Positions 1-46,822 of a stretch of 46,822 bases of DNA are shown here, in pieces. The translations under genes were made by a program, and so were the position numbers. Source of the stretch: Defluviicoccus sp. (GTDB taxonomy: Bacteria > Pseudomonadota > Alphaproteobacteria > MPNO01); contig JAPPIT010000212.1 of NCBI GenBank assembly GCA_028820505.1, positions 1-46,822 of the forward strand, written 5' to 3'. A model generated the notes under the pieces. It ran no database searches, was not told the DNA's origin, and saw only the letters and a list, made by a program, of their open reading frames with translations. Every line of letters starts with the position of its first letter. Positions within the stretch are counted from its first letter, which is position 1.

Positions 1-333
1 GCGACCGGTGGCGCGGAGTCCGTGGTCTGTTGGCCGTTCCACGGCAAGGGCGGCCCCATGGGCAAGGCGCCGCTCGACCTCGGGTGGGGCTTCGAGGGTG
101 TGGTGACGGTGGTGGCCGCCCACCCCCGGCACGACGTGGTCGCCGCCGGATACGAGGACGGTGCCGCCATCCTCGTGCAGATCGACCGCGCCGATCCGGT
201 TCTGGTCAAACGGCCCGGCATGGGCGCCGTGACCGCGCTCGCCTGGTCGGCGGATGGGCAGCATCTCGCCCTCGGTACCGAGGGCGGCTTCGTCGGTCGA
301 ATCGGCCTTTCCGACTGGCAGGCTCCATCGTGA
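1..333 (+). CDS. WD40-repeat protein, C-terminal part (5' end outside window)
   Basis: The reading frame is open from base 1 and ends at a TGA at 331-333, so only the last 110 residues of a longer protein are seen. The segment has beta-propeller character: a repeat with AAHPRHDVVAAGYEDG and a second with TALAWSADGQHLALGTEGG, each matching the hydrophobic/aspartate-glycine pattern of WD40 blades. Such proteins are usually scaffolds; no partner can be read from this fragment. A DUF1289 gene follows after 22 nt on the same strand, so the two are probably co-transcribed. The internal ATG at position 58 or GTG codons are unlikely real starts because the blade pattern extends to the window edge. 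Confidence 0.75.
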   Translation, partial: ATGGAESVVCWPFHGKGGPMGKAPLDLGWGFEGVVTVVAAHPRHDVVAAGYEDGAAILVQIDRADPVLVKRPGMGAVTALAWSADGQHLALGTEGGFVGRIGLSDWQAPS

Positions 334-355
334 GCGCGAACGGAGAGGTTCTTCC

Positions 356-562
356 GTGAAACGGGGGGCGAAACGCGCGCAATCCCCCTGCATCGACGTC
401 TGCCGTCCCGACCCGAAGACGGGGTGGTGCCTGGGCTGCGGCAGGACCGACGCCGAGATCGGAGAATGGCGCAAGCTGACACCGTTCCGCCGAAGTCGGA
501 TCGAGCGGGAACTCGCGCGGCGCCTGGCAAAGCTCGAACAACGCAAGCCACCGGAAAACTGA
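356..562 (+). CDS. DUF1289 family small cysteine-rich protein
   Basis: A 68-residue protein starting at a GTG preceded by GGAGAGG. It carries the DUF1289 signature: PCIDVC at residues 11-16 and WCLGCGRT at 24-31, giving four cysteines (12, 16, 25, 28) placed to bind a metal ion or Fe-S centre. A basic, arginine-rich tail follows (about 40-68). The family's molecular role is not established; the cysteine arrangement is what defines it. It follows a WD40 gene by 22 nt. An upstream in-frame ATG at 254 would add 34 residues lying inside the WD40 coding region and without cysteines, so the GTG is preferred. Confidence 0.8.
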   Translation: MKRGAKRAQSPCIDVCRPDPKTGWCLGCGRTDAEIGEWRKLTPFRRSRIERELARRLAKLEQRKPPEN

Positions 563-610
563 TCGGTTAGAGCGATATCCGACCTGACCGGGTCGCGACC
601 CGCCTCTTCC

Positions 611-629
611 TCGTCATGCCCGGACTTGT
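611..629. repeat. Half copy of the TGCCCGGA...TCCGGGCA palindromic repeat
   Basis: The sequence TCGTCATGCCCGGACTTGT matches one arm of the palindromic repeat found complete at 26302-26414, 45739-45850 and 46453-46484. Only one arm is present here, in the 229-nt gap between the DUF1289 gene and cytochrome b561. Confidence 0.6.
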
Positions 630-694
630 GGGGGAAGCGGCGTGACAGGCTTGGGGCCGGCCCTCGGCGAGAAGTCCGCCTCGCGCCGGCGACC

Positions 695-709
695 GTAACG
701 CAGTGTTAC
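695..709. promoter_or_regulatory. Inverted repeat GTAAC-N5-GTTAC upstream of cytochrome b561
   Basis: A perfect 5-bp dyad with 5-nt spacer lies 82 nt before the cytochrome b561 start; a weak -10-like TTATGT follows at 752-757. This is a plausible operator position, but the arms are short and no regulator is identified. Confidence 0.3.
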
Positions 710-791
710 AAATCTCCGGCGGCCGTGAAATACGCGGGCAACGAAGCGCCCTTATGTTGGCCGTGCGAGGCGCGGACAGTGGGGTTTTGCC

Positions 792-1292
792 ATGGCGGAA
801 ACGAGGCTCGGCTATTCCGGGGCGCAGATCGCGCTGCACTGGACCGTCGCGGTGCTGGTGGTGGCGCAGATCGTCCTGCATGACGGCATGGTCGCCGCAT
901 ACGCGGCCGGCCGGGGCGCCGGCGCGGCGACGGAGTCGGATCTGTTCCTCGCCGACCTTCACGTCGCGTTCGGAATCGCGGTCTTCGCGCTCGCCCTGAT
1001 GCGGGTGGCGCTCCGCGTGCGGCGCGGCGCGCCGCCGCCGCCGCAAGACGAGCACCCGGCGCTGCGCATGGCCGCCCGGGCCACCCATTTCGCCCTCTAC
1101 GCGCTGATCCTCCTGATGCCGGCGACCGGCGGCCTCGCCTGGTTCGGCGGCATCGAGGCGATGGCCGAGCTGCACGGCGCCGGCAAGGCGGCGATCCTCG
1201 TCCTGGTGGGCCTGCACGTCCTCGGCGCGCTCTATCAGCACTTTTATCTCAGGACCGACGTGCTGCGCCGGATGCTGCGGCCCGAACGGTGA
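792..1292 (+). CDS. Cytochrome b561 family protein
   Basis: A 166-residue integral membrane protein with four predicted hydrophobic helices (about 13-38, 55-75, 97-117, 130-150). Histidines in membrane segments, H16 (ALHW), H57 (DLHV), one in THFALY and one in GLHVLGALYQHF, fit the haem-b ligand pattern of the bacterial cytochrome b561 (CybB/YceJ) family. These proteins pass electrons across or within the inner membrane, in several species from superoxide or reduced carriers to quinone. Length is close to the usual 170-190. No soluble partner is adjacent; the downstream acylase has its own ribosome site. A GATAAT at 1293-1298, just after the stop, could be part of that gene's promoter. Confidence 0.9.
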   Translation: MAETRLGYSGAQIALHWTVAVLVVAQIVLHDGMVAAYAAGRGAGAATESDLFLADLHVAFGIAVFALALMRVALRVRRGAPPPPQDEHPALRMAARATHFALYALILLMPATGGLAWFGGIEAMAELHGAGKAAILVLVGLHVLGALYQHFYLRTDVLRRMLRPER

Positions 1293-1326
1293 GATAATAA
1301 AGTCCGGAAACCGACCGGAGGACCGC

Positions 1327-3606
1327 ATGCCCGCCCGTTCACGCGCCGCCGCCGGGCTCGCCAGCGCCGCCGCGGGATTCGTTCTCTCGGCCTGCGCGCT
1401 GCTCGCGCCGCTGCCCGAGCGCAAGGACGTCGCCGGGCGCCTCGCGGCGTTCCCCACGCGCGGCCTGCCGCTCGAAGGGCGGGTGACGGTCTACTGGAGC
1501 GAGCGGCAGATCCCCTTCGTCGAGGCGGAGACGGACGCCGACGCGGCGTTCGCGCTCGGCCTCGCGCACGCGCATCTGCGGCTGGGACAGATGGCGACGG
1601 CGCGGATGCTGGCGCGCGGGCGGCTGTCGGAGATGATCGGACCGCTCGGCGTCGACATCGACCGGGGTCTCCGCACCCTCTCATACGCCCGCGCCGCGGC
1701 AGAGATCGAACGCGGCATGGACGAGGCGGCGCTCGCCTGGGTCCGCCGTTTCGTCGACGGGGTCAACCACTACCAGGACACCGCCGCCGCGCTGCCGCAC
1801 GACTTCCGCGTCCTCGGCCTCGAGCCCGAGTCCTGGACGGTCGCCGACACGATCGCCATCGGACGCCTCGGCGGGACGGACGTGAACTGGCTGGTCTGGG
1901 CCGGTCTCTTGAAGCTGCGCGCGCGGGACGACTGGCCCGAGCTCTGGGCGCGGATGGTAAAGCGGGGCAGGACGTCGTTCGCCAGCTTCGACGGCGGCGC
2001 GCGAATCGCCGCCATGCAACGATTGCTGGCCGGGACCTCCAAATCGGGCAGCAACAGCGTCGCCGTGGCGGGGCGGCGCAGCGCGACCGGCGGCGCGCTG
2101 ATGGCCAACGATCCCCATCTCGGCATCTTCATTCCCAATGTCTGGCTGATCGCGGGCGTCAAGTCGCCCTCCTACCACGCGGTGGGGCTGATGGCGCCGG
2201 GGCTGCCCATCTTCGCCATCGGCCGCAACCCGCACATCGCCTGGGGCGGCACCAACATGCGCGCCGCCTCCAGCGATCTCGTCGATGTCGGCGACCTGCC
2301 GGACTCGGAGATCGTCGAGCGGCGCGAGCGAATCGGCGTGCGCTGGTGGTTCGACAGCGAGGCGACCGTGCGCGAGACGCGATGGGGGCCGATCGTGACC
2401 GACACGCCGCTGCTCGCCGATTTCGACCTGCCGCCGCTCGCGCTGAAATGGACCGGCCACGGGGCGAGCGACGAGATCGGCGCCATGCTGGCGGTGAGCC
2501 GGGCGCGCGACTTCGCCGGGTTCCGCGCCGCGTTCGACCGCTTCGCCGTGCCGGGGCAGAACATGCTCTATGCGGACGCCAGCGGGAATATCGGCCAGAC
2601 GATGGCGGTACGGCTGCCGGCGCGAAGCGGCGCGCCGGCCGACATCGTCGTCGACAGGGACGCGCACGACGCCGCCTGGGGCGCGATGCGGAGCGGCGCG
2701 GATCTGCCCTTCGGCCTCAACCCGGAACGGGGCTTCCTGGTCTCCGCCAACAACCGGCCGGCGGAGACCGACGTGCCGGTGAGCTTCTTCTTCTCGCCCG
2801 ACGACCGGGTGCGCCGCCTGACCGCGCTGATCGGGAGCAGGGAGACGGTGGATGTCGAGGCCCTGAAGGCGCTGCAGCGGGACGTCTACATGGCGTCCTC
2901 GGTCGCGCTGCGCGATCTGTTCGTCGCCCGGCTGGACGCGCTCGGGATGACGGCGGCGGCCGACGCAAGGGAGGCGGATGCGATCGGCCGCCTGCGCGGC
3001 TGGGACGGGCACTATCGGCGCGACTCGCCGGGCGCGGTCGCCTTCGAGCGGTTCCGCGCCGGTTTCGTCACCCGCTTCTACACGCTCCGCTACGGCGAGG
3101 CGCACGGCAGGTCGTTCGCCTCGATGCGCCGGGGCACGGCGCTGATCGAGGAGGACATCGCCGCCGCCGACGAAGGCACGCTGCGCGACACGCTCGCCGC
3201 CGGGCTGCGCACGGCCGCCGAGGGCCTGGACGAATTCGCCGGCTGGGGCGACATGCACCGGCTCAGGCTCGCCCATCCGCTCTCCCGCCTCCCGCTGATC
3301 GGCGGGCGCTACCGTTTCGCCGAAGCGGGGGTGGGCGGCAGCTCGGAGACCGTGATGAAGACCGCGCACGACACCACCGCCGGGCGCCATACCGCGAGCT
3401 ACGGCTCCAACGCGCGCCACGTCTCCGACATGTCCGACCCGGACGCGAACTGGTTCGTCCTGCTGGGCGGGCAGGACGGAAGGTTCAACTCGTCGACGGC
3501 GCTCGATCAGTGGGAGCTGTGGCGCCGGGGCGAGTACGTCCGCGTGCCGCTGACGCTGCCGGAGGTCCGCAGGACCTTCCCGCACGCGCTGGCGCTGGAG
3601 AACTGA
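1327..3606 (+). CDS. Penicillin acylase family protein (Ntn amidohydrolase), lipoprotein-like
   Basis: A 759-residue precursor, typical for the penicillin/N-acylhomoserine lactone acylase family (roughly 700-850). It begins with a signal peptide ending LSAC (Cys23), a plausible lipobox, so it should be periplasmic and membrane-anchored. The GSNSVAVAG segment places Ser242-Asn243 where the autocatalytic cleavage site and new N-terminal nucleophile serine of the beta subunit lie; MANDPHLG downstream is also a family hallmark. The reaction is hydrolysis of an acyl-amide bond; substrate (beta-lactam, acyl-homoserine lactone, acyl-amino acid) cannot be read. GGAGGACCGC precedes the ATG. A GH3 amido synthetase starts 14 nt after the stop, an unusual partner that suggests both act on related amides. 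Confidence 0.9.
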   Translation: MPARSRAAAGLASAAAGFVLSACALLAPLPERKDVAGRLAAFPTRGLPLEGRVTVYWSERQIPFVEAETDADAAFALGLAHAHLRLGQMATARMLARGRLSEMIGPLGVDIDRGLRTLSYARAAAEIERGMDEAALAWVRRFVDGVNHYQDTAAALPHDFRVLGLEPESWTVADTIAIGRLGGTDVNWLVWAGLLKLRARDDWPELWARMVKRGRTSFASFDGGARIAAMQRLLAGTSKSGSNSVAVAGRRSATGGALMANDPHLGIFIPNVWLIAGVKSPSYHAVGLMAPGLPIFAIGRNPHIAWGGTNMRAASSDLVDVGDLPDSEIVERRERIGVRWWFDSEATVRETRWGPIVTDTPLLADFDLPPLALKWTGHGASDEIGAMLAVSRARDFAGFRAAFDRFAVPGQNMLYADASGNIGQTMAVRLPARSGAPADIVVDRDAHDAAWGAMRSGADLPFGLNPERGFLVSANNRPAETDVPVSFFFSPDDRVRRLTALIGSRETVDVEALKALQRDVYMASSVALRDLFVARLDALGMTAAADAREADAIGRLRGWDGHYRRDSPGAVAFERFRAGFVTRFYTLRYGEAHGRSFASMRRGTALIEEDIAAADEGTLRDTLAAGLRTAAEGLDEFAGWGDMHRLRLAHPLSRLPLIGGRYRFAEAGVGGSSETVMKTAHDTTAGRHTASYGSNARHVSDMSDPDANWFVLLGGQDGRFNSSTALDQWELWRRGEYVRVPLTLPEVRRTFPHALALEN

Positions 3607-3620
3607 CCCGGCGGCGGGCC

Positions 3621-5171
3621 ATGCACGACGCGACCTGGCTTCTGAGGCTCTACGCAAGAAGGCGGCTCCGGCGGCTCGCGCGGATGGATCCGCAAGCGGT
3701 CCAGCGCCGCGTGCTGTCGTCGCTGGTCCGTCGCGCGCGCGGCACGAAATTCGGGCGGGACCACGACTTCGCCGCCGTCCGGTCGCTCGACGACTACCGT
3801 TCGCGGGTTCCGCTCAGGGATTACGACGCGTTCTGGGACGCATACTGGCGCGTGCCGTTCCCCCACCTGTACGGCTGCACCTGGCCGGGCCCCATCCCGT
3901 GGTTCGCCGTGTCGTCGGGGACCGCGACCGGCACCACGAAATACATTCCCGTCAGCCGGGAGATGCGCCGGTCGAACGTGCGCGCGGGCGCCGATCTGCT
4001 GGTCCGCCATGTCGCCGCCCGGCCGGACAGCCGGCTGCTCGCCGGGCGCGTCTTCATGCTCGGCGGGTCGACCGGGCTGGTGCGCCGCGCGCCGGGTGTC
4101 CTGAGCGGCGATCTGAGCGGCATCGCGGCGGCGGAGATGCCGGCCTGGGCGAGGCTGCGCTATTTCCCGCCGCGCGAGCTGGAGGCCATCGCCGACTGGG
4201 AGGCGAAGATCGAACGCTTCGTCGAACGCTCCCTGGAGACGGAGATTACGGCGGTGGCGGGCACGCCGAGCTGGCTGCTGATCTTCTTCGAGCAGCTCGC
4301 CGAGATCGCCGGAGGGAAGCGCATCGCCGACATCTGGCCCGGGCTCGAGCTGCTGTCGCACGGCGGCGTCGCGTGGGCACCCTACCGCGACCGCTTCGCC
4401 GCCCTGCTCGAAGGCGGCCGGGCCGAGACCCGCGAGGTCTATCCGGCGAGCGAGGGGTTCTTCGCCGTCGCCGACCGCGCCGACGGCGAGGGGCTGAGGC
4501 TGCTGCTCGATACCGGGATCTTCTACGAGTTCGTGCCCCTCGACCGGCTGGACAGCGCGAACCCGGACTGCCGCTGGATCGGCGACGCGGAGCCCGGCGT
4601 CAACTACGCGCTCGCGGTGACCACCTGCGCGGGGCTGTGGCGCTACCTCGTCGGCGACACGGTGACGCTGGTCGAGCGCGACCCGCCGCGCGTCCTGGTC
4701 ACCGGGCGGACGAGCTACATGCTGTCCGCCTTCGGCGAGCACGTGATCGGGGCCGAGGTCGAACAGGCCGTGGCGGAGGCCGCGCGGGCGATCGGCGCCA
4801 CGGTCACCGACTTCGCCGCCGGAAGCCTGTTCCCCGCGGAGGGCGGCGCGCGCGGCGGGCATCTCTACATCGTCGAGCCGGGCGCCGAAGCCGGCGGGTC
4901 CGGCCCCGACGCCGGCCGCCGGGCGCGCTTCGCCGAACGGCTCGACGCGGCGCTCTGCCGCCTCAACGACGACTACGCCGCCCACCGCGCGGGCGGCTAC
5001 GGCATGGACGCGGCGAAGGTGCGGTTCCTCCCCCCGGGCGCCTTCGCGGCCTGGATGAAGAGCCGCGGCAGGCTCGGCGGCCAGAACAAGGTGCCCCGCA
5101 TCGTCAACGACCCGGAGCTCTTCGCCGCCCTGCGGGCGTTCGCCGACGGGTACGGGAAGACGGCGGAGTGA
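3621..5171 (+). CDS. GH3 family acyl-amido synthetase
   Basis: A 516-residue protein of the GH3 (auxin-responsive promoter) family of ATP-dependent acyl-adenylate/amido synthetases, which join a carboxylic acid to an amino acid through an acyl-AMP. Seen: the first nucleotide-binding motif SSGTATGTTK (98-107), the second at YPASEG (from Tyr274), and WRYLVGD (340-346), in family order. Bacterial members are less studied than plant ones. The ATG at 3621 is preferred because the upstream frame is a shadow of the acylase gene. It probably shares an mRNA with the acylase 14 nt upstream. The pairing of an amide-forming and an amide-cleaving enzyme suggests conjugation and deconjugation of the same class of molecules (inference). 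No signal peptide, so cytoplasmic. Confidence 0.88.
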   Translation: MHDATWLLRLYARRRLRRLARMDPQAVQRRVLSSLVRRARGTKFGRDHDFAAVRSLDDYRSRVPLRDYDAFWDAYWRVPFPHLYGCTWPGPIPWFAVSSGTATGTTKYIPVSREMRRSNVRAGADLLVRHVAARPDSRLLAGRVFMLGGSTGLVRRAPGVLSGDLSGIAAAEMPAWARLRYFPPRELEAIADWEAKIERFVERSLETEITAVAGTPSWLLIFFEQLAEIAGGKRIADIWPGLELLSHGGVAWAPYRDRFAALLEGGRAETREVYPASEGFFAVADRADGEGLRLLLDTGIFYEFVPLDRLDSANPDCRWIGDAEPGVNYALAVTTCAGLWRYLVGDTVTLVERDPPRVLVTGRTSYMLSAFGEHVIGAEVEQAVAEAARAIGATVTDFAAGSLFPAEGGARGGHLYIVEPGAEAGGSGPDAGRRARFAERLDAALCRLNDDYAAHRAGGYGMDAAKVRFLPPGAFAAWMKSRGRLGGQNKVPRIVNDPELFAALRAFADGYGKTAE

Positions 5172-5201
5172 GGGCGGCGCATGTATGGATTGGCCCATCC
5201 G

Positions 5202-5633
5202 TCACGGTCGGCGGCGCACGGCGCGGCTCTTCTTCGCATGGGCCAGTTCGAGGAAGCCGGCCTTGATCCGCGCGAACAGTCCCGGCGGGATGAAACCGTA
5301 GCTGAAAGTGTCCGGCCGACCGGGCAGCGGAGACAGCCCGGCATTGGGCCATTCATCGACATTGTGTTCCGACATGATCGCCCAGCTCGGCGTCTCGTCG
5401 AGGCCCAGGGCCTGTCTGACGCGCGCCGGGATTTCGATGCCCACCGTATCGCCTGCGGGCGGTGTATGGGTGATGGGCAGGAGCACCACGTAGCGCGGGC
5501 GCACCGCCGGGTCGGTGGCGGCTACCAGACAGGCCGGGCGGGTCTTGCCCTGATCGCGGCCGGCGGCGGCCTCATGCGTCCAGAGATAGTCGTAGCGGAC
5601 GACCAGGCCCGGCTTCGGATCGGGAAGCGCCAC
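5202..5633 (-). CDS. PemK/MazF-like toxin protein
   Basis: A 143-residue protein read from a GTG start. The N-terminal part has PGLVVRYDYLW followed by GKTRPACLV and YVVLLPIT, the pattern of PemK/MazF-like fold proteins (G-x-V...K-x-RP-x-hV), which in toxins cut mRNA. The C-terminal half is longer than classical MazF. It sits 10 nt after a Phd/YefM-like antitoxin gene on the same strand, i.e. antitoxin first and toxin second. The catalytic arginine of MazF would be R32 in the KTRP motif. Activity is not certain; many chromosomal members of this subfamily are annotated only as hypothetical proteins. Confidence 0.65.
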   Translation of the reverse strand: MALPDPKPGLVVRYDYLWTHEAAAGRDQGKTRPACLVAATDPAVRPRYVVLLPITHTPPAGDTVGIEIPARVRQALGLDETPSWAIMSEHNVDEWPNAGLSPLPGRPDTFSYGFIPPGLFARIKAGFLELAHAKKSRAVRRRP

Positions 5634-5643
5634 CGTTTCGCGG

Positions 5644-5898
5644 TTACGTCAGCAGATCGTCGAGCGGTTCGTGCTCTGCATCCATCTCGGCGCGCTCCAC
5701 GGCGTCGATCACCACGTCGGCGGCGGCGTCCGTGCGATGGCTGCGCTGTGCCGCGGCCCGAAGCCAGTCATATTGCTCCGCGGACATGAGCACGAACTCG
5801 CGGCGCCCATGCCGGGTTATCTCCACCGGCTCGCGCCGCGCTTCGTGCTGGAACCGGCCGAACTTGCGCTGGAACTCGAGGGCGCTCACTGTGGACAT
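5644..5898 (-). CDS. Phd/YefM-type antitoxin
   Basis: An 84-residue protein with the prevent-host-death layout: N-terminal S-A-L-E-F-Q-R-K-F-G-R segment, then PVEITRHGRREFVLMSAEQYDWL, in which the basic turn and V-L-M-S-x-E-x-Y are characteristic. The acidic C-terminus (EMDAEHEPLDDLL) would wrap the toxin. GGGGAGGC lies 6 nt before the ATG. The toxin gene follows after 10 nt. The family normally binds its own promoter; a 10-bp palindrome 36 nt upstream (5934-5943) is a good operator candidate. Phd-type antitoxin with PemK-like toxin is a mixed pairing. Confidence 0.75.
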   Translation of the reverse strand: MSTVSALEFQRKFGRFQHEARREPVEITRHGRREFVLMSAEQYDWLRAAAQRSHRTDAAADVVIDAVERAEMDAEHEPLDDLLT

Positions 5899-5931
5899 GG
5901 CAGCCTCCCCAGGGCGGCAGGGTCTCGCCTC

Positions 5932-5945
5932 AATATACGTATAAT
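5932..5945. promoter_or_regulatory. Palindromic operator/promoter between the antitoxin gene and apt
   Basis: TATACGTATA at 5934-5943 is a perfect palindrome in otherwise GC-rich DNA. It contains a minus-strand TATATT (5932-5937), a likely -10 for the antitoxin-toxin operon about 34 nt before its start, and a plus-strand TATAAT (5940-5945) that could serve apt, 116 nt downstream. Placement fits autorepression by the Phd-like antitoxin (inference). Confidence 0.5.
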
Positions 5946-6061
5946 GCGTAGAAACGAAAGGGTCGGCCGTGCTGGCTGCTTGCGCGGCGGCGGTTCCGTC
6001 CGGGCGGGCGACCCTCTAGACTCGCTCCGGCAACCGGAGGGCCGAGGAGACGCCCGGGACG

Positions 6062-6598
6062 ATGACGCTGACCGACGGGGTGCCCGAGCTCCGGGACCAT
6101 ATCCGCCAGATCCCGGATTTTCCGAAGCCGGGGATCCTGTTCTACGACATCTCGACGCTGTTGCAGCACGCCGGAGCGTGGCGCAGGACGGTCGACGCGC
6201 TGGCCGAGGCGGTCGCGCGCCATGCGCCGGACCGGCTGATCGGGATCGAGTCGCGGGGCTTCCTCGTGGCCGCGCCGCTCGCGCTGAGGCTCGGGCTCGG
6301 CTTCACCATGGTGCGCAAGAAGGACAAGCTGCCCGGCGCCACCATCGGCCATGAATACGCGCTCGAATACGGCACCGACACGGTCGAGATCCAGGCCGAT
6401 GCGATTACCCCGGGCCAGCGCGTCGTGGTGCTCGACGATCTGCTGGCGACCGGGGGTACGATGAACGCCGCGATCGAGCTCTTGCGCGAGGTCGGCGCGG
6501 ATGTGCGGGGGGCGGCCTGCATCGTCGAGCTCGCCTTCCTCGACGGGCGCGCCCGGCTCGACGTGCCGGTCGACACGCTGGTCGCCTACGACTCCTGA
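6062..6598 (+). CDS. apt: Adenine phosphoribosyltransferase
   Basis: A 178-residue cytoplasmic purine-salvage enzyme converting adenine and PRPP to AMP and pyrophosphate. Family marks: [15 protein letters not shown] at the N-terminus (17-31), [22 protein letters not shown], and the PRPP-binding loop [13 protein letters not shown]. Length matches the usual 170-185. The 3' end overlaps the end of the convergent FAH gene by 13 bp, so the two transcripts are complementary at their ends. A possible promoter is the TATAAT at 5940-5945. Confidence 0.97.
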
Positions 6599-7422
6599 AC
6601 CACCCGGTTGGCGAGCGTGCCGATGCGCTCTATCTCGACCTCGATCGTGTCGCCCGGCCTCATGTAGAGCCTGGGCGTGCGCCCGTGGCCGACGCCGTGC
6701 GGGGTGCCGGTCGAGATGACGTCGCCCGGGGCGAGCGGGGTGAAGCCGGAGACGTAGGCGATCAGCCGCGGGATGCGGAAGATGAAGTCCGCCGTGTTGC
6801 CGTCCTGCACCGTCTCGCCGTTGAGCCGGGTGCGGACGGCGAGCGCGTGGGGGTCGGGGATCTCGTCGGCGGTGACGAGATACGGGCCGAACCCGCTCGT
6901 TCGCGGGAAGTTCTTGCCGGCCGAGACGTTCTCCTCCTGCCAGTCGCGGATCGAGCCGTCGTTGAGGATGGTGTAGCCCGCGACGTGGCCGAGCGCGTCT
7001 TCCTCGGCGATATAGCGCCCGGCGCGACCGATGACGACGGCGAGCTCGCCCTCGAAATCGAAGGCCTCCGACACGCGCGGCCGGACGATGTCGCGGCCGT
7101 GCCCGACCGTCGCGTCGTGGTACTTCAGGAACAGGCTCGGCACCGTCGGCACCTTCCGGTTCATCTCGCGCACATGCACCATGTAGTTGAGACCGATGCA
7201 GATCAGCTTGGCCGGGGGGCCGAGTACCGGCAGGAATGCGATCTCGGACAGCGGCACCCTGGGCGCTTCGTCGACCGCCGCCGCGGCCTCGCCCGGCGCG
7301 CCGGCGCGCAGGGCGTCGACGATGCCGGCATACCCGGTCGCCGCGCCGAGATCGGCGACCGCCTCGCCCGCGAGCGCGCCCCAGCCCGCGGTGCCGCCGC
7401 GCTCGAAGGTCAGCAGCTTCAC
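6586..7422 (-). CDS. Fumarylacetoacetate hydrolase (FAH) family protein
   Basis: A 278-residue protein with a GTG start that overlaps the stop of the upstream UbiD gene (GTGA). Metal-binding acidic residues of the FAH fold are visible: E124 and E126 in [12 protein letters not shown] and D155 in NDGSIRD; GLNY (78-81) and TGTPHGVG are also typical. Members hydrolyse, hydrate or decarboxylate ring-cleavage products such as 2-oxo-hept-3-ene-dioate or acylpyruvates. Coupling to a UbiD decarboxylase suggests a shared aromatic or heteroaromatic acid pathway. The exact substrate is not readable. The 3' end overlaps apt by 13 bp. Confidence 0.88.
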
Positions 7423-9029
7423 GAACCGCTCCGCCGCGCGGCGGGCGGGCTCGCGGCGAAGCGCGAGTCCTTGAGGCAGTGCCGCCCCTCGGCGTCCTGC
7501 CACAGGATTTCGTCGGCGTGCAGCCTGCCGAGCGCGCGGGCGACCGCCTGGAACCCGTCCTCGGCGTAGCGCTCGGCGAGCTCGGCGAAATAGGCCGGCG
7601 CGTCGGCGATGTCGGCGCGGATGCGACCGGCGAGGCCGTCGATATCCGCTTCCGGTGCCGCCGCCGTCCCTGCCCCGTTGGCCGGGCCGAGATAGTCTTC
7701 CAGCCGGACGCTGTCGGCATAGGCATAGGCGATGCGGTGGAAGCGGGCGCGCGGGACGTCGTCGGAAATGGTCGCGTCGATCCCCATCTTGGCCGTCGTC
7801 GGCACCTTGCCGGGCTCGATCCGGAGGCTGGGATCGAGCGGCTTCGAGCGCGCGTTGGAGATTATCAGCACGTCGCGGTCGGCCTGCACCCGGGTCGCCA
7901 CCGCCCATTCGACGTCGACCGGATCGAACACGTCGATATCGTCCTCGACCACGGTGACGTGCTTCATGTCGGCGACCGAGAGCGCGGCGGTGATCGCGTT
8001 CTTGCCGTCGCCCGGGTGCGGCCGGATCGCGATCACCGCGTGCCAGTGGCAGCACCCGCCGGGCGTGATGTTGACCGCCGTGACCTGCACGCCCGCCTCG
8101 TGGCAGACCCGGCGGACGGCGGCCTCGTAGATCGGCCCCGACGGCCAGATATTCTCCCACGGCATGTGGAGCGCGTAGTAGACGGCGTCCCGACGCATCG
8201 CGATCGCGTTGACGCGGACCAGCGGGTTCCAGTGGAGCCCGCCCATCAGCCGGGTGAACTCGCCGAACCGCCCCTCCGGCCGGGTCCAGCCGGTCGGCAG
8301 GATCTCCGCCTCCAGCACGATCTCGGCGTCGGCGATGCACTCGATGTCGACCGTCTTGCAGGGGGTGAGCGCGAGCCCCTCGCCCCGCATCCCGCCGGCG
8401 ATGGCGACCTCGCTGGTGCCGATGGGCGCCTTGTAGGTGGCGGCGATGACCTCGATCGGGTGGGTGCCGATATTGATCGAGATCGGCAGCGGCTCGCCCC
8501 GCGCGAACGCCTTCTCGGCGAAGCGGCGGAGATTGTTGGGGGTGACGATGTCGATGCCGGTGAGCGCGGGCTCCTTGACGAGGTAGCGGTAAACGCCCGC
8601 GTTCAGCCCGTGCTCGCCGTCCGGGTCGCGGGCGAGCGTGACGCCCGCGGTGATCATCGGCCCGCCGTCGAGCACCGAGAACAGCGGGATCGGCAGGCGG
8701 TAGAGGTCGACGTCGCCGCCTTCCAGCAGGGTCTCGCGGGCCGGCCCGGCATTGACCGAGCGCGGCTCGACGGGCCGGTCGAGCCCGGCGCGGACCTTCG
8801 CCTCGATCTCGCCGAAGGAGCACCCCATGGCGACGGCGAGGCGGTCGCGGTGGTTGATCACGCCCGAGACCACCGGCATGTCGTAGCCCGCGACGTCGGT
8901 GAAGAGCAGTGCCTTGTCCGACTGGTCGACCAGCGCCGCGATATGGCGGATATCGACCGGCCGCGCGATCTCGACCAGCTGGTCCGCCGCGCGCAATTCG
9001 CCCAGCAGCTCGCGAAAATTCTCCGCCAT
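7419..9029 (-). CDS. UbiD family decarboxylase (paralogue 1)
   Basis: A 536-residue member of the UbiD/Fdc1 family, which uses prenylated FMN to decarboxylate (or carboxylate) unsaturated or aromatic acids. The expected residues occur at family spacing: N143 and R148 in LNAGVYR, a glutamate metal ligand E207, and the catalytic pair E252/E257 in PEGRFGE. At the position 18 residues after the arginine, where Fdc1 has the metal-ligand histidine, this protein has N166. An Ala/Gly-rich stretch occurs near 460. It is followed by an FAH gene with a 4-bp overlap. No UbiX-type prenyltransferase is in the window. Confidence 0.88.
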   Translation of the reverse strand: MAENFRELLGELRAADQLVEIARPVDIRHIAALVDQSDKALLFTDVAGYDMPVVSGVINHRDRLAVAMGCSFGEIEAKVRAGLDRPVEPRSVNAGPARETLLEGGDVDLYRLPIPLFSVLDGGPMITAGVTLARDPDGEHGLNAGVYRYLVKEPALTGIDIVTPNNLRRFAEKAFARGEPLPISINIGTHPIEVIAATYKAPIGTSEVAIAGGMRGEGLALTPCKTVDIECIADAEIVLEAEILPTGWTRPEGRFGEFTRLMGGLHWNPLVRVNAIAMRRDAVYYALHMPWENIWPSGPIYEAAVRRVCHEAGVQVTAVNITPGGCCHWHAVIAIRPHPGDGKNAITAALSVADMKHVTVVEDDIDVFDPVDVEWAVATRVQADRDVLIISNARSKPLDPSLRIEPGKVPTTAKMGIDATISDDVPRARFHRIAYAYADSVRLEDYLGPANGAGTAAAPEADIDGLAGRIRADIADAPAYFAELAERYAEDGFQAVARALGRLHADEILWQDAEGRHCLKDSRFAASPPAARRSGS

Positions 9030-9092
9030 CCGTCCGCCCCGTTCCGGTTGCGGCCGGACGGTAGCACCGGGGCGAGGGCGATGCCAACGCGG

Positions 9093-9181
9093 CCCTTCGA
9101 TACGCGGCTTCGCCGCTACTCAGGGTGAGGGTTTCCTTCTCCATCCTCATCCCGAGTAGGCCCGAAGGGCCGTATCGAGGG
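9093..9181. repeat. Large intergenic hairpin (CCTTCGATACG-type repeat)
   Basis: Two arms of about 37 nt, 9093-9130 and 9145-9181, are imperfect reverse complements (CTTCGATACG... against ...CGTATCGAGG) with a short spacer. Inside the left arm is a smaller hairpin (GCGGCTTCGCCGC). Related half sequence CGTATCGAAGG occurs at 45899-45909. It lies between the UbiD and DUF454 genes, both on the minus strand, so it would form a strong stem-loop in a read-through transcript and could act as a terminator or mRNA stabiliser. Confidence 0.7.
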
Positions 9182-9188
9182 ACGCCCC

Positions 9189-9569
9189 CTACCCCCGCGG
9201 CGTCTCGGGCCTCGTGGCGACGAAGAGGGCCGCGCCGCAGATCGTCGCGACCAGCGCCGCCGTCGCGATCCAGTGGAAGCCCGCGAAGAACACCAGCACG
9301 ACCACCGCGAGCGTCATGAACAGAAGCGCCGCCACCTTGGCGCGGCGGCGGATCACCCCGTGATTCTGCCAGTCGACGACCGGCGGGCCGAAGCGGGGAT
9401 GGGCGAGCAGCCAGCGGTGGAACCGCTCGGAGCTTCGCGCGAACGCCCACACCGCGACCAGCAGGAACACCACCGTCGGCATCCCCGGCACCACCACCCC
9501 CACCGCGCCGAGCCCGACGCAGACCCAGCCGAGCGCGAGATAGGCGTAGCGGACGAGGGGCGGGCGCAT
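9189..9569 (-). CDS. YbaN/DUF454 family inner-membrane protein
   Basis: A 126-residue protein matching the YbaN (DUF454) family: an N-terminal LALGWVCVGLGAVGVVVPGMPTVVF-type segment split here as GVVVPGMPT, then FARSSERFHRWLLAHPRFG, which is the family signature, and two further hydrophobic helices (about 80-120). Three membrane spans are likely. Function is unknown in the family. The ATG at 9569 is chosen because the family begins just before the first helix. No obvious partner is nearby; the upstream DUF1353 gene ends 65 nt away on the same strand. Confidence 0.88.
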   Translation of the reverse strand: MRPPLVRYAYLALGWVCVGLGAVGVVVPGMPTVVFLLVAVWAFARSSERFHRWLLAHPRFGPPVVDWQNHGVIRRRAKVAALLFMTLAVVVLVFFAGFHWIATAALVATICGAALFVATRPETPRG

Positions 9570-9634
9570 GGCGGGACTATAGCGGAAGGGAGGGCGGGGC
9601 AGCCCCTCTCCATAGAACCCGAAATCGAGGCCGG

Positions 9635-10132
9635 TTAAGCGTCGACGAACAGACGGTCGTCCGTTCCGTTGAACGCAATCCAGCCGCCCACCCGGACCGC
9701 GCCGTAGATCAAGTAGCATTTGAACCGGCGGACCTTCGCTCGCTTCATGGCGGCGAGGAACACGTCGTCCGCGAACCGCCTCATCCGGGCGGTCCGCTCG
9801 CGCCCTTCGAACTGCCAGGCGACGTAGAGCCAGTCGTGAACGATGCTGGCCTCGAGATGCGGGCCGACGCGGCTCACCGCCCAACGTGCCGGCCGCGGCA
9901 CCGATGCGAGGTCGGTCAGGAAACCGGCGGGAATGGAAATCCGGAGACGCGAAACCCGGCCGGTGCCTTCCGCCTTCACCGTCACCCAGGCCAGATAGCG
10001 CTGCGCGAGCGCGTACTCGGCATCCTCCCCCCGGCGGCCCCGCACCGCCTCGATCCGCCGGGTGAGGTGCAGGTCGCTCCGGTAGTCGAAGCACACGACC
10101 TCGACGGGCTCGTCGGGATAGGCGCCGGTCAT
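9635..10132 (-). CDS. DUF1353 domain protein
   Basis: A 165-residue protein with the DUF1353 hallmarks IPAGFLTDLASVPRP and SIVHDWLY. DUF1353 proteins are found in phages, prophages and some chromosomes, and their activity is unknown; the conserved D/H residues suggest an enzyme. The start at 10132 is preferred because GGAAGG sits nine nt upstream; an in-frame ATG at 10213 would add 27 residues of low-complexity sequence. It borders an AT-rich island that begins about 80 nt upstream, which may mean the gene marks an old integration point (inference). Confidence 0.75.
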   Translation of the reverse strand: MTGAYPDEPVEVVCFDYRSDLHLTRRIEAVRGRRGEDAEYALAQRYLAWVTVKAEGTGRVSRLRISIPAGFLTDLASVPRPARWAVSRVGPHLEASIVHDWLYVAWQFEGRERTARMRRFADDVFLAAMKRAKVRRFKCYLIYGAVRVGGWIAFNGTDDRLFVDA

Positions 10133-10864
10133 GCGCCCGGCCCTTCCGGCTCCGCCAGAACCCATGGCGTGGCGTGGACCGTTGTCGCTGTCGGCGGATG
10201 GCGTCGCAGCCAAGTATTCGCCGATATCTGTTTATGGAGTATAGTCATAACAGATAAGATATATCGATATAAATCTGGAATTTTGACCTTAACTTTCTTT
10301 TATTCTAAAATATAATTTACAGTAATGCAAATCTTTGTTATGTGTATTCCAGAAATATGTTCGACTCTTCGTTGAATAAGCTCAACTTTTGGTCCCAGGG
10401 CATGTTCGAGTCGAAATGCCGGTTACCGATGCGTCAGAGGCTCCGGAGGTCGCCGGCATCCGCGACGTTCGCATGGATCGAGCACCCGTCGCGGAGGCGG
10501 GCGACCGATGCAGTCAGCGAGCAAAGGGGAAAGTGGCCTCGCTTAGTCCGCTGGGAAGAATTGATCCCAATTCCCAGGACTCTCGATGGTCTGCGGCTCT
10601 GCCAATGCTCCTTTCATGTATGGCCCAGGATTGCTTCCACGGGATGGAAAGTGTGCTTCTCCTTTCCTGTGCCACATCCATTCCGCCAAGATCGAGATTC
10701 TGTAATCGATCACCCGAAGTACGATGAAGCCATGATTCCTCCACAAAATCTCGCGTCCGACCCAACCATCAAGCGCAAGCCGGTGGGTAAGATCCTCTAC
10801 TTTCCTTTGCAATCCGCTAAAGACGCACTTGTTCAGGTCGCGAACCACCTTTGGAATAGAGCCC
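10133..10864. other. Intergenic stretch, AT-rich from about 10215, without a confident gene
   Basis: The first 80 nt are GC-rich and upstream of the DUF1353 gene. From about 10215 to 10340 the DNA becomes strongly AT-rich and holds the dyad at 10225-10256 and the palindrome ATATCGATAT at 10261-10270. The remainder is of intermediate composition and contains only a doubtful minus-strand reading frame (10543-10911). No integrase, tRNA or insertion sequence is seen. Confidence 0.6.
10225..10256. promoter_or_regulatory. Inverted repeat TATCTGT(t)TATG / CATAACAGATA
   Basis: The left arm is 10225-10236 and the right arm 10246-10256, an 11-bp dyad with one bulged base around a 9-nt AT-rich loop. 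It lies at the edge of the AT-rich island, upstream of the DUF1353 gene. It could be a regulator-binding site; no binder is identified. Confidence 0.4.
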
Positions 10865-10911
10865 GTGCCACTCCCTAGTGATGATGTACTGACGATTTGG
10901 AACCGGATCAT
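10543..10911 (-). CDS. Doubtful hypothetical protein
   Basis: A possible 122-residue frame (or a shorter form from an internal ATG). Residues 50-90 read like real protein (GREILWRNHGFIVLRVIDY, then AEWMWHRKGEAHF), with tryptophans and mixed charge, but no family is recognised. It overlaps the start region of the methyltransferase on the other strand and has no convincing ribosome site. It may be a remnant of a gene carried into the AT-rich island. Very uncertain. Confidence 0.25.
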   Translation of the reverse strand: MIRFQIVSTSSLGSGTGSIPKVVRDLNKCVFSGLQRKVEDLTHRLALDGWVGREILWRNHGFIVLRVIDYRISILAEWMWHRKGEAHFPSRGSNPGPYMKGALAEPQTIESPGNWDQFFPAD

Positions 10912-11653
10912 GAAGTACCAGATAGACTTCGGGTTTCCGCTGGAGTTGCCGGCATATCTGAATCTGCCGTCTTGGCACCAAGCGAAACACGTCCTCGACC
11001 TCGGCAGCGGCGACGGATACTACGCAACCAAGCTGGCGACCTATTTTCCCGACAAGTGTTATACTTGCGTCGACATCGACCAAAGGGCAATCGACGCCGG
11101 GAGGAAGCAATTCGGGGGATTGCAGAACAATAACATCGAATACTCCAGGGCCGATGTGCTGAATTACCATGGCAATTTTCCGATTGCCATAGCACGATTA
11201 TTGGTTCAACACCTTGACACACCGCAGGATTTACTCCGCGCTGCTCCCAACTTCCTGCAACCGGACGGCGTGCTGATTGTTATAGATTCGGACGACCGGT
11301 CCCGGTTGTTTTGGCCGACCGAAAAATGCCACCGGATCGAAAGGTTTTTCTGCTCCTTTTCTGAATTCCAGCCTGGGCGCGAATATAGTGCGAAAATGGT
11401 CGATATCGCGCCGTCATACGGTTTTGAAAGCAAAGTTCATCACCTGCTTCTCATACCTTCATCCCTTCCGAGCTATAAGAATTTATTTTACAGATCTTAC
11501 CAATTGTTTTTTCAAATTGTGCGAGAGCATTACCGTATGGAATTCGACTACAAGTCTCTTTTCGACGAACTGGACGAATGGCTGGCTGATCGATCGGCGT
11601 ATGCGCACATAGGAGTAAAAATTTGTATTTTCGCGTATGGAAGTTCACGTTGA
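10865..11653 (+). CDS. Class I SAM-dependent methyltransferase
   Basis: Read from GTG 10865 (GGAATAG upstream) it has 262 residues; TTG 10829 or ATG 10910 are alternative starts. Motif I is VLDLGSGDGYY, with the acidic ribose-binding residue in CVDIDQRAI and a later RADVLNY; ARLLVQHLDTPQDLLR followed by PDGVLIVIDSDD is the usual motif IV-VI order. The C-terminal 110 residues are not recognised and may bind the substrate. The gene is much richer in A+T than its surroundings, with codon use to match, indicating transfer. A one-pass membrane protein gene starts 40 nt after its stop and may be in the same transcript. Substrate unknown. Confidence 0.75.
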   Translation: MPLPSDDVLTIWNRIMKYQIDFGFPLELPAYLNLPSWHQAKHVLDLGSGDGYYATKLATYFPDKCYTCVDIDQRAIDAGRKQFGGLQNNNIEYSRADVLNYHGNFPIAIARLLVQHLDTPQDLLRAAPNFLQPDGVLIVIDSDDRSRLFWPTEKCHRIERFFCSFSEFQPGREYSAKMVDIAPSYGFESKVHHLLLIPSSLPSYKNLFYRSYQLFFQIVREHYRMEFDYKSLFDELDEWLADRSAYAHIGVKICIFAYGSSR

Positions 11654-11693
11654 GCACAGACACGGGTCGAGAAACGCGGCTGGGGAGGTCACA

Positions 11694-12422
11694 ATGGTAG
11701 AATTCTATGAAAAGCTGTACCCTTTGCTTCAAGATAATTTCTTGTGGATTCTTATTGTGGGTACGCTTGCGGTAGTTGCAATCCTGCTGGTCTTAATTTG
11801 GCGTGGTGGCCAAATTAAAGTGGGGAAATTGGTCATAAAGGGCGGCAAAGGGGGCAAAGAAAAGACCAGACCGAACGAAGTCGCTTCTGACACTTCTCTA
11901 TCAGAAGATCAACCGGCCACGCCGATTCCCCAGCCGGGATTGTACGGTGATTTGGATTCCTTTCATGCCATCACCACGGTACTTGCCCTAATGACACAGA
12001 ACGGTCGTCTTATCGACGCGACATTAAAGGAGGCGAGCGTATTCGCAGAGTTGTTCTACGGTAAGGATACGGGGAGTGCGCAGATTCATTTGGTTTCGAA
12101 GTCGAGCAAGGAACTCATGGAGATGCTCATGCCTTATATGGATTCGCAAGACTTCGAAGACATGAAAGAAGACCAGGACAAACTGTTCAAAGCTTATAAT
12201 GATGGAAAACCGGCCCATGCGGAAGTGCCTGTGATTTTTAATGAGACTCATCCATATTACCCCAACGGCGCCTACCTTCCGGTTATTGTCAGTCGTGGCG
12301 AGCTGAAGGAAAGAGAAGACGGTCAAGCAGAGCGTCTCATGCAAATAGCGTATTTTGACGTGAAGCACTTCGAAAAGCCGGTGCAAATATATCACGAAAA
12401 CAGAGAAAGGAAGAATTTGTAA
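11694..12422 (+). CDS. Hypothetical protein with one N-terminal membrane helix
   Basis: A 242-residue protein not recognised. It starts at an ATG with GGGGAGG five nt upstream; an upstream ATG at 11637 would overlap the methyltransferase gene. A single membrane helix (about 17-36) is followed by the motif RGGQIKVGKLVIKGGKGGK and a low-complexity linker (about 50-75). The rest (about 80-242) looks like a folded cytoplasmic domain, mixed alpha/beta, with an acidic stretch SQDFEDMKEDQDK. Base composition is AT-rich like the methyltransferase 40 nt upstream. Orientation and spacing suggest a two-gene transferred unit. No enzymatic motif seen. Confidence 0.6.
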   Translation: MVEFYEKLYPLLQDNFLWILIVGTLAVVAILLVLIWRGGQIKVGKLVIKGGKGGKEKTRPNEVASDTSLSEDQPATPIPQPGLYGDLDSFHAITTVLALMTQNGRLIDATLKEASVFAELFYGKDTGSAQIHLVSKSSKELMEMLMPYMDSQDFEDMKEDQDKLFKAYNDGKPAHAEVPVIFNETHPYYPNGAYLPVIVSRGELKEREDGQAERLMQIAYFDVKHFEKPVQIYHENRERKNL

Positions 12423-12519
12423 CAATTGGCAAAAGATCGATGCGGAAATATAGCATTGTCGAGGATTTGTGCACCTCGCGGATTTCGAAGCGGACAAGAC
12501 CGAAATTGAGATAGTGAGT

Positions 12520-12545
12520 GGGAGCGCGACCGAGCACGCTCCTAC
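12520..12545 (+). terminator. Weak stem-loop after the AT-rich island
   Basis: GGAGCG at 12521-12526 pairs with CGCTCC at 12537-12542 around a 10-nt loop, 100 nt after the membrane-protein gene. No run of T follows, so this is a weak terminator candidate. Confidence 0.2.
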
Positions 12546-12676
12546 GATACGCGCGCGTTCCAGCCATAGGTTTTCTTTCTACCACATAGCCGGATAAGTT
12601 GTTATTCCTTTGGCAGCCCCGAAGCTAGGGTTTGCCGGCAGTCAGTCACAGTGCACGGCACGAAGAGAGGACTCTC

Positions 12677-13801
12677 ATGGCCCTATACCAGAACGAAAAG
12701 GACATCGTCGGCGAGGGGTTCCTGGAGGACACCTATCTGCTGTGGTGCGAGCGCGAGGGGCCGCCGATCGCCGAGGAGTTCTGCATCGACCTGTTCGACG
12801 TGGCGACCGCGCCGTGGCCGCGCATGGGGTGCAACGCCGCCTTCGTGCACCTCAAGGGGCGCGGCGACTTCATGTCGGTGTTCCTGCTGGAGCTCCTGCC
12901 GGGCCAGGCGACCGCGCCGCAGCAGCACATGTTCGAGGAGGTGATCTACGTGCTGTCCGGGCGCGGCTCGACCACCATCGAGACCGCCGACGGGCGCACC
13001 CACAGCTTCGAATGGGGGCCGAAGAGCGTGTTCGCGCTGCCGCTCAACTCGAAATACCGGCATTTCAACGGCTCGGGCACGGAATCGGCCAAGCTCGCCT
13101 CGTCCACCTCGGCGCCGCTGATGATGAACTGCTTCCACAACGAGGAATTCATCTTCGACAACGACTTCCGCTTCCCCGAGCGCGAGGGCAAGGAGAGCCA
13201 TTTCTCGGGCGAGGGCGACTTCGTGGCGAAGCGGCCGGGCAAGCACATGTGGGAGACCAACTTCGTCCCCGACGTGAGCAAGTTCGAGCTCCGCGAATGG
13301 CCCGAGCGCGGCGAGGGCTCGTCCAACATCATGTTCATCCTGGCCGAGGGCACGATGCACGCCCATTGCTCGGAGATGCCGGTCGGCACCTACAAGAAGG
13401 CGCACCGCCACGGGCCGGACTTCCACGTCTACTGGGTCACCGGCGAGGGCTATTCGCTGTGCTGGTTCGAGGGCGACGAGGAGATGATGTACTACCCGTG
13501 GAAGCACGGGGTGGTGTTCGCGCCCGCCGACATGATGTTCCACCAGCATTTCAACGCCTCGGCCGGGCCGGCGCGCTACTTCCCGGTCGCCTACGGCTCG
13601 CTGCGCTACCCGCTCACCGAATCCAAGCGCCGGCTGTTCGCGGGCGGCGACGTCGACGTGAAGAAAGGCGGCGACCAGATCGAGTGGGCCGACCAGGACC
13701 CGAAGGTCCACCGCATGTTCCTCGAAGCGCTCGCCCGCAACGGCGTCCGGTCGCGCATGGGCAATCTGATCGACGAGACCCCCTATCTCGCCGCCGAATA
13801 G
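12677..13801 (+). CDS. Bicupin protein associated with an EutA-like ATPase
   Basis: A 374-residue cytoplasmic protein with two cupin domains. The first has QQHMFEEVIYVLSGRG (from 82; H84 and E88 are potential metal ligands) and the second HRHGPDFHVYWVTGEGYS (H243, H245, H251). AGAGAGGA precedes the ATG by five nt. Cupins of this architecture include dioxygenases and decarboxylating or isomerising enzymes. Proteins of this kind have been annotated as ethanolamine ammonia-lyase-activating, mainly because of their link with EutA. Here it is separated by only 3 nt from the EutA-like gene, so the two surely act together, but no lyase gene is present. Confidence 0.8.
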   Translation: MALYQNEKDIVGEGFLEDTYLLWCEREGPPIAEEFCIDLFDVATAPWPRMGCNAAFVHLKGRGDFMSVFLLELLPGQATAPQQHMFEEVIYVLSGRGSTTIETADGRTHSFEWGPKSVFALPLNSKYRHFNGSGTESAKLASSTSAPLMMNCFHNEEFIFDNDFRFPEREGKESHFSGEGDFVAKRPGKHMWETNFVPDVSKFELREWPERGEGSSNIMFILAEGTMHAHCSEMPVGTYKKAHRHGPDFHVYWVTGEGYSLCWFEGDEEMMYYPWKHGVVFAPADMMFHQHFNASAGPARYFPVAYGSLRYPLTESKRRLFAGGDVDVKKGGDQIEWADQDPKVHRMFLEALARNGVRSRMGNLIDETPYLAAE

Positions 13802-13804
13802 AAG

Positions 13805-15361
13805 ATGCACGAGCTCGACTACGCGCATTTCCACCCGGCCTCGGAGCGCGAGGCCGAATTCATCAGGGATACGATCTGGAAGGCCGACAATGTCGAGCTG
13901 ACCACGGTCGGCGTCGACGTGGGCTCGTCGACCTCGCACCTGATGTTCGCCCGCGTCCACCTGCAGCGCCTGTCCGAGGCGCTGTCGAGCCGTTTCGTGG
14001 TCGTCGACCGCGACGTGCTGTGGCGCTCGCCGATCCTGCTTACCCCCTACCGGCCGGACTACACGATCGACGCCGACGCGCTGAAATCGTTCTTCGACGG
14101 CGCGTTCCGCGAGGCCGGGCTGACGCCGGACGACATCGATTCGGGCGCGGTGATCCTCACCGGCGAGGCGCTCAAGCGGGTCAACGCGCGCGCCATCGCC
14201 GACCTGTTCGCCGAGGAGACCGGCAAGTTCGTCTGCGCGTCGGCCGGGCACAATCTCGAATCGGTGATGGCGGCGCACGGCTCGGGCGCGGTCAGGCTGT
14301 CGAAGGCCGAGGACAAGACTTTCCTCAACGTCGACATCGGCGGCGGCACCACCAAGTTCGCGCTGTGCCGGGGGGGCGAGATCGTCTCGACGGCGGCGGT
14401 CGCGGTCGGCGGGCGGCTCATCGCCCTTGACGGCGACGGCGCGCTGGTCCGCATCGAGGGGCCTGCATTGCAGATCGCGGAGGATGCCGGCATTTCGCTC
14501 GTCCCCGGCGCTGCGCTGGAGGCCGGCGACCGGCGGGCGCTGGTGCGGCGCATGGCCGACGTGCTGGTCGGCGCGATCCGCCAGGAAGAGCCGGACGCGC
14601 TCGCCCGCGACCTCCTGGTCACGGCGCCGCTCGACGCCGCGCCCCGGCCCGACGTGATCTCGTTCTCGGGCGGGGTCTCGGAATATATCTACGAGCGCGA
14701 GGGCGACCCGCACGGCGACCTCGGCAAATCGCTCGCCCACCATATCCACCACGCGCTGACCGAGGAGCGCATCCCCTACCCGGTCTACGACCCCGGCCAG
14801 GGCATCCGCGCCACCGTGGTCGGCGCCTCGCAGTTCTCGGTCCAGGTCTCGGGCAACACCATCATGGTGTCCGACGAGGCCGCGCTGCCGCTCCGCAACG
14901 TGCCGGTGGTCCGCATCCGCGCCGACCTCTCGGGCGACATCGAGCCGGCGAGGATCGAGAGCGAGATCGGCGCCGCGCTCGCCCGCAACGACATCGATCC
15001 GGCCGAGACTAACGTGGCGCTCGCCTTCCGCTGGGAGGGGCTGCCGCTGCACCGAAGGCTCCACGACCTCGCCACCGGGCTCTGCGACGGGCTCCGCGGC
15101 GTGCTGGCCGAGAAGCGGCCGATCGTCCTGATGATGGAGGGCGATACCGGGCGCACGCTGGGCCACATCCTCAAGGACGAGTTCGACGTCGGCGTCGACA
15201 TCGTCTCGGTCGACGGGGTGCAGCTCAAGGATCTCGACTATGTCGATATCGGCACGATGATCCACCCGACCGAGGTGGTGCCGCTGATCATCAAGTCGCT
15301 CCTGTTCTCGACGCCCGATGCGAGCGCCGAGGCGTCCGCCGCGTCGCACGTCGAGGCGTGA
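13805..15361 (+). CDS. EutA-like ATPase (ethanolamine ammonia-lyase reactivating factor family)
   Basis: A 518-residue protein of the actin/Hsp70-like ATPase superfamily as in EutA, the factor that exchanges damaged cobalamin from ethanolamine ammonia-lyase. Phosphate 1 loop: GVDVGSSTSH (residues 36-45); phosphate 2 loop: NVDIGGGTTKF (175-185); adenosine motif: SFSGGVSEYIY (286-296). It is somewhat longer than enterobacterial EutA (about 467), with an extra C-terminal domain. It starts 3 nt after the bicupin gene. EutB/EutC and other eut genes, and any cobalamin-dependent enzyme, are absent from the window, so the client protein is unknown. Confidence 0.85.
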   Translation: MHELDYAHFHPASEREAEFIRDTIWKADNVELTTVGVDVGSSTSHLMFARVHLQRLSEALSSRFVVVDRDVLWRSPILLTPYRPDYTIDADALKSFFDGAFREAGLTPDDIDSGAVILTGEALKRVNARAIADLFAEETGKFVCASAGHNLESVMAAHGSGAVRLSKAEDKTFLNVDIGGGTTKFALCRGGEIVSTAAVAVGGRLIALDGDGALVRIEGPALQIAEDAGISLVPGAALEAGDRRALVRRMADVLVGAIRQEEPDALARDLLVTAPLDAAPRPDVISFSGGVSEYIYEREGDPHGDLGKSLAHHIHHALTEERIPYPVYDPGQGIRATVVGASQFSVQVSGNTIMVSDEAALPLRNVPVVRIRADLSGDIEPARIESEIGAALARNDIDPAETNVALAFRWEGLPLHRRLHDLATGLCDGLRGVLAEKRPIVLMMEGDTGRTLGHILKDEFDVGVDIVSVDGVQLKDLDYVDIGTMIHPTEVVPLIIKSLLFSTPDASAEASAASHVEA

Positions 15362-15403
15362 CGGCGCGAATTCACCGTTTCAGCAGTCCGAGAGAGGCCG
15401 ACA

Positions 15404-15583
15404 ATGAGCAAATGGATCGCCCGCGCCCTTGCGCTCGCCGCCGCCGCGGCGCCCGGAACCGCGCTCGCCCATCACGGCGGGCCCGAGGACATCGCCGTCG
15501 GGATCGGCGCCGCGGCGCTCGCGATAGCCGTCGCGGCCGTATTCCTGGGCGTCCGGGCGTATCGGAGGCGGGCGGGCGCGTAG
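15404..15583 (+). CDS. Small secreted/membrane protein, 59 residues
   Basis: The ATG is preceded by GAGAGG at good spacing. The protein begins with a basic-hydrophobic signal-like segment ending ALAHH (about 1-24), followed by a second hydrophobic helix (about 31-50) and a basic end (RAYRRRAGA). After cleavage it would be a tiny one-span protein. It lies 42 nt after the EutA-like gene and may be the third gene of that unit. No family is recognised. Confidence 0.5.
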   Translation: MSKWIARALALAAAAAPGTALAHHGGPEDIAVGIGAAALAIAVAAVFLGVRAYRRRAGA

Positions 15584-15650
15584 GGCGCACCCGTTTTCGC
15601 CAGGGCCATCTTCCCGTCCGACACCGTCATGACGTGAGGGGGTCCCTCCG

Positions 15651-16847
15651 ATGACGGCGGCCGCACCGGCGCTTCGCCGCGAGGTCGAGGCGGTCGGCCT
15701 GATCAGCGCGGCGCATTTTCTCAGCCATTTCTACCAGCTCGCCCTGCCGCCGCTGTTCATCCTGATCCACGAGGATATCGGGATCGGGTATCTCGCCCTC
15801 GGCTCGGCGGTCGCGGCCTACAACATAGCCACCGCAGTCCTGCAGACGCCGATCGGCTTGCTGGTCGACCGGATCGGCGCGCGGGGCGTGCTGATCGCGG
15901 GCCTCGCGGTCAATGCGGGGGCGATCGCCGCCGTCGGGTTCGCGGAGACCTATTGGGAGATCATGGCGGCGATGATCGTCGCCGGCGCCGGGAACGCGGT
16001 CTTCCATCCGGCGGATTTCGCGCTGCTGTCGTCTTCCGTCGACGACCGGCGCATGGGCCGCGCCTTCAGCGTCCACTCGCTCGCCGGCTCGCTCGGCTTC
16101 GCCGCCGCGCCGGTCAGCCTGCTCTTTCTGGCGGCGGTCTGGGACTGGCGCGCGGCCCTGATCGCGACCGGCGTGGCGGGCGTGGCGCTGGCCTGCCTGC
16201 TCCCCGCCTTCTCGTCCTCGATCCGCGACGACCGGCCGCGCGGGAAGAAGGGCGGCGGCGCCGACTGGACGGTCCTGTTCGACCGGACCATCCTCAGCTT
16301 CTTCGGCTTCTACGCGCTGTCCGCCGCGGCGGGGGCCGGGATCAGCGGCTTCTCGGTCGTCGCCTTCATCGCGATCTACGGCGCGAGCCCGGAGCTCGCG
16401 GGCGGGGTGCTCACCGCGTTCTACCTCCTGACCGGGCTCGGCGTCGCTCTCGGCGGCTATATCGCCGACCGGTGGAACCGCCCCGACGCCGTGCTCGGGA
16501 TCTGCTACGCGGCGGCGGCCTGCGCGCTGGCCGCGGTGGCGACGGGGGCGATGGCGTTCTGGCTGGTCGCCGCCGCGTTCGGCCTCGCGGGCGTGTTCCG
16601 GGGCCTCGTGAACCCGAGCCGCGACGTGCTGCTGAAGCGGCTGACGCCGGCCGGCGCCATCGGGACCGTGTTCGGCTTCGTCACCGCCGGGTTCAATGTC
16701 GGGCTGGGGACGGCGCCGGTGCTCTACGGCTGGATGATGGATCTCGGACGCCCGGAGGCGGTGTTCTGGATCGCCGCCGGGTTCACCGTGCTCACCATCG
16801 GCATGGTCTTCGCCGCGCGCCGTCCGCTCCCGGGCGCCGCCGATTGA
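15651..16847 (+). CDS. MFS transporter
   Basis: A 398-residue inner-membrane protein with about 12 hydrophobic segments. The loop GLLVDRIGARG between helices 2 and 3 is the major-facilitator signature (G-x-x-x-D-R-x-G-x-R), and IADRWNRPD is its counterpart after helix 8. The N-terminal AAHFLSHFYQLALPPLF is typical of a subgroup of alphaproteobacterial MFS proteins. Substrate is not known. The next gene (a binding-protein-like cytosolic protein) starts 51 nt after it on the same strand. Confidence 0.88.
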   Translation: MTAAAPALRREVEAVGLISAAHFLSHFYQLALPPLFILIHEDIGIGYLALGSAVAAYNIATAVLQTPIGLLVDRIGARGVLIAGLAVNAGAIAAVGFAETYWEIMAAMIVAGAGNAVFHPADFALLSSSVDDRRMGRAFSVHSLAGSLGFAAAPVSLLFLAAVWDWRAALIATGVAGVALACLLPAFSSSIRDDRPRGKKGGGADWTVLFDRTILSFFGFYALSAAAGAGISGFSVVAFIAIYGASPELAGGVLTAFYLLTGLGVALGGYIADRWNRPDAVLGICYAAAACALAAVATGAMAFWLVAAAFGLAGVFRGLVNPSRDVLLKRLTPAGAIGTVFGFVTAGFNVGLGTAPVLYGWMMDLGRPEAVFWIAAGFTVLTIGMVFAARRPLPGAAD

Positions 16848-16874
16848 CAGCGCGCGGGCGCGGCCCGCCATAAT
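16844..16874 (+). promoter_or_regulatory. Candidate promoter for the NMT1-like gene
   Basis: TTGACA at 16844-16849 and CATAAT at 16869-16874 are separated by 19 nt, 24 nt before the ATG at 16899. The spacing is longer than the optimum of 17, so this is a moderate candidate. Confidence 0.35.
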
Positions 16875-16898
16875 GGCCGAACCGCGGGAGACGCAGAC

Positions 16899-17879
16899 AT
16901 GGCCGACCTCGAGCTCTCGATCGCGCTGGAGCGCTACGACCGCCACGTGCCGTTCTTCATGGGTCTGGTCGAGCCGCCGGAGGGGCTGACGCTCAAGCCG
17001 CTCGAAGTGGGCATGGCGCCGCCCAGGCGCGACGGCGTCGACCGCCACCGCCGCTTCCTGGAGGACGGCGAGTTCGACATCGCCGAGACCTCGCTCTCCT
17101 CGCATATCATCGCGACCGCCCGGGGCGCGCCCTTCGTCGGCATCCCGGTGTTCCCGCGCCGACTGTTCTCGCAGAACCACATCTTCGTCAACGCCGGAGC
17201 CGGCATCGAGACGCCGAAGGACCTGATCGGCAAGCGGGTGATCCTGCGCACCTTCCAGACCACGATGTCGGTGCTGGCGCTGGGCGACCTCAAGTTCGAA
17301 TACGGCGTCCCGTGGGACAAAGTGCGCTGGATCGTCGCCGACGACGAGGTCATGCCGCTCGGCGACGAGAAGGGGATCGAGGTCGAGCGCATCGGGCTCG
17401 AAGACGATGTCGGGCGCATGCTGGTCGACGGCGAGGCCGACGCGATGGTCCACCCGCACCCGCCGCCCGCGGTGCTGGAGGCGGGCGACAGGGTGAAGAC
17501 GCTGTTCCCCGACCGGCGCGCGGAATCGATGGCCTATTTCCGCAAGCACGGCTACTACCCGATCATGCACCTGATGGCGGTGCGCAAGCCGCTGATCGAG
17601 GCGCATCCCTGGCTTGCGCGCACGGTCATGGCGCTCTGGGAGGACGCCAAGGCCCAAGCCCGGGAGTTCTACGAGGATCCGGGCTGGTCGACGCTCGCCT
17701 TCGCGCGCAACGAGTTCGAGGACCAGCTCGCCGCGCTCGGCGCCGATCCCTGGCCGTCCGGCATCGCCGCCAACCGCAGGAACCTCGAGCGCTTCATCTC
17801 GTACTCCCACGACCAGCGCCTGATCGACGCCCCGGTGCCGGTCGACAGCCTGTTCCACGAAACGACCTGGGACAGTTAG
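16899..17879 (+). CDS. NMT1/PBP2-like protein, similar to 4,5-dihydroxyphthalate decarboxylase
   Basis: A 326-residue protein with the two-lobed binding-protein fold of NMT1/THI5-like and 4,5-dihydroxyphthalate decarboxylase families. It starts directly with MADLELSIALERYDR and has no signal peptide, so it is cytoplasmic and not a transport receptor. ETPKDLIGKRVILRTFQTT (hinge region) and DGEADAMVHPHPPP are consistent with this family. The decarboxylase Pht5 has about this length. GGGAG precedes the ATG. Function is probably an enzyme on an aromatic acid; the catalytic site cannot be verified by eye. Confidence 0.7.
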   Translation: MADLELSIALERYDRHVPFFMGLVEPPEGLTLKPLEVGMAPPRRDGVDRHRRFLEDGEFDIAETSLSSHIIATARGAPFVGIPVFPRRLFSQNHIFVNAGAGIETPKDLIGKRVILRTFQTTMSVLALGDLKFEYGVPWDKVRWIVADDEVMPLGDEKGIEVERIGLEDDVGRMLVDGEADAMVHPHPPPAVLEAGDRVKTLFPDRRAESMAYFRKHGYYPIMHLMAVRKPLIEAHPWLARTVMALWEDAKAQAREFYEDPGWSTLAFARNEFEDQLAALGADPWPSGIAANRRNLERFISYSHDQRLIDAPVPVDSLFHETTWDS

Positions 17880-17909
17880 CGCGCATATGCGAAGCGTCCG
17901 GTTAGAGGC

Positions 17910-18476
17910 TCACAAAAGCGCCTGGCGGATGCAGTGCGTTATGGCCTCATGGTCTCCCGCGTTGGATCGTCGCGAGGCGTCCGTCCAGGCTTCGCGGTTC
18001 AGCCGCGTGAAGTCCAACCCGTGCCCGGCCCGTTCCGCGAGCCGCTTCAGATACTGGAATTGTGTCCGCCCATTGCCTTCGCGAAACGGGTGGACATGGT
18101 TGATATCTCCCAGGATCGGTCCCACCCCGTCCGCAAAGGCCTCCGGACTCGTACCCTGGAAGTACCCCGCGGCGACGACGCGGCGATGTACGTCCGCCAT
18201 GCCGACTTCGATAAAACGCCTCGGCTGGAACCGGCTGTCGCCCTTGGCGATCTCCACGGTGCGGATTTCGCCGGCCCAGTCGTAAATGTCCTGGAACAGG
18301 TGGCGATGAATGGCCTTGAGGTGGGCGAGATCGAAGTCGCCGCGCGGAACCGCCTCAAGAAGCCGTTGGGCAACGAACTGCCGCTCCGCCGCTTCCAGCG
18401 TAGCGGTATCCCTGATGTCCAGCTTGTTGCGAAGGACCGTGAAGTCGGGTGGATAGCAATAGTCGCGGTCGCTCAT
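17910..18476 (-). CDS. fic: Fic family AMPylating toxin
   Basis: A 188-residue Fic-domain protein. The complete active-site motif HPFREGNGRT is at 129-138 (H129 catalytic, N135/R137 for nucleotide binding), and FQDIYDWAGEIR (61-72) matches the flap region. It closely resembles E. coli Fic in layout, i.e. a class I Fic that needs a separate antitoxin. Its ATG overlaps the stop of the upstream small gene (ATGA), so translation is coupled. The enzyme transfers AMP to target proteins such as topoisomerases in known cases; its target here is unknown. It is convergent with the NMT1-like gene (30 nt between the ends). Confidence 0.9.
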   Translation of the reverse strand: MSDRDYCYPPDFTVLRNKLDIRDTATLEAAERQFVAQRLLEAVPRGDFDLAHLKAIHRHLFQDIYDWAGEIRTVEIAKGDSRFQPRRFIEVGMADVHRRVVAAGYFQGTSPEAFADGVGPILGDINHVHPFREGNGRTQFQYLKRLAERAGHGLDFTRLNREAWTDASRRSNAGDHEAITHCIRQALL

Positions 18477-18691
18477 TCCGCCGCGGCGACACGCCCGCGG
18501 CTTTTGAACCGTCTCGCGATGTGTGCGCGGCGTTTCCCGGGAGACCACCCCTCGCGCTCGAACATCTCGAACATGGCGAACTCGTCGGGTGACAACGGGT
18601 TTCCCTCGATCGCCTGCAGATGCGCGGCTTCGGCCAGCCGCCCGCTCACGGCGCCACCCTGGCGGCCGGATTCGCGATTTGCCTTCTTCAT
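18473..18691 (-). CDS. Putative Fic antitoxin (YhfG/VbhA-type small protein)
   Basis: A 72-residue protein directly upstream of fic with a 4-bp stop-start overlap. In known antitoxins of class I Fic proteins the inhibitory helix has (S/T)xxxE(G/N). Here HLQAIEGN (24-31) keeps Glu29-Gly30 but lacks the Ser/Thr four positions before the glutamate (Leu25 instead). The C-terminal part is basic (GKRRAHIARRFKSRGR). Gene position and size support the antitoxin role; sequence similarity is weak. Confidence 0.6.
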   Translation of the reverse strand: MKKANRESGRQGGAVSGRLAEAAHLQAIEGNPLSPDEFAMFEMFEREGWSPGKRRAHIARRFKSRGRVAAAE

Positions 18692-18772
18692 GCCCGGAAC
18701 CTATCACGCGTGGTTCTTGCACGCGACCGGATCGGGTGCGCTATGCTGCGGCACCGCCCAAGGAGACGCCCC

Positions 18773-19498
18773 ATGGCCGAGATTCCCGTTCCCTACAGCC
18801 ATGACGGCCGCGAGTTCGAAGGGATGCTGGTCTACGACGACTCGGCGGCCGGACCGCGCCCGGCGATCCTGATGCAGCCGGACTGGCTCGGCGTCTCGCG
18901 GCACGGGATCGAGATCGCGAGGGATTTCGGCGGCGGCGACTATGTCGTGATGATGGCCGACATGTTCGGCGCCGGGTACGGCGAGCGCGAGAAGAGCTTC
19001 GACGAGCTGATGAAGATATCGCGCGAGGTGCGCGCCGATCTGCCGCATATCCTCGGCTGCGGCGCGGCGGCGGACCGGGCGATGACGGCGGAGGCGGAAT
19101 CGCGCGGGCTGATCGATACGGGAAAGCGCGGCCTCATCGGCTATTGCATCGGCGGCGGCTTCGCGCTGGAGCAGTCGCGCGCCGGCGCCGACTACGCGGG
19201 CACGGCGGTCTTCCACGTCACCCTGCCCCAGCCGGTCGACGAAAACGCCACGCCGGACTTCAAGGGGCCGGTGCTGATCTTTCACGGATCGGCCGACCCG
19301 GTGACGCCGCGCGAGATGATCGACACGCTGGAGGCCGAGCTCACGGAAGCCGAAATCGACTGGCAGACGATGATGTACGGCCACGCCAGCCACTCGTTCT
19401 GCGACATCGGCATGTTCAACGAGCTGCAGCGCTACGACGCGAAGCTGACGCGGCAATCCTACGAGATGACCCGCTACTTCTTTTCCGGGATCCTCTGA
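18773..19498 (+). CDS. Dienelactone hydrolase family protein
   Basis: A 241-residue alpha/beta-hydrolase. Catalytic residues are visible: nucleophile Cys125 in GYCIGGG, Asp in GSADPVTP and His in GHASHSF. The family hydrolyses dienelactones in aromatic degradation, and many members have other carboxyl-ester substrates. AAGGAG precedes the ATG. The usual length is about 230-250. The gene is divergent from the Fic pair and convergent with the flavin-dependent oxidoreductase (9 nt between the ends). Confidence 0.87.
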   Translation: MAEIPVPYSHDGREFEGMLVYDDSAAGPRPAILMQPDWLGVSRHGIEIARDFGGGDYVVMMADMFGAGYGEREKSFDELMKISREVRADLPHILGCGAAADRAMTAEAESRGLIDTGKRGLIGYCIGGGFALEQSRAGADYAGTAVFHVTLPQPVDENATPDFKGPVLIFHGSADPVTPREMIDTLEAELTEAEIDWQTMMYGHASHSFCDIGMFNELQRYDAKLTRQSYEMTRYFFSGIL

Positions 19499-19507
19499 CC
19501 GGAGGCG

Positions 19508-20587
19508 CTACTCCGCCGCCGCGAGGCGGCCCTCGGCGTCGGCGAAAGCCGGGGCGACCTCCTCCATGAAGCGCTGCATCTCGTCCTTGACCCGCCGGTG
19601 CGGCTTGAGGCCGACATTGAAGTAGAGGATCACCTCGGCGAAGCCCGCCTCCTCGACCTTCTTCAGCGTCTCGCCGATCGCGTCCGCGTCGCCGACCAGG
19701 ATCGACTTGTCGGTCAGCCCCTCCGGCGTCATCGCCTTCATGTTCTTCACCATGTCGACGAAGTAGTGGTAGGTCGGCGGCGCCTTCTCGATGTCCTGCG
19801 GCAGGGCGTGGATGCAGCACTCCTGGAAGTAGCGGACCTGGCTGGTGCGCGCCGCGAGATCCTCTTCCGGGCTGTCGGCGAAATGCGCGAAATAGCTGCA
19901 GATCAGCCGCCCCGGCGGGTTGCCGTGCTTTGCGCAGGCCTCGTTGTAGATCTCGGCCATCTCGCCGAGGCCGCCGAACTGCATCGCCGCGGCGAACGGC
20001 GCGACGACCACGTTGTGGCCGAGCCTGCCGGCGAGCTCGATCGACGGCCGCGAGAAGCAGGCAACGTAGATCGGCGGCGGCTTCTGCACCGGTTTCGGCG
20101 TGATCGAGACGTTCTCGAAATCGTAGAACCGGCCCTTGTGGGTGACCGGCTCGGTCTCGGTCCAAAGCCGGTGAAGGACCTCCAGCCCCTCGGCGAACGC
20201 CTCGGTGTTGTTCTCGTAGGGCGCGTCGAGGGGGATGTATTCGCGCTTGTCGTAGCCCCGGCCGGTGGCGAAATCGACCCGCCCGTCGCTCAGCAGGTCG
20301 AGCGTCGCCCACTGCTCGGCGACCCGGATCGGATGGTGCAACGGCAGCACGTTGACCGCCGGGGCGAGGCGGATGCGCTCGGTCACGGCGGCGACGTAGC
20401 CGAGGACGATGTCGGGGCAGGAGAGCACGCCGAGGGTGGAGAAATGGTGCTCGCCGATCCAGGCCGAATGCATGCCCACGGCCTCGGCGTGGATCGCCTC
20501 CGCCGCGATGTCGCGGATATAGTCGTTGGCGGTGCGCTCGTTGCCGACATAGTGGTTGTCGCTCAGCGTGAAGTAACCGAACTTCAT
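19508..20587 (-). CDS. LLM class flavin-dependent oxidoreductase
   Basis: A 359-residue bacterial-luciferase-like monooxygenase. Typical segments: MKFGYFTLSDNHY at the start, WIGEHHF (about 46-52), RIRLAPAVNVLPLHHPIRVAEQWA-type pattern split by VNVLPLHHP, DLLSDGRVDFATGRGY and a late SILVGDADAIGETLKK. These bind FMN or F420-type cofactor and oxygenate small organic substrates. Substrate unknown. The tusA gene lies 18 nt upstream on the same strand and is probably co-transcribed. Confidence 0.88.
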   Translation of the reverse strand: MKFGYFTLSDNHYVGNERTANDYIRDIAAEAIHAEAVGMHSAWIGEHHFSTLGVLSCPDIVLGYVAAVTERIRLAPAVNVLPLHHPIRVAEQWATLDLLSDGRVDFATGRGYDKREYIPLDAPYENNTEAFAEGLEVLHRLWTETEPVTHKGRFYDFENVSITPKPVQKPPPIYVACFSRPSIELAGRLGHNVVVAPFAAAMQFGGLGEMAEIYNEACAKHGNPPGRLICSYFAHFADSPEEDLAARTSQVRYFQECCIHALPQDIEKAPPTYHYFVDMVKNMKAMTPEGLTDKSILVGDADAIGETLKKVEEAGFAEVILYFNVGLKPHRRVKDEMQRFMEEVAPAFADAEGRLAAAE

Positions 20588-20605
20588 GACCGTCCCCCCG
20601 GCGGC

Positions 20606-20830
20606 TCAGCCGCCCTTTCTGATCGTGATACGATAGACCTCCCCGTCCCGGGCCGCGTCGACGAAGGCGTGCGACGCCGCCTCGCAGAAGGCGCGAAAAT
20701 CCTCCACCGCGGCCGGATCGGTCGCCAGCACCAGCAGCTCCGAACCGGGATCGAGCGCCTTGATGGCCTTGCGGGCGCGCAGCACCGGCAGCGGGCATTT
20801 GAGCCCCGTCGCGTCGAGGCGCTCGGTCAT
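20606..20830 (-). CDS. TusA family sulfur carrier protein
   Basis: A 74-residue protein with the TusA/SirA core LDATGLKCPLPVLRARKAI; Cys12 in CPLP is the persulfide-carrying residue. Members relay sulfur in tRNA thiolation, molybdenum cofactor or sulfur oxidation pathways. The gene comes directly after tRNA-Gln (37 nt) on the same strand and before the luciferase-like oxidoreductase (18 nt). Length is typical (75-80). Confidence 0.92.
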   Translation of the reverse strand: MTERLDATGLKCPLPVLRARKAIKALDPGSELLVLATDPAAVEDFRAFCEAASHAFVDAARDGEVYRITIRKGG

Positions 20831-20867
20831 TCCGTCTCCCCTCCGGGCCCGCCCGCGGATTGGCGAT

Positions 20868-20941
20868 TGGCTGGGGCGCCAGGAATCGAACCTGGGATCA
20901 CGGGATCAAAACCCGTTGCCTTACCGCTTGGCTACGCCCCA
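20868..20941 (-). tRNA. tRNA-Gln (anticodon TTG)
   Basis: A 74-nt minus-strand cloverleaf including an encoded CCA (20868-20870). Acceptor arms TGGGGCG (5', from 20941) and CGCCCCA pair over 7 bp. The anticodon loop TTTTGAT is closed by ACGGG/CCCGT; the anticodon TTG corresponds to 20907-20909. The T-loop is GTTCGAATC. It reads CAA, and CAG by wobble. Confidence 0.95.
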
Positions 20942-20965
20942 GCGACCGGTCGCGGCAAGATAGGT

Positions 20966-21874
20966 TCAATCGTTTCGACCCGCAATAACGCCCGCCCCGG
21001 GAGACGCAAGGAGACGGGTGGCGCATATCCACCAGCCGGGGCGGTCGGCCGCGATCCGCCCGGCCGCCTCGCTCGCGGCCTTATCCGACGGGAACAGCCC
21101 GAAGCAGGTCGGCCCGCTGCCGGAGAGGCGGGCGATGAGGCAGGACGGCGCCGACCGGATCGCGTCGAGAACGGCGTCGATCTCCGGACAGAGGCGCCGC
21201 GCGGGCGGCGCGAGATCGTTGCGCGTCTCCGAGAGCGCCGCAGCGAGCGCGGCCGCATCGGCCGGGGCCGTGTCGAACGACGCCGGCGCGGAAAACGGAC
21301 CCTCGCGGGCGGCGAACACCGCGGCGGTGGCGAGCGGGACCGCGGGGTTGACCAGCACCGTCGGCGCCTCGGGCAGCGCCGGCGCGGGCGCGATCCGTTC
21401 GCCGATGCCGCGCACGATGCCCGGCCGCCCGGAGAGGCAGACAGGCACGTCGGCCCCGAGAGCGAGCGCGAGCGCGCCCAGCCTGTCCGCCGGGACCGAC
21501 ACGCGCCACAGCGCGCACAACGCCCGCAGCGCGGCCGCGGCATCGGCCGACCCGCCGCCGATCCCGGCAGCCACGGGAAGCGCCTTGTGCAACCGGATCC
21601 GGGCGTCGGGCCGGATGCCCGCTTCGTCGGCCAGCGCCCGGGCGGCCGCGACCGCCAGGTTTTCCCCGCCGGCGTCGAGCGCGGTGGCGAACGGCCCCTC
21701 GACCTCGAGCGTGAGCCCTTCGCCGCCCCGGACGTCGATACGGTCGTGGACCCCGGCAAAGGCGACGAGGCTTTCGAGCTCGTGGTAGCCGTCCGGGCGG
21801 CGGCCCGTCACGTGGAGGAAGAGATTGATCTTGGCCGGCGCCTCGACGCTGACATCCGGCGCGGCGGCCGTCAT
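20966..21874 (-). CDS. ispE: 4-diphosphocytidyl-2-C-methyl-D-erythritol kinase
   Basis: A 302-residue GHMP kinase of the non-mevalonate isoprenoid pathway, phosphorylating CDP-ME at the 2-hydroxyl. Family marks: APAKINLFLHVTGRRPDGYH (12-31, with the catalytic lysine K15), the ATP loop LPVAAGIGGGSADAAAALR (99-117, Asp111) and a C-terminal LSGSGPTCFGLF. Length is close to the usual 280-300. The upstream TPR gene ends 7 nt before it, a common arrangement in alphaproteobacteria. tRNA-Gln lies 24 nt downstream. Confidence 0.96.
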   Translation of the reverse strand: MTAAAPDVSVEAPAKINLFLHVTGRRPDGYHELESLVAFAGVHDRIDVRGGEGLTLEVEGPFATALDAGGENLAVAAARALADEAGIRPDARIRLHKALPVAAGIGGGSADAAAALRALCALWRVSVPADRLGALALALGADVPVCLSGRPGIVRGIGERIAPAPALPEAPTVLVNPAVPLATAAVFAAREGPFSAPASFDTAPADAAALAAALSETRNDLAPPARRLCPEIDAVLDAIRSAPSCLIARLSGSGPTCFGLFPSDKAASEAAGRIAADRPGWWICATRLLASPGAGVIAGRND

Positions 21875-21881
21875 GGCGCGG

Positions 21882-23600
21882 TCAGCGCGCGCCGCCGCCG
21901 GCCTTCGGCGCGGAAAGGCCTCGCGCGATCTTGCCCTCGATGATCGTCACCTGATCGGGCTCGGGGTCGAGGTTGAGGGCGCGGCGCCACTGGAAGGCCG
22001 CTTCGTTGCGGCGCCCGACCCGCCAATAGGCGTCGCCCAAATGATCGTTGACCGTGGGATCCAGCGGCTCCAGCTCCGCCGCGCGCTCCAGCTTCTCCAC
22101 CGCGCCGGCATAGTCGCCCATCCGGTAGAGCGCCCAGCCCAAACTGTCCACGATGGCCCCGCTCTGGGGCTCGAGCTCGACCGCCCGCTCGATCATCCTG
22201 CGGGCATCGTCGAGCTTGATCCCCTGGTCGACCCACGAATAGCCGAGATAGTTGAGAAGATAGGGTTCGTCCGGCGACAGCTCGAGCGCGGCGATCAGGT
22301 CCTTCTCCGCGCGGGGCCAGTTCTTGGACCTCTCAAGCGCGATCCCGCGCGAGAAAAGCAGTCTCCAGTGCCGCGTCTCGATCGTGCCGATCCTGCCGAT
22401 CGCGGCGTCGTAGGCTTCCACCGATTCGGAGAATCTCTTCTTGCTGCGGAACAGATCGCCCAGCGTCGTCAGCGCGTCCGTCCGCTCCGCGCGCTCGGTC
22501 GCCATCCGGCGCAAGATCCGGATCGCTTCGTCCTCCCGGCCGAGCCGGGAAAGACCGCCGGCGCGCCGAAGCCTGGCCGACCAGGACAGCGGCGACGCGC
22601 CGTCGACCCGCCCGTAGGCCCTTACCGCGCTCTCGTCGCGGCCGACGGATTCGAAAATTTGTCCGACGAGAACGCGGGCGGACGGAAAATCGGGCCGAAG
22701 GTCGAGCGCGAGCTGTCCGTAGATCAGGCCCAGCTCGGTCGATCTCGCCCTCGTCGACAGGCTGGCGGCGTCGAAGAACACCTCGGCCGCGCCTTCGACG
22801 GCGTCCGTCACGACCCGTTTCGCCGGCTTGCCGGCAAGCAGGTCCGCGAGCTCGCTCTCGATCAGCGGAGACCGGTTCGGTTCGGCAAGGAAGGCACGGA
22901 AACGGCGTTCCGCTTCGGCGGCCTCGCCGTTCCGCCGGAAGAACGAGCCGATCGCCTGGACGAAACGGGCGGTGGGCTGCCGCATCTCGTCGGCCGCCGC
23001 GAGATACGCGCGCTTCGCCTCCTCGGGCCGGTCCGCGAGATCCAGGATCAGCGCGGTGTGAAGGCTGCGGAAGGCCGCCGTATTGCGGTTGCCGTCGGGC
23101 TCGCCGAGCGCGGCGAGAGCCGCATCGTAGTCTCCCGATCCGACTTCGGCCCACGCCGAAAGCAACGGCCCGTAGAACGGGTTGGGACCCCGGGGCAGGA
23201 TGGCCGACAGCCGTTCCCTGGCGGAATCGAACCCGGCGGCCTTGAGATCGCCCACCGCCAGGGACAGCGTGGCAAGCGGCGCATCCTCTTCGATCGCCAG
23301 CAGCTGGCGGGCGAGCGCGCGTGCCGCGTCGGCCCGCCCGCTTGCCAGCTTCGCGATAAGGGCGCGCCGCAGCAGGCCCGGGTCGGGCGGCGGCGCCCTG
23401 AGGGCTTCGCTCATATACCGCGCCGCGGCGTCGAAATCGCGCTGCCTGAAGGCGTGCTGCCCGGCCAGGTAGCTGCCCAACTCGAGCGCGGAGCCGGCGG
23501 TCGGCGCATTCGTCGCCGAACCCGCGGGAGACGCCAGCGCGACCGCCAGAACGAAGCACGTCGCCGCCGGGAGGAATCGTTGCATTCGCGAGCGCGCCAT
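21882..23600 (-). CDS. Tetratricopeptide-repeat protein, exported
   Basis: A 572-residue protein. The N-terminus (MARSRMQRFLPAAT... to ASPAGSA) is a signal peptide; a start at the second Met (23585) is also possible. TPR pairs occur along the chain, clearest near the end: DEPYLLNYLGYSWVDQG, SGAIVDSLGWALYRMGDY, DPTVNDHLGDAYWRVGR. This is the alphaproteobacterial TPR protein often found upstream of ispE. It is periplasmic or lipid-anchored in relatives; its role is uncertain. The ispE gene starts 7 nt after its stop, so the two are co-transcribed. Confidence 0.88.
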   Translation of the reverse strand: MARSRMQRFLPAATCFVLAVALASPAGSATNAPTAGSALELGSYLAGQHAFRQRDFDAAARYMSEALRAPPPDPGLLRRALIAKLASGRADAARALARQLLAIEEDAPLATLSLAVGDLKAAGFDSARERLSAILPRGPNPFYGPLLSAWAEVGSGDYDAALAALGEPDGNRNTAAFRSLHTALILDLADRPEEAKRAYLAAADEMRQPTARFVQAIGSFFRRNGEAAEAERRFRAFLAEPNRSPLIESELADLLAGKPAKRVVTDAVEGAAEVFFDAASLSTRARSTELGLIYGQLALDLRPDFPSARVLVGQIFESVGRDESAVRAYGRVDGASPLSWSARLRRAGGLSRLGREDEAIRILRRMATERAERTDALTTLGDLFRSKKRFSESVEAYDAAIGRIGTIETRHWRLLFSRGIALERSKNWPRAEKDLIAALELSPDEPYLLNYLGYSWVDQGIKLDDARRMIERAVELEPQSGAIVDSLGWALYRMGDYAGAVEKLERAAELEPLDPTVNDHLGDAYWRVGRRNEAAFQWRRALNLDPEPDQVTIIEGKIARGLSAPKAGGGAR

Positions 23601-23962
23601 GTCCGTCTCGGATAGCTGGTCAGGAGTATACACGCGAAGATTCGGGCCGGGAGTCCCGCAGGCCCCGATTTCCCGCATCGACGTCCGGTTCAGGCTTGCG
23701 GGCCTTCTCCGGCGCTCCTCACCCCTCCGCCGCCTCGCTCCCTCTTGGTGCCTGTCCGTTTCAGACAGAAGCGCGTTTACCCCGACCCCTCCGCCGACCA
23801 TGACGGAAGAGAACGGACGAAGCGGTTCCAACCAAAACAGATCCGCTCTCGCTTGCACCGCGATGCCGCAAGACGTGGATGCCCGGAACAAGTCCGGGCA
23901 TGACGGCATGGGGGCAGGCGCCGCGTCGACCGTGACGGGCGACGGAGCGGCGTTCCCGCCGC
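23601..23962. other. Intergenic region filled by repeat fragments
   Basis: The region separates two minus-strand genes. It holds a recurrent segment CTGTCCGTTTCAGACAGAAG (from about 23752), a half palindrome CCGCCGACCATGACGG (23791-23806) and one arm of the second repeat family (23857-23906). No coding signal is convincing. Confidence 0.7.
23752..23906. repeat. Composite of half-copies of both palindromic repeat families
   Basis: From left to right: a CTGTCCGTTTC-type unit also seen, inverted, at 37640-37676; half of the GGTCGGCGG... palindrome (23791-23806); and GACGTGGATGCCCGGAACAA...TCCGGGCATGACGG (to 23906), identical to the right arm at 26381-26414. This indicates repeated insertion or recombination of these units. 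Confidence 0.7.
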
Positions 23963-25579
23963 CTACATGTTGGGGTAATTCGGCCCGCCGCCGCCCTCGG
24001 GAACCGCCCAGTCGATGTTCTGGCGGGGATCCTTTATGTCGCAGGTCTTGCAGTGCACGCAGTTCTGCGCGTTGATCTGCAGCCTCGGGCCGGAGCCGCC
24101 TTCGGCGACGATCTCGTAGACCCCGGCCGGGCAATAGCGCTGCTCGGGGGCGTCGTAAAGCGCCAGGTTGACGTCGATGGGAACCGAATCGTCCTTCAGC
24201 CGCAGGTGGACCGGCTGGTCCTCCTCGTGATTGGTGTTCGAGATGAAGACCGAGGAGAGCCGGTCGAAGGTGACCTCGCCGTCCGGCTTCGGGTAGTCGA
24301 TCCGCGGCGCGTCGGCCGCCTTTCTGAGCGAATCGTGGTCGGCGCGATGGCCGAACGTCCACGGCGCCCGGCCGCGCAGCAGGAACGTGTCGACCGCGGC
24401 GTAGGCGAGGCCGGCCCAGAGCCCCCAGCGGAAGGCGGGGCGGAGATTTCGTACCGACCTCAGCTCCGGCCAGACCCATGTCTCCTTCAGGGCTTCCGGG
24501 TACGCGTCCAGCTGCGCGCCGGGGTCGCCGCCGCCGAGCGCCTCGAAGATCGCCTCGGCCGCGACCATCCCGCTCTTCATCGCGGTATGGGTGCCCTTGA
24601 TCTTGGGCACGTTCAGGAAGCCGGCCTCGCAGCCGACGAAAACGCCGCCCGGGAAGGCGAGCCTCGGGATCGACTGGAACCCGCCCTCGTTGACGGCGCG
24701 GGCCCCGTAGGCGATCCGGCGCCCGCCGGCGAATGTGGGGCGAATCGCCGGGTGCGTCTTGAAGCGCTGGAACTCCTCGAACGGCGACAGATGCGGGTTC
24801 GCGTAGTCGAGCCCGATCACGAACCCCACCGCGACCTGGTTGTCCTCGAGATGGTAGAGGAACGAGCCGCCGTAAGTGTCGGTCCGGAGAGGCCAGCCGA
24901 ACGAATGCACGACGCGGCCGGGACGGTGGTTGGCGGGATCGACCTCCCACAACTCCTTGATTCCGATCCCGTAGGTCTGGGCATGGCTGTCCCGGCCGAG
25001 ATCGAAACGCTCCGTCAGCGTCTTGCCCAGCGAACCGCGGCAACCCTCGGCGAACACCGTCTGGCTCGCATGCAGCTCGACTCCGGGCTCATGGTTGGGA
25101 CCGGGCGCGCCGTCGCGGCCCAGCCCCATGTCTCCGGTGGCGACGCCCCTGACCCGCCCGGACCCGTCGTACAGCACCTCCGCGGCGGCGAACCCGGGAT
25201 AGATCTCGACGCCAAGCGCCTCGGCCTCCCCGGCGAGCCAGCGGCAGAGATTGCCGAGGCTGACGATGTAGTTGCCGCGGTTGCGGGTCTGCGGCGGCGT
25301 CGGGAGCCGGATGGCGCGCCCCTCGGTCAGCAGCAGGAACCGTTCCTCCCCGACGGGGGTGTTGAGCGGCGCCCCTCTCTCCAGCGCGTCGGGAAAGAGC
25401 TCGAACAGCGCGCGGGGCTCGATCACGGCGCCCGAAAGAATGTGCGCGCCGACCTCGGAGCCCTTCTCGATCACGCAGACGCCGATATCGCGGTCTTCCG
25501 CCGCCGCCAACTGCTTCAGGCGAATCGCCGTGGAGAGCCCGGAAGGACCGGCGCCCACCACGACGACATCGAAAGCCAT
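23963..25579 (-). CDS. Electron transfer flavoprotein-ubiquinone oxidoreductase
   Basis: A 538-residue inner-membrane-associated enzyme passing electrons from ETF (fed by acyl-CoA and amine dehydrogenases) to ubiquinone. The FAD-binding motif [17 protein letters not shown] is at 5-21. The C-terminal ferredoxin-like part has the 4Fe-4S cysteines in CPAGVYEI and [13 protein letters not shown]. Length is near the usual 540-560. The start at 25579 is chosen over an upstream ATG because it sits directly before the FAD motif. The gene is isolated, with repeat-bearing gaps on both sides. Confidence 0.96.
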
Positions 25580-25917
25580 CGATTCCCGTTCCAAGGCCTG
25601 CCCCGTCCCGCCGCGAACCCGGCGTGTATAGCACACCCCGCCGACATCCTGTTCGAAGCGATCGCCGGGGCCACGTTCGAGCCCTCGTTCGGTGACGCCC
25701 GTCGCTACGTCAATCGACCCGAATCGGCACCTCGACGATCTCGCCAGGCCGAACCGCCGTGCGGAGGCGAACCAGGGGCCAGGCCGTTTCGGATAGAAGC
25801 GCCCTTACCCCGACCCCCCACCGTCATGGTCGGCGCCGACTCGCGTCAGACGAGCGCCCGTCGAGCAATGGGGATTATGCAGGAGCGTGCCGAGAGAGCG
25901 TCGGCGTCTCGGCCATG
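25580..25917. other. Intergenic region between ETF-QO and a small membrane protein
   Basis: It has the minus-strand promoter region of the ETF-QO gene and, at 25779-25834, another composite repeat (GTTTCGGATAGAAGCGCC followed by half palindrome CCGTCATGGTCGGC). No gene is seen. Confidence 0.6.
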
Positions 25918-26109
25918 TCACTCTCCCGCGGCGTGTCGTTCGCGGTCGACCAGGAACTTGGTCAAGATGTCGAGCGAGCCAGCAAGCCGAGCCGTTTCCT
26001 TCTCGACCGCCGTGAGGCGTGTCGACAGTCGACCCGTCACGGTCAAGATCAGTCCTGCCAGAGCGACCCCCACGGCGACGATCGCATAGATCTCGGGGCT
26101 CAGCGTCAT
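25918..26109 (-). CDS. Small one-pass membrane protein with coiled coil
   Basis: A 63-residue protein beginning MTLSPEIYAIVAVGVALAG: a membrane helix (about 7-26) and then a charged amphipathic helix with heptad-like spacing (RLSTRLTAVEKETARLAGSL, about 27-46). Similar small proteins are common in alphaproteobacteria and of unknown role. An ATG at 26145 would add 12 residues; the shorter form is preferred because a -10-like TATACT (26133-26138, minus strand) falls inside the longer one. Confidence 0.5.
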   Translation of the reverse strand: MTLSPEIYAIVAVGVALAGLILTVTGRLSTRLTAVEKETARLAGSLDILTKFLVDRERHAAGE

Positions 26110-26549
26110 TCTCCCGTGCCGCAACCGTCCCAAGTATATCGGCATAGTCGTGCAATTTTTACGACATTTCCCTTCGACTCCCGCCCCCTTCGACTACATG
26201 ACTCGATTCGATCCGGGCGGCACCGCGCGCCCCGAAGTCCGGAACCTGCCGTTAGTGTGCCTGTTCAGAAGTGTCTATCCATCTGGACGATGCCCCCACC
26301 GCGTCATGCCCGGACTTGTTCCGGGCATCCACGTCGCTCCGCCGCCTCGCCCGTGCCCGGCTCGCACCGCGATGCCGCAAGACGTGGATGCCCGGAACAA
26401 GTCCGGGCATGACGGCGTATGGGAATGGCTCGACCCGAGAAACCACGCATAGTGCGCCTCTGCCCGCCAATCGATACATGATGGCCGACATCGGTTTACA
26501 GCGCACCCCGCCGCCTGTTTCCCTGCGGCCGCCTGTGCTAGGGTCGGGC
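26110..26549. other. Intergenic region with a large hairpin, upstream of the uracil-DNA glycosylase gene
   Basis: Contains the two-armed repeat at 26302-26414. A possible -10 TAGGGT (26539-26544) lies only 5 nt before the ATG of the next gene, which would give a leaderless transcript. The remaining sequence shows no gene. Confidence 0.55.
26302..26414. repeat. Two-armed palindromic repeat, TGCCCGGA...TCCGGGCA family
   Basis: Left arm 26302-26335 and right arm 26381-26414 are perfect 34-nt reverse complements around a 45-nt spacer. Each arm contains its own palindrome (TGCCCGGAACAAGTCCGGGCA). The same unit recurs at 23872-23905, 45739-45850 and 46453-46484. Confidence 0.9.
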
Positions 26550-27293
26550 ATGGCCGTTGGCGGGACGATCACATCGGTGCTCGCGTGGCAGATCGAGGCC
26601 GGTGCGGACGAGGCGGTCGCCGATGCGCCGCTCGACCGGTTCGCGGTCGCGTCCGGACGCGCGCCTCCAAGCCCGGAGCCCTCGCCGGAGGCGGCATCGG
26701 CCTCCGTTGCGGCGAACGACCTCGACTCCCTGAAAGCGGACTTCGAAGCCTTCGACGGTTGCCCTCTCAAGGAGACCGCCACCAATTTCGTCTTCGCGGA
26801 CGGCTCCGCGGGCGCGCGGCTCATGTTCGTCGGCGAGGCGCCGGGCGCCGAGGAAGACCGGCAGGGCGTGCCCTTCGTCGGCCCCGCGGGGCGGCTCCTC
26901 GACCGTATGCTGGCGGCGATCGGCCTCGACCGGAGCGACGCCTATATCACCAACATCCTTCCCTGGCGCCCGCCGGGAAACCGCAACCCCACCGATTCCG
27001 AGATCGCGCTTTGCCTGCCCTTTATCGAAAGGCACATCGCGCTGGTCGGACCCGAGGTGCTGGTCGCGGTCGGCGGAACGGCGGCGAAAGCCCTGCTCGG
27101 CACCCGCGAGGGGATCATGCGGCTGAGGGGCCGCTGGTTCAACTATAGCGTTCCGGGTTCGGACGCCCGGATTCCGCTTCGGGCGGTTCTCCATCCGGCC
27201 TATCTGCTCCGCCAGCCGGCCCAGAAGAGAGATGCGTGGACCGACCTGATCGCCATCAAGAAGCAACTCGCCGACCCCGGTACGCCAGGATGA
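26550..27293 (+). CDS. Uracil-DNA glycosylase, family 4-like, with reduced Fe-S ligands
   Basis: A 247-residue protein of the UDG superfamily, which removes uracil from DNA. Motif I is [17 protein letters not shown], motif II is [10 protein letters not shown]. Typical family 4 enzymes have four cysteines for a 4Fe-4S cluster; this protein has only two cysteines in total (in GCPLKE and ALCLPF). At the place of the cysteine in CRPPxNR it has Trp (WRPPGNR). So a cluster is unlikely. A long disordered Ala/Pro-rich N-terminus (about 20-55) precedes the domain. The stop overlaps the start of the lytic transglycosylase (ATGA). Confidence 0.88.
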
Positions 27294-29107
27294 CGGGACA
27301 CCAAGGTCGTCCGAGCCGCGTCTTGCGGATCGCTCTCGCGGGCTTCCTCGCGGCGAGCGCCTGTCTTCTGGCGGCTCCCGTGCAGGCGGAAGAGCGCGGC
27401 GGGGACGCCGGCCGCATCGCTCTCCCGCGGGTCATCGGCGAACGGGACGCGGCCCAGTACCGGCGGATCTTCGAGTTGCAGGAGAAGGGCAGCTGGCGCG
27501 CCGCCGACCGGGCAATCGGGAAGCTCGGCAGCCGGCTCCTCATGGGTCACGTGCAGGCCCAGCGCTACCTGCATCCGACGAAGTACCGTTCGCGCTACAA
27601 CGAGCTGGAGCGCTGGCTCCGATCCTATGCCGACCATCCGGAGGCGCGGCGGATCTACCGTCTCGCGATGCGCCGCAAGGGGAAATCCAGCCGACGGCCG
27701 CAGCAGCCGACCGCTCCGAAGCCGAGGATCAACGGCACGGTCAGCGTCTCTCCGACTTACGGCTACGACTCTCCCCGCCGCCGCAGCGCCGCGGCGGAAC
27801 GCGCCGTGGCGAAGCGCATCCGCTCCATCCGCTACCACGCGCGCGCCGGCCGGCTGAAGCGCGCGCGGCAGATCCTGGGCTGGCGTTCCACCCGGCGGAT
27901 GCTCGACCCCACCGAGACGGCCATCGCGCGCTCCCACCTCGCGCGGGGATATTTCTTCCACGGCTCGCCGGAGACCGCGCACAGGCTGTCCGCCGGATCG
28001 GTGAAGCGGGCCGGACGCTACATGCCGATGGCGTACTGGATCGCCGGGCTTTCGGCCTACCGGGTCGGGGAGCACGCGGAGGCGGCGGGTCATTTCGAGG
28101 CCATGGCGGACGATCCTTCGCTGACCCCGTGGTGGGCCTCGGGCGCGGCGTTCTGGGCGGGGCGCGCCAGCCTCGTCTCGCAACGGCCCGACCGGGTCCG
28201 CTACTGGATGAACCGGGCGGCGCAGTACCCCCTGACCTTCTACGGCCAGCTCGGGGCGCGGGTCCTCGGCCTGGAACGCGACCTCGACTGGCGCATGCCG
28301 GAGCTCACGGGAGAGCATGTGAAGATCCTCGTGCGCCATCCCGCGGCCCGCCGCGCCATAGCCCTGCTGCAGGTCAACCAGCACGGCCGCGCCGAGAGCG
28401 AGCTGAAGGCGCTGACCTCGATCGACGACAGCGCGCTCGGCGAATCGCTGATGGCGCTCGCCGACACAGCCGGGCTGGCGTCGCTCTCGGTGCGAACGGT
28501 TTCGATGGTCGACGAGAAGACCGGCGCGGCGGCGCACGGCGCGCGCTTCCCGGTGCCGCGCTGGGAGCCGCGCGGCGGTTTCACGGTCGACCGGGCGCTG
28601 ATCTACGCGTTCATGCGCCAGGAATCGCTCTTCAACCTGCGCGCCAAGAGCCATGCGGGCGCGCGCGGCCTGATGCAGCTGATGCCGGGAACCGCGGGGT
28701 TCATGGTGGGCAAGCGGTTCCGGGGGGCCCGGCGCAACCAGCTCTACGACCCGGCGCTCAACATCTCGATCGCCCAGCGCTACATCCGCTACTTGATCGA
28801 CCACGACACGGTGAAGGGCAGCGTTCTCAAGCTGGCCACCGCCTACAACGGAGGGCCGGGGAATCTCAACAAGTGGTGGCGCCGGGCGTCGCGGCGAAAG
28901 GCGACCGATCCGCTGATCTTCATCGAGACGATCCCCGCGCGCGAGACCCGCAACTATGTCGAGCGCGTGCTCGCCAATCTGTGGATCTACCGCAGCCGTC
29001 TGGGCCAGGATTCGCCGACGCTGGACCGCCTCGCCGCCGGCCAGGTGCCGATATACGAACCCCTCGACGGCGACCCGAACGTGGTGGCGCGGAATGAGCG
29101 GAATTGA
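27290..29107 (+). CDS. Soluble lytic murein transglycosylase (SLT family)
   Basis: A 605-residue periplasmic enzyme cutting the MurNAc-GlcNAc bond of peptidoglycan to 1,6-anhydro ends. A signal peptide ([16 protein letters not shown]... to AEE) is followed by a long helical, superhelical-type region (about 50-420) and the C-terminal SLT domain. The catalytic glutamate is E445 in [20 protein letters not shown] and [14 protein letters not shown] are the other family motifs. Its ATG overlaps the stop of the glycosylase gene, and its 3' end overlaps moaB by 14 bp, so the three genes form an operon. Confidence 0.95.
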
Positions 29108-29642
29108 CGAGACGATCCCCTTCGCGGCGATCAACATCGCGGTGATGACGGTATCCGACACGCGGACCGAGGACACCGACCGGTCCGGCGCGACGCTCGT
29201 CGAACGGCTGGAGAAGGCGGGCCACCGTCTGGCCGACAAGCGGATCGTCCCGGACGAGCGGACGGCCATCGAGGCGCAGCTGAGGCGGTGGATCGCCGAC
29301 CCGGAGGTGGACGCGGTGATCGCCACCGGCGGGACGGGCGTCACCGGCCGCGACGTCACGCCGGAGGCCTTCGAAGCCGTGTTCGAGAAGGAAATCCCCG
29401 GTTTCGGCGAGCTGTTTCGGATGATCAGCTTCGACAAGATCGGAAGCTCGACCATCCAGTCCCGCGCGATGGCGGGCGTGGCGGGGGGCACCTACCTGTT
29501 CGCGGTGCCGGGCTCGACCGGCGCCTGCCGCGACGCCTGGGACGGGATCCTGGTCTACCAGCTCGACATCCGGCACAAGCCCTGCAACTTCGTCGAGCTG
29601 ATGCCGAGGCTCAACGAGCACCGCGCCGGGCGTTCCGCCTGA
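29094..29642 (+). CDS. moaB: Molybdenum cofactor biosynthesis protein B
   Basis: A 182-residue MoaB/MogA-type protein for molybdopterin adenylylation. The MPT-binding motif is ATGGTGVTGRDVTPEA, with VMTVSDTRT near the N-terminus and AVPGSTGAC near the C-terminus. Length is typical of MoaB (about 170-190). The start overlaps the lytic transglycosylase end by 14 bp. Its 3' end overlaps by 32 bp with the convergent DUF2064 gene, an unusually long antisense overlap. Confidence 0.93.
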   Translation: MSGIDETIPFAAINIAVMTVSDTRTEDTDRSGATLVERLEKAGHRLADKRIVPDERTAIEAQLRRWIADPEVDAVIATGGTGVTGRDVTPEAFEAVFEKEIPGFGELFRMISFDKIGSSTIQSRAMAGVAGGTYLFAVPGSTGACRDAWDGILVYQLDIRHKPCNFVELMPRLNEHRAGRSA

Positions 29643-30231
29643 CCCGCCAGCTTGCGTAGGCTTCGGCGTCGTCGACGTCCTCCAGCGTTTCGAGAAGCGC
29701 GACCTTCCGCCGAGGCGGCACGTTGGCGCGCGTGTCCGCAAGCGCGTGCGGGCTCGACCAGCGGACGCCGTCGAACAGGCCGCGCGTCGCCGCGCCGGGG
29801 CGCCGCCCGACCAGCCAGTAGCCGCCGTCGGCCGCCGGTCCGAAGACCAGGTCGGCATTTCGGAGCGCGACGAAGGCGGATTCGACATGCCGCGCGCCGA
29901 GCTCGGGAATGTCGCTTCCGACGATGGCGACGGGCACCGTGGGATCGCCCGCCAGGATCCGCCCCATCCTCGCGCCGAGGTCGCCGCCCCCCTGCCCCGT
30001 TCGCGCGAACCCGGCGGGCCACGGGGAAACGCCGCGGGCCGCCGTGTCGGGCGTCACCGCGAGGACGGTTTCCCAGCGCGGGTCGCGCCCCACCCGGCGC
30101 AACAGACTTTCCGTCGCCGCGCGGTAGAAGCGCAGCGCCTCGACCGCGCCCACGCCTGCCGCCAGGCGCCGCTTGACCGCGCCGAGCGCCGGCGCGCGGA
30201 CGAACACGTAGAGCCTGGGACTTCGTTTCAT
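29611..30231 (-). CDS. TIGR04282/DUF2064-like glycosyltransferase A family protein
   Basis: A 206-residue nucleotidyl-transferase-like glycosyltransferase A fold protein. VFVRAPALGAVKRRLAAGVG at the start and VAIVGSDIPEL, LVFGPAADGGYWLVG in the middle fit TIGR04282 (DUF2064). Proteins of this family are annotated as arsenosugar biosynthesis glycosyltransferases, paired with TIGR04283. Here it follows that partner with a 4-bp overlap. No ArsM or ArsS is present in this window, so a link to arsenosugars is unproven. The 3' end overlaps moaB by 32 bp. Confidence 0.85.
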   Translation of the reverse strand: MKRSPRLYVFVRAPALGAVKRRLAAGVGAVEALRFYRAATESLLRRVGRDPRWETVLAVTPDTAARGVSPWPAGFARTGQGGGDLGARMGRILAGDPTVPVAIVGSDIPELGARHVESAFVALRNADLVFGPAADGGYWLVGRRPGAATRGLFDGVRWSSPHALADTRANVPPRRKVALLETLEDVDDAEAYASWRVRRNARRGAR

Positions 30232-30950
30232 CGATAGAGCCGCGCGATCGCGCCGGGCGGGACGCCGAGGAAATAGAGCCCGAGGCAGATCAGGTTGCGG
30301 CCGGAGCGGCGCAGATAGCCCGACCGCCTGTAGCGGACCGCGGACGTCACCGCGGCGACGTCGAGCATGTCGAGGCGGCGGCGTCCGATGCGCCGGACGA
30401 TGTCGACGTCCTCCATCAGCGGAAGCGGCCTGAACCCGCCGAGCGAGTCGTGGAACGCGCGGGAAATCAGCAGCCCCTGATCGCCGTAGGGAAGGCCCAG
30501 CGCGGCGGTGCGCCAGGCGACGACCGCCTCCAGCCTGCGCGCCGCCGGCGCGGCGTCGTCGAGCGCGAAGCGGAACGTCGCCGCGCGCTCCAGGTTCCCC
30601 GGGTCGCCGCAATAGCCGGACACCGCGTCCGCCCAGCCTTCCCCCGGCACCGTGTCGGCGTGGAGAAAAAGCAGCCAGCTTCCGCTCGCCCGCCGGGCGC
30701 CCTCGGCGAGCTGGACCCCGCGGCCCGGAGGGGACACGACCACCCTCGCGCCATGCGCCCCGGCGACCGCCGCCGTGCCGTCAGACGATCCGCCGTCGAC
30801 CACCAGGACCTCGCGGTTTCGGTCCGGCCCCGGTGCGGCGAGCGCCCGGAGCGTTCGCGGAAGCGCGGCGGCGGCGTTCAGCGCCGGAACGACGATGCTG
30901 AGATCCGGTTGCACGCCGGGTTTCTGAAGCCTCTCCGAAACAATGTCCAT
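30228..30950 (-). CDS. TIGR04283-like family 2 glycosyltransferase
   Basis: A 240-residue GT-A enzyme. LSIVVPALNAAAALPRTLRAL at the N-terminus binds the nucleotide; VVDGGSSDGT and FLHADTVPGEGW (with the DxD-like HAD motif) follow; GDQGLLISRAFHDSLGGF and LMEDVDIVRRI are the acceptor-side and catalytic motifs. Its stop overlaps the start of the DUF2064-like gene (ATGA), so both are made together. It is 50 nt from the divergent radical SAM gene. Confidence 0.88.
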   Translation of the reverse strand: MDIVSERLQKPGVQPDLSIVVPALNAAAALPRTLRALAAPGPDRNREVLVVDGGSSDGTAAVAGAHGARVVVSPPGRGVQLAEGARRASGSWLLFLHADTVPGEGWADAVSGYCGDPGNLERAATFRFALDDAAPAARRLEAVVAWRTAALGLPYGDQGLLISRAFHDSLGGFRPLPLMEDVDIVRRIGRRRLDMLDVAAVTSAVRYRRSGYLRRSGRNLICLGLYFLGVPPGAIARLYR

Positions 30951-30965
30951 AGACGACGAATGTTC

Positions 30966-30994
30966 TTGTTATGTTCCTACCGGCAAGCTAGACT
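30966..30994 (+). promoter_or_regulatory. Candidate promoter for a leaderless radical SAM mRNA
   Basis: TTGTTA (30966-30971) and TAGACT (30989-30994) are exactly 17 nt apart, and the gene's ATG begins 6 nt after the -10. No Shine-Dalgarno sequence precedes the ATG. Transcription would start at or within a base of the ATG. Confidence 0.45.
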
Positions 30995-31000
30995 CCCGCG

Positions 31001-32074
31001 ATGGATACTCCCCTCCCGGATATCCCGCGCAAGGGGCGCGGCGCGGTCAGCAACCGCGCGGGCCGCTTCGAGCCCCATGCGTCGGAGGCGATCGACGACG
31101 GCTGGTCGGCGGAGGAGTTGCCGCCGCTCAGGACGACGGTGACGCGCGATGCGTCGAAGACCGTCATCGCGCGCAACAATTCGCCGGACGTGCCCTTCGA
31201 CCGCTCGATCAACCCCTATCGCGGCTGCGAGCACGGCTGCGTCTACTGTTTCGCGCGCCCGACCCATGCGTTTCTCGGCCTCTCGCCGGGGCTCGATTTC
31301 GAATCCCGGCTGTTCTACAAGCCCGACGCCGCCCGCCTGCTGGAAGACGCGCTCCACGATCCGAAATACGAATGCCGGACGATGGCGATGGGGACGAACA
31401 CCGATCCCTACCAGCCGATCGAGCGCGAATTCGGCATCACGCGGTCGATCCTCGAAATGCTGTCCGAATGCGACCACCCGGTGGGAGTCGTCACCAAGTC
31501 GACATTGGTGGTCAGGGATATAGACATTCTGGCGCCGATGGCGATGCGGTCGCTCGCCCAGGTCTGCATATCGGTGACGACTCTCGACAGGGAGCTCGCG
31601 CGCCTCCTGGAGCCGCGCGCGCCCACCCCGGCCCGTCGCATCGAGACGATAAGGCGGCTCGCCGAGGCCGGCATTCCGACCGGGGTGATGGCGGCGCCGA
31701 CGATCCCCGGCCTCACCGATCACGAGATGGAGGAAATCCTCGAAAGGGCGTGGGAAGCGGGCGCACGGTCCGCCAGCTACGTCCTGCTCCGCCTGCCGCT
31801 CGAGATCGCCGACCTGTTCCAGGAATGGCTCGAGACCCACCGTCCGGATCGAGCGTCGCGGGTGCTCAACCTGATGCGCCAGGCGCATGGCGGCAAGATC
31901 TACGCATCGACGTTCGGCAAGCGGATGCGCGGCCAGGGACCCTATGCCGCGATGCTCGGCAAACGGTTCGAGGCCGCCTGCAAGCGCCTGGGCTTCTCCG
32001 ACCGCCGGTTCGAGCTCGACACGACGCGGTTCAAGCGCCCGCTGAGGCGGGGCGATCAACTCGCGCTTTTCTGA
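31001..32074 (+). CDS. PA0069-type radical SAM protein
   Basis: A 357-residue radical SAM enzyme. The cluster-binding motif is CEHGCVYC (C76, C80, C83). NPYRGCEHGCVYCFARPTH and YASTFGKRMRGQGPYA are characteristic of the PA0069/Rv2578c group, which is related to spore photoproduct lyase and has no established reaction. Length matches the family (about 350). The promoter is probably leaderless (see 30966-30994). Convergent with the MFS gene (7 nt between ends). Confidence 0.9.
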   Translation: MDTPLPDIPRKGRGAVSNRAGRFEPHASEAIDDGWSAEELPPLRTTVTRDASKTVIARNNSPDVPFDRSINPYRGCEHGCVYCFARPTHAFLGLSPGLDFESRLFYKPDAARLLEDALHDPKYECRTMAMGTNTDPYQPIEREFGITRSILEMLSECDHPVGVVTKSTLVVRDIDILAPMAMRSLAQVCISVTTLDRELARLLEPRAPTPARRIETIRRLAEAGIPTGVMAAPTIPGLTDHEMEEILERAWEAGARSASYVLLRLPLEIADLFQEWLETHRPDRASRVLNLMRQAHGGKIYASTFGKRMRGQGPYAAMLGKRFEAACKRLGFSDRRFELDTTRFKRPLRRGDQLALF

Positions 32075-32081
32075 CGAAGGG

Positions 32082-33293
32082 TCACGCCGCCCCTTCCTTC
32101 AGCCGCGCGAGCGGCCGGTCGGGGATCGGGAGATGCATCGCCGCCGCGACGAACCCGGCGACGATGGCGAAGGTCCATACCGGGTCGTAGGAGCCCGTCA
32201 TGTCGAACGAGAGCCCGCCGAGCCAGACGCCGAGGAAGCTGCCCAGCTGGTGGCTCAGGAAGGCGATCGCGGCCAGCGTCGCCATGTAGCGCGGCCCGAA
32301 GATATGGGCGATCAGCCCGGTGGTGAGCGGCACCGTCGAGAGCCACAACAGCCCCATCACGGCGGCGAAGACGAGCACGCTGGTCTCGGTCAGCGGTATC
32401 GCGAGGAAGACCATCATCGCGATGCTCCGCGCGGTGTAGATCGTGCTCAGCAGGTACTTCATCCGGTAGCGGTCGCCGAGCCGGCCGGCGCCGATGGTGC
32501 CGAACAGGTTGAACAGCCCGATGGTGGCGATCGCCGCCGCGCCGAGCGCCGGCGCGAGCCCGCCGTCGGAGATATAGGCCGGCAGATGGTTCGCGATGAA
32601 CTGCACCTGGAGCCCGCAGACGAAATAGGCGCTCACCAGCATCACGTAACCGCGGTGCCCGGCGGCCTCGCGCAGCGCCTGGCCGAGGCTCTGCCGGGTC
32701 CGCTGGACGAGCCGCGTCGAGGTTCCGGCGCGGAGCGAAAGCGCGAGCGGAACCGCGATCGAGAGCGCGATGGCCATGGCGATCAGCGCGCCGCGCCAGT
32801 CGAAGATCTCGATCATCGCCTGGCTGTAGGGAACGAACACGGACTGTCCCAGCGTCCCGCCCGCGGTGGTGATGCCGAGCCAGGTCATCCGGCGCTCTTC
32901 CGGCGCGATGCGCCCGACCAGCGCGTTCAGGAGCCCCAGCCCGCAGCCGCCCATCCCGAGCCCGATCAGGAAGCCGATGCCGACCATGAAATCGGCCTGG
33001 GACGTCGCCTGCGACGAAATCAGCAGCCCGGCCACGGCGATCAGCGCGCCGGTCGCGATCACCCGGATCGGACCCCAGCGGTCGGCGATCATCGCGGCCA
33101 GCGGCGTGGCGAGCCCGACGACGAGGTTCTGGGTCGCGATGGCGACGGAGATCGGCTCGCGGCCCCAGCCCAGATCGACGCTGATCGGCGGGATGAACAG
33201 GCCGAAGGACTGCCGGACGCCCGACGTCACCAGCAGGATGCAGGTGGCCCCCAGCAGGACATAGACGGGCGTTCGCCAGAAGGCGGCGATCAT
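32082..33293 (-). CDS. MFS transporter
   Basis: A 403-residue membrane protein with about 12 hydrophobic helices. The signature loop is AAMIADRWGPIRV and its second-half counterpart is GRLGDRYRMKYLL. GVRQSFGLFIPPI in helix 1 is typical of monocarboxylate-type MFS proteins. The ATG at 33293 is preferred; upstream in-frame ATGs at 33356 and 33380 would add residues encoded by a palindromic repeat, which is not expected in a protein. Substrate unknown; nearby UbiD genes suggest an aromatic or related acid (inference). Confidence 0.88.
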   Translation of the reverse strand: MIAAFWRTPVYVLLGATCILLVTSGVRQSFGLFIPPISVDLGWGREPISVAIATQNLVVGLATPLAAMIADRWGPIRVIATGALIAVAGLLISSQATSQADFMVGIGFLIGLGMGGCGLGLLNALVGRIAPEERRMTWLGITTAGGTLGQSVFVPYSQAMIEIFDWRGALIAMAIALSIAVPLALSLRAGTSTRLVQRTRQSLGQALREAAGHRGYVMLVSAYFVCGLQVQFIANHLPAYISDGGLAPALGAAAIATIGLFNLFGTIGAGRLGDRYRMKYLLSTIYTARSIAMMVFLAIPLTETSVLVFAAVMGLLWLSTVPLTTGLIAHIFGPRYMATLAAIAFLSHQLGSFLGVWLGGLSFDMTGSYDPVWTFAIVAGFVAAAMHLPIPDRPLARLKEGAA

Positions 33294-33350
33294 CCGGGCC
33301 CCGCTATCCGCGACGCCGGGCCGGAGGCCCGGGGCGGATACGCTCTCTAC

Positions 33351-33443
33351 CGTCATGGTCGGCGGAGGCCGACCATCCACGTTTTATTTTTGTTTTCAAC
33401 GGCTTAAAAACTCGTGGATGGTCGGCCTCCGCCGACCATGACG
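33351..33443. repeat. Two-armed palindromic repeat, GGTCGGCGGAGGCCGACC family
   Basis: The 31-nt arms at 33351-33381 and 33413-33443 are perfect reverse complements, and each has an inner palindrome GTCGGC-GGAG-GCCGAC. The 31-nt spacer is T-rich then A-rich. A second copy is at 40259-40359 with a longer spacer, and a fused single copy is at 37600-37629. A GGACGGGCTTTAG tail next to it, ending on the UbiD stop, recurs at 37662-37676. Confidence 0.9.
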
Positions 33444-33489
33444 AAGAAGGGCCAGGGGCAGCAATGCTTCCATCCGAGCCGGACGGGCT

Positions 33490-34935
33490 TTAGGCGAAGA
33501 CATCGGGGAAACGCGCCCGCACCTCGGCGGCCAGCTCGGGCGAGGTCTGGGCGACGCGGGGGAAGGTCTCCAGCCGCTCGTAGGGGATGCAGGCGTCGAT
33601 GACGACGCGCGAGTTGTAGAGCTTCTCGTCTGTCACCATGGTGTCCAGCCGGGACGACCAGTTGCGGTCGAGGATCGTGAAGTCGGTCTTGGGGTCGGTC
33701 CGCGTCCCCATCGCCCAGATCACGTCCTGCATGTCGGTGGGGTCGATGTCGTCGTCGACCACGACGACATAGCGCCCGACATAGCCGGTGGGGTTGACCT
33801 GCGAGGCCACCAGCCCGGCCTGGTTGGCGTGGCCGAAATAGCGCTGCCTGATCGCCACCACGACGAAGGTCCGCCCGGCGCCCGCCTGGTGTACCCAGAC
33901 CCCCTTCACGTCCGGGATGCCGGCGCCCTCGAGCGAATCCAGCAGGCCGGCGGAGCGGATGAAGCAGCGTTCGAACAGATGGGAATGGGGCGGCTTCTGG
34001 CTGGCGGCGCAGGTGAGGATCGGGTCGTTCCGGTAATAGACCCGCTTGATCCTGATGACCGGCTCCTCCCTCGCGTCGCCCGCGTAGTAGCCGGTCCACT
34101 CGCCGAACGGGCCCTCCATCGCGGTCTCGTCGGGCGAAACCTCGCCTTCGAGCACGATTTCCGAATTGGCCGGGAACGGCAGCCCGGTCAGCGCGCCCTC
34201 GATGCAGTCGATCGGCCGGCCGACCAGCCCGCCGGCCCAGTCGAGCTCCGGCACGTTGTCGGAGAGCGTGTAGCGCGCGGCGATATAGGTGGCGGGATCG
34301 ATGCCGACGACGATCGCCATCGGGCAGGGCTTGCCCGCCTTGAGGTACTTGTCGCGCTGGATCCGGCCCTGCTTGCCGTTGGAGATGTAGGAGGTGGCGA
34401 TGTCGGGGCCGTTCACCTGGACGCGGTAGGTGCCGACATTGATCCGCCCGGTGTCGGGATCACGGGTGACGACGCCGCAGGCGGTGCCGATATAACGCCC
34501 GCCATCGTGCTCGTGATGGATCGGCACCGGAAATTTGAGAATGTCGACATCGCCGTCGCTGTCAACATTTTCCATCACCGGCCCGTCATCGACGATGCGG
34601 GGCGGGATCGGCTCGTGGCTCTTGATGCGGCGGCGGTAGGTGTCGAGCATGGTCCGCCGGTCGCCCGACTGTTCCGGGTCGATGCCGAGGCCGAGCGCGA
34701 GCCTCAAGGGCGAGCCCAGCATGCCGTAGAGGCAGCGCATCCCCTTGGCGTATCCCGGCACCTCGTCGAACAGGAGAAGCGGCGACTTGTCGACCTTCTC
34801 CCGGTAGAGCACCTCGGTCACCGCGCCGAGCTCGCGGTCCCAGTGGGCGCCGGCGACATGCCTGACCTCGCCGCCGTCGTCGACCGCGGCGAGAAACGCC
34901 CTCAAATCGGTCTGGATCTCGTCGTTGCGCTGCAT
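33490..34935 (-). CDS. UbiD family decarboxylase (paralogue 2)
   Basis: A 481-residue UbiD-family protein. GGGGAG six nt before the ATG at 34935 supports this start. Family residues: N166 and R171 in NVGTYRVQV, E230 as metal ligand, E274 and E279 in EGPFGEWTGYY. Eighteen residues after the arginine, where paralogue 3 has His206 and Fdc1 has His191, this protein has Gln189 (GKQG). It is followed by the repeat at 33351-33443 and preceded 78 nt away by paralogue 3 on the same strand; the two probably form an operon, and may form a hetero-oligomer or have split roles. Confidence 0.88.
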   Translation of the reverse strand: MQRNDEIQTDLRAFLAAVDDGGEVRHVAGAHWDRELGAVTEVLYREKVDKSPLLLFDEVPGYAKGMRCLYGMLGSPLRLALGLGIDPEQSGDRRTMLDTYRRRIKSHEPIPPRIVDDGPVMENVDSDGDVDILKFPVPIHHEHDGGRYIGTACGVVTRDPDTGRINVGTYRVQVNGPDIATSYISNGKQGRIQRDKYLKAGKPCPMAIVVGIDPATYIAARYTLSDNVPELDWAGGLVGRPIDCIEGALTGLPFPANSEIVLEGEVSPDETAMEGPFGEWTGYYAGDAREEPVIRIKRVYYRNDPILTCAASQKPPHSHLFERCFIRSAGLLDSLEGAGIPDVKGVWVHQAGAGRTFVVVAIRQRYFGHANQAGLVASQVNPTGYVGRYVVVVDDDIDPTDMQDVIWAMGTRTDPKTDFTILDRNWSSRLDTMVTDEKLYNSRVVIDACIPYERLETFPRVAQTSPELAAEVRARFPDVFA

Positions 34936-35013
34936 CGGCAACTCCCCGAACGGAGACCGCCGCGGGCAAGCGCCGCGGCGGTCCGATAGCGACGGTGCCT
35001 GTCTGTCCCCGCG

Positions 35014-36525
35014 TCAGTCGCAGAGATAGCCCCACTTCTCGCGCGACTCCCGGGCGAGCTCGGGCGAGGGCGCGTTGACCGGCGGGAAGTCGTCCTTCCA
35101 GTGGAACGGCCGGCAGGCATCGATGATCGCCCGGCTGTTGGTGAGGTTCCCCTTCTCCTTCTCCCAGGGCGGGATGCGGGGGTCGAGATGGGTCGACCAG
35201 GCGTTGGGGATGATGTCGATCGACTCCGCCGGATCGGAGCGGGTGAGCATCGCCCAGATCAGCTCCTCCAGGTTGGACACGTCGATGTCCTCGTCGGTCA
35301 CGATCACGTACTTGCCGGCATAGGCGCCGACATGGCACTGGCAGGCGATATGGCCGGCCTGGCGGGCGTGGCCGGGGTAGCGCTGCTTGATCGAGACCGC
35401 GACCAGCATGCGCGCCGTGCCGACCTCGTGCAGCCAGGCCCCCTCGACGTCCGGCACGCCGGCCTTCTTGATGTTCTCCTTCAGAAGCGCCGAGCGGGTG
35501 ACCGCGCGGTAGCGGGCGAGCTCGTCCGGCGGCCGCTGGGGCGGACAGCCGAGCAGGATCGGGTTGTTGCGGTAATAGATCGCCTTGATGTCCATCACCG
35601 GCTCCTCGCGCATCCGGGAGCCGTAATAGCCGGTCCACTCGCCGAACGGGCCTTCCTCCTTGCGCGCCTCGGGGTGGACGAAGCCTTCGAGCACGAGCTC
35701 CGCGTTGGCCGGGAACGGCAGGCCGGTATGCCGGCCCTTGATCATCTTCATCGCCTCGCCGCGGAACCCGCCCACGACGTCGAACTCGCAGACGCCGGGC
35801 GGCACCTCGCTGCAGCCCATCAGGAAGGTCATCGGGTCGCCGCCGCAGACGATCACCGCCGGCATCGGCTCGCCGCGCTGCTGGTACTTGTCGCGATGGA
35901 TGCGGCCGTGCTTGCCGGGCGAGATGTAAAAGCCGACCGAATTCTTGTCGTGGATCATCACCCGGTAGGTGCCGATATTGATCCAGCCGGTGTCGGGATC
36001 GGCGGTGACGTTGTAGCTGCCGGTGCCGATATAGCGCCCGCCGTCCTCGTCGTGCCACATCGGGGTGGGGAAGACCCCGACGTCGACATCGTCGCCTTCC
36101 ATGACGTTCTCGGTGACCGGGCCCGAGTCGACGAACTCGTGCGGGACGGTCCGCAAATCCTCCATGTAGTTCTGGCGGAACGCGTCGGTCAGCTCCATCT
36201 TGGAGAGGTCGGAGGAGAAGCCCAGCGTCATGGCCATGCGCTTGGAGGCGAAGAAATTGGTCAGCACGCGCGAGCCTTCCAGGGTCCCCGGCACGTCCTC
36301 GAACACGATGCAGGGCGCCGTGTCGTTATGCAGGACGACCTCGGACGCCATGCCGATGTCGCGTTCCCAGTTGGCGCCCTGGACGTGCCTGACCTCGCCC
36401 AGCTTCTCGGCCTCCTCGAGCCATTCGCGCAAATCGGTGTAGGGGATGCGCAGCTCGTTCTCGAGCCGCGCCGCCGCGCCGTCCTCGGCCACCTTGCCGA
36501 TCGCGTTGCCCATATCGTCGGCCAT
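35014..36525 (-). CDS. UbiD family decarboxylase (paralogue 3)
   Basis: A 503-residue UbiD-family protein with the full set of expected residues: N183 and R188 (NIGTYRV), His206 in GKHGRIH, E247 as the third metal ligand, and E291/E296 in EGPFGEWTGYYGS. It therefore looks catalytically competent, if prenylated FMN is supplied by a UbiX located elsewhere. GGGAGAG precedes the ATG. It is first in a two-gene unit with paralogue 2 and divergent from the deacetylase-like gene (140 nt between the starts). Substrate not known. Confidence 0.9.
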   Translation of the reverse strand: MADDMGNAIGKVAEDGAAARLENELRIPYTDLREWLEEAEKLGEVRHVQGANWERDIGMASEVVLHNDTAPCIVFEDVPGTLEGSRVLTNFFASKRMAMTLGFSSDLSKMELTDAFRQNYMEDLRTVPHEFVDSGPVTENVMEGDDVDVGVFPTPMWHDEDGGRYIGTGSYNVTADPDTGWINIGTYRVMIHDKNSVGFYISPGKHGRIHRDKYQQRGEPMPAVIVCGGDPMTFLMGCSEVPPGVCEFDVVGGFRGEAMKMIKGRHTGLPFPANAELVLEGFVHPEARKEEGPFGEWTGYYGSRMREEPVMDIKAIYYRNNPILLGCPPQRPPDELARYRAVTRSALLKENIKKAGVPDVEGAWLHEVGTARMLVAVSIKQRYPGHARQAGHIACQCHVGAYAGKYVIVTDEDIDVSNLEELIWAMLTRSDPAESIDIIPNAWSTHLDPRIPPWEKEKGNLTNSRAIIDACRPFHWKDDFPPVNAPSPELARESREKWGYLCD

Positions 36526-36665
36526 ACCGTCTCTCCCGGTCGATGTTCCGTCGTTACCCAGAACGTATCCGCATTACGGGGCCGTCACCAATACAATTGC
36601 AACATTAGACAGATAAACCCCCGCGATGCGACCGTTGATCGCGAACTCTCGACGGAGGACCGCCC
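36526..36665. promoter_or_regulatory. Divergent promoter region, UbiD pair and deacetylase-like gene
   Basis: A 140-nt gap with an AT-richer core (about 36587-36620, ACCAATACAATTGCAACATT) between two divergent genes; CAATTG is a small palindrome. Promoters for both directions should lie here, but the boxes are not clear. Confidence 0.4.
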
Positions 36666-37544
36666 ATGCTGCCGACCGAACGTATCGACTACGACCCAAT
36701 CGTCGGGAGAAAGCCGCTCGAACTGCCGGGCGGCGCCCGCATGGCGGTCTGGGTGATCGTCAATGTCGAGGAATGGGATCCGCAGGCGCCGATGCCGAGG
36801 ACCGTGCTCACCCCGCCGGCGGGCGGCTCGCCGAGCCCCGACATCCCCAACTGGGCGTGGCACGAATACGGCAACCGGGTCGGGTTCTGGCGCTTCGTCG
36901 AGGCGTTCGACGAGTTGTCGATCCCCGCCGCGCTCTGCATCAACGGCATCGCGGTGACGGGCTATCCGCAGATCGCGGAAGCGGCGCGGGACCGCGGCTG
37001 GGAGTTCATCGGCCACGGCTTCACCCAGCGCAACATGCAGAAGGTCGAGGACGAGCGCCTGGACATCCGGCGCACGACCGAGGCGATCGAGGCCTTCGCC
37101 GGGAAGCGGCCGCGCGGCTGGCTCGGCCCCGGTCTGACCGAGACCTGGGAGACCCCCGACATCCTGGTCGAGGAGGGTTACGAATACGTCGCCGACTGGG
37201 TGCTGGACGACGAGCCGGTGGCGCTCAGGACGCGCGCGGGGCCCATCGTCAACATCCCCTACACCCAGGAATGCAACGACGTGGCGATGATGCTGATCCA
37301 GCACCACCCCGCGCGCGAGTACCGCGACCGGGCACTGGACCAGTTCGAGCAGATCTACCGCGATTCGGAACGCTCGGCGCGGGTGATGGCGCTCTCCGTC
37401 CACCCCTACATCATGGGCGTGCCGCACCGCTTCCGCTATTTCCGGGAACTCCTGCAGACGATCTCCGGATACAGCGACGTGGCGTTCATGACCGGCGAAG
37501 CGATCCTGGACTGGTACCGGGAGCAGCGGCCGGACGGCGGATAG
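36666..37544 (+). CDS. Polysaccharide deacetylase family protein (NodB fold)
   Basis: A 292-residue enzyme of carbohydrate esterase 4 type, without signal peptide. The metal site is recognisable: VNVEEWD near residue 33-39 in place of TFDD, and GHGFTQRN with the metal histidine. Proteins of this shape include PuuE-type allantoinase and amide hydrolases as well as deacetylases, and the cytoplasmic location supports a small-molecule C-N hydrolase. GGAGGA precedes the ATG. Shares the divergent promoter region with the UbiD pair, hinting at common regulation. Confidence 0.85.
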   Translation: MLPTERIDYDPIVGRKPLELPGGARMAVWVIVNVEEWDPQAPMPRTVLTPPAGGSPSPDIPNWAWHEYGNRVGFWRFVEAFDELSIPAALCINGIAVTGYPQIAEAARDRGWEFIGHGFTQRNMQKVEDERLDIRRTTEAIEAFAGKRPRGWLGPGLTETWETPDILVEEGYEYVADWVLDDEPVALRTRAGPIVNIPYTQECNDVAMMLIQHHPAREYRDRALDQFEQIYRDSERSARVMALSVHPYIMGVPHRFRYFRELLQTISGYSDVAFMTGEAILDWYREQRPDGG

Positions 37545-37599
37545 CCCGTCAGGCAGCGTAAGCAACCGGATAGTTGGAACCGCTTCATCCGTTCTCTTC

Positions 37600-37676
37600 C
37601 GTCATGGTCGGCGGAGGCCGACCATGACGGTGAGGGCGGGGTAAAGGCGCTTCTATCCGGAACGGACAGGCTTTAG
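37600..37676. repeat. Single palindrome of the GGTCGGCGGAGGCCGACC family with tail
   Basis: CGTCATGGTCGGC-GGAG-GCCGACCATGACG at 37600-37629 is a perfect hairpin. A tail to 37676 (GCTTCTATCCGGAACGGACA then GGCTTTAG) recurs, inverted, at 23752 onward and in part at 33470-33492. Lies between two plus-strand genes. Confidence 0.85.
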
Positions 37677-37705
37677 TAGACATCGATCGCGAAAGGAGCC
37701 GCCCG

Positions 37706-38848
37706 ATGGCAGGCGCGAAGACGCTCGACGAGGCCCTGGACGCCATGGCGGCGCGCATCCGCGCCGGCGTGGCCGCCGATCTCCCGGGCTTTCCGCATTA
37801 CGGCGACACCGACACGGGCAACTGGACGACGACGCCGGACGGGTTCTGGACCGGCGGATACTGGAACGCGATGCTCTGGCTCGGCGGCGCCGCGTTCGAC
37901 GATCCGGACCTCGTCGCCGAGGCACGGCGCTGGACCGAGCGGCTGCGGCCCAGGATCGGCTCGGAGTCGGTCTTTCGCGGGTTCCTGTTCTATTACGGCG
38001 CGGCGCTCGGCGACATTCTGCACGGCGACGGGCCCGCCGGGGCGCTCGCGCTCGCGGCGGCGGAACGGCTGGCGGCGGATTTCGACCCGAGGCTCGGCCT
38101 GATCCCGCTCGGCGCCGAGGCCGAGGAGGCGCACACGGTGGGCGCCGGGGAGGCCAATATCGACGGTCTCGCGGCGGTGCCGCTGCTCCTGTTCGCGGCC
38201 GGAAAGACGGGCGACGACAGCCTGCGCGACCGCGCGCTCCACCACACGCTCCGGAGCGCCGCGCTCTGCGTCCGCGACGACGGCTCGGTGGTGCAGTCGG
38301 TGAGCCTCGACCCCGAGACCGGGGAGGCGGTGCGCTCCTACACCCACAAGGGGGTCTCCGACAGCTCGACCTGGACCCGGGCGCAGGCCTGGGCGATGCA
38401 GTTCCTCACCCATGCCGCGCGGCACATGCCGGAGGAGACCGCGCTGGCGGAATATGCGGCCCGGACGACCGACTGGTGGATCGACAACGTGCCCGCCGAC
38501 CGCGTCGCCTACTGGGACTTCGACGCGCCGATCGACCATGACACGCGCAAGGACACATCGGGCACCGCGATCGCGGCGACGGCGATGCTGAAGCTCTCGG
38601 CCGCCGTCGACGACGCGGACGCGGCGGCGCGCTACCGTGCCTGCGCCGGGGAAACGCTGCGCACGCTCGCCGCCTGCCACCTGACGCCGGTCGCGCCGAG
38701 GGACCGGCGGCCGCCCGGAATCCTGACCAACGGCTGCTTCGACCAGCGCGAGGGGGTGGCGCTGTCGAACGAGCTGATCTGGGGCAGCTACTACCTGCTG
38801 GAAGGGCTTGCCATGCTCACCGGACGGCTGGAGATCGGCCGGCTGTAG
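37706..38848 (+). CDS. GH88-like unsaturated glycuronyl hydrolase
   Basis: A 380-residue protein with an (alpha/alpha)6-barrel character. TPDGFWTGGYWNAMLWL (about 44-60), EANIDGLAAVPLLLF, VSDSSTWTRAQAWAM and NELIWGSYYLLEGLAML match the GH88/GH105 family that removes unsaturated glucuronic or galacturonic residues from oligosaccharides. No signal peptide, so it acts on imported oligosaccharides. It starts 29 nt after a repeat. The family length is about 370-400. The deacetylase-like gene upstream could supply a processed sugar, but this is only inference. Confidence 0.85.
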   Translation: MAGAKTLDEALDAMAARIRAGVAADLPGFPHYGDTDTGNWTTTPDGFWTGGYWNAMLWLGGAAFDDPDLVAEARRWTERLRPRIGSESVFRGFLFYYGAALGDILHGDGPAGALALAAAERLAADFDPRLGLIPLGAEAEEAHTVGAGEANIDGLAAVPLLLFAAGKTGDDSLRDRALHHTLRSAALCVRDDGSVVQSVSLDPETGEAVRSYTHKGVSDSSTWTRAQAWAMQFLTHAARHMPEETALAEYAARTTDWWIDNVPADRVAYWDFDAPIDHDTRKDTSGTAIAATAMLKLSAAVDDADAAARYRACAGETLRTLAACHLTPVAPRDRRPPGILTNGCFDQREGVALSNELIWGSYYLLEGLAMLTGRLEIGRL

Positions 38849-38911
38849 CTTGTGCCGACGGCCGCGCGCCCTCTATGACTGTCGGCCCCGAACAGGCGGA
38901 AGGACCAAGGC

Positions 38912-39898
38912 ATGAAGCTCGCAACGCTCAAGGGCGGCCGGGACGGGCGGCTCGCGGTGGTCAGCGACGACCTGACACGCGCGGCGGATGCCGGCGGCGT
39001 GGCGGCCACCATGCAGGCGGCGATGGACGACTGGGCGAATGCCGCGCCTTCCCTCGAATCGCTCGCCGCCGCTCTCGACGCGGGCGAGGCGGAGAGCTTT
39101 CCCTTCGAGCCCTCGGAATGCGCGGCCATCCTGCCGCGCGCCTATCAATGGGTGGACGGCAGCGCCTATCTCAGCCATGTCGAGCTGGTGCGCACGGCGC
39201 GCGGCGCGGAAATGCCGAAGAACCTCTACGACGACCCGCTGATGTATCAGGGCGCCTCGGACTCGATGATCGGGCCGCGGGACGACATCGAGCTTGCCGA
39301 CGAGGCGTGGGGAATCGACATGGAGGCCGAGGTCTTCGTCATTCTCGATGACGTGCCGATGGGCGTGACTCGGCAGGCGGCAGCGAGCCACGTCAAGCTG
39401 GTCGGCATCCTGAATGACGTGAGCCTGCGCAACCTCATCCCGGCCGAGCTCGGCAAGGGGTTCGGCTTCCTTCAGGGCAAGCCGACGACGGCATTCTCGC
39501 CGGTCGTGGCGACGCCGGAATCGCTCGGCGCCGCCTGGGACGGCACCAAAATGACGCTCGACATGGAGGTTTCGCTCAACGGCGCGCCGCTCGGCCGTCC
39601 GAATGCCGGCACCGACCTCTATTTCGACGTGCCCACCCTGATTGCCCATGCCGCCAAGAGCCGCCGTCTGGCGGCGGGAACGATCCTCGGCACCGGCACG
39701 ATCTCCAACCACGACCGGAGCGTGGGCTCGGCCTGCCTCGCCGAGGTCCGGGTCATCGAGACCATCGAGCACGGCGCGCCCAGGACGCCCTTCATGCGCT
39801 TCGGCGACCGCGTGCGGATCGACATGCGAAATGCCGACGGCAATTCGGTGTTCGGCGCGATCGACCAGCGGGTCGTCAAATACGACGGCCCGGCGTAA
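38912..39898 (+). CDS. Fumarylacetoacetate hydrolase family protein
   Basis: A 328-residue FAH-fold enzyme, longer than the one at 6586-7422. Metal ligands in MEAEVFVILDDV: E138 and E140, with the following aspartate in LNDVSLRN. QGASDSMIGP and ISNHDRSVGSACLAE are typical of the fumarylacetoacetase-type subgroup. GGAAGGACC precedes the ATG. It follows the GH88-like gene by 63 nt and is convergent with the HigA gene (9 nt between ends). Likely a step in a sugar-acid or aromatic acid catabolic route. Confidence 0.87.
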   Translation: MKLATLKGGRDGRLAVVSDDLTRAADAGGVAATMQAAMDDWANAAPSLESLAAALDAGEAESFPFEPSECAAILPRAYQWVDGSAYLSHVELVRTARGAEMPKNLYDDPLMYQGASDSMIGPRDDIELADEAWGIDMEAEVFVILDDVPMGVTRQAAASHVKLVGILNDVSLRNLIPAELGKGFGFLQGKPTTAFSPVVATPESLGAAWDGTKMTLDMEVSLNGAPLGRPNAGTDLYFDVPTLIAHAAKSRRLAAGTILGTGTISNHDRSVGSACLAEVRVIETIEHGAPRTPFMRFGDRVRIDMRNADGNSVFGAIDQRVVKYDGPA

Positions 39899-39907
39899 GG
39901 CAGGGCG

Positions 39908-40195
39908 TCAGCGGATCGCGACGAGCGGCTCGATCTCCGACACGTCGAGCTCGGCGCGAGCGCGGTCGAGATCGTAAAGCCGCTGCAACGCCAGCCAGGA
40001 CTCCGCCGTCATTCCCAAGGCCCGCCCGATGCGCAGGGCAGTGTCCGCCGTGACGGCGCGGCGGCAATGGACGATTTCGTCGATGCGCCGCGGCGTCACG
40101 CCGATCGCTTTCGCCAACCGGTACTGGCTGATCCCGAGCTCATCCAGAATCTCCGCCAGATGCTCCCCGGGATGGATCGCTTCCATATCGGCCAT
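39908..40195 (-). CDS. higA: HigA family antitoxin, no toxin adjacent
   Basis: A 95-residue protein. HPGEHLAEILDELGISQYRLAKAIGV (about 8-33) and RRIDEIVHCRRAVTADTALRIGRAL form the HigA/XRE helix-turn-helix; TAESWLALQRLYDLDRAR follows as in the addiction-module family. HigB toxin normally lies upstream of HigA. Here the upstream DNA is the palindromic repeat 40259-40359 and then the epimerase gene, so no toxin is encoded. Longer in-frame starts would be read from the repeat and are rejected. Confidence 0.85.
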   Translation of the reverse strand: MADMEAIHPGEHLAEILDELGISQYRLAKAIGVTPRRIDEIVHCRRAVTADTALRIGRALGMTAESWLALQRLYDLDRARAELDVSEIEPLVAIR

Positions 40196-40258
40196 GATCG
40201 GTGTCCTCGAACCTGTCCGCTTCGGATCGAACCGCAAGCGGCCGTGGATCGCTCCATT

Positions 40259-40359
40259 CGTCATGGTCGGCGGAGGCCGACCATCCACGAGTTTTTTTCT
40301 GTATCAACGGGAAAACAAAAAAGCAAAACGTGGATGGTCGGCCTCCGCCGACCATGACG
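40259..40359. repeat. Two-armed palindromic repeat, GGTCGGCGGAGGCCGACC family
   Basis: Arms 40259-40289 and 40329-40359 are perfect 31-nt reverse complements, identical to those at 33351-33443. The 39-nt spacer is T-rich then A-rich (GTTTTTTTCTG and GAAAACAAAAAAGC). Lies between the HigA gene and the epimerase gene on the minus strand. Confidence 0.92.
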
Positions 40360-40414
40360 TGGAAGATAATCGGGGGAGCGATTCCAACAAACGCGGAAAC
40401 GCAGCGCCCCCCCA

Positions 40415-41368
40415 TCACGCGTTCGCGCCGAGCGCGGCGCGCATCTCCTCGACATAGGCGGCGAAGCCGGCTTCGAGCGTGTATTCGGGCTCCCAGCCGA
40501 GAACGTCGCGGGCGTGGCCGATGTCCATGCGGTCGGTGCGCGAGACCGGCGGCGTTCCCGGGACGATCTCGATCTCCAGGTTGGGGAGCGACGCCCGCAC
40601 GGCGGCGACGAGCTCGTCGAACGAGGTGACCGCGCCGATGCCGATATTGAAGACGCTGTAGCGCGGCAGGTCGCGCGTCGCGCACAGATCGAGCGCGCGG
40701 CCGATATCCTTGGAGTAGATGTATTCGAAGGACATCGTCTGCTCTTCGGGGATCCGCGCCGGGACGCCCCTGATGCCGCTCTCGACCAGCGTGTGGCACT
40801 TCTCGCCGCCGCCCGATCCGCCCCAGAAATGGCCCATGCCGAAGACGTTGGCGGGCCGCACGATGGCGACCTCGAAGCCGTAGCGGTTCGAATAGGCCTC
40901 CATGATCAGCTCCTGCGCCGCCTTGGTGTTGCTGTAGGCGGTGCCGCTGCCGAGCGGGAAATCCTCCTTCATCGTGCCGTCAGGGGCGGTGCGGCGCCAG
41001 TCGTAGGAGCCGAAGGTCGAGATGCTGAGCAGCCGCTTCGCGCCGGCGAGCCGCACCGCCTCGCAGATCGTAATCGCGCCGTTGATGTTGATGTCCATGC
41101 CGAGATGAAGCGGATCTTCCGCGCGCTTTCCGATCAGCCCCGTGGTGTGGAGCACGGTGTCGGCGCCGTGCTCCTCGATGGCCGCCAGCACGCCGGGGAG
41201 ATGCCGCGCGTCCTCGGCGATCAGCGTGTAGTTGCCCGCTCCCAGGCGGCTGTCGAGATAGTCCCCGCGCGGGATCGGGTCGAGGAACACCGCCTTCTCG
41301 CCGCGGGCGAGCGCGCGGATCGCGTAGCTGGTGCCGACCAGCCCGGCACCGGTAATCACCGTCGTCAT
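40415..41368 (-). CDS. NAD-dependent epimerase/dehydratase
   Basis: A 317-residue extended short-chain dehydrogenase. The NAD-binding motif GAGLVG is at 7-12; active site S-x-x-Y-x-x-x-K as AYSNTK. RPANVFGMGHFWGG and the late ALGWEPEY-type segment (VLGWEPEYTLEAGF) are typical of nucleotide-sugar epimerases. GGAAGGGAGG precedes the ATG, which overlaps the stop of the upstream small membrane protein gene (ATGA), so it is translated from the liv operon mRNA. Substrate unknown. Confidence 0.88.
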   Translation of the reverse strand: MTTVITGAGLVGTSYAIRALARGEKAVFLDPIPRGDYLDSRLGAGNYTLIAEDARHLPGVLAAIEEHGADTVLHTTGLIGKRAEDPLHLGMDININGAITICEAVRLAGAKRLLSISTFGSYDWRRTAPDGTMKEDFPLGSGTAYSNTKAAQELIMEAYSNRYGFEVAIVRPANVFGMGHFWGGSGGGEKCHTLVESGIRGVPARIPEEQTMSFEYIYSKDIGRALDLCATRDLPRYSVFNIGIGAVTSFDELVAAVRASLPNLEIEIVPGTPPVSRTDRMDIGHARDVLGWEPEYTLEAGFAAYVEEMRAALGANA

Positions 41369-41730
41369 GGAACCTCCCTTCCAGATTGCGGGGCAGGCGC
41401 CCCGATTTCGCGCCAGCCGAACGGGCCGGCGCGGCGATATCGCCAGGGGTACTGCGCGACCATCCGGGCCGCCCGCGTCGAACGGTAGGCGACAAGGGAG
41501 AGCGCGAGGATCACCGCGGTGTCGGTCAGATACCCGGCGATCGACAACAGCGCGCCGTCGAACAGCGCATAGACCAGGAAACGGTCGGCGCAGCCCATCA
41601 GCGCGCTGTAGAGGAACACCTGCCAGACCGGCCGCCAGAGGCGGGCGAGCGCCTGTCCGGCAAGGAAGCCGGCGCCTCCCATGAGCACCACCGTGACGCA
41701 CAGGAAGACGGCGACCGGCACCCCGTTCAT
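41365..41730 (-). CDS. Small membrane protein of the Liv operon (DUF6867-like)
   Basis: A 121-residue protein with about three hydrophobic segments (5-25, 36-52, 58-80) and a polar proline-rich C-terminus (MVAQYPWRYRRAGPFGWREIG). Its position, between livF and the epimerase, with ATGA overlaps on both sides, fits proteins known as DUF6867 in alphaproteobacterial branched-chain amino-acid operons; this assignment is from memory of context rather than motif. Function unknown. Confidence 0.6.
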   Translation of the reverse strand: MNGVPVAVFLCVTVVLMGGAGFLAGQALARLWRPVWQVFLYSALMGCADRFLVYALFDGALLSIAGYLTDTAVILALSLVAYRSTRAARMVAQYPWRYRRAGPFGWREIGAPAPQSGREVP

Positions 41731-42467
41731 GCCGCCGGCTCCGCCGCCCGCCCGCCCTCGAGATAGGCGGCGCGGACCTCGGGATCGTCCAGCAGCGCGG
41801 CGCCGGTCCCGGTCAGGGTGATCTCGCCGTTGACCATCACGTAACCGCGGTCGGCGAGCCGCAGCGCGTGATAGGCGTTCTGCTCGACCAGGAGGACGGT
41901 CATCCCGTCGCGCTCGTTGATCTCCCGGATGACCCCGAATATCTGCTTGACGATCATCGGCGCCAGCCCGAGCGAGGGCTCGTCGAGCAGCAGGAGCCGC
42001 GGCCGGCCCATCAGGGCGCGGGCGATGGCGAGCATCTGCTGCTCGCCGCCCGAGAGCGTTCCGCCGCGCTGGTCCCGGCGTTCCTCGAGGATCGGGAACA
42101 GCGAGAACGCGCGCTCCGTGTCCTCCTCGAACTTCCCGGGGTCCGCCGTCACCGCGCCCACCTGCAGGTTCTCCAGCACGGTCATGCGCGGAAAGATGCG
42201 CCTCCCCTCGGGCGCGTGCGCGATGCCGAGACGGACGATCTCATGCGTCGGCAGCCGCGTGATCTCCCGCCCGTCGAACCGGATCCCGCCGCCATGCGCG
42301 CGCGGGTTGCCGCAGATCGTCATCAGGAGCGTCGACTTGCCCGCGCCGTTCGCGCCGATCAGCGAGACGATGCCGCCTTCGGGCACGTCGACGGTCACCC
42401 CGCGCAGCGCGTGGATGTTGCCGTAGGACGCGTGCACCGCCTCGACCGCGAGCATGGGCTCAGCCAT
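41727..42467 (-). CDS. livF: Branched-chain amino acid ABC transporter ATP-binding protein
   Basis: A 246-residue ATPase. Walker A GANGAGKST (38-46), signature LSGGEQQ, Walker B RLLLLDEPS and the switch histidine-type region (VEQN) are present. LAPMIVKQIFGVI and GRRIFPRMTV match LivF. The start overlaps the end of livG by 8 bp and the stop overlaps the next gene by 4 bp. Works with LivG, LivH and LivM to import leucine-type amino acids or related substrates. Confidence 0.95.
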   Translation of the reverse strand: MAEPMLAVEAVHASYGNIHALRGVTVDVPEGGIVSLIGANGAGKSTLLMTICGNPRAHGGGIRFDGREITRLPTHEIVRLGIAHAPEGRRIFPRMTVLENLQVGAVTADPGKFEEDTERAFSLFPILEERRDQRGGTLSGGEQQMLAIARALMGRPRLLLLDEPSLGLAPMIVKQIFGVIREINERDGMTVLLVEQNAYHALRLADRGYVMVNGEITLTGTGAALLDDPEVRAAYLEGGRAAEPAA

Positions 42468-43260
42468 CTTCGGCCTCTTCCTCTCCGAGATAGGCGCGGA
42501 TCACGGCGGGATCGTTGCGCACGAAGTCGGGCGGACCCTCGGAGATCTTCGCGCCGTGATCGAGGACCACGATGTGGTCGGATATGCCCATCACCACGCT
42601 CATGTCGTGCTCGATCAGCAGGATGCCGATGCGGTGCACCGCCTTGATAAAGGTCAGCAGCGCGTTGAGCTCGGCGGATTCGCGCGGGTTCAGCCCGGCG
42701 GCGGGCTCGTCGAGGCACAGCAGCACGGGCTCAGTGCACATCGCCCGCGCGATCTCGAGCCGGCGCTGCCCGCCATAGGGCAGCGTGCCGGCGTCGACAT
42801 CCGCCCGGTCGGTCAGCCCGACCCGGTCGAGCCAGTAGGTCGCGCGGTCGACCGCGGCGCGTTCGGCGACGCGGAAGCGCCCCGCGCCGACGAGCCCGAG
42901 CAGCGTATAACCGGAGGCGCGCATCAGCCGGTTGTGCTGGGCGACCATCAGGTTCTCCAGCACCGACATCTGGGGGAAGATGCGGATGTTCTGGAACGTT
43001 CGCGCGACCTTCGCCTCGCTGGCCACCCGGAAGTCGTCGAGCCGCTCCAGCAGGTGCTCCCGCCCGTCGGCGCGAAGCGCGAGCCGCCCGGTATCGGGCT
43101 TGTAGAAGCCGGTCAGGCAGTTGAACACGGTGGTCTTGCCGGCGCCGTTGGGTCCGATCAGGGCGGTTATCCGCCCCTCTTCGGCGGCGAAGCCCACGTC
43201 GTCGACCGCGACCAGCCCGCCGAAGCGCATCGTCAGGTGCTCGACCGTCAGCAGGCTCAC
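42460..43260 (-). CDS. livG: Branched-chain amino acid ABC transporter ATP-binding protein
   Basis: A 266-residue ATPase with Walker A GPNGAGKT (36-43), signature [15 protein letters not shown], Walker [15 protein letters not shown] and switch [11 protein letters not shown]. The [11 protein letters not shown] segment is typical of LivG. It starts at a GTG that overlaps the livM stop (GTGA) and its 3' end overlaps livF by 8 bp. Confidence 0.95.
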
Positions 43261-44696
43261 GGGCGCGCCCTCCTCCGCGAGAGGCGAATCATCGGATCCC
43301 GGCTGGCCAGCAGCCCGCGCGGACGCCAGACGGTGATCAGCACCATGCAGGCGCCGAAGGCGAGCATCCGGTACTCGTGCAGCTCGCGGAAGAACTCCGG
43401 CAGGCCGATCAGCACCAGCGCGGCCAGCACCACGCCGATCTGGCTCCCCATGCCGCCGAGCACCACGATCGCGAGGATGATCGCGGACTCGATGAAGGTG
43501 AAGCTCTCCGGGCTGATGAAGCCCTGGCGGGTGGCGAAGAACGAGCCCGCGAAGCCGCCGAACATGGCGCCGATGGCAAAGGCGGTGAGCTTGGTGTTGG
43601 TCGGGTTGATGCCGAGCGACCGGCAGGCGATCTCGTCCTCCCTCAGCGCCTCCCAGGCGCGGCCGATGGGCAGCCTGCGGATGCGCAGCGTGAACGCGTT
43701 GGTGATCAGCGCCAGCGCGAGCACCAGGAAGTAGAGGAAATAGGTCCGGTGGATCGAGGCGTAATCGATCCCGAGGAACTGGTGGAAGGACTCGACGCCC
43801 TCGGGCGGGGCGCGCTTGAAGGGCAGCCCGAAGAAGGTCGGCCTGGGCACGCCCGAAATCCCGTCCGGCCCGCCGGTGAAGTTGTACCAGTTGAGCAGGA
43901 TGATGCGGATCATCTCTCCGAAGCCGAGGGTGACGATCGCGAGATAGTCGCCGCGCAGCCTGAGCACCGGGAAGCCCAGGATGATTCCGAAGAAGGCCGC
44001 GAACACGCCGGCGAGCGGCAGGCAGGACCAGAAATCGAGGCCGAACTCGCGCGCGATGAGCGCGTAGCTGTAGGCGCCCACCGCGTAGAAGGCGACGTAG
44101 CCGAGGTCGAGCAGGCCGGCCAGCCCGACCACGATGTTGAGGCCCCAGCCCAGCATCACGTAGGTCAGGACCAGGATGGCGATGTCCATCAGCCGGCGGT
44201 CGGCGAACGGCAGGAACGGCAGCACGATCGCCAGCGCGATCAGGGCGGGGCCGAGCCAGCCGAGCGCCTGCCGCAGCAGCCCGGCGGTATCGATCCGGGC
44301 GACGGCCGGGATCTCGTCCCGCCGCGCCCGCAGCAGGCCGATGGCGCCGATGCAGGCGACCGCCAGCCCGCCCGCGATCGCAACGACGCCGAGAAACGCG
44401 CTCGGAAGCGCGAACCGCCAGCCCAGCGCGGCGACCGCCAGCGCGCCGACGATGACGGGCAGGTGGTGCCCGCCCCGCAGGGACGCGATGGCGAGCCGGC
44501 CGGCGAACACGAACGCCACCCCGAGGGCGAGCTCGACGATGCGGGGCGTCACGACGAACGCCGAACCCTCGGAGACCGTCCTCGCGCCGACCAGCGGCAG
44601 GGCGAGAAGCAGCGCGATCCCGGCGGCGATCCCGGCTTCCTTCAGCGCCGTCGGCAGGAAGGCCGCGCCGCGCTCCGCCAGGGTGCCGGCGGTCAC
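43257..44696 (-). CDS. livM: Branched-chain amino acid ABC transporter permease LivM
   Basis: A 479-residue permease beginning at a GTG. It is longer than many LivM proteins because of an N-terminal set of hydrophobic helices (about 15-190) before the core; the core has [26 protein letters not shown] and [17 protein letters not shown], the LivM signature. [13 protein letters not shown] follows. The livH stop is 3 nt upstream. About 12 membrane spans are suggested. Confidence 0.93.
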
Positions 44697-44699
44697 GCG

Positions 44700-45614
44700 T
44701 CAGACCTTTTCGATCTCGGGCCGTCCCAGCAACCCGGTCGGACGGAAGATCAGCACCAGGACGAGGATGGAGAAGGCGGCGACGTCCTTGTACTCGGTGG
44801 TGAAGTAGCCCGACCAGAACGCCTCGATCAGGCCGATCAGCAGACCGCCCAGCATGGCGCCGGGGATCGAGCCGATCCCACCCAGCACAGCGGCGGTGAA
44901 CGCCTTGATCCCGGCGAGGAAGCCGATGAAGAAATCGATCACGCCGTAATAGAACACCGCCATCGTGCCGGCCACTGCGGCGAGCGAGGCGCCGATGACG
45001 AAGGTGACGGAGATCGTGCGATCGACGTTGATCCCGACCAGCGCCGCCATCTCGCGGTCCTGCTCGCAGGCGCGCTGGGCGCGGCCGAGCGCAGTCCTGG
45101 CGATCACCAGCGAGAACGACGCCATCAGCGCGACCGTCACGACCACGATGACGATCTGGATATAGCTGAGCGAGACCGCGAACCCGTCGCGCTCGGCGAG
45201 CTCGATGCCGCCCTGTATGACCGGCTGGATCGCCTTGGTGCGCGCGCCCTGGGTGAGCTGGACGTAGTTCTGCAGCGCGATCGACATGCCGATCGCCGAG
45301 ATCAGCGCGGCCAGCCGCGTCGAGCCGCGCAGCGGCCGGTAGGCGAGCCGCTCCAGGGTCCAGCCATAGACCGCGGTGAGCATCATCGAGACGATGAGGA
45401 CCGTGAGCAGCGCCAGCACGAGATACCCACCGCCGTCCGGCCCGAGGATCAGGAAGGCGATCATCGCGATGAAGGCGCCGATCATGTAGACCTCGCCGTG
45501 GGCGAAATTGATCATCCCGATGATGCCGTAAACCAGCGTATAGCCGATCGCGATCAGCCCGTAGACGGCGCCCAGCGTGACGCCGTTGATCAGCTGCTGA
45601 AGGAAATATTCCAT
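44700..45614 (-). CDS. livH: Branched-chain amino acid ABC transporter permease LivH
   Basis: A 304-residue permease, first gene of the operon (livH, livM, livG, livF, small membrane protein, epimerase). GVTLGAVYGLIAIGYTLVYGIIGMINFAHGE is the LivH N-terminal signature (split by this limit as GVTLGAVYGLIAIGYT and IGMINFAHGE). GIGSIPGAMLGG and LVLIFRPTGLLG are found near the C-terminus. The start ATG at 45614 is used because the longer frame adds unlike residues from the upstream repeat region. No substrate-binding protein is adjacent. Confidence 0.95.
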   Translation of the reverse strand: MEYFLQQLINGVTLGAVYGLIAIGYTLVYGIIGMINFAHGEVYMIGAFIAMIAFLILGPDGGGYLVLALLTVLIVSMMLTAVYGWTLERLAYRPLRGSTRLAALISAIGMSIALQNYVQLTQGARTKAIQPVIQGGIELAERDGFAVSLSYIQIVIVVVTVALMASFSLVIARTALGRAQRACEQDREMAALVGINVDRTISVTFVIGASLAAVAGTMAVFYYGVIDFFIGFLAGIKAFTAAVLGGIGSIPGAMLGGLLIGLIEAFWSGYFTTEYKDVAAFSILVLVLIFRPTGLLGRPEIEKV

Positions 45615-45988
45615 ACCCGCTCGACCGCCGCCCTCGACCTTAGAGCCTATCCGTTTCAGATGAAACCGCCGGGGTGCGGCGTCCCTCGATGCGGCGCTGG
45701 CGCGGACCGGCGATGGGAATGCCCCCACCGTCCCCTTCCGTCATGCCCGGACTTGTTCCGGGCATCCACGTCTTGCGGCATCGCGGTATCAGCGGGCACG
45801 GGCGAGGCGGCGGAGGGGCGTGGATGCCCGGAACAAGTCCGGGCATGACGGAAGGGGTGTCGTCGGCCTCCCGCTCGTCAACATAGCTTTATAAGCGCCG
45901 TATCGAAGGATGCAGCCCGGCCGCGCCGGCGCCTCCAACCGAAACGGACAATCGCATAGGATCGCGCCGGCCCAGCGGAGGGAGAGCG
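45615..45988. other. Divergent intergenic region, livH and thioesterase
   Basis: Contains a CTATCCGTTTCAGATGAAACC unit (45646-45666, not annotated separately), the hairpin repeat at 45739-45850 and a CCGAAACGGACAATCG-type unit (45940-45955). Promoters for both operons must lie here; none is clear. No gene seen. Confidence 0.55.
45739..45850. repeat. Two-armed palindromic repeat, TGCCCGGA...TCCGGGCA family
   Basis: Arms 45739-45770 and 45819-45850 are reverse complements (32 nt) around a 48-nt spacer; they match the copy at 26302-26414. It lies in the promoter region of the liv operon. Confidence 0.88.
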
Positions 45989-46429
45989 ATGTCGGAGCAT
46001 GACGGAATCTTTTCGGTCAGCCGCCATATCCGGTTCGGCGACTCGGACCCGGCGGGCATCGTTTTCTACGTGTCCTTCTTCCGCATGTTCAACGACCTGT
46101 TCGAGAGCTGGGTGGTCGAACGCCTCGGGATCGACTTCGCCCGCGAGTTCTTCGACGAGGGGAGGATGTTCCCTCTGGTCCATTGCGACGTCGACTTCAG
46201 GAAATCCCGCCGGATGGGCGACAATCTCGACCTCGCGCTGATCCTCACCGGGCTCGGCCGGTCGTCGATCCGCTACACGATCGTGGGCTCCGACAAGGGC
46301 GAGGAAGTCCTGCGCGGCGAGTTCGTCAGCTGCGTCGCGTCCAAGGAGATGGGCCGGTCCGTCCCGATCCCGGACTATCTGCGCGCCCCGATGACGGAGT
46401 ATCTCGATCTGTGCCGGCGCCTGGGATAG
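45989..46429 (+). CDS. 4-hydroxybenzoyl-CoA thioesterase-like hotdog protein
   Basis: A 146-residue hotdog-fold thioesterase. The key motif is RFGDSDPAGIVFY (about 15-27), where the aspartate after DS is the catalytic residue of 4HBT thioesterases. It hydrolyses an aryl- or acyl-CoA. GGAGGGAGAG precedes the ATG. Length is in the family's usual range (130-150). It is divergent from livH; no ring-CoA ligase is seen nearby. Confidence 0.9.
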   Translation: MSEHDGIFSVSRHIRFGDSDPAGIVFYVSFFRMFNDLFESWVVERLGIDFAREFFDEGRMFPLVHCDVDFRKSRRMGDNLDLALILTGLGRSSIRYTIVGSDKGEEVLRGEFVSCVASKEMGRSVPIPDYLRAPMTEYLDLCRRLG

Positions 46430-46452
46430 GCAGGGGCCGCCTGCCCTTATAT

Positions 46453-46484
46453 CGTCATGCCCGGAACAAGTCCGGGCATGACGG
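46453..46484. repeat. Single palindrome of the TGCCCGGA...TCCGGGCA family
   Basis: CGTCATGCCCGGA (46453-46465) and TCCGGGCATGACG (46471-46483) are perfect arms around ACAAG. It lies in the gap after the thioesterase stop and could end that transcript; no T-run follows. Confidence 0.85.
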
Positions 46485-46605
46485 TGGGGGGACGGCGGTC
46501 TCCCACTCGTCAAGTCATCCGCATAAGCCCCCTTCTCGAACGGGGCGGCCCGGTTGTGGTAGAAGGGCCGAACAAGACGAAACCTGGCTTCACTTGGAGA
46601 TCGAC

Positions 46606-46822
46606 ATGAAAAGGCTTCTGGCTACGGGCGCGGCGATGATGTTCGCGGTATCGGCTTACGCCCAAATGCCGACCCTCACCCACGAATACGCCCAGCCGGG
46701 CGGCGGCAGCGACGTCTCGGCGAAGAACCTGGCCGAGGTCGCCGCGGCGGCGAAGGTCGCGACGATTCAGATCCAGGGCGGCAAGACCCTGACGCGCTCG
46801 ATCCAGCAGGTCGCCGAAGGCA
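46606..46822 (+). CDS. Exported protein, start only (3' end outside window), possibly a substrate-binding protein
   Basis: An ATG with GGAG seven nt upstream opens a frame that stays open to the window end, 72 residues so far. MKRLLATGAAMMFAVSAYAQ is a signal peptide with an AYAQ cleavage site. The mature start has PTLTHEYAQPGGGSDVSAKN, and a later segment VATIQIQGGKTLTRS. The compositional style recalls TAXI/TRAP or Liv binding proteins but is not decisive. It is on the other strand from the liv operon. Confidence 0.6.
   Translation, partial: MKRLLATGAAMMFAVSAYAQMPTLTHEYAQPGGGSDVSAKNLAEVAAAAKVATIQIQGGKTLTRSIQQVAEG

Follow-up and report, generated by a model that had tools for sequence, protein, structure and literature searches.

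The locus belongs to a Defluviicoccus genome of 5.49 Mb in 228 contigs that is 100% complete. The window, meaning the whole 46,822-nucleotide stretch of DNA analyzed, carries two neighboring genes that encode a protein with two cupin domains (the bicupin) and an ATPase resembling EutA, the reactivating factor of ethanolamine ammonia-lyase. The pair and the genes around it are as follows:

6586 to 7422, minus strand: cluster c13 protein, fumarylacetoacetate-hydrolase-like as judged by eye, recurring near UbiD
7419 to 9029, minus strand: UbiD-family decarboxylase, in other loci immediately upstream of the EutA-like gene
12677 to 13801, plus strand: bicupin of 374 amino acids, gentisate/salicylate 1,2-dioxygenase-like according to its open reading frame, a weak Pfam Cupin_2 match, and a structural model
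13805 to 15361, plus strand: EutA-like actin-fold (ASKHA) ATPase of 518 amino acids, full-length PF06277
15404 to 15583, plus strand: membrane protein of 59 amino acids with a signal-like start, a genus-level accessory with a sub-threshold DUF202 match
15651 to 16847, plus strand: MFS transporter, a recurrent neighbor of the pair, in the equivalent position in congeners and in loci L079, L081, and L082
16899 to 17879, plus strand: NMT1/SsuA-like solute-binding protein, among the commonest neighbors of EutA-like genes (cluster c3, 46 members in 44 loci)

The open reading frames of the bicupin and the EutA-like ATPase lie on the same strand with 3 nt between them, as an earlier sequence-only reading of this DNA had stated. 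That reading also noted the 59-residue membrane protein that follows. Its open reading frame is real, but it is an extra of the genus that stands outside the conserved module, with 70–88% identity in three congeners only and no convincing orthologue further out. This confinement to the genus led to its being dropped as a candidate part of the module.

The EutA-like protein scores 391 bits on the PF06277 profile, whose cut-off is 27, over positions 2–474 of 475, and E. coli EutA aligns to it from end to end at 33% identity. The curated EutA equivalog models are not reached, the best NCBIfam score being 327.5 bits for a cut-off of 598. A sequence search found no close solved structure of an EutA-family protein. 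The predicted structure is of moderate quality (pLDDT 76.7, pTM 0.62), and a fold search with it matches PPX/GppA, MreB, and the CoA-dehydratase activator 1hux. The phosphate and adenosine motifs of the actin fold are:

13907 to 13930, plus strand: phosphate-1 motif VGVDVGSS, residues 35–42
14327 to 14356, plus strand: phosphate-2 motif NVDIGGGTTK, residues 175–184
14663 to 14683, plus strand: adenosine motif FSGGVSE, residues 287–293

Retention of the phosphate and adenosine motifs, claimed from the window alone, holds across 25 relatives. Residues V35, G36, D38, G40, and S41 of phosphate-1 are invariant and S42 is nearly so; N175, D177, G180, G181, T182, and K184 of phosphate-2 are invariant; and in the adenosine motif G290, V291, and E293 are invariant, with F287, S288, and G289 nearly so. 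In a phylogenetic tree, 129 EutA-like proteins, the window's included, are split from seven Eut-type EutAs and one divergent homologue with a support of 0.956. The hosts of this branch are Alpha-, Beta-, and Gammaproteobacteria, Deltaproteobacteria, Chloroflexi including SAR202, Actinobacteria, Firmicutes, and Binatia.

The EutA of the Eut operon is the closest known system, sharing full-length homology and the ATPase motifs (PF06277; Mori 2004, as cited in PMC5821096). That review bears out the starting premise, in which cobalamin exchange is the only known function of EutA. The EutA-like protein likely does the same type of job by analogy, namely the ATP-driven release of a spent cofactor. 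It differs from the Eut-operon protein in having a bicupin partner, in forming its own clade, in carrying a tail rich in His and Asp and a first phosphate motif that reads GSS and not GTT, and in occurring without eutBC or a microcompartment operon.

As the sequence-only reading had found, EutB and EutC are absent from the window; a search of the complete host genome, proposed there as a check, returned neither eutB nor eutC. EutB was also sought in 50 genomes with a bicupin-type EutA, where it is missing in 47 and present in three. One of these three, from Paenibacillus, encodes EutB with a Eut-type EutA 80 nt ahead of it, plus a bicupin-type EutA at another site, and is a natural control in which the two kinds of EutA are separate. 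No B12 enzyme occurs among the recurrent neighbor clusters examined, and a search of the window for a cobalamin riboswitch gave none, just one tRNA. Even where the host has no ethanolamine ammonia-lyase, database entries call the EutA-like proteins “ethanolamine ammonia-lyase reactivating factor EutA,” a misleading annotation. Divergent genes of about 1,100 amino acids beside EutA in four loci (L128, L133, L146, and L149) were considered as B12 mutases and dropped, their start sequences differing between loci.

The partner protein is recognized weakly by Pfam (Cupin_2, 8e-6) and more clearly by its fold. Its AlphaFold model is confident (pLDDT 86.4, pTM 0.87), and the two-cupin fold is confirmed at Z 21 to 3bu7, 3njz, and others. 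The top structural matches are gentisate and salicylate 1,2-dioxygenases, with Z 21 over 265–280 residues; the Mn-dependent oxalate decarboxylase is the top match by Foldseek and has a fold Z of about 19–20, below the dioxygenases in VIA-align. The model looks gentisate/salicylate-dioxygenase-like, in rankings by Foldseek and VIA-align that are also compatible with other cupin families. The likeness to these cupin ring-cleaving dioxygenases extends to a histidine metal site, at a sequence identity of about 10–14%. Two putative metal motifs, both recognized as cupin motifs, lie in the C-terminal cupin:

13403 to 13426, plus strand: putative first metal motif, H243-R-H245-x4-H250
13541 to 13549, plus strand: putative second metal motif, H289-Q-H291

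Among 112 family members, H243 and H245 are kept in 103, H250 in 79, H289 in 111, and H291 in all 112, and the C-terminal HxH is lost in eight. The cupin motif suggests that these C-terminal histidines bind a metal. Solved gentisate and salicylate 1,2-dioxygenases carry a three-histidine metal site in the N-terminal cupin. No such site was found in the N-terminal cupin of the bicupin across the 112 members, which have a partial site there (H84 in 79, H129 in 59, no HxH); the full, conserved site is in the C-terminal cupin. Gentisate and salicylate 1,2-dioxygenases are not known to depend on an ATPase partner.

The distribution of the two genes was studied in relatives of the EutA-like protein gathered from related genomes and from public genomes, with genes called in 121 sequences and profiles of both proteins run. 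Redundant loci were removed at 90% identity (leaving 87 loci) or 70% identity (leaving 51). A bicupin of the same family lies within 700 nt on the same strand in 64 of the 87 loci and in 40 of the 51, and within 200 nt in 56 of the 87. Where the neighboring bicupin is missing, the genomes sampled encode bicupins elsewhere in 22 cases out of 22. EutA homologues lacking a cupin, named in advance as the outcome that would count against a link, are therefore not the rule. The gene order varies, with the bicupin before or after the EutA-like gene, and the pair persists.

The association is also close to exclusive. Both genes are present in 21 of 116 related genomes and neither in 94; none has the EutA-like gene alone, and the single genome with the bicupin alone is 71% complete (Fisher p about 3e-22). 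A survey of 398 genomes of the phylum located the full-length bicupin in the host genome alone, so the pairing is far beyond chance; a strong Eut-type EutA occurs in four of the 398, all four without the bicupin. Searches that started from the bicupin give the same picture. All four plasmid records with a bicupin also carry an EutA-like gene at adjoining coordinates, and the remaining 21 EutA plasmid records are without a bicupin, the two inspected being EutB-EutC-EutA operons. In the Phyllobacterium family, all five positives among 394 genomes have EutA alongside the bicupin. The pairing is a rule and not a local accident. The explanation that best accounts for it, and which we modestly favor, is that the bicupin and the EutA-like ATPase form one functional unit.

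The two partners evolve together. Across 66 non-redundant pairs, the tree distances of EutA-like proteins and bicupins correlate with r 0.79, compared with a maximum of 0.12 in 2,000 permutations. Shared vertical descent of the hosts contributes to this value; comparison within a locus removes that effect. In loci with two pairs, the correlation between cognate partners is mostly high and that between swapped partners is negative, with L110 and L115 differing little.

The numbers of the two proteins are unequal. The richest genomes have 13–50 bicupin matches, some of them fragments, and four to six EutA-like proteins (two to six over all genomes counted), an excess that fits a shared helper better than a one-to-one subunit. 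Bicupin families have expanded to dozens of copies, adjoining transporters and catabolic genes. Around the EutA-like loci as a whole, the neighbors are organic-acid transporters, UbiD decarboxylases, Rieske oxygenases, hydrolases, and IclR/LysR regulators. Given such transporters and catabolic genes, the substrates of the bicupins are probably various organic acids. UbiD stands in tandem with EutA in L037–L043, L086, L093, and L124, and in L086 and L093 a bicupin comes after the tandem. One clade has EutA after UbiD with no bicupin alongside, and EutA may therefore have other clients as well.

A second line of evidence concerns metal. The window's protein has an N-terminal extension that Eut-operon EutA lacks:

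13805 to 13903, plus strand: N-terminal tail of 33 residues, MHELDYAHFHPASEREAEF..., with an HxH

Most EutA-like proteins have 30–80 extra N-terminal residues rich in His, Asp, and Glu, as in MHDLDFDHEHDDLSD and, in Blastococcus, MTHPHHHHDHDHDHSHGHG. The Eut-operon EutAs inspected have no such tail. The histidine content is 8.8% in the tails and 2.8% in the bodies, and an HxH occurs in 85 of 127 tails, compared with 35 of 1307 other proteins of the same loci (first 50 residues). The window's version is MHELDYAHFHP, and its whole tail has three histidines only, well below the number in HypB-like tails. In 22 pairs that form a clade with support 1.0 in the EutA tree and in the bicupin tree, the EutA is tail-less and the bicupin is tailed, bearing MPHDxxxxxHWHEP in 18 of the 22, with the others mostly cut or mis-started. 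Since either partner can bear the tail, the feature belongs to the pair. This swap is a single clade-level event and counts once.

His-rich tails of known nickel chaperones bind divalent metals. The EutA-like protein combines an NTPase with a His-rich terminal segment, the combination that characterizes His-rich-tail metallochaperones. It resembles HypB-type nickel metallochaperones and CobW-type G3E GTPases (PMC7895991, PMC6344411) in this respect and in lying near Ni/Co transporters, but HypB and CobW are P-loop GTPases and the EutA-like protein is an actin-fold ATPase. NicO, a Pfam-confirmed Ni/Co transporter, is encoded no more than 6 kb from EutA in 21 loci (duplicate contigs among them) from Alpha- and Betaproteobacteria and a Firmicute; in the UbiD-type clade it is directly downstream. 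NicO is present in a minority of loci, and the window is without it. A TerC-type metal transporter adjoins the pair in Phyllobacterium. Cultured carriers of the pair are Phyllobacterium trifolii and Ensifer or Sinorhizobium mexicanum. The tail and the NicO neighbors lend independent support to a putative role in metal handling.

These features together suggest that the EutA-like protein uses ATP to load metal into the gentisate-dioxygenase-like bicupin or to reactivate it, a reading toward which the balance tips slightly. The bicupin would be a metal-dependent catabolic enzyme whose metal is held by the histidines of its C-terminal cupin. The actin-type ATPase cycle of the EutA-like protein would open the bicupin upon contact and allow lost or inactive metal to leave, much as the EutA of the Eut operon removes damaged cobalamin. 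The tail rich in His and Asp, on the EutA-like protein or, in one clade, on the bicupin, may then hold or hand over a replacement divalent metal, perhaps nickel or cobalt and possibly iron or manganese. The sequence-only reading had suggested the bicupin as client of a repair or metal-exchange chaperone; the pairing, the tail, and NicO favor that suggestion, but the clade with EutA beside UbiD and no adjacent bicupin, like the confinement of the membrane protein to the genus, leaves it supported in part. Comparable activators exist within the ASKHA superfamily, to which the diol/glycerol dehydratase reactivases and the 2-hydroxyacyl-CoA dehydratase activators belong, and to which 1hux and a weak BcrAD_BadFG profile match connect the EutA-like protein. 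These proteins are activators and do not catalyze a pathway step; unlike the EutA-like protein, they have B12 or FeS enzymes as clients and no His tail.

The unlikely but most serious alternative is that the pair makes up a single ATP-dependent enzyme of two subunits, in which the actin-fold protein activates the substrate and the bicupin completes the reaction, as in the ATP-using subunits of the acetone-carboxylase type. Spacings of 3 nt to about 200 nt on the same strand, the matching trees, and the presence of several pairs per genome, each keeping its own partner, would all be expected of such subunits. The stoichiometry argues otherwise, since bicupins outnumber EutA-like proteins by up to roughly tenfold per genome, as does the clade in which EutA is paired with UbiD and no adjacent bicupin. 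Moreover, the full-length likeness is to a reactivase and not to a kinase or carboxylase subunit, and a tail of the metal-binding type would be unexplained.

The direction of action proposed for the metal-loading factor, from ATPase to bicupin, could also be reversed. In that improbable case the bicupin would be a metal store or sensor serving the EutA-like protein, and the true client would be a third enzyme such as UbiD. UbiD-EutA tandems occur in several groups, at times followed by a bicupin; in the window, UbiD is encoded close to the pair; and the metal site is degraded in a few bicupins. Most loci, however, are without UbiD, yet bicupins were present in every genome tested for a missing neighbor, and the growth of their families to dozens, next to transporters and catabolic genes, is typical of enzymes with different substrates.

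Hitch-hiking, in which mobile catabolic clusters carry both genes without a direct functional tie between them, would suit the patchy distribution of the pair and its variable neighbors, but is very improbable given a perfect or near-perfect co-occurrence even when the genes are not adjacent, the persistence of the pair in varying order with matching trees, and a tail that moved between the partners. There is least of all to be said for an EutA-like protein that has kept its role in cobalamin exchange and serves another B12 enzyme elsewhere, with the bicupin as a neighbor from the same pathway, since its homology to EutA and the ability of NicO to carry cobalt, the metal of B12, are set against the near-absence of EutB and the lack of B12 enzymes in the neighbor clusters and of a riboswitch in the window.

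A metal loading or repair role has probably not been described before for the EutA family. A literature search on EutA with cupin, UbiD, or SAR202, covering papers outside subscription, found nothing relevant and no description of the pairing. Should the metal-loading reading be true, ATP-driven reactivase activity would extend to simple metal enzymes, whose metal is commonly assumed to come from the cellular pool. More tentatively, and at somewhat less than an even chance, this EutA branch may consist of actin-fold, ATP-driven metal-insertion and repair chaperones for a large bicupin family, each genome having as many as dozens of paralogues to serve, in bacteria living on recalcitrant organic acids; B12-type reactivation would then reach mononuclear metal enzymes. 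The metal-loading reading, if right, would also offer a handle on a family that in Chloroflexi and Deltaproteobacteria reaches about 50 copies in a genome. The SAR202-VII-2 genome, with 25 reported ring-cleaving dioxygenases (PMC6123686), has 24 bicupin matches here, two counts that do not by themselves imply overlap. Chloroflexi and Deltaproteobacteria are both discussed as degraders of recalcitrant organic matter.

The EutA-like gene has a UbiD decarboxylase gene immediately upstream in several groups of the sampled loci (L037-L043, L086, L093, and L124). A UbiD gene is also present in the window, together with a second gene, ~5 kb from the EutA-like gene. UbiD may be a second client of the EutA-like protein, or may catalyze a step in the same pathway. 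Two small adjoining ORFs of the window, judged by their sequence starts, look like a toxin–antitoxin pair.

5202-5889, minus strand: two small adjoining ORFs, putative toxin–antitoxin pair
6586-9029, strand opposite to the pair: UbiD and a second gene

The C-terminal cupin of the bicupin is predicted to bind metal through two motifs, HxH and HQH. In 8 of 112 bicupins, HxH is lost while HQH is kept, and such proteins are found among the clade where the bicupin carries the His-rich N-terminal tail (L046, L050, L051, L054, L066, and L072). These bicupins may lack catalytic activity themselves and act as partners to another bicupin, encoded 5-7 kb upstream. In order-mates of the window, two bicupin genes flank a conserved protein of ~457 amino acids (positions 5612-6985 of L072, and six related loci), for which Pfam gives no match.

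Bicupin paralogues are greatly expanded in Chloroflexi and Deltaproteobacteria, with 24-50 matches per genome (genomes G157, G555, G154, and G129, which hold loci L131, L133, L128, and L089, respectively). The EutA-family protein of L159 (genome G342) is divergent, scoring 229 bits against the family profile PF06277, and falls outside both the Eut-operon clade and the clade that pairs with bicupins.
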